This document shows, one piece after another, positions 1 through 61,318 of a DNA stretch of 61,318 bases. The notes beneath the pieces were generated by a model that saw only the letters and a program-made list of their open reading frames with translations, ran no database searches and was not told the DNA's origin. A program made the position numbers and the translations under genes. This DNA comes from Ignavibacteria bacterium (lineage in GTDB: Bacteria > Bacteroidota > Ignavibacteria > Tepidaquicellales > Tepidaquicellaceae), in the NCBI GenBank assembly GCA_016783945.1, contig JADHVP010000003.1, forward strand, positions 1 through 61,318, given 5' to 3'. Numbering within the stretch: the stretch's first letter is position 1; each line of letters begins with the position of its first letter.

Positions 1-112
1 CGAATTGTTCTGATTTTACAGAATTATTAATAAAGAGAATAAATGCAAATACTGCAATTATTTCTATTATTAAAAAATTCTTTTTTATTATTAAGTTTTT
101 TATGTTTGACAT
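1..112 (-). CDS. N-terminus of a secreted/membrane protein, truncated by the window edge (MSNIKNLIIKKNFLIIEIIAVFAFILFINNSVKSEQF...)
   Basis: Minus-strand ATG at 112, upstream AGGGGG Shine-Dalgarno-like stretch, signal-peptide-like hydrophobic N-terminus, open to the edge. Confidence 0.5.
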   Translation of the reverse strand, partial: MSNIKNLIIKKNFLIIEIIAVFAFILFINNSVKSEQF

Positions 113-637
113 GATTTCCCCCTATGCAAAATGCATAAATGTTTTAGAAAAAAGTTTAATTAGGTTAAATTAAAAAATAAAGATTTTTTGAAAAGAAGAA
201 ATATTTTGTGAATTTGCTTCACTGCTTTTTATAAATAAGGTTTATGGTTTTTAAAAATTTTTTTGTTGTTGGGAAAAGTCCCTTTTTATGCTGAGTTTAT
301 ACTATTTTTAACAATGAAGTAATATTACTGCTTAATTCTATAAATAGTAGCTTAATTACTTAGTTCAATTTACAAACATAAATATTTGTTGTCAAGGCTA
401 AAATAAAAAACATAAAAACTTTATTAATAACAATATCAAAATTAATTATTTTTTTTCTTTAAGATTTGTTTAATTATTACTTATGTTTGATGAATCGGCT
501 TCTATGTTATGAATTTTTTTTATTTGGTAAATGAATATATTATTTTATATCTTTGCTAAACAAATAAATTTTTAAACGATATTATTTCTCATCTGTATTT
601 AAAAATTCAGGGGAAAATCTAAGATAAAATAAATAAA

Positions 638-3043
638 ATGCAAAAATCAATTTTCAGTAACATAAACTTTTTACCAATTATTTTTTCTATTATTTTTTGC
701 GTATCGATTTTGAATATTTCATCGGCACAGGATAATTTGAATAATAATAATTCGCAATCAAAATATTCCCAGGTAAGAATTTTTATCGCATCACAACAGG
801 ATATACAGCGACTTGCAAATTCTGGTTTGTTCTTAGACCATGGTATTCGCAAGGATAACTTTTTTGAAACCTGGTTATCTGAAGTGGAGATTAAGATGCT
901 TCAATTATCGGGTGTAAGTTATGATGTAACTATTCCAGATTGGGATTATTATTACAATTCATTACCAAAAATGACTCCGACCGAAATACAGGATGCGATA
1001 CAGGAATCTATTGACGATTATAATGTAAGTCACAGCATATATGGAACTATGGGGGGACATTTAAAATGGGAAGAAGCTATTGCCAAGCTTGATTCAATGA
1101 AAAGTGAATACCCGGGTTTAATCTCTACAAAGTTTTCAATTGGAAACAGTTATGAAAATAAACCTCTCTGGACTGTACGAGTATCTAACAATCCTGAAGT
1201 TGTATCGGGTAAGCCACAAATTTGGTTAAACGGAATGACACATGCCCGTGAACCATTAGGTATGTCAAATATTCTTTATTACATGTACTGGTTGTTTGAA
1301 AACTACAATATAGATCCTATTGCAACATATATTTTAAATAATAGAGAAATCTATGTAACACCTTTTATTAACCCGGATGGTTATTATTATAATCAAACAA
1401 CTAATCCGAATGGTGGAGGTATGTGGAGGAAAAACAGAACTCCTCAAGGTAGCTATACAGGTGTGGATTTAAACAGGAATTATGGTATATATCAATTTTG
1501 GAATTCGTCAAATGGGGGTTCTAGTACTAATCCATCGAGTGATACCTACAGGGGTACAGCTCCTTTCTCTGAACCTGAAACTCAAGTTGTACGTGATTTT
1601 GTAAATTCAAAGAGTTTTAAATCCATTTTCAACTATCATACTTATGGTAATTATTTAATCAGACCATGGGCATGGTGTGATCCTATTGCACCTCCAGACA
1701 GTATGACCTATCATGAATGGGCAGCGGACATGACACAGTTCAATAGTTATTTATACGGAGTGGCATCCACAACAGTAGGTTATAAAGTCAGGGGAGATGC
1801 TTGTGATTGGATGCATCACGATTCGGGACATGCTAAAACATTTCCGTTTACTCCTGAAGTTGGAACAGCAGGTTTCTGGCCCTCACAATCCTTGATTCTT
1901 CCTCAAGCACAAAGTTGTGTCTGGATGAATATATATCATTGTATGATTGCTGGCGCCTTTATCTACCCTAATTTAACTCAGTTTAATCAACAGTATTATA
2001 ATCCGGGTAATAGCGGTAACTTGAGAGTTCTTTTTAAAAACAAAGGACAAGCTTCTGCTCAGAATGTTAAAATCCAGTGGACATCACCAAGTTCTTATAT
2101 TACGATACCAACAAGTGTATACTCATATCCAAATATTAATTCACTCGTTAAAGATAGTTCTATTTTTAATTTTTCACTATCAGGCTCTGTACCCAATAAT
2201 TCTGCGATACCAACCGTTTTGAAATTCAAACAAGAAGATACAAACATTGTACATACAGAAGCCCTTTATGTTTTGATTGGAACGGGCTTAACTACATTTG
2301 CCGATAGTGCTGAGAATGGTTTTAGTAACTGGACAACTAACCAAGGATGGGCTGTAACGACCTCTCAATATCATACTCCCACTCATTCATTTACAGATAG
2401 TCCATTCGGCAGTTATCAGAATAATGCTAACAATTCAATGACATTGAGTGCTCCGATAAACATAAGTTCATACCCGGTTGTTTTCTTGAGTTTTTGGCAT
2501 AGGTACAATACGGAAGCTGGTTATGACTATTGTAACGTTGAAGTATCGAGCAATAATGGAATCACCTGGCAAAAAATATCATCTTATAATGGAGTACATA
2601 CCTCATGGACTCAAGAAGTATTTGATATAACTTCTTATGCAAATGGAACATCTCAGTTAAAGATTAGATTTACTTTAACCAGTGATGTTTACATTACTGC
2701 AGATGGCTGGTATGTCGATGATATTAAATTGACAAATTACACTAACGTAGTGACAAACATTAATCCTAACATCACAACTTTAAAATATTCATTGCTACAA
2801 AATTACCCGAATCCATTCAACCCAAATACTACGATTAAATTTGAAATTCCAAGAGCAGAATTCACACAATTAGTAATATATGATGCTCTCGGAAGGGAAG
2901 TTGCTAAATTAGTCAGCAAGGAACTGACAGCGGGTAGCTATGAAGTTGAATGGAATGCAGAGAACTATGGAAGCGGTATTTATTTCTATCAGTTAAAAGC
3001 GGGAAGCTTTATAGAAACTAAGAAGATGATGCTGTTGAAATAA
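638..3043 (+). CDS. M14 family zinc carboxypeptidase with T9SS C-terminal sorting domain
   Basis: Signal peptide; GMTHAREPL / DLNRNYG / NYHTYGNYLIRPW / FTPEVGTAGFWP motifs typical of M14; C-terminal QNYPNPFNPNTTIKFEIP...KKMMLLK. Confidence 0.88.
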   Translation: MQKSIFSNINFLPIIFSIIFCVSILNISSAQDNLNNNNSQSKYSQVRIFIASQQDIQRLANSGLFLDHGIRKDNFFETWLSEVEIKMLQLSGVSYDVTIPDWDYYYNSLPKMTPTEIQDAIQESIDDYNVSHSIYGTMGGHLKWEEAIAKLDSMKSEYPGLISTKFSIGNSYENKPLWTVRVSNNPEVVSGKPQIWLNGMTHAREPLGMSNILYYMYWLFENYNIDPIATYILNNREIYVTPFINPDGYYYNQTTNPNGGGMWRKNRTPQGSYTGVDLNRNYGIYQFWNSSNGGSSTNPSSDTYRGTAPFSEPETQVVRDFVNSKSFKSIFNYHTYGNYLIRPWAWCDPIAPPDSMTYHEWAADMTQFNSYLYGVASTTVGYKVRGDACDWMHHDSGHAKTFPFTPEVGTAGFWPSQSLILPQAQSCVWMNIYHCMIAGAFIYPNLTQFNQQYYNPGNSGNLRVLFKNKGQASAQNVKIQWTSPSSYITIPTSVYSYPNINSLVKDSSIFNFSLSGSVPNNSAIPTVLKFKQEDTNIVHTEALYVLIGTGLTTFADSAENGFSNWTTNQGWAVTTSQYHTPTHSFTDSPFGSYQNNANNSMTLSAPINISSYPVVFLSFWHRYNTEAGYDYCNVEVSSNNGITWQKISSYNGVHTSWTQEVFDITSYANGTSQLKIRFTLTSDVYITADGWYVDDIKLTNYTNVVTNINPNITTLKYSLLQNYPNPFNPNTTIKFEIPRAEFTQLVIYDALGREVAKLVSKELTAGSYEVEWNAENYGSGIYFYQLKAGSFIETKKMMLLK

Positions 3044-3152
3044 CAGGAACACTTTTAGAAATTTATTTTTAACGCTTTGCGTCTTTGCATGTGCATTCTT
3101 TATGTGGGGACGCAAAGTTTGTTTATTGTAGAATAAACAAAGGAGTTAGAAA

Positions 3153-5396
3153 ATGTTATCAAAATTTATTTTTTACCTAATCGTTGTACAATTACTTTTA
3201 ATTCAATTCTTACCTTTATCCGCTCAAGATAATCAGGGAGATTTAGAATTAAAGGATTTATCGGTTTCAATAAATGGGTCGATCTTACTTCCAATAATCA
3301 ATCCTGATGCAAAAATTATATCAGAAAATAGAAAGTATTGGTGTTCATTTGTTATTGGAAAAGTTACTGATGAAGATAGAGAGTTAGTTAATTTTAAATT
3401 ATTCTTTAAGAATGAGCTATTGTTTGTTCTTCCAAAAGCTCCCGGTTCTGACGTTGATATATCAAACGCAGGATATGTAGTATTCTTCGATCACTCTGAA
3501 CATTTTCGAAATAAATTAAAACTCCATTTCTATTCTCCAAATGGTAAATTTCTATTTAGTAGATCTTATTCGGGTGCTGATATGTTTGGCTTTTCTAAAT
3601 CGGGTAACAAATTCGGAATTAGAAATGCTGAAAATTTATTAGTTGTTTCGATTTTAGATAGGACAGTTGAAAAATTTGAGAAAGGATACCAGTTTGATGT
3701 GTCAGAAAATGACAAACTGATAGCTGTTGCATTGGTGAATAAGATTAAAATTTATGGTTATGGTAGTTTAATCAGAATTATAAAAACAGGCTTGAGCTAT
3801 CCCCGTAAGGTTCAGGTATATGCGGACAAACAAATAGTGGCTGTAGTTGATAAAAGAACGCTCCATGTTTACTCGATAACAGATGGAAGATTAATATTTC
3901 TTAAACAAATTAACGGTGCTCTTTCGTATCGTGATTTAAAAATAGTTGGAGATAAAATTGTAACCGGTATTCATAAAAGAACGGAAACTGAATCAAGAGG
4001 ATTACTACGGACTTATTCAATAAACGGTAATTTGAATAAAGAGATGCAATCATTAGGTAGACAGATAAAACATTTTGAGGGAATTGACCTGCCAAAACAA
4101 AACAATTCAGATTATGATCCTATCCCCTGGCCCTTTGCTCCTTTCGATAGTATGCGAACGATCTGGAATCATTATGAACAGCACATGGGTTCAGGAATTA
4201 CTTCTTCCTATTTACATCAGGGTTTAGATCTCATCACACCAATCGGTGAACATACTTATGCAGTTGCTGATGGCATTGTGAAGTGTGTATTAACTCTTGG
4301 AGGAGCATCTTACTGGAGAATAGCTATTAGCGACACGCAGGCAGCCGGGTTTTCGGATGGTTGGCTATATGCACATTTGATTCAAAATACTATTCAGTTT
4401 GATGTAGGGGATACTGTGCAAATTCACGATTATCTTGGGGATATTATTTACTGGTCTTCTAATTGGGGACACATTCATTTTGTACAGATTCGCGATTCCG
4501 GATTAGTATGGTCTTACTCGGATAATGAATGGGGGATTAATTTTAATCCGATGCTGGCACTGCAACCGTTAGCTGATACGACATCGCCTTATATCGATAC
4601 AGTTTTCAATTATTCAAAATTTGGTTTTTGTTTGAATGAAACGAGTACTTACCTTCAACCTGATAGTCTTTATGGTGATATTGATATTATAGTTAAAGTA
4701 ATTGATTATGCAGGTGCTTCGGAATGGCAGCAGCCTGCTTACCGTACATATTACTGGATTAAGAAAGTGTCCAATGATAGCTTGATATTTCCAAGGACAA
4801 TGGGACAAATCTTAAACCATCAATATCCTTTTTACGAAGGTAATCATTACGTACCTTATGCAACTGTAATTTATAAAAGGGATGCAATACTTCATGGTTC
4901 AAGCTGGATGAGTACAGTTAGAAACTTCCATCATGTAGTGACAAACAGTAATGGGGATTCTTTAATAGAACTATCCGAAAAAAATCTTGCGTTCTCTACA
5001 TCAAACTATTTAGATGGTGCGTACAGAATTTTTATAGAAGTTTTTGATGAAGCGGGTAATTCTGACATAGACAGCATGGACGTGCAATTTAAAAATGGAA
5101 TTACATCTGTTGTTGGAAATAATGAAGAACCTGTTTCATATTCTTTGAAGCAGAATTTCCCAAACCCATTCAACCCTGAAACCAAAATTGAATTTGAGAT
5201 TCCTAAAAAGGAATTTGTTCAGCTAATAATTTATGATGTTCTTGGCAGGGAAGTTGCAATGCTGGTTAATGAAGAATTGAAAGCAGGGAGTTATAATGTT
5301 GTTTGGAATGCAGAGAAAAATGGTAGTGGAGTTTATTTCTATAAGATAAAGGCAGGAGATTATACAGATATTAAGAGAATGTTATTGGTTAAATAA
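3153..5396 (+). CDS. Secreted M23/LytM-like peptidase-domain protein with T9SS C-terminal domain
   Basis: HQGLDLITPIGEHTYAVADGIV, YAHL and HIHFVQIRD motifs; C-terminal QNFPNPFNPETKIEFEIP...KRMLLVK. Confidence 0.7.
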   Translation: MLSKFIFYLIVVQLLLIQFLPLSAQDNQGDLELKDLSVSINGSILLPIINPDAKIISENRKYWCSFVIGKVTDEDRELVNFKLFFKNELLFVLPKAPGSDVDISNAGYVVFFDHSEHFRNKLKLHFYSPNGKFLFSRSYSGADMFGFSKSGNKFGIRNAENLLVVSILDRTVEKFEKGYQFDVSENDKLIAVALVNKIKIYGYGSLIRIIKTGLSYPRKVQVYADKQIVAVVDKRTLHVYSITDGRLIFLKQINGALSYRDLKIVGDKIVTGIHKRTETESRGLLRTYSINGNLNKEMQSLGRQIKHFEGIDLPKQNNSDYDPIPWPFAPFDSMRTIWNHYEQHMGSGITSSYLHQGLDLITPIGEHTYAVADGIVKCVLTLGGASYWRIAISDTQAAGFSDGWLYAHLIQNTIQFDVGDTVQIHDYLGDIIYWSSNWGHIHFVQIRDSGLVWSYSDNEWGINFNPMLALQPLADTTSPYIDTVFNYSKFGFCLNETSTYLQPDSLYGDIDIIVKVIDYAGASEWQQPAYRTYYWIKKVSNDSLIFPRTMGQILNHQYPFYEGNHYVPYATVIYKRDAILHGSSWMSTVRNFHHVVTNSNGDSLIELSEKNLAFSTSNYLDGAYRIFIEVFDEAGNSDIDSMDVQFKNGITSVVGNNEEPVSYSLKQNFPNPFNPETKIEFEIPKKEFVQLIIYDVLGREVAMLVNEELKAGSYNVVWNAEKNGSGVYFYKIKAGDYTDIKRMLLVK

Positions 5397-5418
5397 TAAT
5401 TCACTTTATTTATAACTC

Positions 5419-5456
5419 AATCCCCCTTCTTGGAAACAGAAAGGGGGATTTTTTAT
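5419..5456 (+). terminator. Rho-independent terminator
   Basis: AATCCCCCTT...AAGGGGGATT stem followed by T-run, just after the 3153-5396 CDS. Confidence 0.75.
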
Positions 5457-5477
5457 ACCCCTTTCTGTTTAGGTAGA

Positions 5478-5852
5478 CTATCTCCCGAACTTAATTTGCC
5501 CCCTTGCATTTATAAACATAATAAATGTATTTATAGCCCCTATTATTACAATTATAGCGATTATTAAAACGTTAATAGCCTCTGTTAACGTCTTTACAAC
5601 CGCTGTTAACGTCTTTACAGCCGCTGTAAAGATGATTACAGCCATCAGAATTGTAATTATTACCGCTGTAAATGTATTTATAACGACTGTAATTGCGTTT
5701 CCAGCCTCTATAATTACAATTATAACGGTTATATAAACGTTAATAGCCTCTGTTAACGTTTTAATAGCTGCTGTAAAGATTAATATTGTCGTGATAATTA
5801 ACCATAAATCTTCTAAATAATACCTTGTCCGTGTCCATAAATGAGAGATTTC
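5478..5852 (-). other. Uninterrupted 124-codon minus-strand reading frame spanning the 21-bp array (no standard ATG/GTG/TTG at its 5' end; first ATG is internal)
   Basis: Manual codon read-through: EISHLWTRTRYYLEDLWLIITTILIFTAAIKTLTEAINVYITVIIVIIEAGNAITVVINTFTAVIITILMAVIIFTAAVKTLTAVVKTLTEAINVLIIAIIVIIGAINTFIMFINARGQIKFGR*. Confidence 0.4.
5523..5803. repeat. Degenerate tandem array, 13 units with exact 21-bp period
   Basis: Core (A/T)A(C/T)A(G/A)CC-like position recurs at 5536, 5557, 5578, 5599, 5620, 5641, 5662, 5683, 5704, 5725, 5746, 5767, 5788 with no indels; consensus about AACGTCTTTACAGCCGCTGTA. Confidence 0.9.
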
Positions 5853-5971
5853 CTAAAAAAAGCTTGATTTTATCATATTTTGAGGAATTTGAGATGACCT
5901 CTCTGTTTCCCCTCCCTGCCTGCTGCAAGCATGGCTTAGTAAGGAGGGGACTAAGGAGGGGTCTTGTGAAA

Positions 5972-8632
5972 TTACTTAATTAAAATCATCTTCTTTACAT
6001 CGGAAAAATCATTTGTCGTTAATTTATAGAAATATACACCGCTTGGATAAGCTGAACCATCCCAATCAACTTCGAAGCTTCCTGCATTAAGTTTTTCATT
6101 CACAAGAGTAGAAATTTCTTTCCCGAGAATGTCATAGACAATCAATTTTGTAAGAGATGATTCACGAATATCAAACCTAATATTTGTTGTGGGATTGAAT
6201 GGGTTGGGATAGTTTTGATGTAATACATATTTATCTGGAACGTGTGAAGATAAAACTTGAATACCAATAGCACCCGAAGGTCTAAATCCGAGAATGAAAG
6301 CATCTAAAGTACCTCCTCCGAACGTACCTTGATAATAAGCTCCACCTCCCGGATCCATTACAGGGAAGTCAGAACTCCAAGTATATCCAGTAACTAATAT
6401 ATTGTTATTTCCATCTGAAGTTATCGAATGTCCTCTATCTCCGTCATACAATCCTCCACTCCCTCCATAGTACGTAGCCCAGTACCGAACACCGCTTGAA
6501 CTAAATTTTAATATGAATGCATTTACTTTGCCTGAACCTGAATATGTTCCCTGGAAATATGCACCGCCTCCTGGATTATGTAATGGAAAGTTAGTGCTGT
6601 TAGTATATCCTGTAACTAATATATTATTATTCTCATCTGTAGTTATTGAACCTCCATAATCAGAACCATTCCCACCATAATAAGTAGACCACAGGCGGAC
6701 ACCCGTTGAGTTAAACTTTAATAAAAAAGCATCAAAAATTCCTCCAATAGTATTTTGAAAATAAGCACCACCCCCAGGATTTTGTAATGGAAAATTTGAA
6801 CTAGCACTTCCAGTTACCAAAATATTATTATCATCATCTGTGGTTATTGAGTAACCTTGACAATAAGAACCATAATGAGTTGCCCATTGCCTTAAGCCTG
6901 CGGAATTAAACTCTAATATAAAAATATCATAATAACCTCCTAATGCTCCTTGGAAATATGTACTCCCTCCTGGATTATATGTTGGGAAATTTGCACTTTC
7001 CGTAAATCCTGTTATAAGAATATTGTTGTTTCCATCTGTTGTTATTGAATTTCCTATATCCCATAAGTATCCTCCATAATAAGTAGCCCAAAGTTGTACA
7101 CAATTTGAGTTAAATTTTAAAATAAAAATATCAGCACTTCCCGCATTTGCACCTTGATAGAAATATCCACTGCCGGGATTATATACAGGAAAGTCTGTAC
7201 TAAATGTATACCCTGTAACTAAAATATTATTATAACCATCTGTTACTATTGACAATGCTAGATCAACACTATCTCCTCCATAGTACGTAGCCCACTGCCT
7301 AATACTACTCGAATTAAATTTTAAAATAAAAGCGTTAGGGTTTTCATAACTTCCACCAATATTCTGAAAATAAGCTCCTCCCCCCGGATTTTGTAATGGA
7401 AAGTTATAGTTACTTGAAGTCCGTCCCGTAACCAAAACATTATTAACTAAATCTGTTGTTATTGAATATCCATAATCAAAACCATTTCCTCCATAGAATG
7501 TAGCCCAAAGTCGTATTCCATATGAATTAAACTTTAAAATAAATGCGTCTGTGCTTGAATTTGTACCTTGGAAATAAGCTCCACTTCCTGGATTCTGAAG
7601 GGGAAAATTTGAACCCGAGGTATATCCTGTAACTAATATATTGTTATCGGTATCTGTTGTTATTGAGTATCCGCCATCACTTCCACTTCCCCCATAATAA
7701 GTTGCACCAATATAAGGATCAATTATAAGTTCTTTCGTTTTATCATATTCTACTGTATTAATTCTTATTGTTCCATCTGTATCTTTTATGTAGTTACTTT
7801 CAACGATTTTACCATCAGATTGGTAAGTTAATAATACATCTGTTTCCAACTCTCCGAAAGGATTTACGGCTCTTATCTTTCCTTCTTCAGTAATGTAAAT
7901 TTCATCTTCGTTTTTATACTTAAGTTTTATATCTTCAACATCACCGCCAGGTTTTACGAAGAAGTCATATTTCAAACCTTTCTCATTACTATAGTAAACA
8001 AGGTCAATGTTATTATACACATTTTTGTATATTACTTTTCTGTAGCCGTGAACGTTTGCTATTCCATCCGAACAGTGAGCATAATAATAATTGAAGTACT
8101 CTGTTGTCTGCTCTTCGTTCACTGTCTTGAAATTCTGATTCATTCCTACAATGTCCAAATCCATTCTATACATCTTAACCTTTTTTTCCTTCATATCATC
8201 TTTAAAAGGATCATGAATTCTATCCATTTCTTTATTACCCGCTGCCAGGTTGTTTGGAAGGTCTTCATACTTATAAAAGACGAAGCTCATTCCTTTATTT
8301 GTTAAATAAAGGTCAACTCCGTTAAGCTCTGCTTTATAGAGAATGTCCGGTCTGAGCTTTCCTTCGGTGTCTATAATCTGTCCTATGTTAGGTATGAAGA
8401 TAACATCTTTAGAAGCGGATTTTATAAGACTGCTCTTATCGTTCTTATTAGTAGTGTACTCAGCCAATTTCATCGGGCTGTTCAACTGTAATTTCAGGTA
8501 GTCCGTTGTCTGAACTAAAGATTTTACGATGTTAGAATTATTATTACTTGTTTGGATAGTTTTCTCTTTGTAAGAAAAACTGAACAGGAAAACACAAAAG
8601 AATAAAACAGAAATGAATAATTTTGTTTTCAT
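5972..8632 (-). CDS. SBBP-type beta-propeller repeat protein with T9SS C-terminal domain
   Basis: Repeats of NNNILVTGYTxSxxFPLxNPGGGAYFQGT...DAFILKFNSxGxRxWATYYGGxGxDxGxSITTD; C-terminal QNYPNPFNPTTNIRFDI...KKMILIK. Confidence 0.85.
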   Translation of the reverse strand: MKTKLFISVLFFCVFLFSFSYKEKTIQTSNNNSNIVKSLVQTTDYLKLQLNSPMKLAEYTTNKNDKSSLIKSASKDVIFIPNIGQIIDTEGKLRPDILYKAELNGVDLYLTNKGMSFVFYKYEDLPNNLAAGNKEMDRIHDPFKDDMKEKKVKMYRMDLDIVGMNQNFKTVNEEQTTEYFNYYYAHCSDGIANVHGYRKVIYKNVYNNIDLVYYSNEKGLKYDFFVKPGGDVEDIKLKYKNEDEIYITEEGKIRAVNPFGELETDVLLTYQSDGKIVESNYIKDTDGTIRINTVEYDKTKELIIDPYIGATYYGGSGSDGGYSITTDTDNNILVTGYTSGSNFPLQNPGSGAYFQGTNSSTDAFILKFNSYGIRLWATFYGGNGFDYGYSITTDLVNNVLVTGRTSSNYNFPLQNPGGGAYFQNIGGSYENPNAFILKFNSSSIRQWATYYGGDSVDLALSIVTDGYNNILVTGYTFSTDFPVYNPGSGYFYQGANAGSADIFILKFNSNCVQLWATYYGGYLWDIGNSITTDGNNNILITGFTESANFPTYNPGGSTYFQGALGGYYDIFILEFNSAGLRQWATHYGSYCQGYSITTDDDNNILVTGSASSNFPLQNPGGGAYFQNTIGGIFDAFLLKFNSTGVRLWSTYYGGNGSDYGGSITTDENNNILVTGYTNSTNFPLHNPGGGAYFQGTYSGSGKVNAFILKFSSSGVRYWATYYGGSGGLYDGDRGHSITSDGNNNILVTGYTWSSDFPVMDPGGGAYYQGTFGGGTLDAFILGFRPSGAIGIQVLSSHVPDKYVLHQNYPNPFNPTTNIRFDIRESSLTKLIVYDILGKEISTLVNEKLNAGSFEVDWDGSAYPSGVYFYKLTTNDFSDVKKMILIK

Positions 8633-8831
8633 CTTAAATAATTATTAAAATTAGAAAAACGAAAAACAATTATAGTAGTGATAGTACTTGCAGATAGTAT
8701 GTTTTTCATACCTACCTCGTTTAATCAAAAATAGATAATTTATTATAAACAATCAAACAGATTTTTTCAACAAGTTTTTATCTTTCCTTTTTAATATATT
8801 TATTCAAATTAGCATTACTTATTTTTGCTGC

Positions 8832-10391
8832 ATGAAAACATTATTCACGAACGCAAAGGTCTGGTTGGGGAAGAATTACTTTGCCGAAGCGGTCGGTTTT
8901 GATCCGACGGATGGTAACATTGACTTTGTCGGTAAAACTGTTGAAGCAGAACAAAAGCAAAGTGATTATGATGAAGTCATTGATTTAAAAAATAAACTAA
9001 TAATGCCGGCTTTCACCGATGGTCATTGTCATTTGGTAAATGGAGCATTAGAGTCGGACGAACTCAATCTCAGGAATGCGGAGACAAAATCGGATTTTGT
9101 TAGCATCATAAATGAGTATAAGAAAAAAGGTACCACGTGGATTTACGGAGGTCATTTCTCTGAAACAAATTTTAAAGAAGAAATAAAATTAGACAAGTTT
9201 TTCTTAGATGAAATTTGTTCTGATATTCCTGTCTTAATTACAAGATTTGATAATCATTCGGGTTTTGCGAATTCAAAAGCCCTGGAGTTAACAGGAATCG
9301 AAAGTATAAAGAATGAATTTATCAAAGGTGAAATAATATCGGATGAACATGGAGGTTTAACAGGTGAACTTAAAGAAGGAGCTTTCTATTATGTCTCTGA
9401 TAAAATACCTCACAAGACTGTACAGGAGAAATCAGCGTTAGTTCTCGACGAGATAAAGAAACTTTACTCGTTTGGAATTGTATCGGTTTCGGATATTACA
9501 CAACCGGAGGACCTCGATGTTTATGAAAAACTTTTAAATAGAGATGAATTAAAATTGAAAATTTATTCCATACTTCCATTTACAGAATTCGAGAATATTG
9601 AAGACCATAAAAAGAGATTTGCAGATTTTTATTCATATATTAGATTCAGATGTTTCAAAGCTTATTATGACGGAGCTTTATCAAGTGAGACGGCACTCTT
9701 CTGGGATAACTATATAGATAAAGACCACAACGGGCTTAACACCGATTTTGTTACGAGTGGAAACTTTAAGAAAATCGGGGTAGAGATCGATAAGGCGGGT
9801 TATCAAATGGCAGTCCATGCTATAGGAGACAAGGCAGTAAGTGAACTGCTTGAATTCGATAAATTTCTTACAGAGCAAAACGGTTTAAAGAAAAGAAGGT
9901 TCAGGATCGAGCATGCACAACATATTAGGGAGTGTGATTTCAAAAAATTCTTTGATCAAAAAATAATTGCATCAGTACAGCCAACACATCTTTATATAGA
10001 TATCAAATCAGCTAAGGAAAAGCTAAAGAATTTCCAATCGACACATAATTACAAACAATTAATTGACAGGAGTGTCAAAGTTTGTTTCGGAACGGATTTT
10101 CCCATAGTAGATGAGAATCCCTTTGTAACTATTTACTATGCAATGACAAGAAAAACTGACGATACTGGAGAGGAGTTCTTTAGTGAGAATAAGATTGATC
10201 TTGTAAGTTGTCTCGAAGCATATACAATTAATAATGCTTATGCAGTATTTCAGGATAATGTGCGTGGTGACATCAGAATTGGTAAGGCTGCTGATCTAAT
10301 AGTTTTGGATGATTTGTTTGAAATGAGTCCCGATGAAATCAGGAATGCAAAAGTTGATATGACATACATGAATGGAGAAAGAGTCTATTAA
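8832..10391 (+). CDS. Amidohydrolase family protein (YtcJ-like)
   Basis: MPAFTDGHCHL, RIEHAQHI, FGTDFPI, ADLIVLDD motifs. Confidence 0.85.
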   Translation: MKTLFTNAKVWLGKNYFAEAVGFDPTDGNIDFVGKTVEAEQKQSDYDEVIDLKNKLIMPAFTDGHCHLVNGALESDELNLRNAETKSDFVSIINEYKKKGTTWIYGGHFSETNFKEEIKLDKFFLDEICSDIPVLITRFDNHSGFANSKALELTGIESIKNEFIKGEIISDEHGGLTGELKEGAFYYVSDKIPHKTVQEKSALVLDEIKKLYSFGIVSVSDITQPEDLDVYEKLLNRDELKLKIYSILPFTEFENIEDHKKRFADFYSYIRFRCFKAYYDGALSSETALFWDNYIDKDHNGLNTDFVTSGNFKKIGVEIDKAGYQMAVHAIGDKAVSELLEFDKFLTEQNGLKKRRFRIEHAQHIRECDFKKFFDQKIIASVQPTHLYIDIKSAKEKLKNFQSTHNYKQLIDRSVKVCFGTDFPIVDENPFVTIYYAMTRKTDDTGEEFFSENKIDLVSCLEAYTINNAYAVFQDNVRGDIRIGKAADLIVLDDLFEMSPDEIRNAKVDMTYMNGERVY

Positions 10392-10404
10392 AAATCATTA
10401 CAAA

Positions 10405-10430
10405 AAACCCGATTGTATAACCGGGTCTTG
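10405..10430. terminator. Hairpin between convergent genes (ACCCG...CGGGT)
   Basis: Inverted repeat between two convergent stops, A-run on the left. Confidence 0.45.
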
Positions 10431-10455
10431 AAAACGTTAATATTAATGTTTGGAT

Positions 10456-11157
10456 TTACTTCTGTAATACAGCTTCGAGTACCAAAGGATCTTCCATAGT
10501 ATAAATATCCGAAAGATTTATTTCCCACGTGAGTTTTCTTCCATCAGTATTATTTGCATTGGATGATATAATATCGTAATCGAATTCTAAATTGTAAATT
10601 AATTTATCTCCTTCAAAAAACTGTGCAAAACTTTCTTTATAACTTACATCTGCAGAATCCGATTCAACAGTAACCTCATCTTCTTTGGATTCATAAAAAT
10701 ATTTAAAATAAATTTTATCTTCCTTCTCTTCATAAGTTATAGTGGTGTTTGATTCCGGTAGATTTTTACTTTCCATTTTGAATGAAGAACCGATTACACT
10801 TACGTCATCGAATGAATAAATAACTTTCATGGTCTTTGATGAATCGGGATTAGTTGTTGAAAATATGTCAAGCAATGTAACTCCGGGCATGTTGCTGTAT
10901 TTTTCTTTTGTATCCTGAATGAATAATTCATCGTTATAAAGAGAGTCTATAATTCCTTGCTCGTTAGTTGAATCGCCAATACTAGCCAACGCTACAAGCA
11001 TGCCCATGAAATCACTTCCGAACTCAACGGTTAGTGTTTCTTTCCCTGAACCGTCACTGTTAATCTTAATATCCCGAACAACATTTAAGCAGGATGTTAG
11101 ATTGATTGTTGCAACAAAAATTGCTATTGTTAAAAAAAATAGTTTTACATTTTTCAT
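10456..11157 (-). CDS. Hypothetical lipoprotein
   Basis: Signal peptide with lipobox-like NLTSC. Confidence 0.6.
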   Translation of the reverse strand: MKNVKLFFLTIAIFVATINLTSCLNVVRDIKINSDGSGKETLTVEFGSDFMGMLVALASIGDSTNEQGIIDSLYNDELFIQDTKEKYSNMPGVTLLDIFSTTNPDSSKTMKVIYSFDDVSVIGSSFKMESKNLPESNTTITYEEKEDKIYFKYFYESKEDEVTVESDSADVSYKESFAQFFEGDKLIYNLEFDYDIISSNANNTDGRKLTWEINLSDIYTMEDPLVLEAVLQK

Positions 11158-11296
11158 TTAAAATATTTTATTTTTAGAACTTATTATTTATTTTGCAGTA
11201 TTATAAAGTAATTAATAAAATTTACTATTTAAATTCTTTTATAAAAAATAACTTCAACATATATCTTTGAAATAATTATTTACGTACAATTATTGT

Positions 11297-13093
11297 ATGG
11301 AACAGATTACAAATCCTAAAAATAATTTAATTACAATTATGAAAAAAGTATCTTTTGTCCTATTCTTTATTTTTTTTATCGTCATTATAATCTTTTCATG
11401 TACGTTCACAATTAAAAAAATTTTCGCAACCGTTTCAAATGTGGATGTAAATAAAATAGCTGTAATTTTATATTCCAAATACATGGACATTACTGTTGGA
11501 CAGGATCAAAGAAAAGATAATCCTGAGATAGTAGCTTTACAAAACCAATACGATGTTCAGAATTATAAAATGAAATTTTCGTTCGATATTGAAAAGAAAA
11601 AAATTTATGGTGTTGTAAAGATGAATGCAAATTCGGTTTCCGATACTATTAATTCTGTATACCTGAATTTTTATTCGAATATGAAAGTGAATTATGTGAA
11701 GCTCAATAAGTATGATGTTGATTTCAATCAGAAAGATGATTACCTGATAGTAAATACAAAAGATAAGATTAAAAATAAAGAAAACTTTGATGTTGAAATA
11801 AAGTATGAAGGCACTCCTAAAAAGATGGGATTTGATTCGTTTGGTTTTGCAGAATTTGACGGGGAACCGTCTATCTACACACTTAGCGAACCAACCTATG
11901 CCCCGACATGGTGGCCCTGTAAAGACCTTACAACCGATAAGTTTACTCATGAAATGGAGGTTACCGTACCATCTGCATTAACAGTTGCTACGAATGGGTC
12001 ATTGATGGAAACTGAAAAGGATGAGGATGGTAACAAAACTTTTTACTGGAAATCCACATATCCTATAACGACTTATCTTGTTTCATTAGCAATTGGGAAA
12101 TATGATCAATGGTCTGACACTTATACTTCATTGGATGGTTCAAAAGAAATGCCGATTATTTATTATACTTATCCATCATATACCGAGAAAGCGAAAAAAG
12201 ATTGGAAGAATACTGTAAAGATGATTGAGTTTTATTCTGAGTTGTTCGGTGAATATCCCTTTATCGATGAAAAGTACGGCATGGTTATGTTCGGGTGGTT
12301 TAGCGGTGCTATGGAGCACCAGACTTTAACAAGTATGGGTTATACGCTCGTAACAGGAGACGGAGCTTATGAATACGTTATTGCTCATGAGCTGGCACAC
12401 CAATGGTATGGAGATGCTGTATCTCCAGAGTCCTGGAAAGATATTTGGCTTAATGAGGGATTTGCCTCTTACAGCGAAGCTTTGTGGGAAGAACATCTTA
12501 ATGGTAAGGAAGCTCTTGAGAAGTATATGGTGAAAGAAGATTACGGTTATTTCCTTGGAACCGTCTACGACCCGAAAGGTTTTATTTTCGGATCGACTGT
12601 TTATCAAAAAGGGAGTTGGGTGCTTCATATGTTAAGAGGAGTAGTTGGTGATAGTACATTCTTTAAAATTCTAAGAACCTATTACGATAAATATAAATAT
12701 AAAACAGCTAACACTTATCAGTTTCAGGAGGTATGTGAAAATATTTCCGGATTAGATCTCGATTTCTTTTTTAACCAGTGGGTATTGAAAGGCACGGGTA
12801 GACCTGAATATGAATTTTCATGGAAAGTCGAGGATTTCCAAGGTCAGAAAGATACAGATTTTTATACACTTCGAATAAACGTTGAACAAAAGCAGAAAGA
12901 CTGGGACGTTTTCAAAATGCCGATTCGTTTTAAAGTTAAAACAGAAACGGGTGATGAGGGAATTTTATTTTATAACGATAAAAAAGAGCAGCAGTTTGAA
13001 CATCCAGTAAAAGGAAAAGTGAAAAAGGTGATATTAGATGACGACAATTGGATATTGAAGAAAGTAAAGAAGGTTGATTACAAAGGTAGTTAA
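11297..13093 (+). CDS. M1 family zinc metallopeptidase (aminopeptidase)
   Basis: GAMEHQ and HELAHQWYGDAV...WLNEGFASYSE motifs. Confidence 0.92.
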   Translation: MEQITNPKNNLITIMKKVSFVLFFIFFIVIIIFSCTFTIKKIFATVSNVDVNKIAVILYSKYMDITVGQDQRKDNPEIVALQNQYDVQNYKMKFSFDIEKKKIYGVVKMNANSVSDTINSVYLNFYSNMKVNYVKLNKYDVDFNQKDDYLIVNTKDKIKNKENFDVEIKYEGTPKKMGFDSFGFAEFDGEPSIYTLSEPTYAPTWWPCKDLTTDKFTHEMEVTVPSALTVATNGSLMETEKDEDGNKTFYWKSTYPITTYLVSLAIGKYDQWSDTYTSLDGSKEMPIIYYTYPSYTEKAKKDWKNTVKMIEFYSELFGEYPFIDEKYGMVMFGWFSGAMEHQTLTSMGYTLVTGDGAYEYVIAHELAHQWYGDAVSPESWKDIWLNEGFASYSEALWEEHLNGKEALEKYMVKEDYGYFLGTVYDPKGFIFGSTVYQKGSWVLHMLRGVVGDSTFFKILRTYYDKYKYKTANTYQFQEVCENISGLDLDFFFNQWVLKGTGRPEYEFSWKVEDFQGQKDTDFYTLRINVEQKQKDWDVFKMPIRFKVKTETGDEGILFYNDKKEQQFEHPVKGKVKKVILDDDNWILKKVKKVDYKGS

Positions 13094-13120
13094 AAGGATT
13101 AACAATATTGTACAAAATAA

Positions 13121-13148
13121 AAAAGCCCGTCTATGCGGGCTTTTTTTA
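13121..13148. terminator. Bidirectional Rho-independent terminator
   Basis: AAAAAAGCCCGTCTATGCGGGCTTTTTTT between convergent genes. Confidence 0.85.
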
Positions 13149-13164
13149 TAAACCGATAATTCAA

Positions 13165-13437
13165 TTATTTCACACTGTTGGATAGATCTTTCCCGGCTTT
13201 AAATTTAGCGACCTTTTTTGCAGGGATTTTTAGTTCAGCACCCGTTTGTGGATTCCTGCCGGTTCTTGCTTTTCTTTTTGCAACAGAAAATGTACCGAAG
13301 CCAACTAATGTGACATTCTTACCTTTTTTTAAAGATGATTGTATTGCTCCAAGAGTTGATTCTAAAGCAGTCTTAGCAGCAACTTTTGTAAGCTTAGCAT
13401 CTTTTGCAATTTGACCAATTAATTCTTCTTTGTTCAT
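13165..13437 (-). CDS. HU/IHF family DNA-binding protein
   Basis: [18 protein letters not shown]...[21 protein letters not shown]. Confidence 0.95.
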
Positions 13438-13690
13438 ATTTTTAAATTTAAGTTTGAAAAATGATTACGAATTCTAATCACAAAAATAACTATGCATTAA
13501 TAAAAAAGCAACCATTATATTAGTGAATCACTTATCAGATAAGGCTTAAGACAAAAGTGTAAGATTTATAGATTTTCATACCGCAAACGATTTGCTGATC
13601 TTTTTCTTTAAATTACTTTTATTTGTACAGAAATAATTCTATTTTTACAAAATTTGTTAAAAGGTTTATATTAATCTAAGAAAGGGAGCA

Positions 13691-14326
13691 ATGGCTCACT
13701 TTGTATCAAATAAAGACGAAACAGCCAGACTGTTTGAAAATTCTGTACTTGAGTATTTTTCTCACATACATCCAGTAACACCATTTGTTGTTTACATTCC
13801 TGTTAGTGCGTACTTATTGTATTTGGGATTTTTATCTGTTGATTTAGTCTATGGAATCTTGACCGTTTTAGGTGGAGTATTATTGTGGACGATTTTTGAG
13901 TATTCATTCCATAGATGGGGATTTCATTTTCCTGCAAAATCTGAAAGAGGAAAAAAAATTATCCATCTTATTCATGGTATCCATCACGATTATCCGAGAG
14001 ATCATACAAGGCTTGTCATGCCTTTAATGGTGAGCATTCCATTAGCAACTTTATTTTATTTCATATTTCTTTTTGTCTTCGGTGTATATCACTTTAATGT
14101 CTTTGCAGGGTTTATTATTGGTTACATGATTTATGATTTCATACATTATGCGACACATCATTATAAAATGACAAACAGACTTGGTCGTTTCTTAAAGGAA
14201 TATCATTTAAGACATCATTATACCGATAGTGAAACCGCTTTTGGCATTAGTAGTCCTTTATGGGATTTTCTTTTTAGGAGTCTTCCTCCATTCGTTTATG
14301 AAGAACAAAAAGCTGCATCAAAATGA
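13691..14326 (+). CDS. Sterol desaturase / fatty acid hydroxylase superfamily protein
   Basis: Histidine clusters HGIHHDYPRDHTR, HYATHH, HLRHHY plus transmembrane segments. Confidence 0.85.
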   Translation: MAHFVSNKDETARLFENSVLEYFSHIHPVTPFVVYIPVSAYLLYLGFLSVDLVYGILTVLGGVLLWTIFEYSFHRWGFHFPAKSERGKKIIHLIHGIHHDYPRDHTRLVMPLMVSIPLATLFYFIFLFVFGVYHFNVFAGFIIGYMIYDFIHYATHHYKMTNRLGRFLKEYHLRHHYTDSETAFGISSPLWDFLFRSLPPFVYEEQKAASK

Positions 14327-14437
14327 TTTTCTTGGTTTGTATGTTTAGAAGTATAATATTGTAAAAAGCGATCTATTTTAATCGTCTTTTTTTATTTTAA
14401 ATCTATTTAGTGATTTAAATGTAAATATTAATCGCAT

Positions 14438-17400
14438 CTAATTATATTCATCCCAGCTTTTAACTTTTAAATCTTTTATATGTGTTCGGTGGAGTGCTTC
14501 AACAAATCTTTTTGCAAGCTGCAGATTGGTGATTAAAGATACATCAAAATCAACAGCCTTTCGTCGAATGAGGTAGTCATTCTCGAGTTCTTCTTTTTCA
14601 ATATTTTGAGGTATGTTTATTACCAGATCAATTTTTTTATTAGCAATGTAGGTAAGTGTGTTAGGCTCTTTTTTTTCCAAAGGCATATATAAAACCTCCG
14701 CATTTATTCCATTGGCGGACATAAATTCTGCCGTATCCTTTGTAGCATAAAATCTAAAACCCATTTGTTCAAGAATTATTGTACTTTTTAGAAAATCTGC
14801 TTTGCTGTCAATCGGACCTGTGGAAAGCAAAATTGATTTCTTAGGTATTTTAAATCCAACGGATATAAGGCTTTTTAAGAACGCCTCGTTAAAATCGTCA
14901 CCCAGGCATGCGACCTCTCCTGTCGATGCCATCTCAACGCCTGAAATAGGGTCTGAGCCTTTTAGTCTTGTAAAAGAAAAGTGGGGAGCCTTTACTCCAA
15001 CATAATTTAAATCAAAGGAGGACTTATCAATCCTGGGAACTTCATTCCCCATAATAATTTTTGTGGCTAAATCTACAAAGTTCAGTTTGAAAACTTTTGA
15101 AACAAAAGGAAAGCTTCTTGAAGCTCTTAAATTACATTCTATAACCTTAACATCATTGTCCTTGGCTATAAACTGAATATTAAAAGGACCGGTTATCTTT
15201 AAAGACTTTGCAATCTTTTTAGCTATGACTTTAATTCTTCTCATCGTTTCCAAATAGGTTCTTTGCGGTGGTAATACCAGTGTTGCATCTCCCGAATGAA
15301 CACCTGCATTCTCTACATGTTCTGAGATTGCATAACAATAAAGTTCGCCCTCTTTAGCGACCGCATCAATTTCTATTTCTTTTGCCTCTGTAATAAACTT
15401 ACTGATAACTACAGGATGCTCCTGACTAATGTCTGAAGCTTTCTTTAAAAATTCTTTTAGCTCACTTTTACTTAATGCAATGCTCATTGCTGCTCCACTC
15501 AGAACGTAACTTGGTCGAACCAGTACCGGATATCCAACCTTTTCAGCAAATTTCTCAGCTTCTTCAATATTAGTCAATTCCCTCCATTCCGGTTGGTCAA
15601 CTCCAAATTTGTCTAAGAGCTGGGAAAACCTATGTCTGTTTTCTGCCATATCGATACTTTTGGGAGATGTTCCCAGGATTTTAACGCCTGCGTTATTCAA
15701 CGGTATTGCTAAATTATTTGGTATTTGACCACCCATTGAAATTATTATTCCCATTGGATTCTCTTTCTCATATAGATCCAATACTCTTTCAAAAGTAAGC
15801 TCATCAAAATAAAGTTTGTCACAAATATCATAATCCGTACTTACCGTTTCCGGATTACAATTTATCATGATCGTTTTATATTCCAGATTTCTCAAAGTTA
15901 TTACCGAATTTACACAACACCAGTCGAACTCCACCGAAGAACCAATCCTGTAAGCTCCACTGCCAATAATCACGACCTGGTTTTTATCATTGAAGTCAAG
16001 GTCATCAGCATGACCGTTATAAGTAAAATACAAGTAATTTGTCTTTGCAGGATATTCTGCGGCTAAAGTATCTATCTGTTTCACACAGGGAAGGATGTTT
16101 AAGTTTTTTCTTTTCTCTCTCACCGATAGCTCATCACTGCCCGTAATCATTCCTATTTGCAGATCGGAAAAACCTTTTTGTTTCGCATCTTTAAAGAGTG
16201 CAGCCGGTAAATTATTAAGTTTGTATCCTTGCAGTTTAATTTCAGTTTCAAGTATATTTTTTATCTTATAAAGAAACCACGGGTCTACTTTGCAAAGCTC
16301 ATGAATATGCTCTATTGAAAATCCTCTCCTTATTGCTTCTGCAATTGCAAATATTCTTTTATCGGTTGGCTCTTTTAATTCTTTTTCAATATCATCGAAT
16401 TCGAGATCATTGCAAACAACTCCTTTCATACCTACATCCAGCATTCTTATTGCTTTTTGTAAAACCTCTTCGTAAGAGCGGGCAATTGCCATAACCTCTC
16501 CAACCGATTTCATCTCAGACCCCAGGCTTTGAGTAACTTTCCTGAATTTTTGTAAATCCCATCTTGGATATTTAAGAACGATATAATCCAAAGCCGGTTC
16601 AAAACACGCTGAGGTTTCTTTTGTGATGATATTATCCACTTCGGTTAAACTGTAACCTAAAGCTAACTTTGTTGCGATAAACGCTAAAGGATAACCGGTT
16701 GCTTTTGAGGCGAGTGCTGAACTACGGCTTAACCTTGCGTTTACTTCTATTATTCGGTAATCTTCGGACTCAGGATTGAGAGCAAATTGAATGTTGCATT
16801 CTCCCACTATCCCGAGATGCCTTATCACTTTAATTGACAGTGCTCTCATTTTGAAGTTTTCGGAAGCGGATAAGGTCTGTACTGGTGCCACCACTATACT
16901 TTCCCCCGTATGAATTCCCATCGGGTCCATATTTTCCATTGAGCATACTACAATGCAGTTGTTGTAACTATCTCGTACAACTTCATATTCAAGTTCTTTC
17001 CAACCGCCAAAATATTCTTCTATTAAAATCTGTTCTGTGAAAGAAAATGCTTTTCTGGTAAGTTCCTCAAGTTCATTTTTGTTATATGCCGCACCGGAAC
17101 CCAGTCCTCCCAATGCATAAGCGACACGACACATTACCGGATAACCGATTTCTTCAGCAACTTCAATAGCATCTTTGACACTGATTACAGCTTTGCTAAC
17201 AGGGGATTTCAAATTAATCTCATCTAATTTTTTTACGAATAAATCCCTATCCTCTGTATTTTGAATAACTTCTACTGGAGTCCCTAATATTTCAACATTG
17301 TTCTTTTCGAAAACACCTTTCTTGAATAATTCTACCCCGACGTTTAACGCTGTTTGTCCACCGACCCCAAGCAACACACCATCAGGTTTTTCTTTCTTAA

Positions 17401-17635
17401 TTACTTTTTGGACAAAGTATTCATCAATCGGGACAAAGTATACTATGTCTGCAAAGTGATCTGAGGTTTGAATTGTTGCAATGTTCGGATTAATCAGAAC
17501 TGTTTGAATGCCTTCTTCCTTTAAAGCTTTAATAGCCTGGCTGCCTGAATAATCAAACTCTCCTGCTTGACCAATACGTATTGCACCAGAGCCTATTATA
17601 AGAACTTTCTTGTATTTCGTTGTTATCTGTTTCAT
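14438..17635 (-). CDS. carB: Carbamoyl-phosphate synthase large subunit
   Basis: GSGAIRIGQAGEFDYSGSQAIKALKEEG; duplicated ATP-grasp architecture; 1065 aa. Confidence 0.97.
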   Translation of the reverse strand: MKQITTKYKKVLIIGSGAIRIGQAGEFDYSGSQAIKALKEEGIQTVLINPNIATIQTSDHFADIVYFVPIDEYFVQKVIKKEKPDGVLLGVGGQTALNVGVELFKKGVFEKNNVEILGTPVEVIQNTEDRDLFVKKLDEINLKSPVSKAVISVKDAIEVAEEIGYPVMCRVAYALGGLGSGAAYNKNELEELTRKAFSFTEQILIEEYFGGWKELEYEVVRDSYNNCIVVCSMENMDPMGIHTGESIVVAPVQTLSASENFKMRALSIKVIRHLGIVGECNIQFALNPESEDYRIIEVNARLSRSSALASKATGYPLAFIATKLALGYSLTEVDNIITKETSACFEPALDYIVLKYPRWDLQKFRKVTQSLGSEMKSVGEVMAIARSYEEVLQKAIRMLDVGMKGVVCNDLEFDDIEKELKEPTDKRIFAIAEAIRRGFSIEHIHELCKVDPWFLYKIKNILETEIKLQGYKLNNLPAALFKDAKQKGFSDLQIGMITGSDELSVREKRKNLNILPCVKQIDTLAAEYPAKTNYLYFTYNGHADDLDFNDKNQVVIIGSGAYRIGSSVEFDWCCVNSVITLRNLEYKTIMINCNPETVSTDYDICDKLYFDELTFERVLDLYEKENPMGIIISMGGQIPNNLAIPLNNAGVKILGTSPKSIDMAENRHRFSQLLDKFGVDQPEWRELTNIEEAEKFAEKVGYPVLVRPSYVLSGAAMSIALSKSELKEFLKKASDISQEHPVVISKFITEAKEIEIDAVAKEGELYCYAISEHVENAGVHSGDATLVLPPQRTYLETMRRIKVIAKKIAKSLKITGPFNIQFIAKDNDVKVIECNLRASRSFPFVSKVFKLNFVDLATKIIMGNEVPRIDKSSFDLNYVGVKAPHFSFTRLKGSDPISGVEMASTGEVACLGDDFNEAFLKSLISVGFKIPKKSILLSTGPIDSKADFLKSTIILEQMGFRFYATKDTAEFMSANGINAEVLYMPLEKKEPNTLTYIANKKIDLVINIPQNIEKEELENDYLIRRKAVDFDVSLITNLQLAKRFVEALHRTHIKDLKVKSWDEYN

Positions 17636-18708
17636 TACTTCATTGCCCTCAAAAACATATCGAATAAAAATTCTGTGTCATCAGGTCCGGGTGATGCTTC
17701 AGGATGAAATTGTGTCCCAAAGAAAGGTTTCGAAATGTGTATAATGCCTTCATTCGTCCTGTCGTTATTATTGTAGAACCACTCACGCCAGTCTTCTGGG
17801 AGCGTGTTGGAATCGATTGCAAAACCATGGTTCTGAACTGTAATATAGCATCTCTTTGTTCCCGATTCCATACAGGGCTGGTTTTGACTTCTGTGACCGT
17901 ATTTTAATTTGTAAGTATTTGCACCGGCTGCTAAACCTAAAATTTGTGAGCCAAGACAGATTCCAAGTATAGGGATGTTTTTTTCTATAGCACTTTTAAC
18001 GTTCTCAATTGTTACCGAACATTTCTTGGGATCTCCCGGTCCGCTTGATATAATCACACCATTTGCTTTTTCTTTTAAAAAATCGTAATCCCATGGAACC
18101 CACACTACTGTAAAATTTCTTCTGAGGAATGCACGTATTATATTATTCTTCGTACCGCAATCTACTATGATGACTTTCTTCTTTCCTCTTTCGAAAACAA
18201 CGGGTGATTTGATACTTACTTCTGAAACAAGGTTTCTGTCATTGGGATCTTCGAATGGGATACTGTTTAGATTGGTTACAATTTTCCCGAGTAATGTTCC
18301 TTTTTCCCTTAATATTTTAGTAAGCTCTCTTGTATCAATTCCTGTAATGCCGGGAATATTATGTTCCTTCATCCATTCTGACAAAGACTTTTGCGCATTC
18401 CAGTGAGAGTATGATTCAGAATAATTAGAGACAATCAAACCCTGTACCTGAATTTTATCCGACTCGAAATATTTTAAAAGATTGTCTTCTTTTTCATTCG
18501 GAGGTATTCCGTAATTACCAATTAGGGGATATGTTAAAACCAGTATTTGTCCTTTGTAAGATGGATCGGTAAGACTTTCCGGATAACCAACCATTCCAGT
18601 ATTAAAAACCACTTCACCGGCAACATCTTTTTTAGAACCAAAAGAAGTGCCTTCAATGATTGTACCATCTTCTAGAATTAGTTTGGTTTCATTATTTCCG
18701 GATGGCAT
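17635..18708 (-). CDS. carA: Carbamoyl-phosphate synthase small subunit
   Basis: GITGIDTRELTKILREKG, GPGDP, GICLGSQILGLA, GTQFHPEASPGP. Confidence 0.97.
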   Translation of the reverse strand: MPSGNNETKLILEDGTIIEGTSFGSKKDVAGEVVFNTGMVGYPESLTDPSYKGQILVLTYPLIGNYGIPPNEKEDNLLKYFESDKIQVQGLIVSNYSESYSHWNAQKSLSEWMKEHNIPGITGIDTRELTKILREKGTLLGKIVTNLNSIPFEDPNDRNLVSEVSIKSPVVFERGKKKVIIVDCGTKNNIIRAFLRRNFTVVWVPWDYDFLKEKANGVIISSGPGDPKKCSVTIENVKSAIEKNIPILGICLGSQILGLAAGANTYKLKYGHRSQNQPCMESGTKRCYITVQNHGFAIDSNTLPEDWREWFYNNNDRTNEGIIHISKPFFGTQFHPEASPGPDDTEFLFDMFLRAMK

Positions 18709-18890
18709 ATAAAAGTTGTTAGTAGATTTGATTTTATATAATATAACTCATTTAGGATAATTTATCTGTGATAAATAAGAAGAGTTCAAACTTGAAATAA
18801 TTTTATTTAAATAAATTTCTACAAGGCTCAAAGAATAATTTATATTTAGAAATTTAATGATGTTGTTTAATTTAAGAAAGAAATGATTAT

Positions 18891-18928
18891 AAAAAAACCC
18901 GGGTGCTTTATCGCAAACACCCGGGTGT
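18891..18928 (-). terminator. Rho-independent terminator of the cytochrome gene
   Basis: Minus strand ACCCGGGTG TTTGCGATAAAG CACCCGGGT TTTTTT. Confidence 0.8.
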
Positions 18929-18963
18929 ATAATTAAAGGAGAAAGCAATGAAAAACTACTTTC

Positions 18964-21066
18964 TTATTTTATCAGTACCATTTTCTTAACAATTACGTTA
19001 CCGCTAGCAACAAACCTGTAGAAATAAACTCCTGTTGCTATCTGTAATCCATTATTATCTGTACCGTTCCAATCAACTGTATATTTTCCCGGTGACAATT
19101 TTTGATTAACGAGAGATCTAACTTCTCTGCCTGTGATGTCATAAATCTTCATCGTAACTATTGAATTTCTTGGCACGGAAAAGTCAATCTTTGTTGATGG
19201 GTTGAAAGGATTCGGATAGTTTTGAGACATTTCGAATCTTTCAGGAATTTCAGTACCGTTCGGAGTTACTCCAATTGCATTTGGTACAGAAGCAAGAAGG
19301 ACATTAATTGAGAAGAATGGATTATGCATTCCTTTACCACTACCATAATAAATCAGTTGATAGTTCCAATATGCTTTTCTTAAGTTTACGTTAAAAGTAT
19401 CAGCTCTAATAAGAGCATAGTTTATTGAATCGAGTCCTGTTGGTGGAAGAGCGGTTCTCAGTTTTGTAGCGCAACCTTCAAATTCAACCGTCCATGGCTC
19501 AATAAGTCCATTACCATCAAAGTCAGATGGTGCTATGAAATCATCAAATTTTGTTATACCCGGATGACAGGTTAGACATCCTGTAACATGGTCGTAGTTC
19601 GTAGATTCATAGTGAAGGTTCCAAGTATGTCCACCTACTTTATCTCTTGTTACTGTACCGGTATCTGTAGTTTCAGCCATATGACAACCTATGCATCCTC
19701 CGTCAACTGCAGTCTTGTGTGAGCCGGAAAGATAAGGTACACTATTGAATGTACCTGCGTTAGTACCCATTATTACATCAGTCTGTGTTGAGTGGTGTGG
19801 TCCCCAGTGTGAAGAATTAACCACTGTTTGAGTATAAGCGCCTACATCTCTTCTTGCCATGTGGCAAGTAGCGCAGACTTTTCCTTCATCAAGATTGCTG
19901 TAAGACACACCATTTGCGAGTGTATCAGCTGGTACAGTTCTTAGGTGATACCCGGTGGGAGTGTCACCGTGTGGATCGTGACAGGATTGACATGAATTCA
20001 TCGTCAGATCGGCTTCTTTCATGTTTTCAGTATCTGTTCCTCTTTCATACGTTAAATTTACAAAACCTTTACCATCGTGGCATCTTATACAGTTACCAAG
20101 ACTGTTTGTCATGTATGATGAGTTGCTGGGTCCTTGAGCAAAAGAGTTAGACCATGGCATTTCGCTGTGTCCTGAGTTTTCCCATTCAGAGTATTTATTA
20201 TGTCTCCAGGGTTCGTCATGGCAAGATGCGCAGACGCCTGCATCATAGGAAATTTGAATTTTGCTTGTATCACCGCCCATAGTATGTTCGCTTCCTGCAC
20301 CGTGGCAGTTTTCACAGCCTATGGTGGCAAATGCAACGAGTGATGGATAAACTAATTTAAGTGAATCCCAGACTCCTGGGTGTGGTGGAGAAAAGTTTGC
20401 CCAGTTCCATCCGAGTGTGCGGGCTACATCATCAAATCCATGATTGTTATTCCAAAGATTATGGTCGTAACCGGTTGTATGACATTTCATACAGCTTGTG
20501 CTGTAGTAAGATGAACCGCTGTCGATTTCGAATTTGAATATATTCGCGTGACCGCTTTCTTTCCATCTGTTAAAGATGTTTAAAAATTTAGACATACCTG
20601 CGTGACAGGTCATGCAATTTGGAAATACTGCCGGTACACCCTGGAAATTACCTACGCCTACATAATCTGAAGCGAAGATTTTTAGTGTGGTATCAGCAGA
20701 GCCTGTACTTGTTGTGATTGCACATTTAACCTCATAAAGACCTTTGACATCCGTACGGAATTTTACCCATCCTAATGATGGTATCGTAATGAATGTGGCA
20801 GTAGATCCTGATGGTTTCATGTTGAACGTCCATGTAGTATTCTGGATTGCGGATGTATCCGTTCTGTTTACAACAGAAAGATAAACGTATACGCCGTTAC
20901 CTACAACATTCAAACCTGTTGCAACAGATGAGTCTGTAGCGAATACAGGATCACTTGTTACCATATGAGGTGTAACAGGTTGGTTAATTATTTTTGGCTG
21001 GGGCTGAGAATAAGCATAAGAAAAACCCAATACCAAAATTAAAACTGTAAGTAGTATCTTTTTCAT
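18964..21066 (-). CDS. Multiheme c-type cytochrome with nine CxxCH motifs and T9SS C-terminal domain
   Basis: CMTCH, CMKCH, CENCH, CASCH, CIRCH, CQSCH, CATCH, CIGCH, CLTCH; QNYPNPFNPSTKIDFSVP...KKMVLIK. Confidence 0.88.
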   Translation of the reverse strand: MKKILLTVLILVLGFSYAYSQPQPKIINQPVTPHMVTSDPVFATDSSVATGLNVVGNGVYVYLSVVNRTDTSAIQNTTWTFNMKPSGSTATFITIPSLGWVKFRTDVKGLYEVKCAITTSTGSADTTLKIFASDYVGVGNFQGVPAVFPNCMTCHAGMSKFLNIFNRWKESGHANIFKFEIDSGSSYYSTSCMKCHTTGYDHNLWNNNHGFDDVARTLGWNWANFSPPHPGVWDSLKLVYPSLVAFATIGCENCHGAGSEHTMGGDTSKIQISYDAGVCASCHDEPWRHNKYSEWENSGHSEMPWSNSFAQGPSNSSYMTNSLGNCIRCHDGKGFVNLTYERGTDTENMKEADLTMNSCQSCHDPHGDTPTGYHLRTVPADTLANGVSYSNLDEGKVCATCHMARRDVGAYTQTVVNSSHWGPHHSTQTDVIMGTNAGTFNSVPYLSGSHKTAVDGGCIGCHMAETTDTGTVTRDKVGGHTWNLHYESTNYDHVTGCLTCHPGITKFDDFIAPSDFDGNGLIEPWTVEFEGCATKLRTALPPTGLDSINYALIRADTFNVNLRKAYWNYQLIYYGSGKGMHNPFFSINVLLASVPNAIGVTPNGTEIPERFEMSQNYPNPFNPSTKIDFSVPRNSIVTMKIYDITGREVRSLVNQKLSPGKYTVDWNGTDNNGLQIATGVYFYRFVASGNVIVKKMVLIK

Positions 21067-21380
21067 ATCTAATTACTTTTTGTTAATGAAAATTATTTAA
21101 TGAGTTTTTTAAAAATGTTAATATAAGTATATCTTAATTAATATATATAAGTTAACAAATTATGTGCCAGTAAATAAACTCTTGTTAATTAGTAGATAAT
21201 TATTTGGGATTAAAAAAAAGTGTAGACGAAATACACACATTTTGTCTTTTTGAGGAAATAAGAAACACTGTAAAAATTGCTAAATATTAAGAATAAATAC
21301 AAGATTTTACTGTGACATGGCTTTTAACCGAAAATGTTAATTTATTTTTCGATTAGTATTTTATTGAATATTATATTTAC

Positions 21381-21796
21381 TTGCTGAAGTTAAGCAAAAT
21401 ATAATAATCAGTAGTTTTGTTATTCAGAATTTATTTCGGAATCTCGTTTTCAAGCAAATTTTAGATACGGAAACAAGTTCAGCATGACAATTGTGTAACT
21501 TTAGTTAGTTTATTTAAAAAATGCTGTTTTTATTCAAAAAAGGCATTTTTAGTTTGTATTAACGATTAAATTGTTCCCATCAATGACTGCTGGGTACAAC
21601 TTAGTCATTAAAACAAAGAACATATTTCAAAAAAAATACAGAAAAATAGTTAAGGAGACTTCCTCTGTTATTTTGCAGTGAAAATATATCATTTTTTTCA
21701 AGATAACCAAAAATTTATGTCCCTATAAATATAATATTGTTTAGTTATACAATGAATTAAAAATTACCTAAATTAACTTTTGCTTAACTTCAATAG
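21381..21796. mobile_element. Candidate MITE-like element: 15-bp terminal inverted repeats flanked by 8-bp direct repeat ATATTTAC
   Basis: TGAAGTTAAGCAAAA (21385-21399) / TTTTGCTTAACTTCA (21778-21792); ATATTTAC at 21373-21380 and 21797-21804. Confidence 0.45.
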
Positions 21797-21894
21797 ATAT
21801 TTACAAATGGAATGCTTTGTTAAGAGTTGGCATGTTTAAAGAATAGAATTGCTATATAGAATATTTTAAATGTTAATGCAAGCAGATATGAAAT

Positions 21895-21984
21895 TGGCGG
21901 AGAGGGTAGGATTCGAACCCACGGTGAAGTTGCCTCCACAACGATTTTCGAGACCGCCCCGTTCAACCACTCCGGCACCTCTCC
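21895..21984 (-). tRNA. tRNA-Ser (anticodon CGA), CCA encoded
   Basis: GGAGAGG acceptor, CTCGAAA anticodon loop, long variable arm, GGGTTCGAATCC T-arm, CCTCTCCGCCA 3' end. Confidence 0.93.
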
Positions 21985-22035
21985 AAGTCAATTTTTAAAA
22001 CAAAAGACAGGGAGTACCTGTCTTATTATTGTTTG

Positions 22036-22122
22036 CAGAGAGTGTGGGATTCGAACCCACGAGACGGTTACCCGCCCACACGCTCTCCAGGCGTGCCTCA
22101 TCAACCACTCGAGCAACTCTCT
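22036..22122 (-). tRNA. tRNA-Ser (anticodon GGA)
   Basis: AGAGAGT acceptor, CTGGAGA anticodon loop with CACGC/GCGTG stem, long variable arm, GGGTTCGAATCCC T-arm. Confidence 0.93.
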
Positions 22123-22246
22123 GTTTAATTTTGCTTTTTAGCTATTTTTAAAACACACAATAATACTAATCTTAATGATTTAATGAAATACACTTATGGT
22201 TATTAATAAGATGTCAAAAATAAAAACTGCGAAATTATAAAAACAA

Positions 22247-23431
22247 TTATATTTTATTTAAAGCCTGTTCCAAGTCCGAAATTATCTCATCCGCATTTTC
22301 AATTCCGACTGATATGCGTACTAATCCATCTGTAATATTAGCTTTTACACGAAGTTCCTTTCCCATACTTGCATGTGTCATCGATGCAGGATGCTCAATT
22401 AAAGTTTCTACTCCTCCCAGGCTAACAGCTAATGTACAAAGTTGAACATTATTCATTAAAATCTTGCCCGCTTCAATTCCACCTTTTAATTCAAAACTAA
22501 TCATTCCTCCGTAACCGTACATTTGTTTTTTAGCAATTTCATGTTGTGGATGGGATTTTAATCCGGGATATCTTACCCATTCTATTTTAGGGTGTTTCTC
22601 AATGTACTCTGCTATCTTTTGTGCATTTTTTGAATGTCTTTCCATTCTAATAGCAAGCGTTTTAATACCTCTGTGTACAAGAAAAGCATTAAATGGATTT
22701 ATTGTTCCGCCAAGAAGGTTCAGAGTTTTTCTAAGGTTTTGATAGCTTTGTTCATCCTTTGCGATAATAACACCACCAACAACATCTGCATGTCCGTTTA
22801 AAAATTTTGTCAAACTGTGAAGTACGATATCAACTCCGAGTTTAAATGGTTTTTGTAAAACCGGGCTCATGAATGTATTATCAACTACAACAAGTGCACC
22901 TTTTTTATGAGAAAGCTCGGAAATTTCTTTAATGTCTGAAATACACATCGTCGGATTACCGGGTGATTCTATATAAACGACTTTTGTATTCCTCTTAAAT
23001 GCATTTTCGACATTCTTTGTCATGCTTGAATCGACAAATGTTGTTTCAATACCGAATTTAGAAAATATATTTTCCAGCAAAGTCGTCGTTGGTCCATAAA
23101 CCGCATGTGAACAAATTACATGATCACCTTTTTGCAGCAGTGATGCAAAGACAGTATGAATTGCTGCCATACCGCTTCCGCACGCAAGACTTTTGTATCC
23201 TCCTTCAAGCACAGCGATTGATTCTTCAAGAGCTTCTATTGTGGGATTCCCCATTCGCGTATAAATATAACCTTCTTCTTCGGATGCAAACAACTTAGCA
23301 CCATGGTCAGTATTATAGAATTTGAATGTTGATGTTTGATAGATTGGTGGAACTACAGCTAAATGTTCGTTCTCGGTTATTCCAGCATGAACGGATTTAG
23401 TCTCGTCTGAATAATTATTAATATCTTTCAA
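22247..23431 (-). CDS. Cys/Met metabolism PLP-dependent enzyme (methionine gamma-lyase / cystathionine gamma-synthase-like)
   Basis: YTRMGNPT, IESPGNPTM, VDNTFMSPVLQKPFKLGVDIVLHSLTKFLNGHADVVGG. Confidence 0.92.
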   Translation of the reverse strand: MKDINNYSDETKSVHAGITENEHLAVVPPIYQTSTFKFYNTDHGAKLFASEEEGYIYTRMGNPTIEALEESIAVLEGGYKSLACGSGMAAIHTVFASLLQKGDHVICSHAVYGPTTTLLENIFSKFGIETTFVDSSMTKNVENAFKRNTKVVYIESPGNPTMCISDIKEISELSHKKGALVVVDNTFMSPVLQKPFKLGVDIVLHSLTKFLNGHADVVGGVIIAKDEQSYQNLRKTLNLLGGTINPFNAFLVHRGIKTLAIRMERHSKNAQKIAEYIEKHPKIEWVRYPGLKSHPQHEIAKKQMYGYGGMISFELKGGIEAGKILMNNVQLCTLAVSLGGVETLIEHPASMTHASMGKELRVKANITDGLVRISVGIENADEIISDLEQALNKI

Positions 23432-23614
23432 AGTAACTCCTTACATTTTATAATTTTTGTATGCGTGTTCTTAATAAGTTTACGAAATTACAATTTTTAA
23501 AAATCATATTCAGTGGATAATTTAGTGTTGTTCTTTGTCATTTTATGATGAAGAATATGAGGAAGGGTGCTGTGTGTATTAAGTTTAGTAATGCATCAAA
23601 GATAATATATAATG

Positions 23615-25843
23615 TTAATCATCAACTCTCATCTTTGCATATTTTAACACAATTTTTTTCAACCCGACATCTTCAAAATATATCTCAGCTCGTTTATCCA
23701 GTCCTCTGCCTGATGTTGAAATAACTGTACCTTTACCAAAAGTATTATGGTTTACAGTAACACCCTTTTTAATATCCGGGAATTTATCGTTTGATTCAAT
23801 ATGTTCTTTGTCAAAACTTTTTCTGTCATAAAATTCATAACGAATTGCCTTGGCTTTACTATCACGATTTTTTTTCTTTTTTGTTGATTGTTTATTTTCG
23901 TTAAATTTCAGTCCTTCTATCGTTATATTAGAATTTAATATATCTTCCGATATTTCTCTAAGAAATCTGGATTTCATCTGGTATGATTGTATTCCAAATC
24001 TATATCTCTGGTTAGCAAAAAGCATATACAGTTTTTGCTTGGCTCGTGTTATTGCAACATAGAACAACCGCCTTTCCTCTTCCATTTCCTCTTCGCTTGT
24101 CATCGAGCCGCTGACCGGGAAAAGACCTTCTTCAAGTCCAGTTATAAAAACAACCGGAAACTCGAGACCTTTAGCCGAATGTATTGTCATTAAGGTTACG
24201 GCATTTTTTTGATTGTCTACTTCATCGATGTCAGCAACGAGAGATATCTGCTGTAAAAAAATTTCTAAACTCGGTTCGTCCGTAGAGTCTGAATATTCTG
24301 CAACAGCTGAAATAAGTTCTTCAATGTTATTCATTCTTTCATTGGCTTCAATAGTATTTTCTAAACGAAGAGTTCTAAGTATACCCATTTCATCAATTAT
24401 TCCTCTTACTGCTTCGGATAAATTTATTTCATCTTTTAGATATTGGTACTTGTAAATTAAATTTAAAACCTCGACGAGTAGATTTTTTATCCGATTGCTG
24501 AATTCTTCACAATCTTTAATATTTTTCAGTATATCGAATAGTTGTTTATCTTCTTTCCCGGCTAAAGTTAGAAGTCTTTCTATAGTACTTTTACCTATTC
24601 CGCCTTTCAGACCTAATACCCTTATCATAGACTCATTGTCATTTGGGTTTACTATTATTTTAAAATGACTTAGGATATCTTTAATTTCTTTCCTTTGATA
24701 AAATCTAACACCTCCAACAATTATATAAGGTATTCCATTGTGTCTTAATGATTCCTCCAGGGTTCTGGATTGCGCATTCGTTCGGTATAATACTACAAAA
24801 TCTTTGAAGTTCAGTTTTTTCTTTTGTATTTCTTCTGAAATGTATCTTGCAATTCGATACGATTCATCTTTATCGGTCATTGTTTCAATAAGATGAATCA
24901 ACTCACCGTCAGAGTTGTTCGTCCAAAGATTTTTGGTTATTTGTTTTCTATTCTTTTTAATTACATCATCAGCAAGATTTAATATGTTTTTTGTTGACCT
25001 GTAGTTTTGTTCAAGACGAAATACTTTACACTCTTTAAAATCATCTTCGAAGTCAAATATATTCTGTATCTCAGCTCCTCTCCATTTATAGATAGATTGT
25101 GCATCATCTCCAACTATCGAGACATTTTTGAATTTATCTGCTAAAAGTTTTATTAAGATGTATTGAGCTTTGTTTGTATCCTGGTATTCATCAACGAGAA
25201 TAAATTTAAATCTCGCCTGGTATTTTTCAAGTACGTCGGGATATCTTTTAAATAATTCGATTGGTTTTATCAGCAGGTCATCAAAATCCATGCAGTTGTT
25301 TTTTAACAAACTATTCTGATAATCATCATAAACTGAATTGATTATTTTGTCGAATGGTGTTTTAATTAGATTAGAAAATTCAAGCGGTAATATTAATTTA
25401 TTTTTTAATTTGTTTATTGCAGAGTGTATGCCCTTTGGATTTGTGTTTTCCGTTGAGATACCGCTGTCTGTCATTATCTGTTTTATCAGGTGAACCGAAT
25501 CCTCGGTATCATAGATCGTATAGTTTCTGGTGAATCCGATTTTATCTGCTTCGATTCTTAAAATTCTCGCACACATTGAGTGAAATGTTCCCATCCAAAT
25601 TTTTTCTGAATTTCCTTTTACTAATTCTGAAATCCTTTCTTTCATTTCATTTGCAGCTTTGTTTGTAAAAGTTAGTGCGAGAATTTCGAACGGACTAATT
25701 CCTGATTCAATAAGATGTGCTATTTTATAAGTGAGAACTCTTGTCTTACCGCTGCCGGCTCCCGCTATTATCATACACGGACCCTTAATTTCTTCGACTG
25801 CTTTTTTTTGAGCAGGATTTAACAACGATAAATCTAATGGCAT
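23615..25843 (-). CDS. pcrA: UvrD/PcrA-type ATP-dependent DNA helicase
   Basis: LNPAQKKAVEEIKGPCMIIAGAGSGKTRVLT, VDEYQDTN, VGDDAQSIYKWRGAEIQNI, TIHSAKGLEFPVVFITGLEEGLFP. Confidence 0.95.
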   Translation of the reverse strand: MPLDLSLLNPAQKKAVEEIKGPCMIIAGAGSGKTRVLTYKIAHLIESGISPFEILALTFTNKAANEMKERISELVKGNSEKIWMGTFHSMCARILRIEADKIGFTRNYTIYDTEDSVHLIKQIMTDSGISTENTNPKGIHSAINKLKNKLILPLEFSNLIKTPFDKIINSVYDDYQNSLLKNNCMDFDDLLIKPIELFKRYPDVLEKYQARFKFILVDEYQDTNKAQYILIKLLADKFKNVSIVGDDAQSIYKWRGAEIQNIFDFEDDFKECKVFRLEQNYRSTKNILNLADDVIKKNRKQITKNLWTNNSDGELIHLIETMTDKDESYRIARYISEEIQKKKLNFKDFVVLYRTNAQSRTLEESLRHNGIPYIIVGGVRFYQRKEIKDILSHFKIIVNPNDNESMIRVLGLKGGIGKSTIERLLTLAGKEDKQLFDILKNIKDCEEFSNRIKNLLVEVLNLIYKYQYLKDEINLSEAVRGIIDEMGILRTLRLENTIEANERMNNIEELISAVAEYSDSTDEPSLEIFLQQISLVADIDEVDNQKNAVTLMTIHSAKGLEFPVVFITGLEEGLFPVSGSMTSEEEMEEERRLFYVAITRAKQKLYMLFANQRYRFGIQSYQMKSRFLREISEDILNSNITIEGLKFNENKQSTKKKKNRDSKAKAIRYEFYDRKSFDKEHIESNDKFPDIKKGVTVNHNTFGKGTVISTSGRGLDKRAEIYFEDVGLKKIVLKYAKMRVDD

Positions 25844-26093
25844 TTCTTCAATGAAAAATTTAATTGGATAGTAATGCTTTTGGTTATATCAAAAGTAAGC
25901 TTAAGATAGAAAATTTTATTAAGAGATTAAATAAAGATTTTGTATATTTTTTGAAATTAAATAAATACTCACAGGAATTTATATTGACCTAAAAACGTAA
26001 ACATAAGATGAATTATTACGAATGCAGAATTAAAACTAATCAATATCCTTGTTCATAGTATTAAAGAAAAAAATTTAATAATTTATTCTGCCA

Positions 26094-27221
26094 ATGAAAA
26101 GAAACATTCTTAATTATACACTTCCCGAACTAGAATTAATTGTAAAGGAACTAAAGGAAGAAAAATACAGGGCTAAGCAAATATTTACACCTCTTCATCA
26201 AAAACATATTTCTCATTTTAAAGATATAAAATCTATTCCATTAGCATTCCGGAAAAAACTTTCGGAGAATTTCTACATAGGCTCTTTATCATCCTTACTA
26301 ATAAGTGATTCGAAAAAGTATAACACTAAAAAATTTCTTTTTATTCTTCCAATATCGGATACAAAAAACAATGAAGAGAAACTAAAGATTGAAACCGTTT
26401 TGATATCTGAAAAGGGAAGACACACAATATGTATCTCAACTCAGGTTGGCTGCAATGTCGGTTGTGAATTTTGTGCTACAGGTAAGATGGGTTTGAAAAG
26501 AAATCTTGAAACAAGTGAAATTATAAGCCAGGTTTATGAAGTGGTCAAAGCTACCGGATTAGCACCGACAAATTTGGTTTACATGGGAATGGGGGAGCCT
26601 TTTTTGAATTATAAGAATTTGATTAAGTCTTTGACGATATTCACCAGTAAAGATGGATTGAACATTTCTTCCAGGAGGATAACGGTATCTACAATTGGTT
26701 TGAAGAATAAGATTAAAATATTTGCTGATGATTTATCTAAAAAAGAAAATCAAAGTTTAAGAAATATAAAAGTTGCATTTTCGCTTCATTCAACCGACAA
26801 CGGAATTCGTGAAAGTATAATTCCAACTTCTGCTTATAATAAGTTGTCGGATATTTATGAGGAGCTTACTTATTATTATAAAAAGCTTAGAACTAAAATT
26901 ACTTATGAGTATATATATTTTAACGGAATTAATAACAGTGATGATGATATAAAACGGCTTGAGAGATTGTCAAAGATGGTTCCGTGTAATTTCAACATAA
27001 TTCCTTTTCATCCGATTGATTTTCATTTGAATAAACCTCTCGATGTCTTTAATAAATTGGACAAGGGTAAAATAGACGAGCGTAATGAAATTTCACTTTT
27101 AAATTTAGGATTAAATGATTTTATTGCAAAATTAAAATCAAAAAAGATTATCGTTAATTTGAGATCGAGTAGTGGTGTTGATATAAATGCCGCATGCGGT
27201 CAGCTTGCAGTTATTAATTAA
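26094..27221 (+). CDS. rlmN: 23S rRNA (adenine-C2)-methyltransferase RlmN
   Basis: CISTQVGCNVGCEFCATGKMGLKRNL, YMGMGEP, VAFSLHSTD, final Cys-containing GVDINAACGQL. Confidence 0.93.
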   Translation: MKRNILNYTLPELELIVKELKEEKYRAKQIFTPLHQKHISHFKDIKSIPLAFRKKLSENFYIGSLSSLLISDSKKYNTKKFLFILPISDTKNNEEKLKIETVLISEKGRHTICISTQVGCNVGCEFCATGKMGLKRNLETSEIISQVYEVVKATGLAPTNLVYMGMGEPFLNYKNLIKSLTIFTSKDGLNISSRRITVSTIGLKNKIKIFADDLSKKENQSLRNIKVAFSLHSTDNGIRESIIPTSAYNKLSDIYEELTYYYKKLRTKITYEYIYFNGINNSDDDIKRLERLSKMVPCNFNIIPFHPIDFHLNKPLDVFNKLDKGKIDERNEISLLNLGLNDFIAKLKSKKIIVNLRSSSGVDINAACGQLAVIN

Positions 27222-27268
27222 ATTTGTTTTCGAAAAATATTAAAGAAATAAAAATATTATAAACGAAC

Positions 27269-27823
27269 ATGTATCAGATAATAATTTTTGGTCCTCCCGG
27301 AGCAGGCAAAGGTACTCAGGCAGAATTGGTATCGCAAAAATTAAACTTGTTTCATCTTTCAACTGGTGATGTCTTAAGGAAAGCTGTTTCGGAAAAAACT
27401 GAGCTTGGCTTGAAAGCAAAAAATATTATTGACAGAGGAGAGCTCGTTTCGGACGATATTATGATAGGTATCGTGAAGGAAGCTTTGATCAATAATAATA
27501 TAGAGAACGGTTTCATCCTGGATGGATTTCCCAGAACGATTGAACAAGCAAAAGCCCTTGTGAAAATTTTTGATGAAATGAATTTTAAAAAAGTTAAAGT
27601 AATATTTCTAATAACTGATGAAGATGAACTGGTGAAAAGACTTTTACTAAGAGGCAGAAAGGATGATACTGAGGAAACTGTAAGAAATAGGCTTAAAGTG
27701 TATGCAAATTCAACCGAACCGGTTTTAGATTATTATAAGAACTTTCATAACAATGTACTGACGATTAAAGGTGTCGGTGAGATTGAAGAAATTAATAAAG
27801 ATATCTTATCCCAATTGAATTAA
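27269..27823 (+). CDS. adk: Adenylate kinase
   Basis: IIFGPPGAGKGTQAELV, DGFPRTIEQA, RLLLRGRKDDTEETVRNRL. Confidence 0.96.
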   Translation: MYQIIIFGPPGAGKGTQAELVSQKLNLFHLSTGDVLRKAVSEKTELGLKAKNIIDRGELVSDDIMIGIVKEALINNNIENGFILDGFPRTIEQAKALVKIFDEMNFKKVKVIFLITDEDELVKRLLLRGRKDDTEETVRNRLKVYANSTEPVLDYYKNFHNNVLTIKGVGEIEEINKDILSQLN

Positions 27824-27993
27824 ATTTTACAATTTTAAAAATTCAATTAAACTTGTTAAAGAATGATATTATGAATCTAATATAGAATCAAATCCTTATT
27901 TTGAATCAATAAAATTTTAAAAAAGGATTCCATTTTAATAAATTGCAATTTTAATAATAAAAGTATATTTTTCACATTTAAAATCATCAAATC

Positions 27994-28341
27994 ATGTCCG
28001 CAAAAATAAAGGTTGAAATAAAAGACAACGGTATCATTGTGATTGAACCAAAAGGTAATTTTGTTGGAGGAGAAGAAACAGATGACCTCAGGGATACGAT
28101 AAAAAATCTTTCCGAAGGTGATAATAAAAAACTTGTAATTGACTTAAGTGATGTTTTGTATCTGAACAGTACTGCATTGGGTGTGTTGATTTCTGCTCAC
28201 GCAAATTATACCAAGCGAGAAGGTAAAATCAAGTTAAGTAATTTAAATAAGAATTTAGAAAATTTATTTGTGATAACAAAGCTCGCATTGATTTTCGATT
28301 CATTCGAGAATCAGGAAGAAGCAGTTGCAAGCTTTTCATAA
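27994..28341 (+). CDS. STAS-domain anti-sigma factor antagonist-like protein
   Basis: LVIDLSDVLYLNSTALGVLISAH, a SpoIIAA-like motif. Confidence 0.85.
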   Translation: MSAKIKVEIKDNGIIVIEPKGNFVGGEETDDLRDTIKNLSEGDNKKLVIDLSDVLYLNSTALGVLISAHANYTKREGKIKLSNLNKNLENLFVITKLALIFDSFENQEEAVASFS

Positions 28342-28422
28342 TCTCTACAAATAATTCAATATCAATAATCTTTTAATTAAATATAATCTTAAACTTTAAA
28401 GGTCATCGGAGGTCAGAATTAA

Positions 28423-29196
28423 ATGAAACAATCTGTTTTCATAACTGTATTAATATTGGTAGCATTAGTAGTGTCCGCTTTGATTTTTTATCTAGTTTTT
28501 GGAAATGCAGCAAACTTTAAATCACCCGAAAAGCTTACTCCAGCGAACATAATGGGTGCTATTTATTTAGGTGGACCGGTTGTCGTAGTCCTTATGACTC
28601 TCAGTATTATGGTAATAACTTTCACAATTGAGAGACAACTTTCTTTAACTAAAGCAAAAGGAAAAGGCGCTATTGAACCGTTCTTGAAAAAAGTTCAATT
28701 ATCCTTACAAGACGGAAATATTGAAGACGCAATTGCCCTTTGTGATAAACAACGTGGATCAATTGCTAATATCATCAAACAAGGGCTCGAAAGGTATCAA
28801 GTTCTTGTCCCGGATAATTCAATTGGTGCGGATAAAAGATTAGAAGAAGTATCCAGGGCAATAGAGGAAGCTATGATGCTCGAAGTTCCATTGTTAGAAA
28901 AAAACTTGGTTGCCCTATCAACAATCGCTGCTGTTTCTGTGCTTGTTGGATTGTTTGGAACCGTAATTGGGATGATCAGAGCATTCCAGGCATTAGCTAC
29001 TGCCGGTACTCCGAACGCTGCTGAGCTTTCAGCTGGTATTTCCGAAGCTCTAATTAATACCGCTGGCGGTCTTTTTGGTGCAATCGTGGGAACAATTTCA
29101 TATAACTTTTACGTAACAAAAGTAGGTAACATTACTTACATGATTGATGAAGCTTCGTATAATATGCTTCAGATATTGGCGATTAAATCAAAGTAA
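28423..29196 (+). CDS. exbB: MotA/TolQ/ExbB proton channel family protein
   Basis: GLFGTVIGMIRAFQALATAG...GISEALINTAGGLFGAIV. Confidence 0.93.
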   Translation: MKQSVFITVLILVALVVSALIFYLVFGNAANFKSPEKLTPANIMGAIYLGGPVVVVLMTLSIMVITFTIERQLSLTKAKGKGAIEPFLKKVQLSLQDGNIEDAIALCDKQRGSIANIIKQGLERYQVLVPDNSIGADKRLEEVSRAIEEAMMLEVPLLEKNLVALSTIAAVSVLVGLFGTVIGMIRAFQALATAGTPNAAELSAGISEALINTAGGLFGAIVGTISYNFYVTKVGNITYMIDEASYNMLQILAIKSK

Positions 29197-29249
29197 TTTT
29201 TTCTTTTAATTAATTGTAATTAGTAAAAGAACGTTAAAAATATTGTTAT

Positions 29250-29849
29250 ATGAAAAAACCAAGATCAATAAAAAAACCCGGAATAAGAATAGATATGACG
29301 CCGTTAGTAGATGTCATCATGCTTTTACTTACGTTCTTTATGCTTACAGCAACTTTCAAATCTGTTGAATCCGAAGCAGTCGAAGTATCGTTGCCAAAGT
29401 CATTCAATACAGATTCTACAAAACTTCCGGAAAAAGATGTTATGACTATTACTCTAACACCTGCCGGGGATATTTTCGTAGACGTGGATAATTATCTTGT
29501 CAGACAGGAAGTTTTTGGTGACAGGTTTGCTATTGGGTTGTATCATCCGGATTCAACGACTAAGAGTGAAATTGAAGAGACAGGTAAAATTGGTAATAAG
29601 GATTTCAAGAGAAAAGTTGTTCTACTCAATAAAGCACAATTTGAAAAAACTCTCACTGATCTAAGACTAACGCTTAAAAATATGACTGATAACCAATCTG
29701 ATTTCAGAATCGTACTGAAAGGCGATAAAGATACTAATTTCGGAATTGTTGAGGATCTTATGGCTTCGTTAAAAGAAACAAGAAATACAAGATTCTCTCT
29801 TGTAACTACGTTTAAATTTGAAAAAGAAGGTGAAGACTCAGAAGAATAA
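29250..29849 (+). CDS. exbD: ExbD/TolR family protein
   Basis: IDMTPLVDVIMLLLTFFMLT. Confidence 0.92.
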   Translation: MKKPRSIKKPGIRIDMTPLVDVIMLLLTFFMLTATFKSVESEAVEVSLPKSFNTDSTKLPEKDVMTITLTPAGDIFVDVDNYLVRQEVFGDRFAIGLYHPDSTTKSEIEETGKIGNKDFKRKVVLLNKAQFEKTLTDLRLTLKNMTDNQSDFRIVLKGDKDTNFGIVEDLMASLKETRNTRFSLVTTFKFEKEGEDSEE

Positions 29850-29899
29850 AATTAAATTAACACAAATTTTAAATTTCTAAAACAGAGGAGATATAAATT

Positions 29900-30427
29900 A
29901 TGGCAGGCGGCGGTGGCGCGGAAGCTCAGGCAACCTCAGCAGATCGACATAAAAAGAAACGCGGAAAAGGATTAAAAATCGGAGTTCATATCGATATGAC
30001 GCCGATGGTGGATGTTATTATGCTTCTGTTAACCTTTTTTATGCTCACAACAACTTTAGCAACACCACAGGTAATGCAGATTAACCTTCCTAAAGGTGAC
30101 GAGAAGGATAAAGTAAAAGTTGATATGGGTAATGTTCTTTTTATACGTGTTTCAGATCAAGGAAATATTTATTTTTCTCTTGGTAAATCTGATGGTACCG
30201 AACAAGCTCCAGAATTTGTTGAGTTTACGGATATGAAGAACAGACTTGAAGCTCTGTATGCAGCAAATGAAAATTTATTACTTTTGCTTAAATTTTCCAG
30301 GGGTATGAAATATAATTTAATGGTTGATATCCTTGATGAAATTAACAGGGCGGCTATAGAGAAAAGATATACATTCTTACCAATGGAAGAAACTGATAGA
30401 GAAATAGTCAGGTTAGCTGGTGGCTAA
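29900..30427 (+). CDS. exbD: ExbD/TolR family protein (second paralogue)
   Basis: IDMTPMVDVIMLLLTFFMLTTTL. Confidence 0.92.
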   Translation: MAGGGGAEAQATSADRHKKKRGKGLKIGVHIDMTPMVDVIMLLLTFFMLTTTLATPQVMQINLPKGDEKDKVKVDMGNVLFIRVSDQGNIYFSLGKSDGTEQAPEFVEFTDMKNRLEALYAANENLLLLLKFSRGMKYNLMVDILDEINRAAIEKRYTFLPMEETDREIVRLAGG

Positions 30428-30449
30428 ACTCTAATAATATATTTTATAT

Positions 30450-30484
30450 AAGCGGTTTGTATTTATTATAGATCGCTTTTTTTT
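30450..30484 (+). terminator. Probable Rho-independent terminator
   Basis: AAGCG...CGCTTTTTTTT just after the exbD pair. Confidence 0.5.
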
Positions 30485-30530
30485 ATATGTCCGTTTCTGT
30501 TATAATATGATTTTTATATTTTAATTTTAT

Positions 30531-31373
30531 TTGAATTTTGGCAATTTAAATCGTTGTATTAAATTAAACTCATTTTTGAACATTATCAGGATAAAATATT
30601 TTTTATTAATATTTCTTTTTATTTTTCCTTTACTGCTAAATGCACAGACTGGTAAGTCCAGGTCATTAACTCAAGACCCAACCCAACTCAAGAAATATGT
30701 GGTTGATGAAACCAATACACTAAGCACTTCTGAGATAAACTCTATAATGAAAAAGTTAGTGGATTTTGATAAAGAAACTACTAATCAATTTGTAGTTTAT
30801 ATGATCTCTTCGCTTGAGGGTGAACCTATCGAGGATGTATCTGTCAGGATTGCAGAAGAAAATAAGATAGGGAAAAAAGACAGGGATAATGGAATATTAC
30901 TACTCATTGCTAAAAACGACAGGAAATTAAGAATTGAAGTTGGGTATGGTTTGGAAGGTGCATTACCGGATGCATTAGCGAATCAGATAATCAGGAATGA
31001 AATAACTCCGAGTTTTAAAGCTGGTAATTATGCAGAGGGGATAAATAAAGGAGTCGATGCGATAATTTTGGCAACGAAAGGTGAGTATAAATCAGATGAC
31101 GAATCTCCCGGTGGGTTTTCGCCGGGTTGTTGTTTTGGACTTCCGATATTTGTTGTCGTGATTTTTGGTTTTATCTTTATGGGAATATTCTTTTCGATAT
31201 TGCAGCGTATATTTGGATTTGGAAGAGGTATGTATTCAAAATCGGGGCGTTCCGGCAGTGGCTGGTCTAACTGGGGAAGCGGCAGCGGTAGTTCTAGCGG
31301 TGGAAGCTCCTTCGGTGGATTTTCCGGCGGCGGTGGTTCTTTCGGCGGCGGCGGTGCTAGCGGCAGCTGGTAA
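30531..31373 (+). CDS. TPM-domain protein (YgcG-like) with Gly/Ser-rich C-terminus
   Basis: VVDETNTLSTSEINSI...LRIEVGYGLEGALPDALA; terminal GGGGSFGGGGASGSW. Confidence 0.88.
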   Translation: MNFGNLNRCIKLNSFLNIIRIKYFLLIFLFIFPLLLNAQTGKSRSLTQDPTQLKKYVVDETNTLSTSEINSIMKKLVDFDKETTNQFVVYMISSLEGEPIEDVSVRIAEENKIGKKDRDNGILLLIAKNDRKLRIEVGYGLEGALPDALANQIIRNEITPSFKAGNYAEGINKGVDAIILATKGEYKSDDESPGGFSPGCCFGLPIFVVVIFGFIFMGIFFSILQRIFGFGRGMYSKSGRSGSGWSNWGSGSGSSSGGSSFGGFSGGGGSFGGGGASGSW

Positions 31374-31400
31374 AATAATTTAATTTATAAAAAAAGTTTT

Positions 31401-31859
31401 ATGCCAATAAACTATATTAAAAAATTCTTATCCAAAGACGACCTGGAAGATATTCAAAATGAAATATCTAAAGTTGAAAATAAAACGTCAGGGGAGATTC
31501 GTCTTTGTATTAAATTGAAGAGAGGTTTTCACGAGAGAAAATACTCAACACGAGAAATAGCTCTACATGAATTCTATAAATTAGGCATGGATAATACAAG
31601 GGATAAAACGGGAGTGCTGATTTTTGTTTTATTCAAAGAGAAAAAATTTGAAATAGTTGCTGATGAAGGTATTAACAAAAAAATATCCAAAGACACATGG
31701 ACGAAATTATCTTCTGAATTATCCGGTGCTTTTTCAAACAGGCACTATAAAAATGGTTTAATAGATTGCATAACAAATATAGGTGACATTCTTGTGAAAG
31801 AGTTTCCTGTAAAAGAAGATGATATAAACGAGCTTCCCGATGAGATTGTGATTGAATAG
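31401..31859 (+). CDS. TPM-domain protein (short paralogue)
   Basis: SGEIRLCIKLKRG...ALHEFYKLGMDNTRDKTGVLIFV...FEIVADEGI. Confidence 0.8.
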   Translation: MPINYIKKFLSKDDLEDIQNEISKVENKTSGEIRLCIKLKRGFHERKYSTREIALHEFYKLGMDNTRDKTGVLIFVLFKEKKFEIVADEGINKKISKDTWTKLSSELSGAFSNRHYKNGLIDCITNIGDILVKEFPVKEDDINELPDEIVIE

Positions 31860-31953
31860 TCTTTACATTTTTTTCCACTTTAATTCCCCATATCGTTTCC
31901 TAAATTATACTTATTTTATTATCGTAATCTTGTATTAAGTATATTTTTCTTCT

Positions 31954-34506
31954 TTGTTAAAGTATTTATTCATAATATTAATTTCCTTTTGCAGTTCGTA
32001 TACTTTTTCGCAGGTAAATGAATCGGATACATTGAACATTACAGATTCGCTGGAATATGTTATAGATACTACAAGACAGGTAAAATCAGACATAGATGAT
32101 GTTATAAACTATTCAGCGAATGATTCTGTTGTCTTCGATTTAAAAGAAAATAAAATGTTTCTGTTCGACCAATCTGAGTTGATTTACAAAGACCTTAAGC
32201 TGAACGCAGGGATAATTGTAGTTGACAGGGAAACAGAATTTCTTGAAGCATTCGGAATTCCCGATTCTGCAGAAAGCGGGAAATTTGTTCAGGTACCTTT
32301 GATGTATCAGGGAGATGAAAAATATGAGGGTGCAAAACTCACTTACAACTTTAAGACACAGCAGGGCAGTGTCTCGATGGGTTTTTCAGAAGCGGATGTG
32401 GGTTATTATTTCGGTGAAAAGATAAAGAAGGTTACCCCCGAAGTTTACTTTATAAAGAATGGATTGTATACGACATCGACCGATAGAGAAGACCCCGAGT
32501 ATTATTTCTTTTCCCCTAAAATGAAAATCATACCAAAAGATAAAGTTATTGCTCAATCGGTTTTCCTTTTCATAGAAGGAGTGCCGGTTTTCTGGATACC
32601 ATTAGCTGTCTTTCCTAATAAAAGCGGCAGGTCCACCGGTATCATTACACCAACATACGGGGATGATGCCACATACGGAATGTACTTTTCTAATTTTGGA
32701 TATTTCTGGGCAATAAATGATTATGTGGATTTAGCCTTAACGGGAAGCTGGTTTACGAAAGGGAGAGTAGATATTTCTTCTCAATTCCGATATGTGTTAA
32801 AGTATAATTATAGTGGGAGTTTTCAGGGAGGTTACTCGAGGATTAGGTTAGGAGAAGAAGGCGATGCTGATAGACAGGTATCGGATGAATGGGCAATTAA
32901 TTTAAGGCATAATCAGCAAATAAATCCAACAACTACTATAGAAGGAGATCTGTCTTTTGTTAGCGGTAAAAGTTATTATAATAATTCTACAAACCAATTA
33001 TCGGAATTACTTCGTCAGAATGTGATCTCAAATGTGACTTTAAACAAATTCTGGGAAGCGACTCCATATTCACTGAACGTAAATTATTACAGAGACCAGA
33101 ATTTAGAGAATGGTGATATTATAGAAAGAATTCCCTCGGTAAGTTTCACCAGCTCGGAATCCTTTCCCTTCAGGTCTATTTATTCTTCAGCGGATGATCA
33201 AAAATTGTATGAGAACCTTTCTTATTCATATTCCGGAAATTTCAGGTACAACAGAACACGCAGGACTGTCACCGGGTATACAGGACTGGACAGTACTTAT
33301 AAAGACAGGAGACTTGGAGCAAGGCACAATGCAAGAATTAATTTTTCACCCAAGTTTGATTTCTTTAATATAATTCCATTCTTTGATTATACTGAACTAT
33401 GGTATGGTAAGTCTGTTAAAAAAACTTATAATCCTCTCGATAGTACTGTAAGTACAGAAGATGTTGATGGTTTTAAAGCAGTAAGGTATTTTAATACAGG
33501 TGTTTCATTCAATACAAAATTTATCGGTATATTCACACCAAAAATTTTTAATGTAACTGGTATTAGGCATACTATAACCCCGACTATTACTTATAACTAT
33601 CACCCGGATTTTTCGGACGAAAAATATGGTTATTACGGAACCTACAATGATGCGAGTGGAAATTCGATTAAATATTCTTTTTTTGAAAAAGAAGTTTTCG
33701 CAGGTGCACCTTCCGGGGAAGTACAATCCCTTAGCTTTGCACTGGATAATATTTTTGAGATGAAAACGAGGATGAACGATACAACTGAGAATAGATTCCA
33801 GCTTTTTAATATTAAGGCAGATGTTAATTATAATTTTGCTGCTGATTCTTTAAAGTTATCTGAATTAAATACTAACTTCAGGACTCAGATTGGTAGTATT
33901 CTGAATATCGGCGGTAGTGCAAGGTTTAATTTTTATAAGTATGATGAAAACAAAAACACAAGGGTGAACAAATACCTCTGGAATGAAGAGAGAAAGTTAG
34001 CCGACCTGACAAGTTTTAATATTAATTTATCTACTTCGTATGATTTCGGATTAACCAGCGGAGAAGGATTAACAGGCAAGATAGATGAGACAGAGGATAC
34101 TCTGAAAGTCATTGAGAAAAAGGAAGAAAGAAGAAAGAACAACGAAGTTAAGTTTAATATTCCTATATCCGGCAGTTTAAATTATAATTATTCGGAGACA
34201 AGGACGAACCCAGCGGTAATCGTTAAGTCATCGAACTTAATGGGAAATATTACTTTCAGCCCGACAGAGAAATGGAAGTTTACATTCTCTGCAAGTTATG
34301 ACCTTGTTAACAAAGAGATAACAGCTCCGTACGTTACAGTATATCGTGATTTAAATTCGTGGGAAATGAATTTCAACTGGTATCCAACCGGAACGTACAG
34401 AGGCTTCAGGCTCGAGATAAGGATTAAAGCTCCGGACTTGCATGATATTAAAGTTACAAAGGAGAAAAATGCGAGGGGAGTATTTGGAAACTTCGGAGGG
34501 TTTTAA
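31954..34506 (+). CDS. LptD-like outer-membrane LPS-assembly protein (TTG start)
   Basis: OstA-like N-terminus, then VPVFWIPLAVFPNKSGRSTGIITPTYG and beta-barrel-like repeats. Confidence 0.82.
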   Translation: MLKYLFIILISFCSSYTFSQVNESDTLNITDSLEYVIDTTRQVKSDIDDVINYSANDSVVFDLKENKMFLFDQSELIYKDLKLNAGIIVVDRETEFLEAFGIPDSAESGKFVQVPLMYQGDEKYEGAKLTYNFKTQQGSVSMGFSEADVGYYFGEKIKKVTPEVYFIKNGLYTTSTDREDPEYYFFSPKMKIIPKDKVIAQSVFLFIEGVPVFWIPLAVFPNKSGRSTGIITPTYGDDATYGMYFSNFGYFWAINDYVDLALTGSWFTKGRVDISSQFRYVLKYNYSGSFQGGYSRIRLGEEGDADRQVSDEWAINLRHNQQINPTTTIEGDLSFVSGKSYYNNSTNQLSELLRQNVISNVTLNKFWEATPYSLNVNYYRDQNLENGDIIERIPSVSFTSSESFPFRSIYSSADDQKLYENLSYSYSGNFRYNRTRRTVTGYTGLDSTYKDRRLGARHNARINFSPKFDFFNIIPFFDYTELWYGKSVKKTYNPLDSTVSTEDVDGFKAVRYFNTGVSFNTKFIGIFTPKIFNVTGIRHTITPTITYNYHPDFSDEKYGYYGTYNDASGNSIKYSFFEKEVFAGAPSGEVQSLSFALDNIFEMKTRMNDTTENRFQLFNIKADVNYNFAADSLKLSELNTNFRTQIGSILNIGGSARFNFYKYDENKNTRVNKYLWNEERKLADLTSFNINLSTSYDFGLTSGEGLTGKIDETEDTLKVIEKKEERRKNNEVKFNIPISGSLNYNYSETRTNPAVIVKSSNLMGNITFSPTEKWKFTFSASYDLVNKEITAPYVTVYRDLNSWEMNFNWYPTGTYRGFRLEIRIKAPDLHDIKVTKEKNARGVFGNFGGF

Positions 34507-34559
34507 AAACATGACTTTTACCGCGAAGTCGCAAAGACACAAAGATTAAAAAATAATTT

Positions 34560-35387
34560 ATGGAAGTCATTCAAAAATATTCGGGAGCGGGAAACAAGTT
34601 CATTATACTGAACAATCTCGATGAGAGTTATACAGACAGAAGGAGTAAAGTTTTAGAATTAATGAATGAAGACGGAAACGATGAGATGGATGGTGTTATT
34701 TTTATAGAGAAATCTTCTATCGGAGATTTTCACATGAATTATTTTAACAGGGATGGTTCGGGAAATGCTTTATGCGCGAATGGATTAAGGTGTACAGCGA
34801 GGTACATTAGCGATAACAACTTATCTGACAGTGATAATTTAATCATTGAAGCAGTATCGAATAAATATGAATGTAAAATTCTTGATAATGGACAAATATC
34901 AGTTGCGTTTCCTCCGCCGTTAAGGATAAAAACCAAGTTTAAATTAAAAGTACACTTTGTCGAGTGGTGGCAATTATTAACTGCATCTTACGTAGATGTA
35001 GGTTCTCCTCATATAGTTGTGTTCATAGATGATATAGAAAAGCCGGTAGTAAAAAATCTGAGCGACGTGAAAATCATGGAGTGGGGACAGAATATAAGAA
35101 TGCACAAAGACCTGATGCCCGAAGGTGCTAACGTGAATTTTGTGTATGTTGTATCGAAGGAAAAAGGGGAAATTGAAATACGAAGTTATGAGAGAGGTGT
35201 CGAAAGAGAAACACTTGCATGCGGAACGGGAGCAATGTCGTCTGCGATTATATCTGTTGCATTAAGAGGTTTGAAGTCCCCGATAAAAGTGTTGACAAAA
35301 TTCGGGAGTTATCTTACTGTCGATTTTAATATTGTCGATAATAAAGTGCAAAACCTGTCATTGGCGGGAGGTGCTGAGAGGATTTGA
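34560..35387 (+). CDS. dapF: Diaminopimelate epimerase
   Basis: YSGAGNKFIILNN, GNALCANGLRC, ACGTGAMSSA. Confidence 0.95.
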   Translation: MEVIQKYSGAGNKFIILNNLDESYTDRRSKVLELMNEDGNDEMDGVIFIEKSSIGDFHMNYFNRDGSGNALCANGLRCTARYISDNNLSDSDNLIIEAVSNKYECKILDNGQISVAFPPPLRIKTKFKLKVHFVEWWQLLTASYVDVGSPHIVVFIDDIEKPVVKNLSDVKIMEWGQNIRMHKDLMPEGANVNFVYVVSKEKGEIEIRSYERGVERETLACGTGAMSSAIISVALRGLKSPIKVLTKFGSYLTVDFNIVDNKVQNLSLAGGAERI

Positions 35388-35423
35388 GGTTTTCTCGAAT
35401 CACGCTGTGACGTAAAGAATAAT

Positions 35424-35555
35424 GAACACCGATTAACGAATGATGATTTTAGAAGTGTTTCACGCAAAAACGCAAAGGCGCAAAGACGCGAAGAATTAAG
35501 AACACAGATTAACGATTTTTGATTTAAGAAGTGAGACACACAAAGAAAAGGCTCC
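35424..35555. repeat. Two diverged intergenic direct repeats (GAACAC[CA]GATTAACGA...TGATTT(T)AGAAGTG) plus CGCAAAGxCGCAAAG units
   Basis: Units start at 35424 and 35500 (76-bp period). Confidence 0.6.
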
Positions 35556-35688
35556 GGGAGTCGTAATGAACTTTTGGAGTCTTTTTTGATTTGGGAATGG
35601 TTATTTTTTAAAACTGTCAAAAGGAACTCTTACTACGGTACAGAAAAATGTTAAATGGTTTAAATAATAAATAGTATAATTCTATTGT

Positions 35689-37251
35689 ATGCCCACTAAT
35701 AACTCTAATCTCGAAAAACGTCTCTGGGAAGCTGCCGATCAGCTTCGTGCTAATTCAGGACTTAAATCTTCCGAATACTCAACTCCTGTCCTTGGATTGA
35801 TATTTCTTAAGTATGCCGATTTCAAATTTTCTAAAGTAAAAGAACAGTTTAAAGAAAAATCCAAAAGCGGAAGAGTTAAAATTGGTAAACTGAATTACCA
35901 GGCAAAGGGTGTTCTTTACATTCCTGAAAAAGCAAGCTACGTATATCTCCTTAGTCTTTCTGAAGGAAGAAAAATTGGGAATGCCATTAATAATGCTATG
36001 AAATTGATTGAAAAGGAGAACTCAAGTCTTGCGGGAGTGTTACCCAAAAGTTACACTAAGTTTGAGAATGATGTACTAATTGCTATAATAAGAAACTTTG
36101 CTGGAATTCCGATGGATGTCGAAGGTGATGTGTTCGGAAAGATATATGAATATTTCCTCGGCAAGTTTGCAATGGCAGAAGGACAGAAAGGCGGTGAGTT
36201 CTTTACTCCAACTTCTATTGTAAAACTTATTGTTGAAATACTTGAACCGTTTAAGGGTAGAATTTTAGACCCTGCCTGCGGAAGCGGTGGTATGTTTGTG
36301 CAAAGTGCAAAGTTTGTAGAAGAGCATAAGAAGAATCCAAGCAGTGCAATAGCCCTTTATGGTGAGGAGAAAACAGCCGAGACTATCCGTCTATGCAAAA
36401 TGAACCTTGCAGTGCACGGACTTGAAGGTGATGTAAAGCAAGGCAACACTTATTATGAAGACGTTCACAAGTCCCTTGGCAAGTTTGATTTTGTTCTTGC
36501 TAATCCTCCTTTTAATGTAAACGGAATTGATAAAGATAAAATTAAAACCGATAAAAGATTCTGTTTCGGTTTCCCGCGTGCAGATAACGGAAACTATTTG
36601 TGGATACAGATTTTCTGGTCTGCTTTGAATGAAAACGGAAGAGCAGGATTTGTAATGGCTAACTCTGCAAGCGATGCAAGACAAAGCGAATACGATTTAC
36701 GCAAAGCTTTAGTTGATGATTACGGAGTTGATATAATGATATCTGTTTCCTCTAATTTTTTTTACACTGTTACTCTTCCCTGCACATTATGGTTTTTGGA
36801 TAAAGGAAAGAAGAAAACTAAAAGAAAAGACAAAGTATTATTTATTGATGCACGGAACATTTACACACAGGTGGATAGAGCACATAGAGAATACTCACCA
36901 GAGCAGTTACAATTTATTGCAAACATTGCACGACTTTACAGGGATGAGCAAATAGATATTTCTTCTCTTGGTGAAATGAAAGATGACTGGAAGAAAAACT
37001 TCCCTAAGAATAAATTCAGGGATGTTCCCGGTTTGTGTAAAGTCGCAACACTCGAAGATATAAAAGAACAAAACTACTCACTTAATCCGGGAAGATATGT
37101 GGGTATAACAGAAAAAGCAGAAGATGATTTTGATTTTTATGAAAAGCTGGAAGAATTAAATGAAGAGCTGGAAGTATTGAATTCAGAGGCGAGAGAGTTG
37201 GAAGAAAATATAGCGGAAAATGTTTCGTCTATTATTAATCATCAACTATAA
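35689..37251 (+). CDS. hsdM: Type I restriction-modification system DNA methyltransferase subunit HsdM
   Basis: [14 protein letters not shown]...[44 protein letters not shown]. Confidence 0.96.
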
Positions 37252-38363
37252 TGAATGAGATAATTTTCAAAAATTTTATAAAGCTTCAAAGAGGATTTGA
37301 TCTTCCCAAAGTACAAATGATAAAGGGAGAATATCCTGTCATTGGTTCTACAACTATCATTGGCTATCATAATGAATATAAAGTTGATTCTCCTGGTGTG
37401 ATCACTGGGCGATCAGGTTCTCTTGGGTTTGTTCAATTTGTAAAGAAAAAATACTGGCCACATAATACCTCGTTATGGGTGAAAGATTTCAAAGGCAACG
37501 ATCCAAAGTATGTATATTATTTTCTCAAAGTATTTGGACTTGAGCGATTCAATTCAGGGGCAGGTGTTCCAACACTTAATAGGAATGATCTAGATAATTA
37601 TGAAATCAATATTCACGAAATCAAGACTCAACAAAAAATCGCCTCAATACTATCTGCTTATGATGATTTAATAGAGAACAACACACACCGTATAAAAATA
37701 CTTGAAGAGATGGCACAAACAATTTACAAAGAGTGGTTTGTAAACTTCCGCTTCCCTGATCACGAAAAAGTAAAGTCTGTTGTTAGCCCTCTTGGTAAAA
37801 TTCCGGAGGGGTGGGAGGTTAAAAATTTAGTTACCGAAGCAAATGTTGATTATGGTTATCCTTTTAATTCAAGTAAATTCTGCAAAGATCCTTCAGGTAA
37901 GCCAGTAATAAGAATTAGGGATATTAAAAATAATAAAACGCAAACGTTTACTTTTGAGGAAGTTGATGAAAAATATAAAGTAAGAAACGGTGACATCATT
38001 ATCGGCATGGATGGAGATTTCTTTATGGGTAAATGGGCGGGTGGCGAAGCTTGGTTAAATCAACGGAATGCCAGAATGAGACCTAAAGGTAAAGTTTCAA
38101 AATATTATTTATATCATTGCTTAGTAGAGCCCATAAATTTCTATGATTCCACAATAGTTGGTACTACTGTTGCACATTTAAGTAAAAGGGATTTTGATTC
38201 GATCAAGATATTAGTTCCTCATTCTAAAATTTTGGAAAAGATTTCTAAGATATTAGATCCTATTTATGAAGAGGAAATAGTTTTATTATCAAAAAATGAA
38301 TATCTCCGCAAAACACGCGATTTACTTTTACCCAAATTGATGAGCGGGGAGGTGGAGGTGTAG
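37251..38363 (+). CDS. hsdS: Type I restriction-modification specificity subunit HsdS (two TRDs)
   Basis: IKTQQKIASILSAYDDLIENNTHRIKILEEMAQTIYKEWFVNFRFP; LRKTRDLLLPKLMSGEVEV. Confidence 0.96.
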   Translation: MNEIIFKNFIKLQRGFDLPKVQMIKGEYPVIGSTTIIGYHNEYKVDSPGVITGRSGSLGFVQFVKKKYWPHNTSLWVKDFKGNDPKYVYYFLKVFGLERFNSGAGVPTLNRNDLDNYEINIHEIKTQQKIASILSAYDDLIENNTHRIKILEEMAQTIYKEWFVNFRFPDHEKVKSVVSPLGKIPEGWEVKNLVTEANVDYGYPFNSSKFCKDPSGKPVIRIRDIKNNKTQTFTFEEVDEKYKVRNGDIIIGMDGDFFMGKWAGGEAWLNQRNARMRPKGKVSKYYLYHCLVEPINFYDSTIVGTTVAHLSKRDFDSIKILVPHSKILEKISKILDPIYEEEIVLLSKNEYLRKTRDLLLPKLMSGEVEV

Positions 38364-38380
38364 AGAAAGGAGTTAATTAT

Positions 38381-38782
38381 ATGGAATTCGAAAAAAAATA
38401 TTTGGATGTTCTTCAGAATATTGAATATCCAATCCAGGTAGTTTATAAAGCCAGGCAAGATTTGAACGATTACGATGTTCTTTCGGCGGTAGAATCTTTA
38501 ATAGATTTCTATAATGCAGAGGAAAGAAAAAGAGAACCAAGAGATTTTAATCTTTCCGAGAAATCTGTTGAAGTTTATAATGGCGTAAAGGAAATGTGCG
38601 ATTTTCGTCTCGGTAGAGCCCTTCCAGAGAATGCTGAAGAGGGAGATTTACTAAATCCATTATCTATTTCAGAAATGATTAATTGTTTAAAGACCATTAA
38701 AAACTCGATTGGTAAATGGACAAAACGAAATGGAAAACAAGGTTACTTGAATTTTGTTAAAGAATATATGCCGTATGTTTGA
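38381..38782 (+). CDS. Uncharacterised 133-aa protein within the R-M locus
   Basis: ATG ORF on the same strand between hsdS and abiE, preceded by AAAGGAG. Confidence 0.65.
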   Translation: MEFEKKYLDVLQNIEYPIQVVYKARQDLNDYDVLSAVESLIDFYNAEERKREPRDFNLSEKSVEVYNGVKEMCDFRLGRALPENAEEGDLLNPLSISEMINCLKTIKNSIGKWTKRNGKQGYLNFVKEYMPYV

Positions 38783-38803
38783 TAAATGTAGAATCAAAAT
38801 TTT

Positions 38804-38859
38804 CGCAAAACCGGTGATTTACTCTCACCCAAATTGAGAGTGGTGAGGTGGAGGTGTAA
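38804..38859 (+). pseudogene. Relic of an hsdS 3' end (diverged copy of 38307-38363)
   Basis: CGCAAAAC..G.GATTTACT.T.ACCCAAATTGA.GAG.GG.GAGGTGGAGGTGTA shared between both sites. Confidence 0.8.
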
Positions 38860-38903
38860 CTTCTTATATTAGTACAAGTTATGAGGATATTTAAAATCAA
38901 AAA

Positions 38904-39231
38904 TTAGCCACTATTTAAGTATAAGTGGCTTAAATTGGATTCAAAAATTAGCTGCTTTTTATTACTTTGGAATAAAAATTTGAGTAATATACTTAATAGG
39001 CAAAAAATTTATCTGTTTTTTTATAAACAAATAATGGACTATTATTAGGAAAATAGTCCATTATTGGCAATCAAGTCTTGGGTTTTGTAGCTAATATGGT
39101 AATTCAAATTAAAGCTACAATTTAACAATAGTGGTAAAAATTTGATTGCTAATAATTGACACAAAATAGAAATGTGTGACAATTTTTAGATACTAATATT
39201 AGTCACAAATTGCTATTTTGTGCTAAAAATT
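38904..39231. promoter_or_regulatory. Cluster of inverted repeats upstream of abiEi
   Basis: AATAATGGACTATT/AATAGTCCATTATT (39030-39065); TTGTAGCT/AGCTACAA (39085-39120); 21-bp arms with 2 mismatches 39160-39180/39202-39222 adjoining the start codon. Confidence 0.65.
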
Positions 39232-40014
39232 AGAATGAATACTAAAGAGACAGAAAAACATATTAAGGAGTATTTCAAAGACTTTAAGTCTTTTACTCGA
39301 GAAGAGTTATTTGATTATTTTAAAAAGATTGATAGGGATATAAATTATTCTACCCTTGGATGGAGAATATATGATCTTAATAAAAGAAAAATTATAAGGA
39401 CGTTAAGTAGGGGTATATATACGATAAATAAAAAATCGGATTATGCTCCAGCAATAAGTAATAAATTAAAAAATTTGTACTCTATATCTGCAAACTTATT
39501 TAAAAATCAATACGACAAAAAAGAACTAAGTAAAAGATTATGTATATGGGATACTAAATGGCTAAACGAATTTATGATTCATCAGATGTTTGCTTCTTTT
39601 ATTGTTGTAGAATCAATTGACGAAGCATTAAGTGGATTATATTTTAAAATAAAAAATAAAGGTTTCAGAGATGTTTACATTGAGCCAAACAGGAATATCT
39701 TTGTACATAATATAGTCACTGATAAAGAACCCGTGATATTGAAAAAAATTTACAGCAATCCCCCCGTAATGAATATTAATAATGTAAATATTGCTTCTTT
39801 GGAAAAAATTCTAGTTGATCTTTTTTGTGATAAAGAGACTTTCTATGCGTTTCAGGGTTCTGAGCTTGTAAATATTTATAAGAATTCAATAAAGCGATAT
39901 AATCTAAATATTGGAAAAATAATTCAGTATTCTAGAAGACGCAGAAGAGAAATAGAATTGAAGAAATTTCTACTAAAACATTTAAAAGAAGAAGTAAAGG
40001 GTATAATCAAATGA
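39220..40014 (+). CDS. AbiEi-like antitoxin (winged-helix regulator type); more likely start ATG at 39235
   Basis: N-terminal wHTH-like FTREELFDYFKK...GWRIYDLNKRKIIRTLSRGIYTI; 4-bp overlap with downstream nucleotidyltransferase. Confidence 0.78.
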   Translation: MLKIRMNTKETEKHIKEYFKDFKSFTREELFDYFKKIDRDINYSTLGWRIYDLNKRKIIRTLSRGIYTINKKSDYAPAISNKLKNLYSISANLFKNQYDKKELSKRLCIWDTKWLNEFMIHQMFASFIVVESIDEALSGLYFKIKNKGFRDVYIEPNRNIFVHNIVTDKEPVILKKIYSNPPVMNINNVNIASLEKILVDLFCDKETFYAFQGSELVNIYKNSIKRYNLNIGKIIQYSRRRRREIELKKFLLKHLKEEVKGIIK

Positions 40015-41087
40015 TTTTAGATGAATCATTTAATCCGAAAAGGATAAAAGAGTTTAGAGATAAATTTCAGAAATTGGATACGATAATTTTGGAAAAAATG
40101 ATATATGCTATGTATCTCTTGGAAAAAATGCAAAATGAAGGATTAGATTTTATTTTCAAAGGTGGAACAGCGTTAGCAATTCTTTATAATGAACCTAAAC
40201 GGTTCTCAATTGATATTGATATAATGACGGAGACATCAATAGATGAGCTTGAGAGTTGTTTAGATAGAATAATAAAAGATTCGAGATTTAATAATTATAA
40301 TCTTGATGAAGACAGAAGTTATAAGAATGGAATTAAAAAGGCTCATTATTATGTAACTTTCATTTCGAACATAGAGAAAAAAGAATCTCATATAATGTTA
40401 GACGTAATTTATGTTCCAAATTTTTACAAAAACATAATTATGAAACCGATTAAATCTATATTTTTAGATATTGATGACAATGATACGATGATAAAAGTAC
40501 CAAGCTTCGATTCCATAATGGGTGATAAATTAACAGTGTTTGCACCAAATACATCGGGATATTTATACAATCGAGGACTAGAATTACAAATTATGAAGCA
40601 ATTGTTTGATGTTGGATATTTGTTTGAGGAAATAAAAGATTTTAAGGAAGTTGCACTCGTATTTTTTGAGAAGGTTAAAGTATTAAATGAATACTTTAAT
40701 ATAGATTTTACACAAGAGGAAATATTGAATGATATAATTCAAACTTGTCTTTTATTAAGTAAAAGAGGGGTGCACTTATCTGATATAGAAAATGAAAAGT
40801 TTAATGAACTTGGAAGAGGGATTGATCAAATGAATAATTTTCTTATAAAGAAGCCATTCCACCAGGATATTGCTATTGATTTTTCGGCAAGAGTAGCATT
40901 AATAGCGAATAAAATATTTCACAAAGATTTTACTCAATTTGAGTCATTCGATGAAGAAGCAAAAACAGCAAAATATTTAATAGATAATCCAAAATATAAT
41001 TTTCTTAATAAATTAAAAAATCTCCCGGGTGTAAGACCTATATTTTATTGGTATCAATTTGTAAAACTTACCGAGAAGTATGAATAA
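40011..41087 (+). CDS. AbiEii/AbiGii-type nucleotidyltransferase toxin
   Basis: FIFKGGTALAILYNEPKRFSIDIDIM (GGTxL...SxDxD motif). Confidence 0.88.
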   Translation: MILDESFNPKRIKEFRDKFQKLDTIILEKMIYAMYLLEKMQNEGLDFIFKGGTALAILYNEPKRFSIDIDIMTETSIDELESCLDRIIKDSRFNNYNLDEDRSYKNGIKKAHYYVTFISNIEKKESHIMLDVIYVPNFYKNIIMKPIKSIFLDIDDNDTMIKVPSFDSIMGDKLTVFAPNTSGYLYNRGLELQIMKQLFDVGYLFEEIKDFKEVALVFFEKVKVLNEYFNIDFTQEEILNDIIQTCLLLSKRGVHLSDIENEKFNELGRGIDQMNNFLIKKPFHQDIAIDFSARVALIANKIFHKDFTQFESFDEEAKTAKYLIDNPKYNFLNKLKNLPGVRPIFYWYQFVKLTEKYE

Positions 41088-44000
41088 CGTATATTCTGAA
41101 GACACTTTAATCGAACAACCTGCAATTGAAATTTTCAAATCTCTGGGATATGAATATCTAAACTGCTATGAGGAGGCTTATGGTGAGAACTCATCTCTTG
41201 GTAGAGAAACATCTTCCGATGTTGTCCTTATTTCAAAACTTAAGCCCGCTCTAAAAAAACTAAATCCTGAACTTCCTCAAGAAGCAATCAACAAAGCGGT
41301 AGAAGAATTGATTGCTGACAGAAGTATATTAAATCCTGCAGTTGCTAACAAAGAAATTTACAAATTAATAAAAGGCGGTGTTGACGTAACGTTTAAAAAC
41401 AAAGACGGTGAGGATGTTGAGGACAAAGTAAAAGTTATTGATTTCAATAATCCTAAAGAAAATGATTTCTTTCTTGCATCTCAGTTCTGGATAACAGGAG
41501 AACTATATAAGCGAAGAGCAGACCTTGTTGGTTTTGTTAATGGATTACCATTAATCTTCTTAGAACTAAAGGGTACACATAAGAAGTTAAAAGATGCTTT
41601 CGATAAGAACTTAAAAGACTATCACGATACAATACCGCAGGTTTTTTGGTATAATGCTTTCATCATTCTATCGAACGGTTCTAAAAGTAAAATTGGAACC
41701 ATCACTTCTGATTGGGAGCACTTCGCCGAATGGAAAAAGATTAACAGCGAAGGCGAAGAAGGGATAATATCTCTTGATACTATTATCAAAGGTGTTTGTG
41801 AGAAGAACAGATTATTGGATCTACTTGAGAACTTCATATTATTTCAGAACATCGGAGGAAAACAAATAAAAATCTTCGCTAAGAATCACCAGTATCTTGG
41901 TGTAAACAATGCAATTGAAAGCTTTAAAAAAATCAAAGCTAATGAAGGGAAGCTCGGTGTGTTCTGGCATACACAGGGAAGCGGTAAAAGTTTTTCGATG
42001 ATTTTCTTTTCTCAGAAAATACTAAGACATTTTGGAGGTAATTATACATTCGTAATTGTAACTGACAGAAAAGAACTGGATGTACAGATTTATAAAAACT
42101 TTCTTAGTTGTGGCGCTGTAACAGAAATTGAAGTTCACGCTGACAGCAGAAAACATCTCAAACAATTATTAAAAGAAAACCATAGAAACATATTTACACT
42201 GATCCATAAGTTTGGAATAAATCCCGGAGAAGATCTTGAGGTTTTATCAGAAAGGTCAGACATAATTGTAATAACTGATGAAGCACATCGTTCGCAATAC
42301 GATAGTCTTGCATTGAATATGAGAACAGCGTTACCCAATGCTGCTTTTATTGCATTCACAGGAACACCTTTGATTGTTGGTGAGGAGCGAACAAAAGAAA
42401 CATTCGGTCAATATGTAAGCATATATGATTTTAAACAATCAATAGATGACAATGCAACAATACCGCTTTATTACGAAAATAGAATCCCTGAATTACAGCT
42501 TGATGATAAGGATTTATTCAATGAGAAGATACAGGACATTATTGAGCAGGCGGAACTCTCGCAACAACAAGAAGACAAATTAGAAAGAGAGTTTTCGCGA
42601 GAATATCATTTAATAACACGCGAAGACAGGTTAAATAGGATTGCTGAAGATATTACAGAACATTTTACTAACCGGGGATTCAAAGGTAAGGGAATGGTTG
42701 TATGTATAGATAAACCAACAGCAGTAAGAATGTATGAAAAAGTAGAAGCTTATTGGGAGTTAAGTCTTAAAAAACTGGAATCTGAAATACATTCGATTAC
42801 AGATGTTAATGAAAAAGAGCAGGCATCAGAGAAATTGAATTTTATGAAAGAAACTGATATGGCGGTTGTAGTAAGTCCTGAACAAAATGAAGTAGATAAA
42901 TTCAGAAAACTTGGACTTGATATAAAAACACATAGAAGAAGAATGGTTAAAGAAGACCTTGATGAAAAATTCAAAGATTCGAATGATAAATTCCGATTGG
43001 TATTTGTTTGTGCAATGTGGATGACCGGTTTTGATGCTCCTTCCGTATCGACAATTTATCTCGATAAGCCGATGAAGAACCATACTCTAATGCAAACGAT
43101 AGCAAGAGCTAACAGGGTATTCAAGGAAAAACCAAACGGATTGATTGTGGACTATATAGGTGTGTTCAAAAGTTTACAAAAAGCATTAGCAATTTATGGT
43201 GTTGGTATCAGACATCCAGAAGGTACAACTCCGGTTAAACCAAAGGAAGAATTAGTTAAAGAACTTAGTATTAAAATATCTGAAACAAAACAACATTGTT
43301 TAGAAAATGAATTTGATTTAGATGACATTCTAAAAGCATATAGGTTGCAAGATATAAAACTTATTGATAATGCAGTAGACATTCTTATTGAAAACGAATC
43401 AACAAAATCTAATTACATTTCGTTAGCAAATGCAGTTAATACAATTTATAAAGCAATACTTCCTGATCTCAGAGCTAATGAGTTTACGCAAATCGTTAGA
43501 CTAATAAAAGTAATTGCTGATAAGATTCGATCATACGAAGAACCCGTTGATATATCACCTGTAATGAATGAAGTTAATAAGGTAATGGATGAGTCAGTAA
43601 AATCTGAACCATACATAATTACAAAAACTGAACTGATTGACTTAAGTAAGTTTGACTTTGAAAAACTCAGAAAAATATTTAACAAGACCAGGAAAAACAC
43701 TCAAGCGGAAATTTTAAAGAATGCTCTTAGAACTAAAATATCAGCGATGATTGCCCTTAATAAGGAAAGAGTTAATTTTGCTGAGAAACTTCAAGAACTG
43801 ATTAACGAATATAATTCAGGTGCTATTAATGTTGAAAAGTTCTTTGATGAACTTGTTAATTTTGCTGAAGAATTAAGTGAAGAGGAAAGCAGAGCAATTT
43901 CAGAGAATTTAAGTGAAGAGGAGTTAGCACTGTTTGATCTTTTGAAACAAGCAAAGCTTTCTGAAAAAGAGATGGATAAAGTTAAAGTTGCTGCTAAGAA

Positions 44001-44217
44001 ACTTCTTATAACACTTAAGGCGGGAAAATTAGTTTTGGATTGGAGAAAGAGACAACAAACCAGAGCGATGGTTTTACTTACTATTCAGAAAATATTAGAT
44101 GAATATCTTCCCATTATATATAAGGCGCAAATATTTCAAGACAAATGTGCAAGAGTATATGAGCACATCTACGAAAATTATTATGGAGACGGAAGAAGTA
44201 TTTATTCGGAAAATTAA
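41080..44217 (+). CDS. hsdR: Type I restriction endonuclease subunit HsdR
   Basis: DLVGFVNGLPLIFLELK (nuclease), FWHTQGSGKSFSMIFF, ITDEAHRSQYD, FTGTPL. Confidence 0.96.
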   Translation: MNNVYSEDTLIEQPAIEIFKSLGYEYLNCYEEAYGENSSLGRETSSDVVLISKLKPALKKLNPELPQEAINKAVEELIADRSILNPAVANKEIYKLIKGGVDVTFKNKDGEDVEDKVKVIDFNNPKENDFFLASQFWITGELYKRRADLVGFVNGLPLIFLELKGTHKKLKDAFDKNLKDYHDTIPQVFWYNAFIILSNGSKSKIGTITSDWEHFAEWKKINSEGEEGIISLDTIIKGVCEKNRLLDLLENFILFQNIGGKQIKIFAKNHQYLGVNNAIESFKKIKANEGKLGVFWHTQGSGKSFSMIFFSQKILRHFGGNYTFVIVTDRKELDVQIYKNFLSCGAVTEIEVHADSRKHLKQLLKENHRNIFTLIHKFGINPGEDLEVLSERSDIIVITDEAHRSQYDSLALNMRTALPNAAFIAFTGTPLIVGEERTKETFGQYVSIYDFKQSIDDNATIPLYYENRIPELQLDDKDLFNEKIQDIIEQAELSQQQEDKLEREFSREYHLITREDRLNRIAEDITEHFTNRGFKGKGMVVCIDKPTAVRMYEKVEAYWELSLKKLESEIHSITDVNEKEQASEKLNFMKETDMAVVVSPEQNEVDKFRKLGLDIKTHRRRMVKEDLDEKFKDSNDKFRLVFVCAMWMTGFDAPSVSTIYLDKPMKNHTLMQTIARANRVFKEKPNGLIVDYIGVFKSLQKALAIYGVGIRHPEGTTPVKPKEELVKELSIKISETKQHCLENEFDLDDILKAYRLQDIKLIDNAVDILIENESTKSNYISLANAVNTIYKAILPDLRANEFTQIVRLIKVIADKIRSYEEPVDISPVMNEVNKVMDESVKSEPYIITKTELIDLSKFDFEKLRKIFNKTRKNTQAEILKNALRTKISAMIALNKERVNFAEKLQELINEYNSGAINVEKFFDELVNFAEELSEEESRAISENLSEEELALFDLLKQAKLSEKEMDKVKVAAKKLLITLKAGKLVLDWRKRQQTRAMVLLTIQKILDEYLPIIYKAQIFQDKCARVYEHIYENYYGDGRSIYSEN

Positions 44218-44394
44218 AGTTAAAGATTATTTAACGGATTTTATCTAATTTAGGTTTAACACGCTACAGGTCCCTACCGCGAACGGCTCCGAAGGAGTCC
44301 CTATGGGAGAAGTCAATCCATGTCAGGATAGAATTGCCAATGCCCCGCTCAAAAAGAGTTTGCGGGCAAGCACCAGAAAAAGATTATTAGATTC

Positions 44395-46704
44395 CTAAAA
44401 ATACGTAAACACCCAGTTGAGGAAGTGGTCGCCCTGGTATCTTTGTGAGAAGAACACACGCAAGCCGTTTTCCATAATTATCCTGTAAACATCCGAGCTG
44501 CTTCGTTTAACCATTTCGTTATAATCAGTATTGGGGAACATTGCTATTACGTTGCCAAGGTCGTATGCATAAAGAATAGAGTCTTTGCTCGATTTAACGT
44601 TCACTTTCCTTTTGAGTGTATCGCTTTTTTTAGTCGTGTCGGTATCCGTGGGTAGACTCTTATCGTCTTTGTATAGTTTGTTTCCCTGGTAAAGAGTCAG
44701 GTCTTTGTTATATTTGTTATCCCTGAGTTTAAGAGATAAATAATAAACACCGCTTTCGAAAGGTGCAGATTTATGTTTTATTGAGTAATGAATGAATGCG
44801 AAAGGTTTAAGCACTATGATGGTTCTAAAATTATTCTTTTCGAGCAGGTCTTCGATATTTTTATCCGAAAAGATCTTTCTCTTCTCAGTGTAAACAACCG
44901 AATCATCTTCAACGGATTTTATCTCTACCAGTGACTGGTACCTGTTGAATTCGTAATGACCATAATCGATACTGTCAATAATATTTCTGTCAACAGCTCC
45001 CCAATCGAGCATCACGGTCTGAGGGTTCATTCCAAAATTCGTGTTGTCGATCTTTATGTCATTTATCGCAATGAGCTTGTTGAAATTTATAATGTCAGGA
45101 TTGTCATCGAGGGATATTACACTTTTGGAAAAAAGTGAAATTGTGGAATCGTTCACGTTTGTTTCCCTGTCTTTGATGTAAAAGATTTTGTAATCGCCAA
45201 TTTCGTCATTCTTAAGATTCATCTTTAACAGTTTATCCCTGTAACCGTCACTCTTTACGATTGCGAGGTTAATCTTATTTGTTTCGAGAAAGTTTTTTAT
45301 ATCGAGTATGTTTAATTCGTCGTCGGATGGTTTTTTGCTTCTATCCCTGGATTTCCTTGCTAATCTCGAACTCCTGGGAAATTCACCGAGGACAAATTTT
45401 AACGGATGGTTCGAAAGTGTTTTGACAGCCCAAACATCGTAATATCCTTCAAGCTCTTCAAAATAAATGTTTTCATTTTCGCTTATGTGTTCTTTGTTGA
45501 ACTGGTCTCTTAAAAAGTATCCTACTTCGAATGTATCGACTCTGAATGGCTGCGGGAAATAAAAGCTCCAAATGATATTAATGATTATGATAACTGTGAA
45601 GAATATTACAGTAAGCGATTTCCTGTATTTGAAAATCTGCATCACTGCAAACGGTAAAAAGAGTAAAGCATTTATGACAACATACCTTGTAATTAAATTT
45701 GTTCCTCCCGTTCCGAACATTGACTGTATCATCATAAGTGAAAGCTCAAGAAGATTGAACAGCAGGAATAACTTGATTAGATTAAGGTTCTTTTTCTTTA
45801 ATACATCGAAAATCATTTTCAAAGAAAATACAGTAGTAATTGGGGCTATATAGAAAATGAAAATTGGATATTGTACTAATCTCTGGAAGAACTTCGCAGT
45901 GTTTATCTGTTCGAATATTTTAGTGGTTTCTTTTGCAAAGAACATGAAATCATTATGGTCAATGTAATTTTGTACAAACCACCAGATAATGGTTGTGAAT
46001 GAAATGAGTGATATAAGAAAGTTGCGAACAATAGTCCTGGAAATCTTTTTCTCCTTTGCGATATCAAAAAGCACAAATATTACTAACACGGTACTAAACA
46101 ACCAACCTTCGTACCTGAATACATTTGAGAATGCAAAAGAAATTGAGCTTATGTATAAATATAAAATCTTTCCTCCCGGAGCTTTCCATTTAATGAAGTA
46201 ATAAATACCCGCTATTGCATAAAAGAAGAAGATTGATTCGGGCAGCCCGGATATGCTCAACCAAACCTGAAATGGAAAGAAGCAAAATATTAGCGAAGAT
46301 ATGAAAGCTATTTTTTTATCGAAGCAGAGTTCAACAACTTTAAAGAAAAAGACGAGTGATAAAGCGGTGAATAAAAGACTTACTATAGTAGCGGCAGTAA
46401 AGAGGTCTTTTACAAATATCATGAAGAAACCGTTAATCCAGAAATGCGGTGTCAGCCAAACACCCGAAGATATTTCCGGATGCTCTAACCATTCGTATGA
46501 TTTAACAGTTCTGCAAAAGTCGTCAGCGGATAACCATCTAAAACCTGAACTAAGCAGGAGCAATTGAAAAGCTGTTTTGATAATTAACAGAAAAATAATC
46601 AGGTAAAGAGTATTTGAAAAAGCCTTACGCAATAAAGTATTAACTTTTTCAAAAAAGGTTTTCAGCGTTGAGTTAGTATTTAATTTTAATTTATCTTTAG
46701 TCAA
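44395..46704 (-). CDS. Large multi-spanning membrane protein, probable glycosyltransferase/mannosyltransferase-like
   Basis: Multiple hydrophobic spans with a GT-C-like N-terminus (FRWLSADDFCRTVKSYEW). Confidence 0.6.
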   Translation of the reverse strand: MTKDKLKLNTNSTLKTFFEKVNTLLRKAFSNTLYLIIFLLIIKTAFQLLLLSSGFRWLSADDFCRTVKSYEWLEHPEISSGVWLTPHFWINGFFMIFVKDLFTAATIVSLLFTALSLVFFFKVVELCFDKKIAFISSLIFCFFPFQVWLSISGLPESIFFFYAIAGIYYFIKWKAPGGKILYLYISSISFAFSNVFRYEGWLFSTVLVIFVLFDIAKEKKISRTIVRNFLISLISFTTIIWWFVQNYIDHNDFMFFAKETTKIFEQINTAKFFQRLVQYPIFIFYIAPITTVFSLKMIFDVLKKKNLNLIKLFLLFNLLELSLMMIQSMFGTGGTNLITRYVVINALLFLPFAVMQIFKYRKSLTVIFFTVIIIINIIWSFYFPQPFRVDTFEVGYFLRDQFNKEHISENENIYFEELEGYYDVWAVKTLSNHPLKFVLGEFPRSSRLARKSRDRSKKPSDDELNILDIKNFLETNKINLAIVKSDGYRDKLLKMNLKNDEIGDYKIFYIKDRETNVNDSTISLFSKSVISLDDNPDIINFNKLIAINDIKIDNTNFGMNPQTVMLDWGAVDRNIIDSIDYGHYEFNRYQSLVEIKSVEDDSVVYTEKRKIFSDKNIEDLLEKNNFRTIIVLKPFAFIHYSIKHKSAPFESGVYYLSLKLRDNKYNKDLTLYQGNKLYKDDKSLPTDTDTTKKSDTLKRKVNVKSSKDSILYAYDLGNVIAMFPNTDYNEMVKRSSSDVYRIIMENGLRVFFSQRYQGDHFLNWVFTYF

Positions 46705-46737
46705 ATCGATTTCACTGTGGTTGAATGGCTGTAATTA

Positions 46738-47949
46738 TTAAGTTTTATTCAATTTTATTCTAAACGTTGTGCCCTGTTCTAATACAGACTCTATTAATAA
46801 TAATTTACCTTTATGATAATCTTCTATTATTCTTTTTGATAAACTTAGACCTAATCCCCATCCCCTGAGTTTTGTCGAATACCCGGGACGGAAAACATCC
46901 TTTCGGGATTTTTTATCGATTCCTTTACCGTTGTCTGAAACATCAATAAAAACCTCTTTCTCTTTTTCGGAAATATTAAATACAATTAAACCTGTTGATT
47001 TATCAATTGCATCGAGGGCATTCTTCAATAGGTTTTCAATAACCCATTCAAAGAGATCTTTGTTTATCTTCACTTTTATGTTTTCCGGGCAGTTTACTTC
47101 AACTCTTACTTTTTTAGTAACTCTTCCTTCTTTGGTAATAAGGTTTGGAATTCGTTTCTCGAAATATTGGCTTACACTTTGTATAACTTCTGCGACGTTT
47201 TCGAAAGTTAGTTTTGGTTGTGAGCCGATTTTTGAGAACCTTCCTGTAATTTTATTTAGTTTATCTATATCGTTTTCTATTTCATATACTGTTTCATCAT
47301 ATTCTTCTGTTCCGGGTTTAGAGCTTTTTAGCATTTCAAGCCAGCCCATCAATGATGATAAAGGAGTTCCAAGCTGATGAGCAGTTTCTCTTGAAAGACC
47401 TACCCATATATTACTCTGCTCATTCTTTTTTATGTAGGAAAATCCAATATAACCGAGTATCACGAAGATACCCCCGATAACAAATTCAATGTAGGGAAGA
47501 AGCTTTAATTCTGTTACAAGTGTAGACTGTCCATAGTGTACGTAGTTAAGTATGATGCTATCCTGGTAAGCAACTTTTATCGGAGGATTAATCTCATCCA
47601 TTTCTTTGACAAGGTCAAAAAATCTCAGTGTGTCTTCTTTTGTCAGACTTTCTGTTGTATCGTAATTAACATTTTGTATAAAAGTAATAGTCTTGTAGTC
47701 CTTGTCGGTAGCTATGATCGGGAAATTGATCTGAGTCACGATCTCGTTAAAGATAAAACTGTATTCTGCATCAGCACTTTCATCGTTGGCAATATATTCC
47801 AAAGATTTTGCATACAGGTTAGCTATTTGAGCTTCCCTGTTTTTTATTCTGTCGACTACAATCTGTGTATATATTAATATAATAAAAGCAATTAATACAC
47901 CGCTTAATAATAGAGCAATCTTAATATTAAATGAACCGAATTTGTTCAT
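46738..47949 (-). CDS. Sensor histidine kinase
   Basis: SRETAHQLGTPLSSLMGWLE (H-box), ENLLKNALDAID, DNGKGI, GWGLGLSLSKRI. Confidence 0.92.
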   Translation of the reverse strand: MNKFGSFNIKIALLLSGVLIAFIILIYTQIVVDRIKNREAQIANLYAKSLEYIANDESADAEYSFIFNEIVTQINFPIIATDKDYKTITFIQNVNYDTTESLTKEDTLRFFDLVKEMDEINPPIKVAYQDSIILNYVHYGQSTLVTELKLLPYIEFVIGGIFVILGYIGFSYIKKNEQSNIWVGLSRETAHQLGTPLSSLMGWLEMLKSSKPGTEEYDETVYEIENDIDKLNKITGRFSKIGSQPKLTFENVAEVIQSVSQYFEKRIPNLITKEGRVTKKVRVEVNCPENIKVKINKDLFEWVIENLLKNALDAIDKSTGLIVFNISEKEKEVFIDVSDNGKGIDKKSRKDVFRPGYSTKLRGWGLGLSLSKRIIEDYHKGKLLLIESVLEQGTTFRIKLNKT

Positions 47950-48034
47950 TACAAATATATCAATCTTAAATTACTTTGAATTTCTGTAAATTATAAATAT
48001 TTTGTTTATAATTAATCCTTAATTGTTTAGCTAA

Positions 48035-49036
48035 TTGTCAAAAAGGTTTTTAATCTTACTGATTCTTTCGGTTGTGTTTGTAATTTCGGTAGTTGTATCT
48101 TTATCATTAGGCAGCTCGACTATCTCTTTGATGGACATAATAAATGTTTTTTCATCTGAAAATGAAATTCATAAAAAAATAATTTTTGAAATCAGACTTC
48201 CGCGGGTTTTAAACGCAATAATCGTTGGGGCATCTTTATCATGCTCGGGAATTGTTTTACAATCTTTGTTAAGAAACAATTTAGCAGAACCAGGACTTTT
48301 AGGAATTTCAGCCGGCGCTGGATTAGGTGCAATACTAATTTTCATTTTACCGTTATCTTTTTCTTATGCTTTGTTAACACCCGTTGCTTTTGTCTTTGCA
48401 TTAATGACAACCTTACTAATATTTTATATTGCTAAGGGTTTGGATAGCAAATATAACAATTTTATATCTTCAAATAAAATCATCTTAGCGGGAATAGCAA
48501 TAAATGCTTTAATCTCTTCTGTGAACGGTTTTTTACTGCTTATTTCAGGAAGTAGTGTTATGCAAATCATTTACTGGTTGAACGGTGGATTGTCAGGGCG
48601 TGGCTGGAGCGAGTTTAACATGACCTATGTGTTTGTGATAGTGGGCTTATTGGTTGCAATTTTTCTTTCAAAAGATTTGAATGTGCTGAACCTTGGAGAA
48701 GAGCTGGCAATATCTCTCGGATTAAAGATAAAGACTCTTCAAAGAATTTCTATTGCGGTGTCAGCTTTACTTGCAGCAGCGGCTGTTTCGATTGCCGGGA
48801 TAATTTCATTTGTTGGTTTAGTTGTTCCGAACATATCTAAGTTAATAATCGGAACTGATTACAGGTACAGTATCCCTTGTACGATTCTATTAGGTGCAAT
48901 ATTCTTAGTCGTATCTGATACAATTGCCAGAACAATCATATCCCCTGCTGAAATTCCTGTCGGGATAATTACGTCATTTATTGGTGCACCTGTCTTTATA
49001 TGGTTAATATTAAAGAAGAAAGAGTTTTATTCATGA
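48035..49036 (+). CDS. FecCD-family iron/cobalamin ABC transporter permease (TTG/GTG-type start)
   Basis: RLPRVLNAIIVGASLSCSGIVLQSLLRNNLAEPGLLGISAGAGLGA; GLVVPNISK. Confidence 0.93.
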   Translation: MSKRFLILLILSVVFVISVVVSLSLGSSTISLMDIINVFSSENEIHKKIIFEIRLPRVLNAIIVGASLSCSGIVLQSLLRNNLAEPGLLGISAGAGLGAILIFILPLSFSYALLTPVAFVFALMTTLLIFYIAKGLDSKYNNFISSNKIILAGIAINALISSVNGFLLLISGSSVMQIIYWLNGGLSGRGWSEFNMTYVFVIVGLLVAIFLSKDLNVLNLGEELAISLGLKIKTLQRISIAVSALLAAAAVSIAGIISFVGLVVPNISKLIIGTDYRYSIPCTILLGAIFLVVSDTIARTIISPAEIPVGIITSFIGAPVFIWLILKKKEFYS

Positions 49037-49078
49037 GATGGAAAATATTTTTTGTATAATTGATATTTATTTAATGAG

Positions 49079-50455
49079 ATGAATCTATATGATACAATAG
49101 CTGCGATATCAACTCCAATTGGTGAAGGTGGTATATCTGTTTTAAGAGTCTCGGGTGATGAAACTTTTAAGATTGTTGGAAATATTTTTTTTAAAGATAA
49201 GAATGGAGAAAATAGATTCGATATCTCGCTTAAATCTTCTCACACAATACATTTTGGATATATCTTCGAAAACGATTCTTTGATCGATGAGGTTCTTGTA
49301 TCAATTTTTAAAACTCCACATTCATATACCGGTGAAGACCTTGTAGAGATTTCTACACACGGGGGTGCATACATTGTTCAGAGGATATTACCATTGTTGT
49401 TAAAGAGTGGAGCCCGACATGCAGAGCCTGGTGAGTTTACCAAAAGAGCTTTCTTGAATGGTAAGATCGATCTTTCCCAGGCAGAAGCCGTTGCCGATTT
49501 GATTAAAGCCAAAACCGAAACTGCACATCTCTCATCCATTAAACAACTCGAAGGGTCCTTATCCGAATTCGTAAAAAGCACACGACAGGATTTAATCGAT
49601 ATTACTTCACTGATAGAATTGGAGTTAGATTTTGCGGAAGAGGATTTGGAGTTCGTAAAGAAAGATGAATTAAAAGAAAAGATACAGGAATTATCTTCGA
49701 AGATTGAAAGTGTTCTTGAATCTTATATCACGGGTAAGATTATAAGAGAAGGAATAAATCTTGTAATCGCGGGAAAACCAAACAGCGGTAAATCCTCGTT
49801 GTTTAATTATCTGTTGAAAACTAACAGGGCTATTGTCAGCACTGTACCCGGAACTACGAGAGATTATATTGAGGAAAGTCTGAATATCAAAGGTGTTCTT
49901 TTCAACTTGATTGACACTGCAGGATTAAGAATGTCTTCCGATGAAATTGAAAGTGAAGGAGTCAAAAGAAGTTTTGCGAAGATCGATGAAGCAGACCTTG
50001 TGCTTTATCTGATTGATTCATCCGAAAATATAAAGTTGATAGACGAATGTCTTAATTATTTTAAGAAGAATTTCAACGAAGATAAATCACTTATTGTTTT
50101 TACAAAAATAGATATCGCAAGTAAAGATTTTAATAAGGACGGAATCAAAGTTTCCATATACAAAGATGAATCGATAGAAAGACTGAAAGAGGAAATGATA
50201 AGAAAAGTTGTTTCGGAAGACATTACTAAAAAAACTGGAAGCATTATCCTGACAAACATGCGTCATAAGATATGTTTGGAAAACGTAATCCTGTCATTGA
50301 ATAATGCTGTTAACTCTATTAACAACAGCATGAGTGGAGAATATATTTCGGTAGATCTTAGAAATGCATTAAATTTTCTTGGAAAGATTACCGGGGAGGT
50401 GACAAATGAAGACATACTCAATAACATATTTCAAAAGTTTTGTGTGGGAAAGTGA
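49079..50455 (+). CDS. mnmE: tRNA uridine-5-carboxymethylaminomethyl(34) synthesis GTPase MnmE
   Basis: DTIAAISTPIGEGGISVLRVSG, GKPNSGKSSLFN, VPGTTRDYIEE, DTAGLR, C-terminal FCVGK. Confidence 0.97.
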   Translation: MNLYDTIAAISTPIGEGGISVLRVSGDETFKIVGNIFFKDKNGENRFDISLKSSHTIHFGYIFENDSLIDEVLVSIFKTPHSYTGEDLVEISTHGGAYIVQRILPLLLKSGARHAEPGEFTKRAFLNGKIDLSQAEAVADLIKAKTETAHLSSIKQLEGSLSEFVKSTRQDLIDITSLIELELDFAEEDLEFVKKDELKEKIQELSSKIESVLESYITGKIIREGINLVIAGKPNSGKSSLFNYLLKTNRAIVSTVPGTTRDYIEESLNIKGVLFNLIDTAGLRMSSDEIESEGVKRSFAKIDEADLVLYLIDSSENIKLIDECLNYFKKNFNEDKSLIVFTKIDIASKDFNKDGIKVSIYKDESIERLKEEMIRKVVSEDITKKTGSIILTNMRHKICLENVILSLNNAVNSINNSMSGEYISVDLRNALNFLGKITGEVTNEDILNNIFQKFCVGK

Positions 50456-50501
50456 AGCAGTTCTTAGAAAATTTATTTATATTGTAAAAAATATTATCAA
50501 T

Positions 50502-50600
50502 TTGAAAAACTCCAAAAACAATAACACTACTAAAGACAAATCTCTCGAAAGCTGGATTTGGGATGCTGCGTGTAGTATCAGGGGTGTAGTAAAATTATAA
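50502..50600 (+). pseudogene. Relic of a different-class HsdM N-terminus (KNSKNNNTTKDKSLESWIWDAACSIRG)
   Basis: SLESWIWDAACSIRG is the recognisable start of a type I HsdM class; the frame terminates at once. Confidence 0.7.
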
Positions 50601-50632
50601 TAATATTATTATGATGAAAAATTATTCTTCAA

Positions 50633-51625
50633 TTACTTACTCACAGGGGTGAGTTTTTTAATGCTAATTTGTAAATAATCATTATAAAGTTTTTTTGTTT
50701 CTTCACTAAGAAAGGATTTATTAAGCAGAATTTTTATTTCTTTATTTTTTGAAATTATATCTTTCAAAAAATTTTCTACCCTATTTTTTTTAATACCTGC
50801 TTTCAATCCGAACTCATGGAAATCTTCATAAAGAAAATGGCCGTTTATTTTATAGCTATCAGTTTCGTAACCATTCTTAAATAAAGGTAATGCTAATTCA
50901 GTTTCTTCAGGAAAATGTATTCTTGTATTAAGAATATCATAAGCAGGGCTTAGCTGGTAATCATTGTATTTTAAGTTGTATATTAATGAGAAGTTTTTAA
51001 GGTGAGCATCACCATTATTAATTAAATAATTGATCAAAATTAATTTGAAAAATTTTTCAACTTCGATTGGATAGGCGCTTGAATTTTTTTCCATCAATTC
51101 TGCAATCTCTTCATAGCTTAATTCGTATTTATAATTGATTCCATCTTTTTCTTCTGATTTATTTGATATTTGAGTAAAGTCTTCTAACAAGATTTTTGAT
51201 CCGTCAGGCAGTCTATCAAATCTCTTTGTTAAATAACATGGCTCGTAATTATCCTTAAAAAACAATAAAGCGTTTTCTGCTGTATTTATTTTATATATCT
51301 GCGAGGCTATTTGCATTGTAATATGCTCATTAGCAGGAACTTGATTGACATGTTTCATTACTGTCTGAGGTAGTGGCTTTATTATATACTCACCGCCTTT
51401 ATAAGTCAACTCTAACGAGGTTCCACTTAACATCAATGAATGTTTTTGTTGAACACCGGAGATTGAAATTTTTCCGCTTTGCTGTATTACGACTTCTTCA
51501 TATTCAGGTTTGGAAAATGGTAATATATGGCTTACTTTTTTTCCATTAAAAAATTTTCTGAGGCAGGCTTTGCAAAAAGTTGAGTGGTTAATTTTTAAGC
51601 AAGATGGACAATATAATAAATTCAT
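50633..51625 (-). CDS. hipT: HipT/HipA-like kinase lacking the N-subdomain, with N-terminal CxxC...CxxC finger
   Basis: CPSCLKINHSTFCKACLRKFF; GKISISGVQQKHSLML; LLEDFTQI; LINNGDAHLKNFSL; LSPAYDILNT. Confidence 0.85.
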   Translation of the reverse strand: MNLLYCPSCLKINHSTFCKACLRKFFNGKKVSHILPFSKPEYEEVVIQQSGKISISGVQQKHSLMLSGTSLELTYKGGEYIIKPLPQTVMKHVNQVPANEHITMQIASQIYKINTAENALLFFKDNYEPCYLTKRFDRLPDGSKILLEDFTQISNKSEEKDGINYKYELSYEEIAELMEKNSSAYPIEVEKFFKLILINYLINNGDAHLKNFSLIYNLKYNDYQLSPAYDILNTRIHFPEETELALPLFKNGYETDSYKINGHFLYEDFHEFGLKAGIKKNRVENFLKDIISKNKEIKILLNKSFLSEETKKLYNDYLQISIKKLTPVSK

Positions 51626-51948
51626 TTTATTTCTTTAATAGTTATTGCTCCGATAGTGTCAGTGTGTGCTGTCTTAATTAATCTTGTGAAATAATCTTTC
51701 TCATCAATTTTAAGAATTTTACATTGGATTTTTTTATTTACTCCCTCCGTTAGTAAACCAAAGAAAAATGGAAACAAGTATTTTGATTTATATTCTTTTT
51801 GAGTTTTAGGAAATGAGAGAGAGATTGCAGGTTTATTTTTATCATCGTAATATTTATCAGAGTAAACAAAGTAATACTCATGGGTTGTTTTAACTAAGAC
51901 GCCTGCTAATTCCCCATTATAATAAACATTCGCTTTTTGTTCAGTCAT
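51622..51948 (-). CDS. hipS: HipS-like protein (stand-alone HipA N-subdomain)
   Basis: VYYNGELAGVLVKT...YYFVYSDKY...AISLSFPKTQKEYKSKYLFPFFFGLLTEG. Confidence 0.82.
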   Translation of the reverse strand: MTEQKANVYYNGELAGVLVKTTHEYYFVYSDKYYDDKNKPAISLSFPKTQKEYKSKYLFPFFFGLLTEGVNKKIQCKILKIDEKDYFTRLIKTAHTDTIGAITIKEIK

Positions 51949-52156
51949 TTTTTATTCTTGATGTTAATGTTATTTTCAAACCAAGTGTGTTGAGTATTTT
52001 TAATAAATTACTCAATGTAGGATTCCCTTTTCCCGTTTCTATTTCTTTAAGACTTCTTAACGAAACACCCGATATTTCTGCAAGATCAGTTTGTATTATA
52101 CCTAACGATTTTCTTCTTTTTCTTATATCTTCACATATTTGTTCTAATTCTTTCAT
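51941..52156 (-). CDS. hipB: HipB-like XRE-family antitoxin/repressor
   Basis: IRKRRKSLGIIQTDLAEISGVSLRSLKEIETGKGNPTLSNLLKILNTLGL. Confidence 0.88.
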   Translation of the reverse strand: MKELEQICEDIRKRRKSLGIIQTDLAEISGVSLRSLKEIETGKGNPTLSNLLKILNTLGLKITLTSRIKND

Positions 52157-52179
52157 AATTTTGAAAAAATTTGTAAAAA

Positions 52180-52318
52180 TGCATTATATTGCACTTTTTC
52201 TTTAAATAAGCAAATTTAAAAATAATTAGCAAGTCAAAGGGCAATATAGTGCACTATTAGGTGTTCTATAAAGGAAAAAAGAACCATTCTTGAGTTAAAG
52301 TGCAATGCAATGCACTTT
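52180..52318. promoter_or_regulatory. Three TGCA-N6-TGCA operator-like sites upstream of hipB
   Basis: TGCA TTATAT TGCA (52180-52193); GGCA ATATAG TGCA (52240-52253); AAAGTGCA ATGCAA TGCACTTT (52297-52318). Confidence 0.75.
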
Positions 52319-52695
52319 TCTCAAATAAAAATCTTTGCTCGGAGTCTCGTAAACCTCTTATTATATACCTCACATTAATATTAATTAAAAGCGAGAGTAA
52401 ATAAAAAAGTTAATTCTTGTAAGAAAAAAACTTATAAGAATTTAAGGAAAAAACCTATACAATATTATTATTAATATTCGTATTTTGCATTTCATAGAAA
52501 GGATTTAGGAAACAACTTTACCAATCCTTAATTTTATTATAGACTCTTAGAATAAATACTTGAGTAAATAATTCCAGTGTAAATTTCATAGTGATACTAT
52601 GAATGTATTACAAGTGGATTTTCTTTTTAAAAACTCCTTATTCAAAATTAAATTATTACGAAAAACAAAAACACTATTTATTTTTTTAATCTTAA

Positions 52696-52975
52696 TGCTG
52701 GAAGCTCGCCGAAGTGCTGAGAGCTGATCAACCTGAATTTTTAAGCACTCTCGAAGCCGCAAACGTCATTAGAAATCTCGGGTGAGGAAAGCGGTGTCTA
52801 TGTTGGAGTGCTCAGAGAGTCAGAGACGGATAATATTATTTCAAATGGAATCGAAATGACAACAAGATTCAAAATCACTAACAGGGGCGTAAATGAACTG
52901 CAGGTATTTATGTCGGGCGACGAAGCACCCGGAGAAGGCGGAGTTATACTAACAGGCGGGCTTTTTTTATTTTAA
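52696..52975 (+). pseudogene. Decayed coding fragments in two frames (WKLAEVLRADQPEFLSTLEAANVIRNLG* and GEESGVYVGVLRESETDNIISNGIEMTTRFKITNRGVNELQVFMSGDEAPGEGGVILTGGLFLF*)
   Basis: Protein-like composition with no start codon; frame switch near 52781. Confidence 0.5.
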
Positions 52976-53090
52976 TGTTTAATTAATTAAAGTGAATGGG
53001 TAAATTAAGGAGGATTTGAACTGTTGGGAGACCTGTCTGTAACAGGCAGCGGAACGTTAAAAGTTCATTTGATGATTTATAAAATTAAGC

Positions 53091-53154
53091 ATGATAGCTA
53101 TCATACAAATACAGACAAAAACGGATGTATATGTATGATTTTGTCATACATATA
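53091..53154. promoter_or_regulatory. Two palindromes upstream of the type II-like methyltransferase
   Basis: ATGATAGCTATCAT (53091-53104); TATATGTATGA TTTTG TCATACATATA (53128-53154). Confidence 0.6.
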
Positions 53155-53230
53155 AACGAGTTTAGGCATAAGTTTCAAAATAGATTTGAATATAGAAAAA
53201 TAATTGTTAAATTTATAAAAAATAAAATAT

Positions 53231-54115
53231 ATGAGTCATCAAATAATAAATGGCAACTGTTTAACTGTCCTACAAAGTAAATCAATAAATCAAAAAATTG
53301 ATTTGACATTTTTAGATCCTCCTTTTAATCAGCAAAAGGAATATGCTTATCACCATGATAGTATGGATAAAATAAAATATTGGGAAATGATGACTGATGT
53401 TTGTAAATTCATTTATGATACTACAAACAATGGAGGCTCTATGTACTTTATGCAACGAGAAAAAAATACGGAATTTGTATTGACCGCACTACGAAAAACA
53501 GGTTGGACATTCCAAAATTTAATTATTTGGAAAAAGAAGACATCTGCCGTCCCTATCAATGGAAAATATGGAAAGCATTATCAAATAATTATTTATGCAA
53601 CAAAAGGAGAAAAGGCAAAAACATTTCACCGATTAAGAATAGAACCACCATTACCGCCTAATTATAAATATCAGAGAGAGAATGGAGTATTTGTAACTGA
53701 TGTTTGGGATGATATCAGAGAATTAACTTCTGGCTATTTCGCCGGTAATGAAGCAATTAGAACTGAAAGCGGAGAACGTTTTCACAAACAACAATCTCCG
53801 TTAGCTCTTCTAATCAGAATTATATTAACTTCCACAAAAGTCGGAGATGTTGTACTCGACCCTTTTGCAGGTACAGGTACAACTCTTTGCGTTGCTCATC
53901 AACTACAAAGAAATTCTGTTGGAATCGAAATTGATCCTTCAAATGCGAGTTTAATTCAAAATCGTCTTTCTGAAATTCGTGATGCAGACATAATTCAAAA
54001 GTATTTCAAAGATTATAGTTGCACCGAAAATATTTCAAAAATATGGGGCGATGAATTTGAAAAGAAAATATCTATTAAACCAGTAGGTTTGTTTGCTAAC
54101 CCTATAGAAAACTAA
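53231..54115 (+). CDS. Site-specific DNA methyltransferase (N6-adenine/N4-cytosine; DPPF motif N-terminal, DPFAGTGTT motif C-terminal)
   Basis: LTFLDPPFNQQKEY; VVLDPFAGTGTTLCVAHQLQRNSVGIEIDP. Confidence 0.93.
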   Translation: MSHQIINGNCLTVLQSKSINQKIDLTFLDPPFNQQKEYAYHHDSMDKIKYWEMMTDVCKFIYDTTNNGGSMYFMQREKNTEFVLTALRKTGWTFQNLIIWKKKTSAVPINGKYGKHYQIIIYATKGEKAKTFHRLRIEPPLPPNYKYQRENGVFVTDVWDDIRELTSGYFAGNEAIRTESGERFHKQQSPLALLIRIILTSTKVGDVVLDPFAGTGTTLCVAHQLQRNSVGIEIDPSNASLIQNRLSEIRDADIIQKYFKDYSCTENISKIWGDEFEKKISIKPVGLFANPIEN

Positions 54116-54510
54116 TGTATTCGATATATCATTTTTTTAAAACTTTAATTGACAATAAAAAACAGTTTGTCAAAATTCAGAAATTAGAAGATTTTCCTTT
54201 TGATATCAGTATATTGTCTTGTAAAAATCAAGGGCAGTTTCCCGATTTAGCAATCAGGATAAGTCCAAAAAATGAATTGTTCACAGGAGGGGAATTGATA
54301 GAGTTAAAAGATTGCTATAGTTTCACGGTTTCTTCATTCAATTCAACAATTCCGACAGGTAAAAAAGAAATTTCAAAAGTTATAAAAGGAGAAAATAGTA
54401 TCATCAGGCAACAGATGGAAAATGTTGGTGATGTCATTGATTCGTTGCCAATAAGAGATGTGTTTTATTTAATCCGTGGTAAAAAAAAGGAAAAACAAAA
54501 ATATTGTTAG
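54115..54510 (+). CDS. Probable cognate restriction endonuclease, N-terminal part (PD-(D/E)xK type), frameshifted relative to the next ORF
   Basis: TAATG overlap with the methyltransferase; PDLAIRI...GGELIELKD as PD...ExK. Confidence 0.6.
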   Translation: MYSIYHFFKTLIDNKKQFVKIQKLEDFPFDISILSCKNQGQFPDLAIRISPKNELFTGGELIELKDCYSFTVSSFNSTIPTGKKEISKVIKGENSIIRQQMENVGDVIDSLPIRDVFYLIRGKKKEKQKYC

Positions 54511-54950
54511 TTCATGGTAGTTTTTTTGAAACTATTAAAACAGGAGATTTAATAAGCCAATCATTTTCACAAGTCTTAGAGGAGCGGATACAAGAGAGCG
54601 GTTTTATTGTAAACGATGAAATGAAAAACTTATTAATTGCAATGTTCTCGGAACAAGAGAATTTTAGTAAAGTGAGGACTGTTGAAAAAGCATCTGTAAA
54701 ACTGAGATTTAGAATAATGACGGAAGTTAAAGCAGAAGGAAACATTTTAAATCCAGTTAAATATCCTGAAATTGTTGATGATTCAATTTGTTTTTTATTA
54801 CCCTATCATAATGAACAAGACAGAGAACTTGCGATTAAAAGGATGTCAGCAGTATTCAGCAAAAAGGAAATGAAATTGTTTAATGAATTTAAAATTAAAC
54901 ATCATTTTAACGGATATTTTCTTGTATTTCGACAAAGTTTGAATAAATGA
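54504..54950 (+). CDS. Probable cognate restriction endonuclease, C-terminal part (-1 frame)
   Basis: The -1 frame from the A-run gives RGKKKGKTKILLVHGSFFET..., continuous with this ORF. Confidence 0.55.
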   Translation: MLVHGSFFETIKTGDLISQSFSQVLEERIQESGFIVNDEMKNLLIAMFSEQENFSKVRTVEKASVKLRFRIMTEVKAEGNILNPVKYPEIVDDSICFLLPYHNEQDRELAIKRMSAVFSKKEMKLFNEFKIKHHFNGYFLVFRQSLNK

Positions 54951-54957
54951 AACCTAC

Positions 54958-55093
54958 GCATAACAGCACCTTGGCAAAAAAGCGGATTCCGTGGTAGTAT
55001 CAAGTGCAGTGTTTCAAATAGACTGTTGTGGTAGGTTGACAGTTTTGTGCTTCTCTAAATCCGCTTCTTCGCCAAGCCGAAACCGTTATATGC
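54958..55093 (+). other. Integron attC-like site 1
   Basis: GCATAAC ... CTTGGC ... AAGCGGATT --- AATCCGCTT ... GCCAAG ... GTTATATGC. Confidence 0.65.
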
Positions 55094-55198
55094 CAATAAA
55101 AAAACAGAAATAGATGATTTTCACAAACTCCCGTCCCCGCTGAGTCTCCCTGCCCGCGTCAGGCAGGCAACCGTTGTGTGCAATATTAACGCAGAGAT

Positions 55199-55867
55199 AT
55201 GAACAGACTGATAATTACATTTTTGGCTTTTATCTTAGTACAATCATGCCAATCTCAAGAAAACACAAGAAAGATTGACAAGTACATAGATAATTCTATT
55301 AAAGTTGACTCTTTAAATATTCCAATAAACAGTAATCAAGTATATTTTCCTTTTGAGATTTTTACTGACACTGCTATTTATGCAGGTTATGATACATTTC
55401 GCGTTGACTGGTATTCAAGTCATTTACATGCAATGAGAGAACCATTATTGTTCAATAAAAAACCAGATAAAGAAATATACAGATTTTTATGGTTGAGAAC
55501 ATTTCATAATCCTGTTTCAATTAGAATAGAAAAGCAGAATGATAAATATACTTTAACATGGAAGCTTTGTGATGGAGCTGGTGGATATGAACCAGGACAA
55601 ATGACAATAAATGAGACTAAAACAATTGATAAGGAAACTTGGGATAAGTTTTATTCATATTTAGAGGCGGCTGATTTTTGGAATTTAAATACAATTGAAG
55701 TTGATATATTAGGGACTGATGGCTCTCAATGGATACTTGAAGGGGTGAATAATGAAAGATATCATGTTGTTGATAGATGGACACCAAGTGGCGGAAGTTA
55801 CTATGACTGCTGTGACTTTCTGATTGGATTAACAGATTTGAAAATTAAGAAAGACAATAAATACTAA
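55199..55867 (+). CDS. Cassette-borne hypothetical lipoprotein (222 aa)
   Basis: Lipobox-like ILVQSC; single ORF between attC-like sites. Confidence 0.7.
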   Translation: MNRLIITFLAFILVQSCQSQENTRKIDKYIDNSIKVDSLNIPINSNQVYFPFEIFTDTAIYAGYDTFRVDWYSSHLHAMREPLLFNKKPDKEIYRFLWLRTFHNPVSIRIEKQNDKYTLTWKLCDGAGGYEPGQMTINETKTIDKETWDKFYSYLEAADFWNLNTIEVDILGTDGSQWILEGVNNERYHVVDRWTPSGGSYYDCCDFLIGLTDLKIKKDNKY

Positions 55868-55876
55868 AAAAATACT

Positions 55877-56009
55877 GCACACAACAAGGGCTCATATGCA
55901 ATAGGGATGAGTTGTTTAAGTGAAATTTATTACTAACTTTATAATCTCATATAAACTTAAATATTTAACGCTTCGGTAGCCCTACTGCACATAGCCGTAA
56001 CCGTTAGCG
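55877..56009 (+). other. Integron attC-like site 2
   Basis: GCACACAAC ... GGCTCATATGCAATAGGG --- CCCTACTGCACATAGCC ... GTTAGCG, imperfect stem with an extrahelical base. Confidence 0.7.
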
Positions 56010-56084
56010 TTAATTGGAGCAGGCTATAGAAAAAAGAATGTAAATCCAAAAATAAATTTGACAAATAATTAAACAATAAGGAGT

Positions 56085-56633
56085 ATGGAAATGAATAAAT
56101 CAACATTAAAACACACAACAACCGTTTATCCCGACAAACAGGAAAGTGATCTATATATTCACAAATTGCAAGTTAGCAAAACAGCTATGTGCAATTTCAG
56201 GTGGACTATCCTTCTTCTTATTTCGATATTTTTAATATTTTCTTCTAATGTATTTTCTCAAGCTAATCTCAATAATATAAAAGTTTGGGAAGGTTGGAAA
56301 TTAGGTAATGTAATAAAAGTTTCAGGTATCATTAAATACGGAGATACATTGACAAAAGCTGATGGTGAAAAAAGATATTTGATTGTTCAAAAAATAGATG
56401 AACAACCATTAGACTTTTCAAGAACTATCAAAATCTCATGTAACAAAGAATCATTTTCAAAATTAAATAATGGTGATACAGTAATGTTACTTGGATATGT
56501 AAGTGGCGGCTATAATGGTATTCCAAATTCCAATGATTATGATATAGAATATTGGCAAGATATGCCATTTCATTTCGATTTATATTTCGTTGTTTTGAAA
56601 GAGGGTGACGAAATTAAAAATAAGGAAAAATGA
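56085..56633 (+). CDS. Cassette-borne hypothetical secreted/membrane-anchored protein (182 aa)
   Basis: Hydrophobic segment WTILLLISIFLIFSSNVFS followed by a soluble domain. Confidence 0.6.
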   Translation: MEMNKSTLKHTTTVYPDKQESDLYIHKLQVSKTAMCNFRWTILLLISIFLIFSSNVFSQANLNNIKVWEGWKLGNVIKVSGIIKYGDTLTKADGEKRYLIVQKIDEQPLDFSRTIKISCNKESFSKLNNGDTVMLLGYVSGGYNGIPNSNDYDIEYWQDMPFHFDLYFVVLKEGDEIKNKEK

Positions 56634-56785
56634 AAACGCTCATATAAATTATACTTCAAAAGGTTGTTTTTAAGTTCAAGCAGAGTCTTCCGAAACTTTC
56701 ACTATTCATAAAGAGTGTTTATATAGATTGTATATAGAAAAATGAGATCCACAGAGTCCCTCTGTCGAGGAGACTCTGCGGAAGA

Positions 56786-57159
56786 ATTAAACTCCTGAAA
56801 ACAAGCTTTATACGGTTACTCTTATAAATGCAGGACCTTTTACAAATGCTGCTTTGTTCACAACTGCAATTAGTAAACAAGAGGGGATAATACCAGAGAA
56901 ATTTAATTTACATCAAAACTATCCAAACCCGTTCAACCCGGCTACAAACATAAAATTCGATATTCCGAAGGCTTCATACGTAAAATTAACAATTTACAAT
57001 ATACTTGGAAAAGAAATCACAACACTTGTAAATGAAAAACTAAACATAGGAAGCTATGAGGTTAACTGGAATGGAATGGATTATCCGAGTGGGGTATATT
57101 TTTATAAGATGGTAGCTGATGATTATGTAAATGTTAAGAAGATGGTTCTTCTCAAATAA
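56786..57159 (+). pseudogene. C-terminal remnant of a T9SS-secreted protein
   Basis: TPENKLYTVTLINAGPFTNAALFTTAIS...HQNYPNPFNPATNIKFDIP...KKMVLLK with no signal peptide or catalytic domain. Confidence 0.65.
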
Positions 57160-57197
57160 TTTAAGAAAAGATAGAATAAAGATTATTTGTGTTTTGG

Positions 57198-57226
57198 AAA
57201 AGGGGTATTTTAAAATACCCCTTTTT
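57198..57226. terminator. Bidirectional-looking Rho-independent terminator
   Basis: Perfect palindrome AAAAGGGGTATTTTAAAATACCCCTTTT followed by a T. Confidence 0.8.
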
Positions 57227-57374
57227 ATATTATTCTTTAGGTCTGAAAATATGTCAATTCCGGAATAATTGAAAATTAGTATTATTATGATTTATTTTTT
57301 AAAATAGAGTTTCGAAAGTACTTTTCATTGATATTGATTGTTAAAAATTCTATTTTTACATCTTATTTAAAAAT

Positions 57375-57830
57375 ATGAAAACAGTAATTAGAAAATCGAT
57401 TAGAACAACAAAGTTTGCCGTACGGAATGAGAATCCCGAGAAATGGTACTTGGTTGATGCGGATGGTAAAATCCTGGGAAGGCTTGCAAGTGAAATTGCG
57501 AAAAGAATAAGAGGTAAGTATAATCCTCAATACACACCGAATGCAGACCTTGGTGATTGGGTCGTAGTCATTAATGCAGGAAAAGTTAAGATGACTGGCA
57601 AAAGGGCTGAACAGAAAGAGTATTTAACTCACTCCGGTTACCCTGGTGGTCAAAAATCGAAGACTTACAAAGAATTAATCGTGAAGAATCCGGAAAAAGT
57701 TATACAGTTAGCTGTTAAAAGGATGCTGCCGAAAACAAGGCTTGGGAAAACGCTTTTTAACAAATTGAAAGTATATAAAGGAAGTGAGCATCCTCATTCT
57801 GCTCAGAATCCAGTAGAATTAAAATTTTAA
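57375..57830 (+). CDS. rplM: 50S ribosomal protein L13
   Basis: WYLVDADGKILGRLASEIAKRIRGK; MTGKRAEQKEYLTHSGYPGG; GSEHPHSAQNP. Confidence 0.97.
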   Translation: MKTVIRKSIRTTKFAVRNENPEKWYLVDADGKILGRLASEIAKRIRGKYNPQYTPNADLGDWVVVINAGKVKMTGKRAEQKEYLTHSGYPGGQKSKTYKELIVKNPEKVIQLAVKRMLPKTRLGKTLFNKLKVYKGSEHPHSAQNPVELKF

Positions 57831-57858
57831 AAACAAACTGATTATACAAACATAATAT

Positions 57859-58251
57859 ATGACAACAATTTCGAACGTATCTGTTGGAAGAAGAAAAACT
57901 GCAACTGCAAGAATATACTTATTACAAGGAGACGGGAAGTTTATTATTAACAAAAAGGAAGCTAAAGATTATTTAAAATCCGATGCGCGAGTTGATGATG
58001 CATTGCAACCTTTAAAGGTAACAGAGAATTTGGGAAATTTTGATGTTAAAGTCAACGTATCTGGTGGAGGTATAGCAGGACAGGTTGGTGCAATAAAATT
58101 AGGTATTGCAAGAGCACTTGTTTCGAAAAACGAAGAACTTAGGTCGGTATTAAGAACAAATGGATTTTTAACAAGAGACCCGAGAATGGTTGAAAGAAAA
58201 AAATATGGACAACCGAAAGCAAGGAAAAGATTCCAATTCTCAAAGAGATAA
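57859..58251 (+). CDS. rpsI: 30S ribosomal protein S9
   Basis: VGRRKTATARI; GGGIAGQVGAIKLGIARAL; C-terminal RKARKRFQFSKR. Confidence 0.97.
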   Translation: MTTISNVSVGRRKTATARIYLLQGDGKFIINKKEAKDYLKSDARVDDALQPLKVTENLGNFDVKVNVSGGGIAGQVGAIKLGIARALVSKNEELRSVLRTNGFLTRDPRMVERKKYGQPKARKRFQFSKR

Positions 58252-58505
58252 TATATTATCACGAGAGTTACAACATTGAGTTTTAGTATTTATATTTAAA
58301 TCATTTTAATAATTTTTAAAAAGCATATTTCCTGATTTTATTTTACCCGTGTCCCGATATATAGGGATGTAAGATAAGAGATGATGGAGATAGAAGAAAA
58401 ACAAAAGCCAACTTTTACCACAATTATGACTCGCATTAAGTACCCGTTTCATTTTCAGTTTCATAAAGGGTAGATTCCGGCTTACAAAACACACAGGAGA
58501 TTTAT

Positions 58506-59246
58506 ATGGCAAAAGTTCAAATAGAAGATTTATTGCTTGCAGGCTCGCATTTTGGTCATCTTACAAGACGATGGAATCCGAAAATGAGACAGTATATTTT
58601 TATGGAGAGGAATGGTATTCACATCATCGATCTCAAAAAGTCTCTTCAGTTACTTGAGGACGCTTGTAATTCTGTAATAAAGCTTACTTCGGAAGGAAAG
58701 AAGTTATTGTTTGTCGGTACTAAAAAGCAAGCGAAGGCAATTATAAAAGAGCAAGCTGAAAGATGTGATTCTTTTTATGTTTCAGAAAGATGGTTGGGTG
58801 GAATGTTAACGAATTTTAATACAGTGAGAAAGAGTATTAAAAAGTTAACAAACCTTCAAAAGATGGAATCTGACGGTACGATGGAACAGTTCATTAAGAA
58901 AGAACGATTAATTATGTCACGCGAGAAAGAAAAATTAGAGAAAGTTCTCAATGGTATTGTTAATATGACTAAACTACCGGGAGCTTTATTCCTCGTAGAT
59001 GTAAAGAAAGAACATATAGCAATTGACGAAGCGAGAAAATTAAATATCCCAATTTTTTCGATAGTTGATACGAATTGCGATCCAGATTTGATAGATTATC
59101 CTATACCGGCTAATGATGATGCTGTGAAGTCAATTGAGATTATAACGAAGACGATAGCAGATGCAGCTTTAGAAGGAAATCAAGTTTCGAAAACGAAAAG
59201 AGAAGACGAAACTGCTGAAATGAAAGAGAAAATGGAAGCCGAATAA
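58506..59246 (+). CDS. rpsB: 30S ribosomal protein S2
   Basis: [46 protein letters not shown]. Confidence 0.97.
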
Positions 59247-59294
59247 ATTAACTGAAAAACTATTCATAAATAACAATCATAAATAAATTTTATA

Positions 59295-60146
59295 ATGGAA
59301 GTTAGTATAGCTCTTATAAAAGAATTAAGAACCAAAACAGGTGCAGGAATGGGAGATTGTAAGACGGCACTTGTGGAGTCAAATGGTGATATTGAAAAAG
59401 CCATTGAGTATCTTAGAAAAAAAGGTGCATTAACAGCAACGAAAAGAGCTGATAAGGTTGCTAATGAAGGAGCTGTTAAATCTAAGATAAGTGATGATAA
59501 GAAAACAGGAGTTATTGTCGAAATTAATTGTGAGACGGATTTTGTAGCTAAGGGTAATGATTTTCAAAAATTCTCTGAAGACGTTGCAGATATTGCATTA
59601 GGAATTTCATCGGATGAATTATCGGAGATATTGTCAGCAAAGAGTAAGGATGGTATAACGGTACAGGAAAGTTTTGACGGATTAATGGGAAAAATTGGGG
59701 AAAAGATAGAGTTTAAAAAAGCTAAATTAGTTCGTGTCGATAACGGTTTTGTATCGGAATATAATCATTTTGGAAGTAAGTTAGGCTCTATTATCGGGAT
59801 TAAAGGGAATTTAACTGATGAAGCATATAATATCGGAAATAAAATAGCAATGCAAGTTGTTGCCATGAATCCAATTGCAATTAACAGAGATGGAGTTGAC
59901 AAAGACCTGATAGAAAAAGAAAAAGACATCTATACAACCCAGGCTAAAAATGAAAAAAAACCCGATAATATTATTGATAAGATTGTAAACAATAAGGTCG
60001 AGAAGTTTTATCAGGATAATTGTTTAATAGAGCAGGAGTTTATACAGGATTCTCATAAAAGTATTAAAGACCTTCTTGATGATTACAAGAAGAAATCTAA
60101 AAATGAGCTTGAAGTTGTTGAGATGGTCAGATTTCAGTTAGGATAA
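59295..60146 (+). CDS. tsf: Elongation factor Ts
   Basis: IKELRTKTGAGMGDCKTALVESNGDIEKAIEYLRKKG; EINCETDFVAK. Confidence 0.97.
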   Translation: MEVSIALIKELRTKTGAGMGDCKTALVESNGDIEKAIEYLRKKGALTATKRADKVANEGAVKSKISDDKKTGVIVEINCETDFVAKGNDFQKFSEDVADIALGISSDELSEILSAKSKDGITVQESFDGLMGKIGEKIEFKKAKLVRVDNGFVSEYNHFGSKLGSIIGIKGNLTDEAYNIGNKIAMQVVAMNPIAINRDGVDKDLIEKEKDIYTTQAKNEKKPDNIIDKIVNNKVEKFYQDNCLIEQEFIQDSHKSIKDLLDDYKKKSKNELEVVEMVRFQLG

Positions 60147-60185
60147 AGTTCATAAAAAGAATAATCAAAAATTTTTAAATTTTAG

Positions 60186-60932
<747 letters not shown>

Positions 60933-60965
60933 TAAAAATATTTTTTCTAATCAAATAAATCGATT

Positions 60966-61318
60966 ATGATAAAAGATATACTAAAAAACGCAGATGAAAG
61001 AATGTCGAAAGCAGTTGAACATGTTAGGCAGGAATTCGTAAAAATCCGTACAGGAAAAGCAACCTTAGGGTTGCTCGATGGAATAAAAGCTGATTATTAC
61101 GGTACGCTAACTCCACTTAATCAGCTTGGTAATATTAGCACACCTGATTATCATACCATCACTATTCAGCCATATGATAAGTCCGCAATACAAGGTATCG
61201 AAAAAGCAATTCTCAATTCTAACTTAGGTCTTAATCCACAGAATGATGGTGTGTTACTTAGAATTCCAATACCTGCGCTTAATGAAGAACGAAGAAAAGA
61301 GATTGTTAAGCTCGTAAA
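60966..61318 (+). CDS. frr: Ribosome recycling factor (truncated by window end)
   Basis: MIKDILKNADERMSKAVEHVRQEFVKIRTGKATLGLLDGIKADYYGTLTPLNQLGNIS. Confidence 0.95.
   Translation, partial: MIKDILKNADERMSKAVEHVRQEFVKIRTGKATLGLLDGIKADYYGTLTPLNQLGNISTPDYHTITIQPYDKSAIQGIEKAILNSNLGLNPQNDGVLLRIPIPALNEERRKEIVKLV

Follow-up and report, generated by a model that had tools for sequence, protein, structure and literature searches.

Integrons combine an integrase, IntI, with an attI site and an array of attC sites. The window, by which we mean the whole stretch of 61,318 nucleotides that was analysed, contains two attC-like sites, W1 and W2, at a distance of 920 bp and, unlike an integron, has no recombinase. 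From the sequence alone, an initial annotation had read them as sites bracketing single-gene cassettes in a CALIN, an attC cluster lacking integrase. The question that this locus raises is which recombination system such sites come from.

Sites and cassettes in the window

The 61-kb window was scanned with a covariance model, R1, which had been trained on 30 aligned sites from outside, with the window sequence excluded. W1 and W2 were its sole matches (Table 1), the runner-up scoring 13.4 bits, and an Rfam search of the window returned two tRNAs and nothing else. Acceptance by an outside-trained model bears out the positions, AAC/GTT ends and internal stems that the initial annotation had given to both sites, with the correction that the pairing that counts sits on the minus strand. 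Both attC-like sites are real.

W1 has its hairpin on the minus strand, with the cassette genes on the plus strand, and boxes R'' = GCATAAC and R' = GTTATATGC (55085). Its bottom strand folds at -24.4 kcal/mol (z -4.0; equalled by 0 of 200 shuffles) and its top strand at -17.1, though W1 may be weakened because its three outer L pairs are broken. W2 has R'' = GCACACAAC and R' = GTTAGCG, and its paired bottom-strand arms leave a single extrahelical base, located in L''. All 17 of its 17 arm pairs are available on the bottom strand only, as two G.T pairs become A.C on the top. The free minimum-energy fold of W2 is a different hairpin and not the attC stem, which counts against the explanation that we favour below. 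Apart from this deviation, both sites have the AAC/GTT core and the bottom-strand preference of an attC hairpin.

Table 1. Features of the cassette block, in window coordinates (R1 E-values are rough)
Feature	Position	Strand	Description
Possible upstream cargo	53231..54950	+	Methyltransferase and two overlapping ORFs; candidate cassette only
attC-like site W1	54956..55093	-	R1 60.3 bits, E 2e-11
Orphan right half-site AACC/GTTGTGTGC	55169..55181	+	Left half missing; bounds cassette 1
Cassette 1, 830 bp	55174..56003	+	G/TTGTGTGC ... GCACACAAC-attC; ends complementary 9/9
Cassette 1 gene, 222 aa	55199..55867	+	ORF; lipoprotein-like N-terminus; no Pfam family
attC-like site W2, closes cassette 1	55877..56011	-	R1 49.7 bits, E 5e-9
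Cassette 2 remnant, own attC lost	56004..56665	+	Starts at the W2 R' box
Cassette 2 gene, 182 aa	56085..56633	+	ORF; exported-looking; no Pfam family
Interspersed chromosomal repeat, ~120 bp, right border of block	56666..56785 (approximate)		Near-copies on at least four other contigs (C59, C58, C129, C107)

The 9-nt match between the start and end of cassette 1 that had been pointed out before is exact, and it is formed by a pair that is unique in the window: GTTGTGTGC (55173) and GCACACAAC (55877) occur once each in the 61 kb, at opposite ends of the cassette. The proposed bracketing holds only on the right, where W2 ends the cassette; on the left, the R' box of W1 lies 88 bp ahead of the cassette start. 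Between them is the orphan half-site AACC/GTTGTGTGC, preceded by a spacer that is partly repeated, as short near-copies, at other places in the genome. An end of the form GCATATAAC, matching the W1 right box GTTATATGC, was absent in a sequence search. The AACGCT at 56635, previously taken as the start of a truncated third site, is the wrong box, as a GTTAGCG start needs a CGCTAAC end, and this end is absent from 56012-57375. The end match thus holds for cassette 1 (9/9) and fails for cassette 2 and for the upstream block, whose expected start, GTTATGC, was not found in 50400-54960.

A synteny check showed that the pairing of the two ORFs is not fixed in relatives, as the cassette reading had implied. 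The 222-aa protein has homologues in three other genomes (G007 and G020 at E about 1e-35, and weakly G041), with no attC-like sites of the W1/W2 kind in the flanks of the two close ones, and the 182-aa protein has no homologue among 98 relatives. Upstream, the gene at 53231-54115 encodes a type II-like methyltransferase (PF01555 and PADLOC MTase_II). The overlapping ORFs of 131 and 148 aa beside it (54115-54950) may together represent one partner broken by a frameshift, perhaps a restriction enzyme. We take the genes flanking the block to be an mnmE-like gene (ending at 50455) and a uL13-like ribosomal protein gene (57375). A hipBA-like toxin-antitoxin set, in which HipA is divided between an N-terminal and a C-terminal ORF, occupies 50633-52156 on the minus strand. 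The domain search also found a type IX secretion sorting domain, which together with the related contig of a named genome (see below) suggests an organism in or close to Bacteroidota. By itself, the window block is a small ordinary orphan cassette block.

The source draft genome (2.73 Mb in 139 contigs, 77.8% complete, contamination estimate 3.3%) was searched for an integrase, as had been advised. No IntI was present in the whole assembly (78% complete) above the curated cut-off: the best TIGR02249 score was 90.8 bits against a cut-off of 265, and the best matches are XerD-like. Because this 78%-complete genome has no IntI, the block is CALIN-like, with two attC sites close together in a genome with neither IntI nor the recombinase described below. 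Three weak R1 sites (27.9 to 30.1 bits) lie on one strand of another contig (L221; G000:C122:28500-37500), where most genes run as expected and no neighbouring box match was seen; they form a second, decayed cassette cluster of this genome. Contig C76 has one R1 site that is weaker still, and a 13-nt motif search of the genome gave seven matches, none convincing as an extra site bar the weak one on C122. XerD is present as a near-identical pair (G000:C5:7449-8273 and G000:C119:2721-3536), reflecting duplication or strain mixture in the assembly.

A family of attC-like hairpins

The training set for R1 began with a seed motif from the 3' ends of W1 and W2, which led to viral-collection contigs and to JAQBNI010000045.1 (Bacteroidota bacterium RYN_289, L184), the one true relative among the 12 matches obtained when named genomes were scanned for the exact motif. 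The seed contigs carry hairpins of this kind in long arrays, and so do Flavobacterium phages, which were reached via their methyltransferase genes. There is mild circularity, as the seed motif is partly W2-derived, but most training sites were found otherwise, and W1 lacks most of the seed motif yet scores above W2. The training stem has 127 double-change cells, compared with 49.7 in shuffles, and shifting the partner columns abolishes this signal; the AAC/GTT ends are kept in 30 of 30 sites. At columns 30/123 and 20/133 of alignment A3 lie a pair that is G.T in 24 of the 30 sites and another that departs from standard pairing in 16 of them, as though particular wobbles were kept to flag the strand to be recombined.

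R1 sites (E 1e-4) occur in at least 87 of 294 genomes surveyed, including at least 14 of the window's own family counting its own genome, so that the search for the same sites in relatives, also suggested at the outset, was positive. These site counts are lower bounds, given strict filters and the scoring of up to 11 candidates per genome. Across 20 array regions, 159 of 175 between-site genes lie opposite the hairpin strand, as they do in integrons and in the window. When neighbouring sites less than 2.6 kb apart were paired, 37 of 55 pairs agreed in at least 8 of 9 nt (shuffled mean 5.0, maximum 12); the pairs include REC-linked loci fetched later, and the 9-nt cassette signature plays no part in the R1 model. 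Together, these comparisons place W1 and W2 in a family of attC-like hairpins that make up cassette arrays in numerous genomes of the class.

A tyrosine recombinase at array ends

A profile search with IntI proteins identified tyrosine recombinases, hereafter REC, at array ends in genomes without IntI. With profile A5, built from six RECs, members of their own clade score 398 to 463 bits, and no IntI or Xer exceeds 209. REC was found in 66 of 294 genomes, and 37 of these also have R1 sites (p 2e-7). Counting against the explanation favoured below are 50 genomes with sites and no REC and 29 with REC and no R1 sites, among the 294 surveyed and with site counts as lower bounds. Several RECs without a nearby site sit within ~100 to 350 bp of a contig end, where arrays would break assembly.

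In all examined loci where REC and sites share one stretch, the nearest site has REC upstream in the cassette sense, at 0.3 to 5 kb. The orientation of REC itself goes by family, some pointing with the cassettes and others away, and one locus (L296) has two RECs, one with sites also on its other side, which we read as tandem arrays. In 14 of 18 arrays, an exact copy of the first cassette's 9-nt start, as predicted from R'' of the first site, lies no more than 130 bp from REC, and one more array (L255) has it at 240 bp; foreign first-cassette boxes were found beside REC in 0 of 272 comparisons. The sequence ahead of this junction is often like TTGCRTATATWWRWKT, most clearly where REC points with the cassettes. 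The motif varies, chiefly in divergent-REC arrays, which counts against the explanation favoured below. Position and box match identify the junction beside REC as a predicted analogue of attI.

The REC linker, from K..KDR to HxLRH, measures 54-59 residues in 25 of 25 proteins, compared with 65 in the XerD of the window's own genome and 100 in 15 of 15 readable IntI. In keeping with this, TIGR02249 hits REC as two pieces, with a gap where IntI has its additional domain (I2). By these alignments REC is a predicted tyrosine recombinase close to IntI and without the I2 insertion. In the tree, IntI forms one clade (100/100), Xer stands apart (100/99) and REC surrounds IntI. We considered IntI to be nested inside REC, but this is unproven, as a single REC clade stays compatible with the data (constraint not rejected, p 0.41); the I2-bearing IntI may descend from a member of the REC group. 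REC shares its fold with XerC/XerD/XerA, and its profile matches XerA and Xer-like PDB structures, but the tree puts it with IntI, apart from the own-genome XerD (100/99). It also falls near the 'integron-like subgroup' of simple tyrosine recombinases, as described in the available part of Smyshlyaev et al. 2021 (PMC8138268), and near NCBIfam NF040815, 'site-specific tyrosine recombinase/integron integrase'; neither NF040815 nor that part of the paper connects these enzymes with cassette arrays or a family of sites.

The 29 REC genomes without an R1 site include G049, G196, G222 and G236, and REC may serve further site families that are invisible to R1. Of all RECs in the tree, that of G236 stands nearest to IntI (95/91). 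L011, considered as a REC fragment, was rejected as an unrelated integrase remnant.

Origin of the window block

We think it likely that the window block is what is left, orphaned and partly decayed, of an integron-like array of the I2-less REC lineage: a remnant with two sites. In such arrays, REC would recombine the folded bottom strand of R1 sites with the attI-like junction. By analogy with IntI acting on attI and attC, cassettes would be inserted next to REC and excised as circles, with REC presumably acting without an I2 that reads extrahelical bases. Counting against this explanation, no REC was detected in the window's own genome at E 1e-70, nor any attI-like motif above chance in the window, in a test built on the REC-type junction motif. 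REC would here have been lost or left unassembled, and the window cassettes are therefore probably immobile. Like integrons, REC arrays have the recombinase upstream of co-oriented cassettes with the first cassette joined beside it, GTT...AAC cassette ends, and hairpin sites with unequal spacers and strand asymmetry. Unlike integrons, they have a REC without I2 that is often co-directed with the cassettes, and sites mostly without extrahelical bases. We give an even chance to the broader proposal that the bacterial class and its phages harbour a second integron class, defined by an I2-less IntI-like recombinase, its own attI-like junction and hairpin cassettes mostly without extrahelical bases.

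The alternative that survives best, though we consider it unlikely, is an ordinary CALIN (IntegronFinder, PMC9024848), in which a standard IntI acts in trans on normal attC sites and the adjacent REC genes are irrelevant. The window resembles one in its two attC-like sites, cassettes and integrase-less genome; the cassette logic is identical, and IntI scores above the cut-off in 22 of 148 class relatives. According to the available text of Qi et al. 2023 (PMC9892861), IntI1 recombined phage CALIN sites in E. coli, including one from Polaribacter phage P12002L, but R1 matched nothing in P12002L at E 0.01, so that membership of its sites in the R1 family lacks support. IntI is found above the cut-off in no genome of the window's own or sister family, yet many genomes there have arrays. 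No R1 sites were found in 20 IntI-bearing loci (288 kb), several of which hold clear attC arrays, and across genomes the sites show no association with IntI, which is present in 5 of 35 that carry them and in 17 of 113 that lack them (p 0.64). IntI-type sites from three loci have at least two extra L'' bases in 14 of 14 cases, whereas of 108 REC-type sites 60 lack extra bases altogether and 10 have them in L'' alone; W1 has none and W2 one, so that W2 makes the site classes overlap. Spacer asymmetry is common to both types. An ordinary CALIN would also leave the position of REC and the attI-like junction unexplained. The initial CALIN reading thus stands as regards an integrase-less attC cluster, but the family's absence from the 20 IntI loci speaks against filing it with ordinary IntI integrons, and such a classification of W1 and W2 is not supported by the sequence comparisons.

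The I2 helix is described as necessary for cassette capture, as the reader of extrahelical attC bases, as unique to IntI among proteins and as having an origin without intermediates (PMC7790495). Earlier intI surveys picked genes by the I2 domain (PMC2426708), and we infer that surveys requiring it would call even REC-headed arrays CALINs. Our literature search, which had preprints and most subscription papers outside its reach, found no I2-less integrons and no such arrays in Bacteroidota. If the REC reading is true, folded-site cassette capture needs no I2, the origin of integrons becomes testable, and a cassette pool is exposed that current tools tend to miss or call orphan. Should IntI have arisen within the REC group, that group would stand between Xer recombinases and integrons as the intermediate so far missing. 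As relatives with the same sites appear to use an I2-less tyrosine recombinase, a possible second kind of integron can be put to the test.

It is quite improbable that the window cassettes were brought in by a phage-borne rather than a chromosomal array. Both sites do have close counterparts in viral-collection contigs: the W1 arms are identical to those of L177:2961-3092, and W2 is homologous to L176:1903-2032, with similar arms and the same GTTGTGTGC box. Long arrays of the R1 family also occur in phages. However, genes in phage cassettes are flipped onto the hairpin strand, whereas those of the window and of chromosomal arrays lie on the other strand. In two phage contigs with R1 sites, G148 and G149, 2 to 3 kb separate REC from the closest site, and with respect to site orientation REC occupies the side that it has in chromosomes; an attI-like box match lies ~1.2 kb from REC in G149, and none was found in G148. 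The notion that phage sites are simply inverted attCs was dropped, as the recombinase side is unchanged and the genes within the cassettes are flipped. The phage CALINs of Qi et al. (PMC9892861, available text) resemble R1 arrays in lying in phages, some of Bacteroidota, and in their methyltransferase cassettes, and R1 finds arrays like them in Flavobacterium phages; unlike REC arrays, they were used with IntI1, and no dedicated I2-less recombinase is reported in that text.

That the hairpins are mere interspersed palindromes or terminators is highly improbable: stable hairpins do lie 3' of genes, and the W2 top strand is also somewhat better folded than shuffles, but this would not account for the 9-nt complementarity that links the right end of a site to the left end of the next, the uniqueness of the complementary pair in the window, the ends shared by every training site or the uniform orientation towards genes.

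Three isolated Flavobacterium phages (MN812206, MN812233 and MN812227; L199, L200 and L201) carry arrays of the W1/W2 site family. Between their sites are long stretches of early genes, many of them for DNA methyltransferases and small proteins, and neighbouring boxes match exactly. In the phage-type arrays L066, L176, L082 and L177, several methyltransferase ORFs begin within the preceding site, the second arm of which consequently encodes the methyltransferase N-termini.
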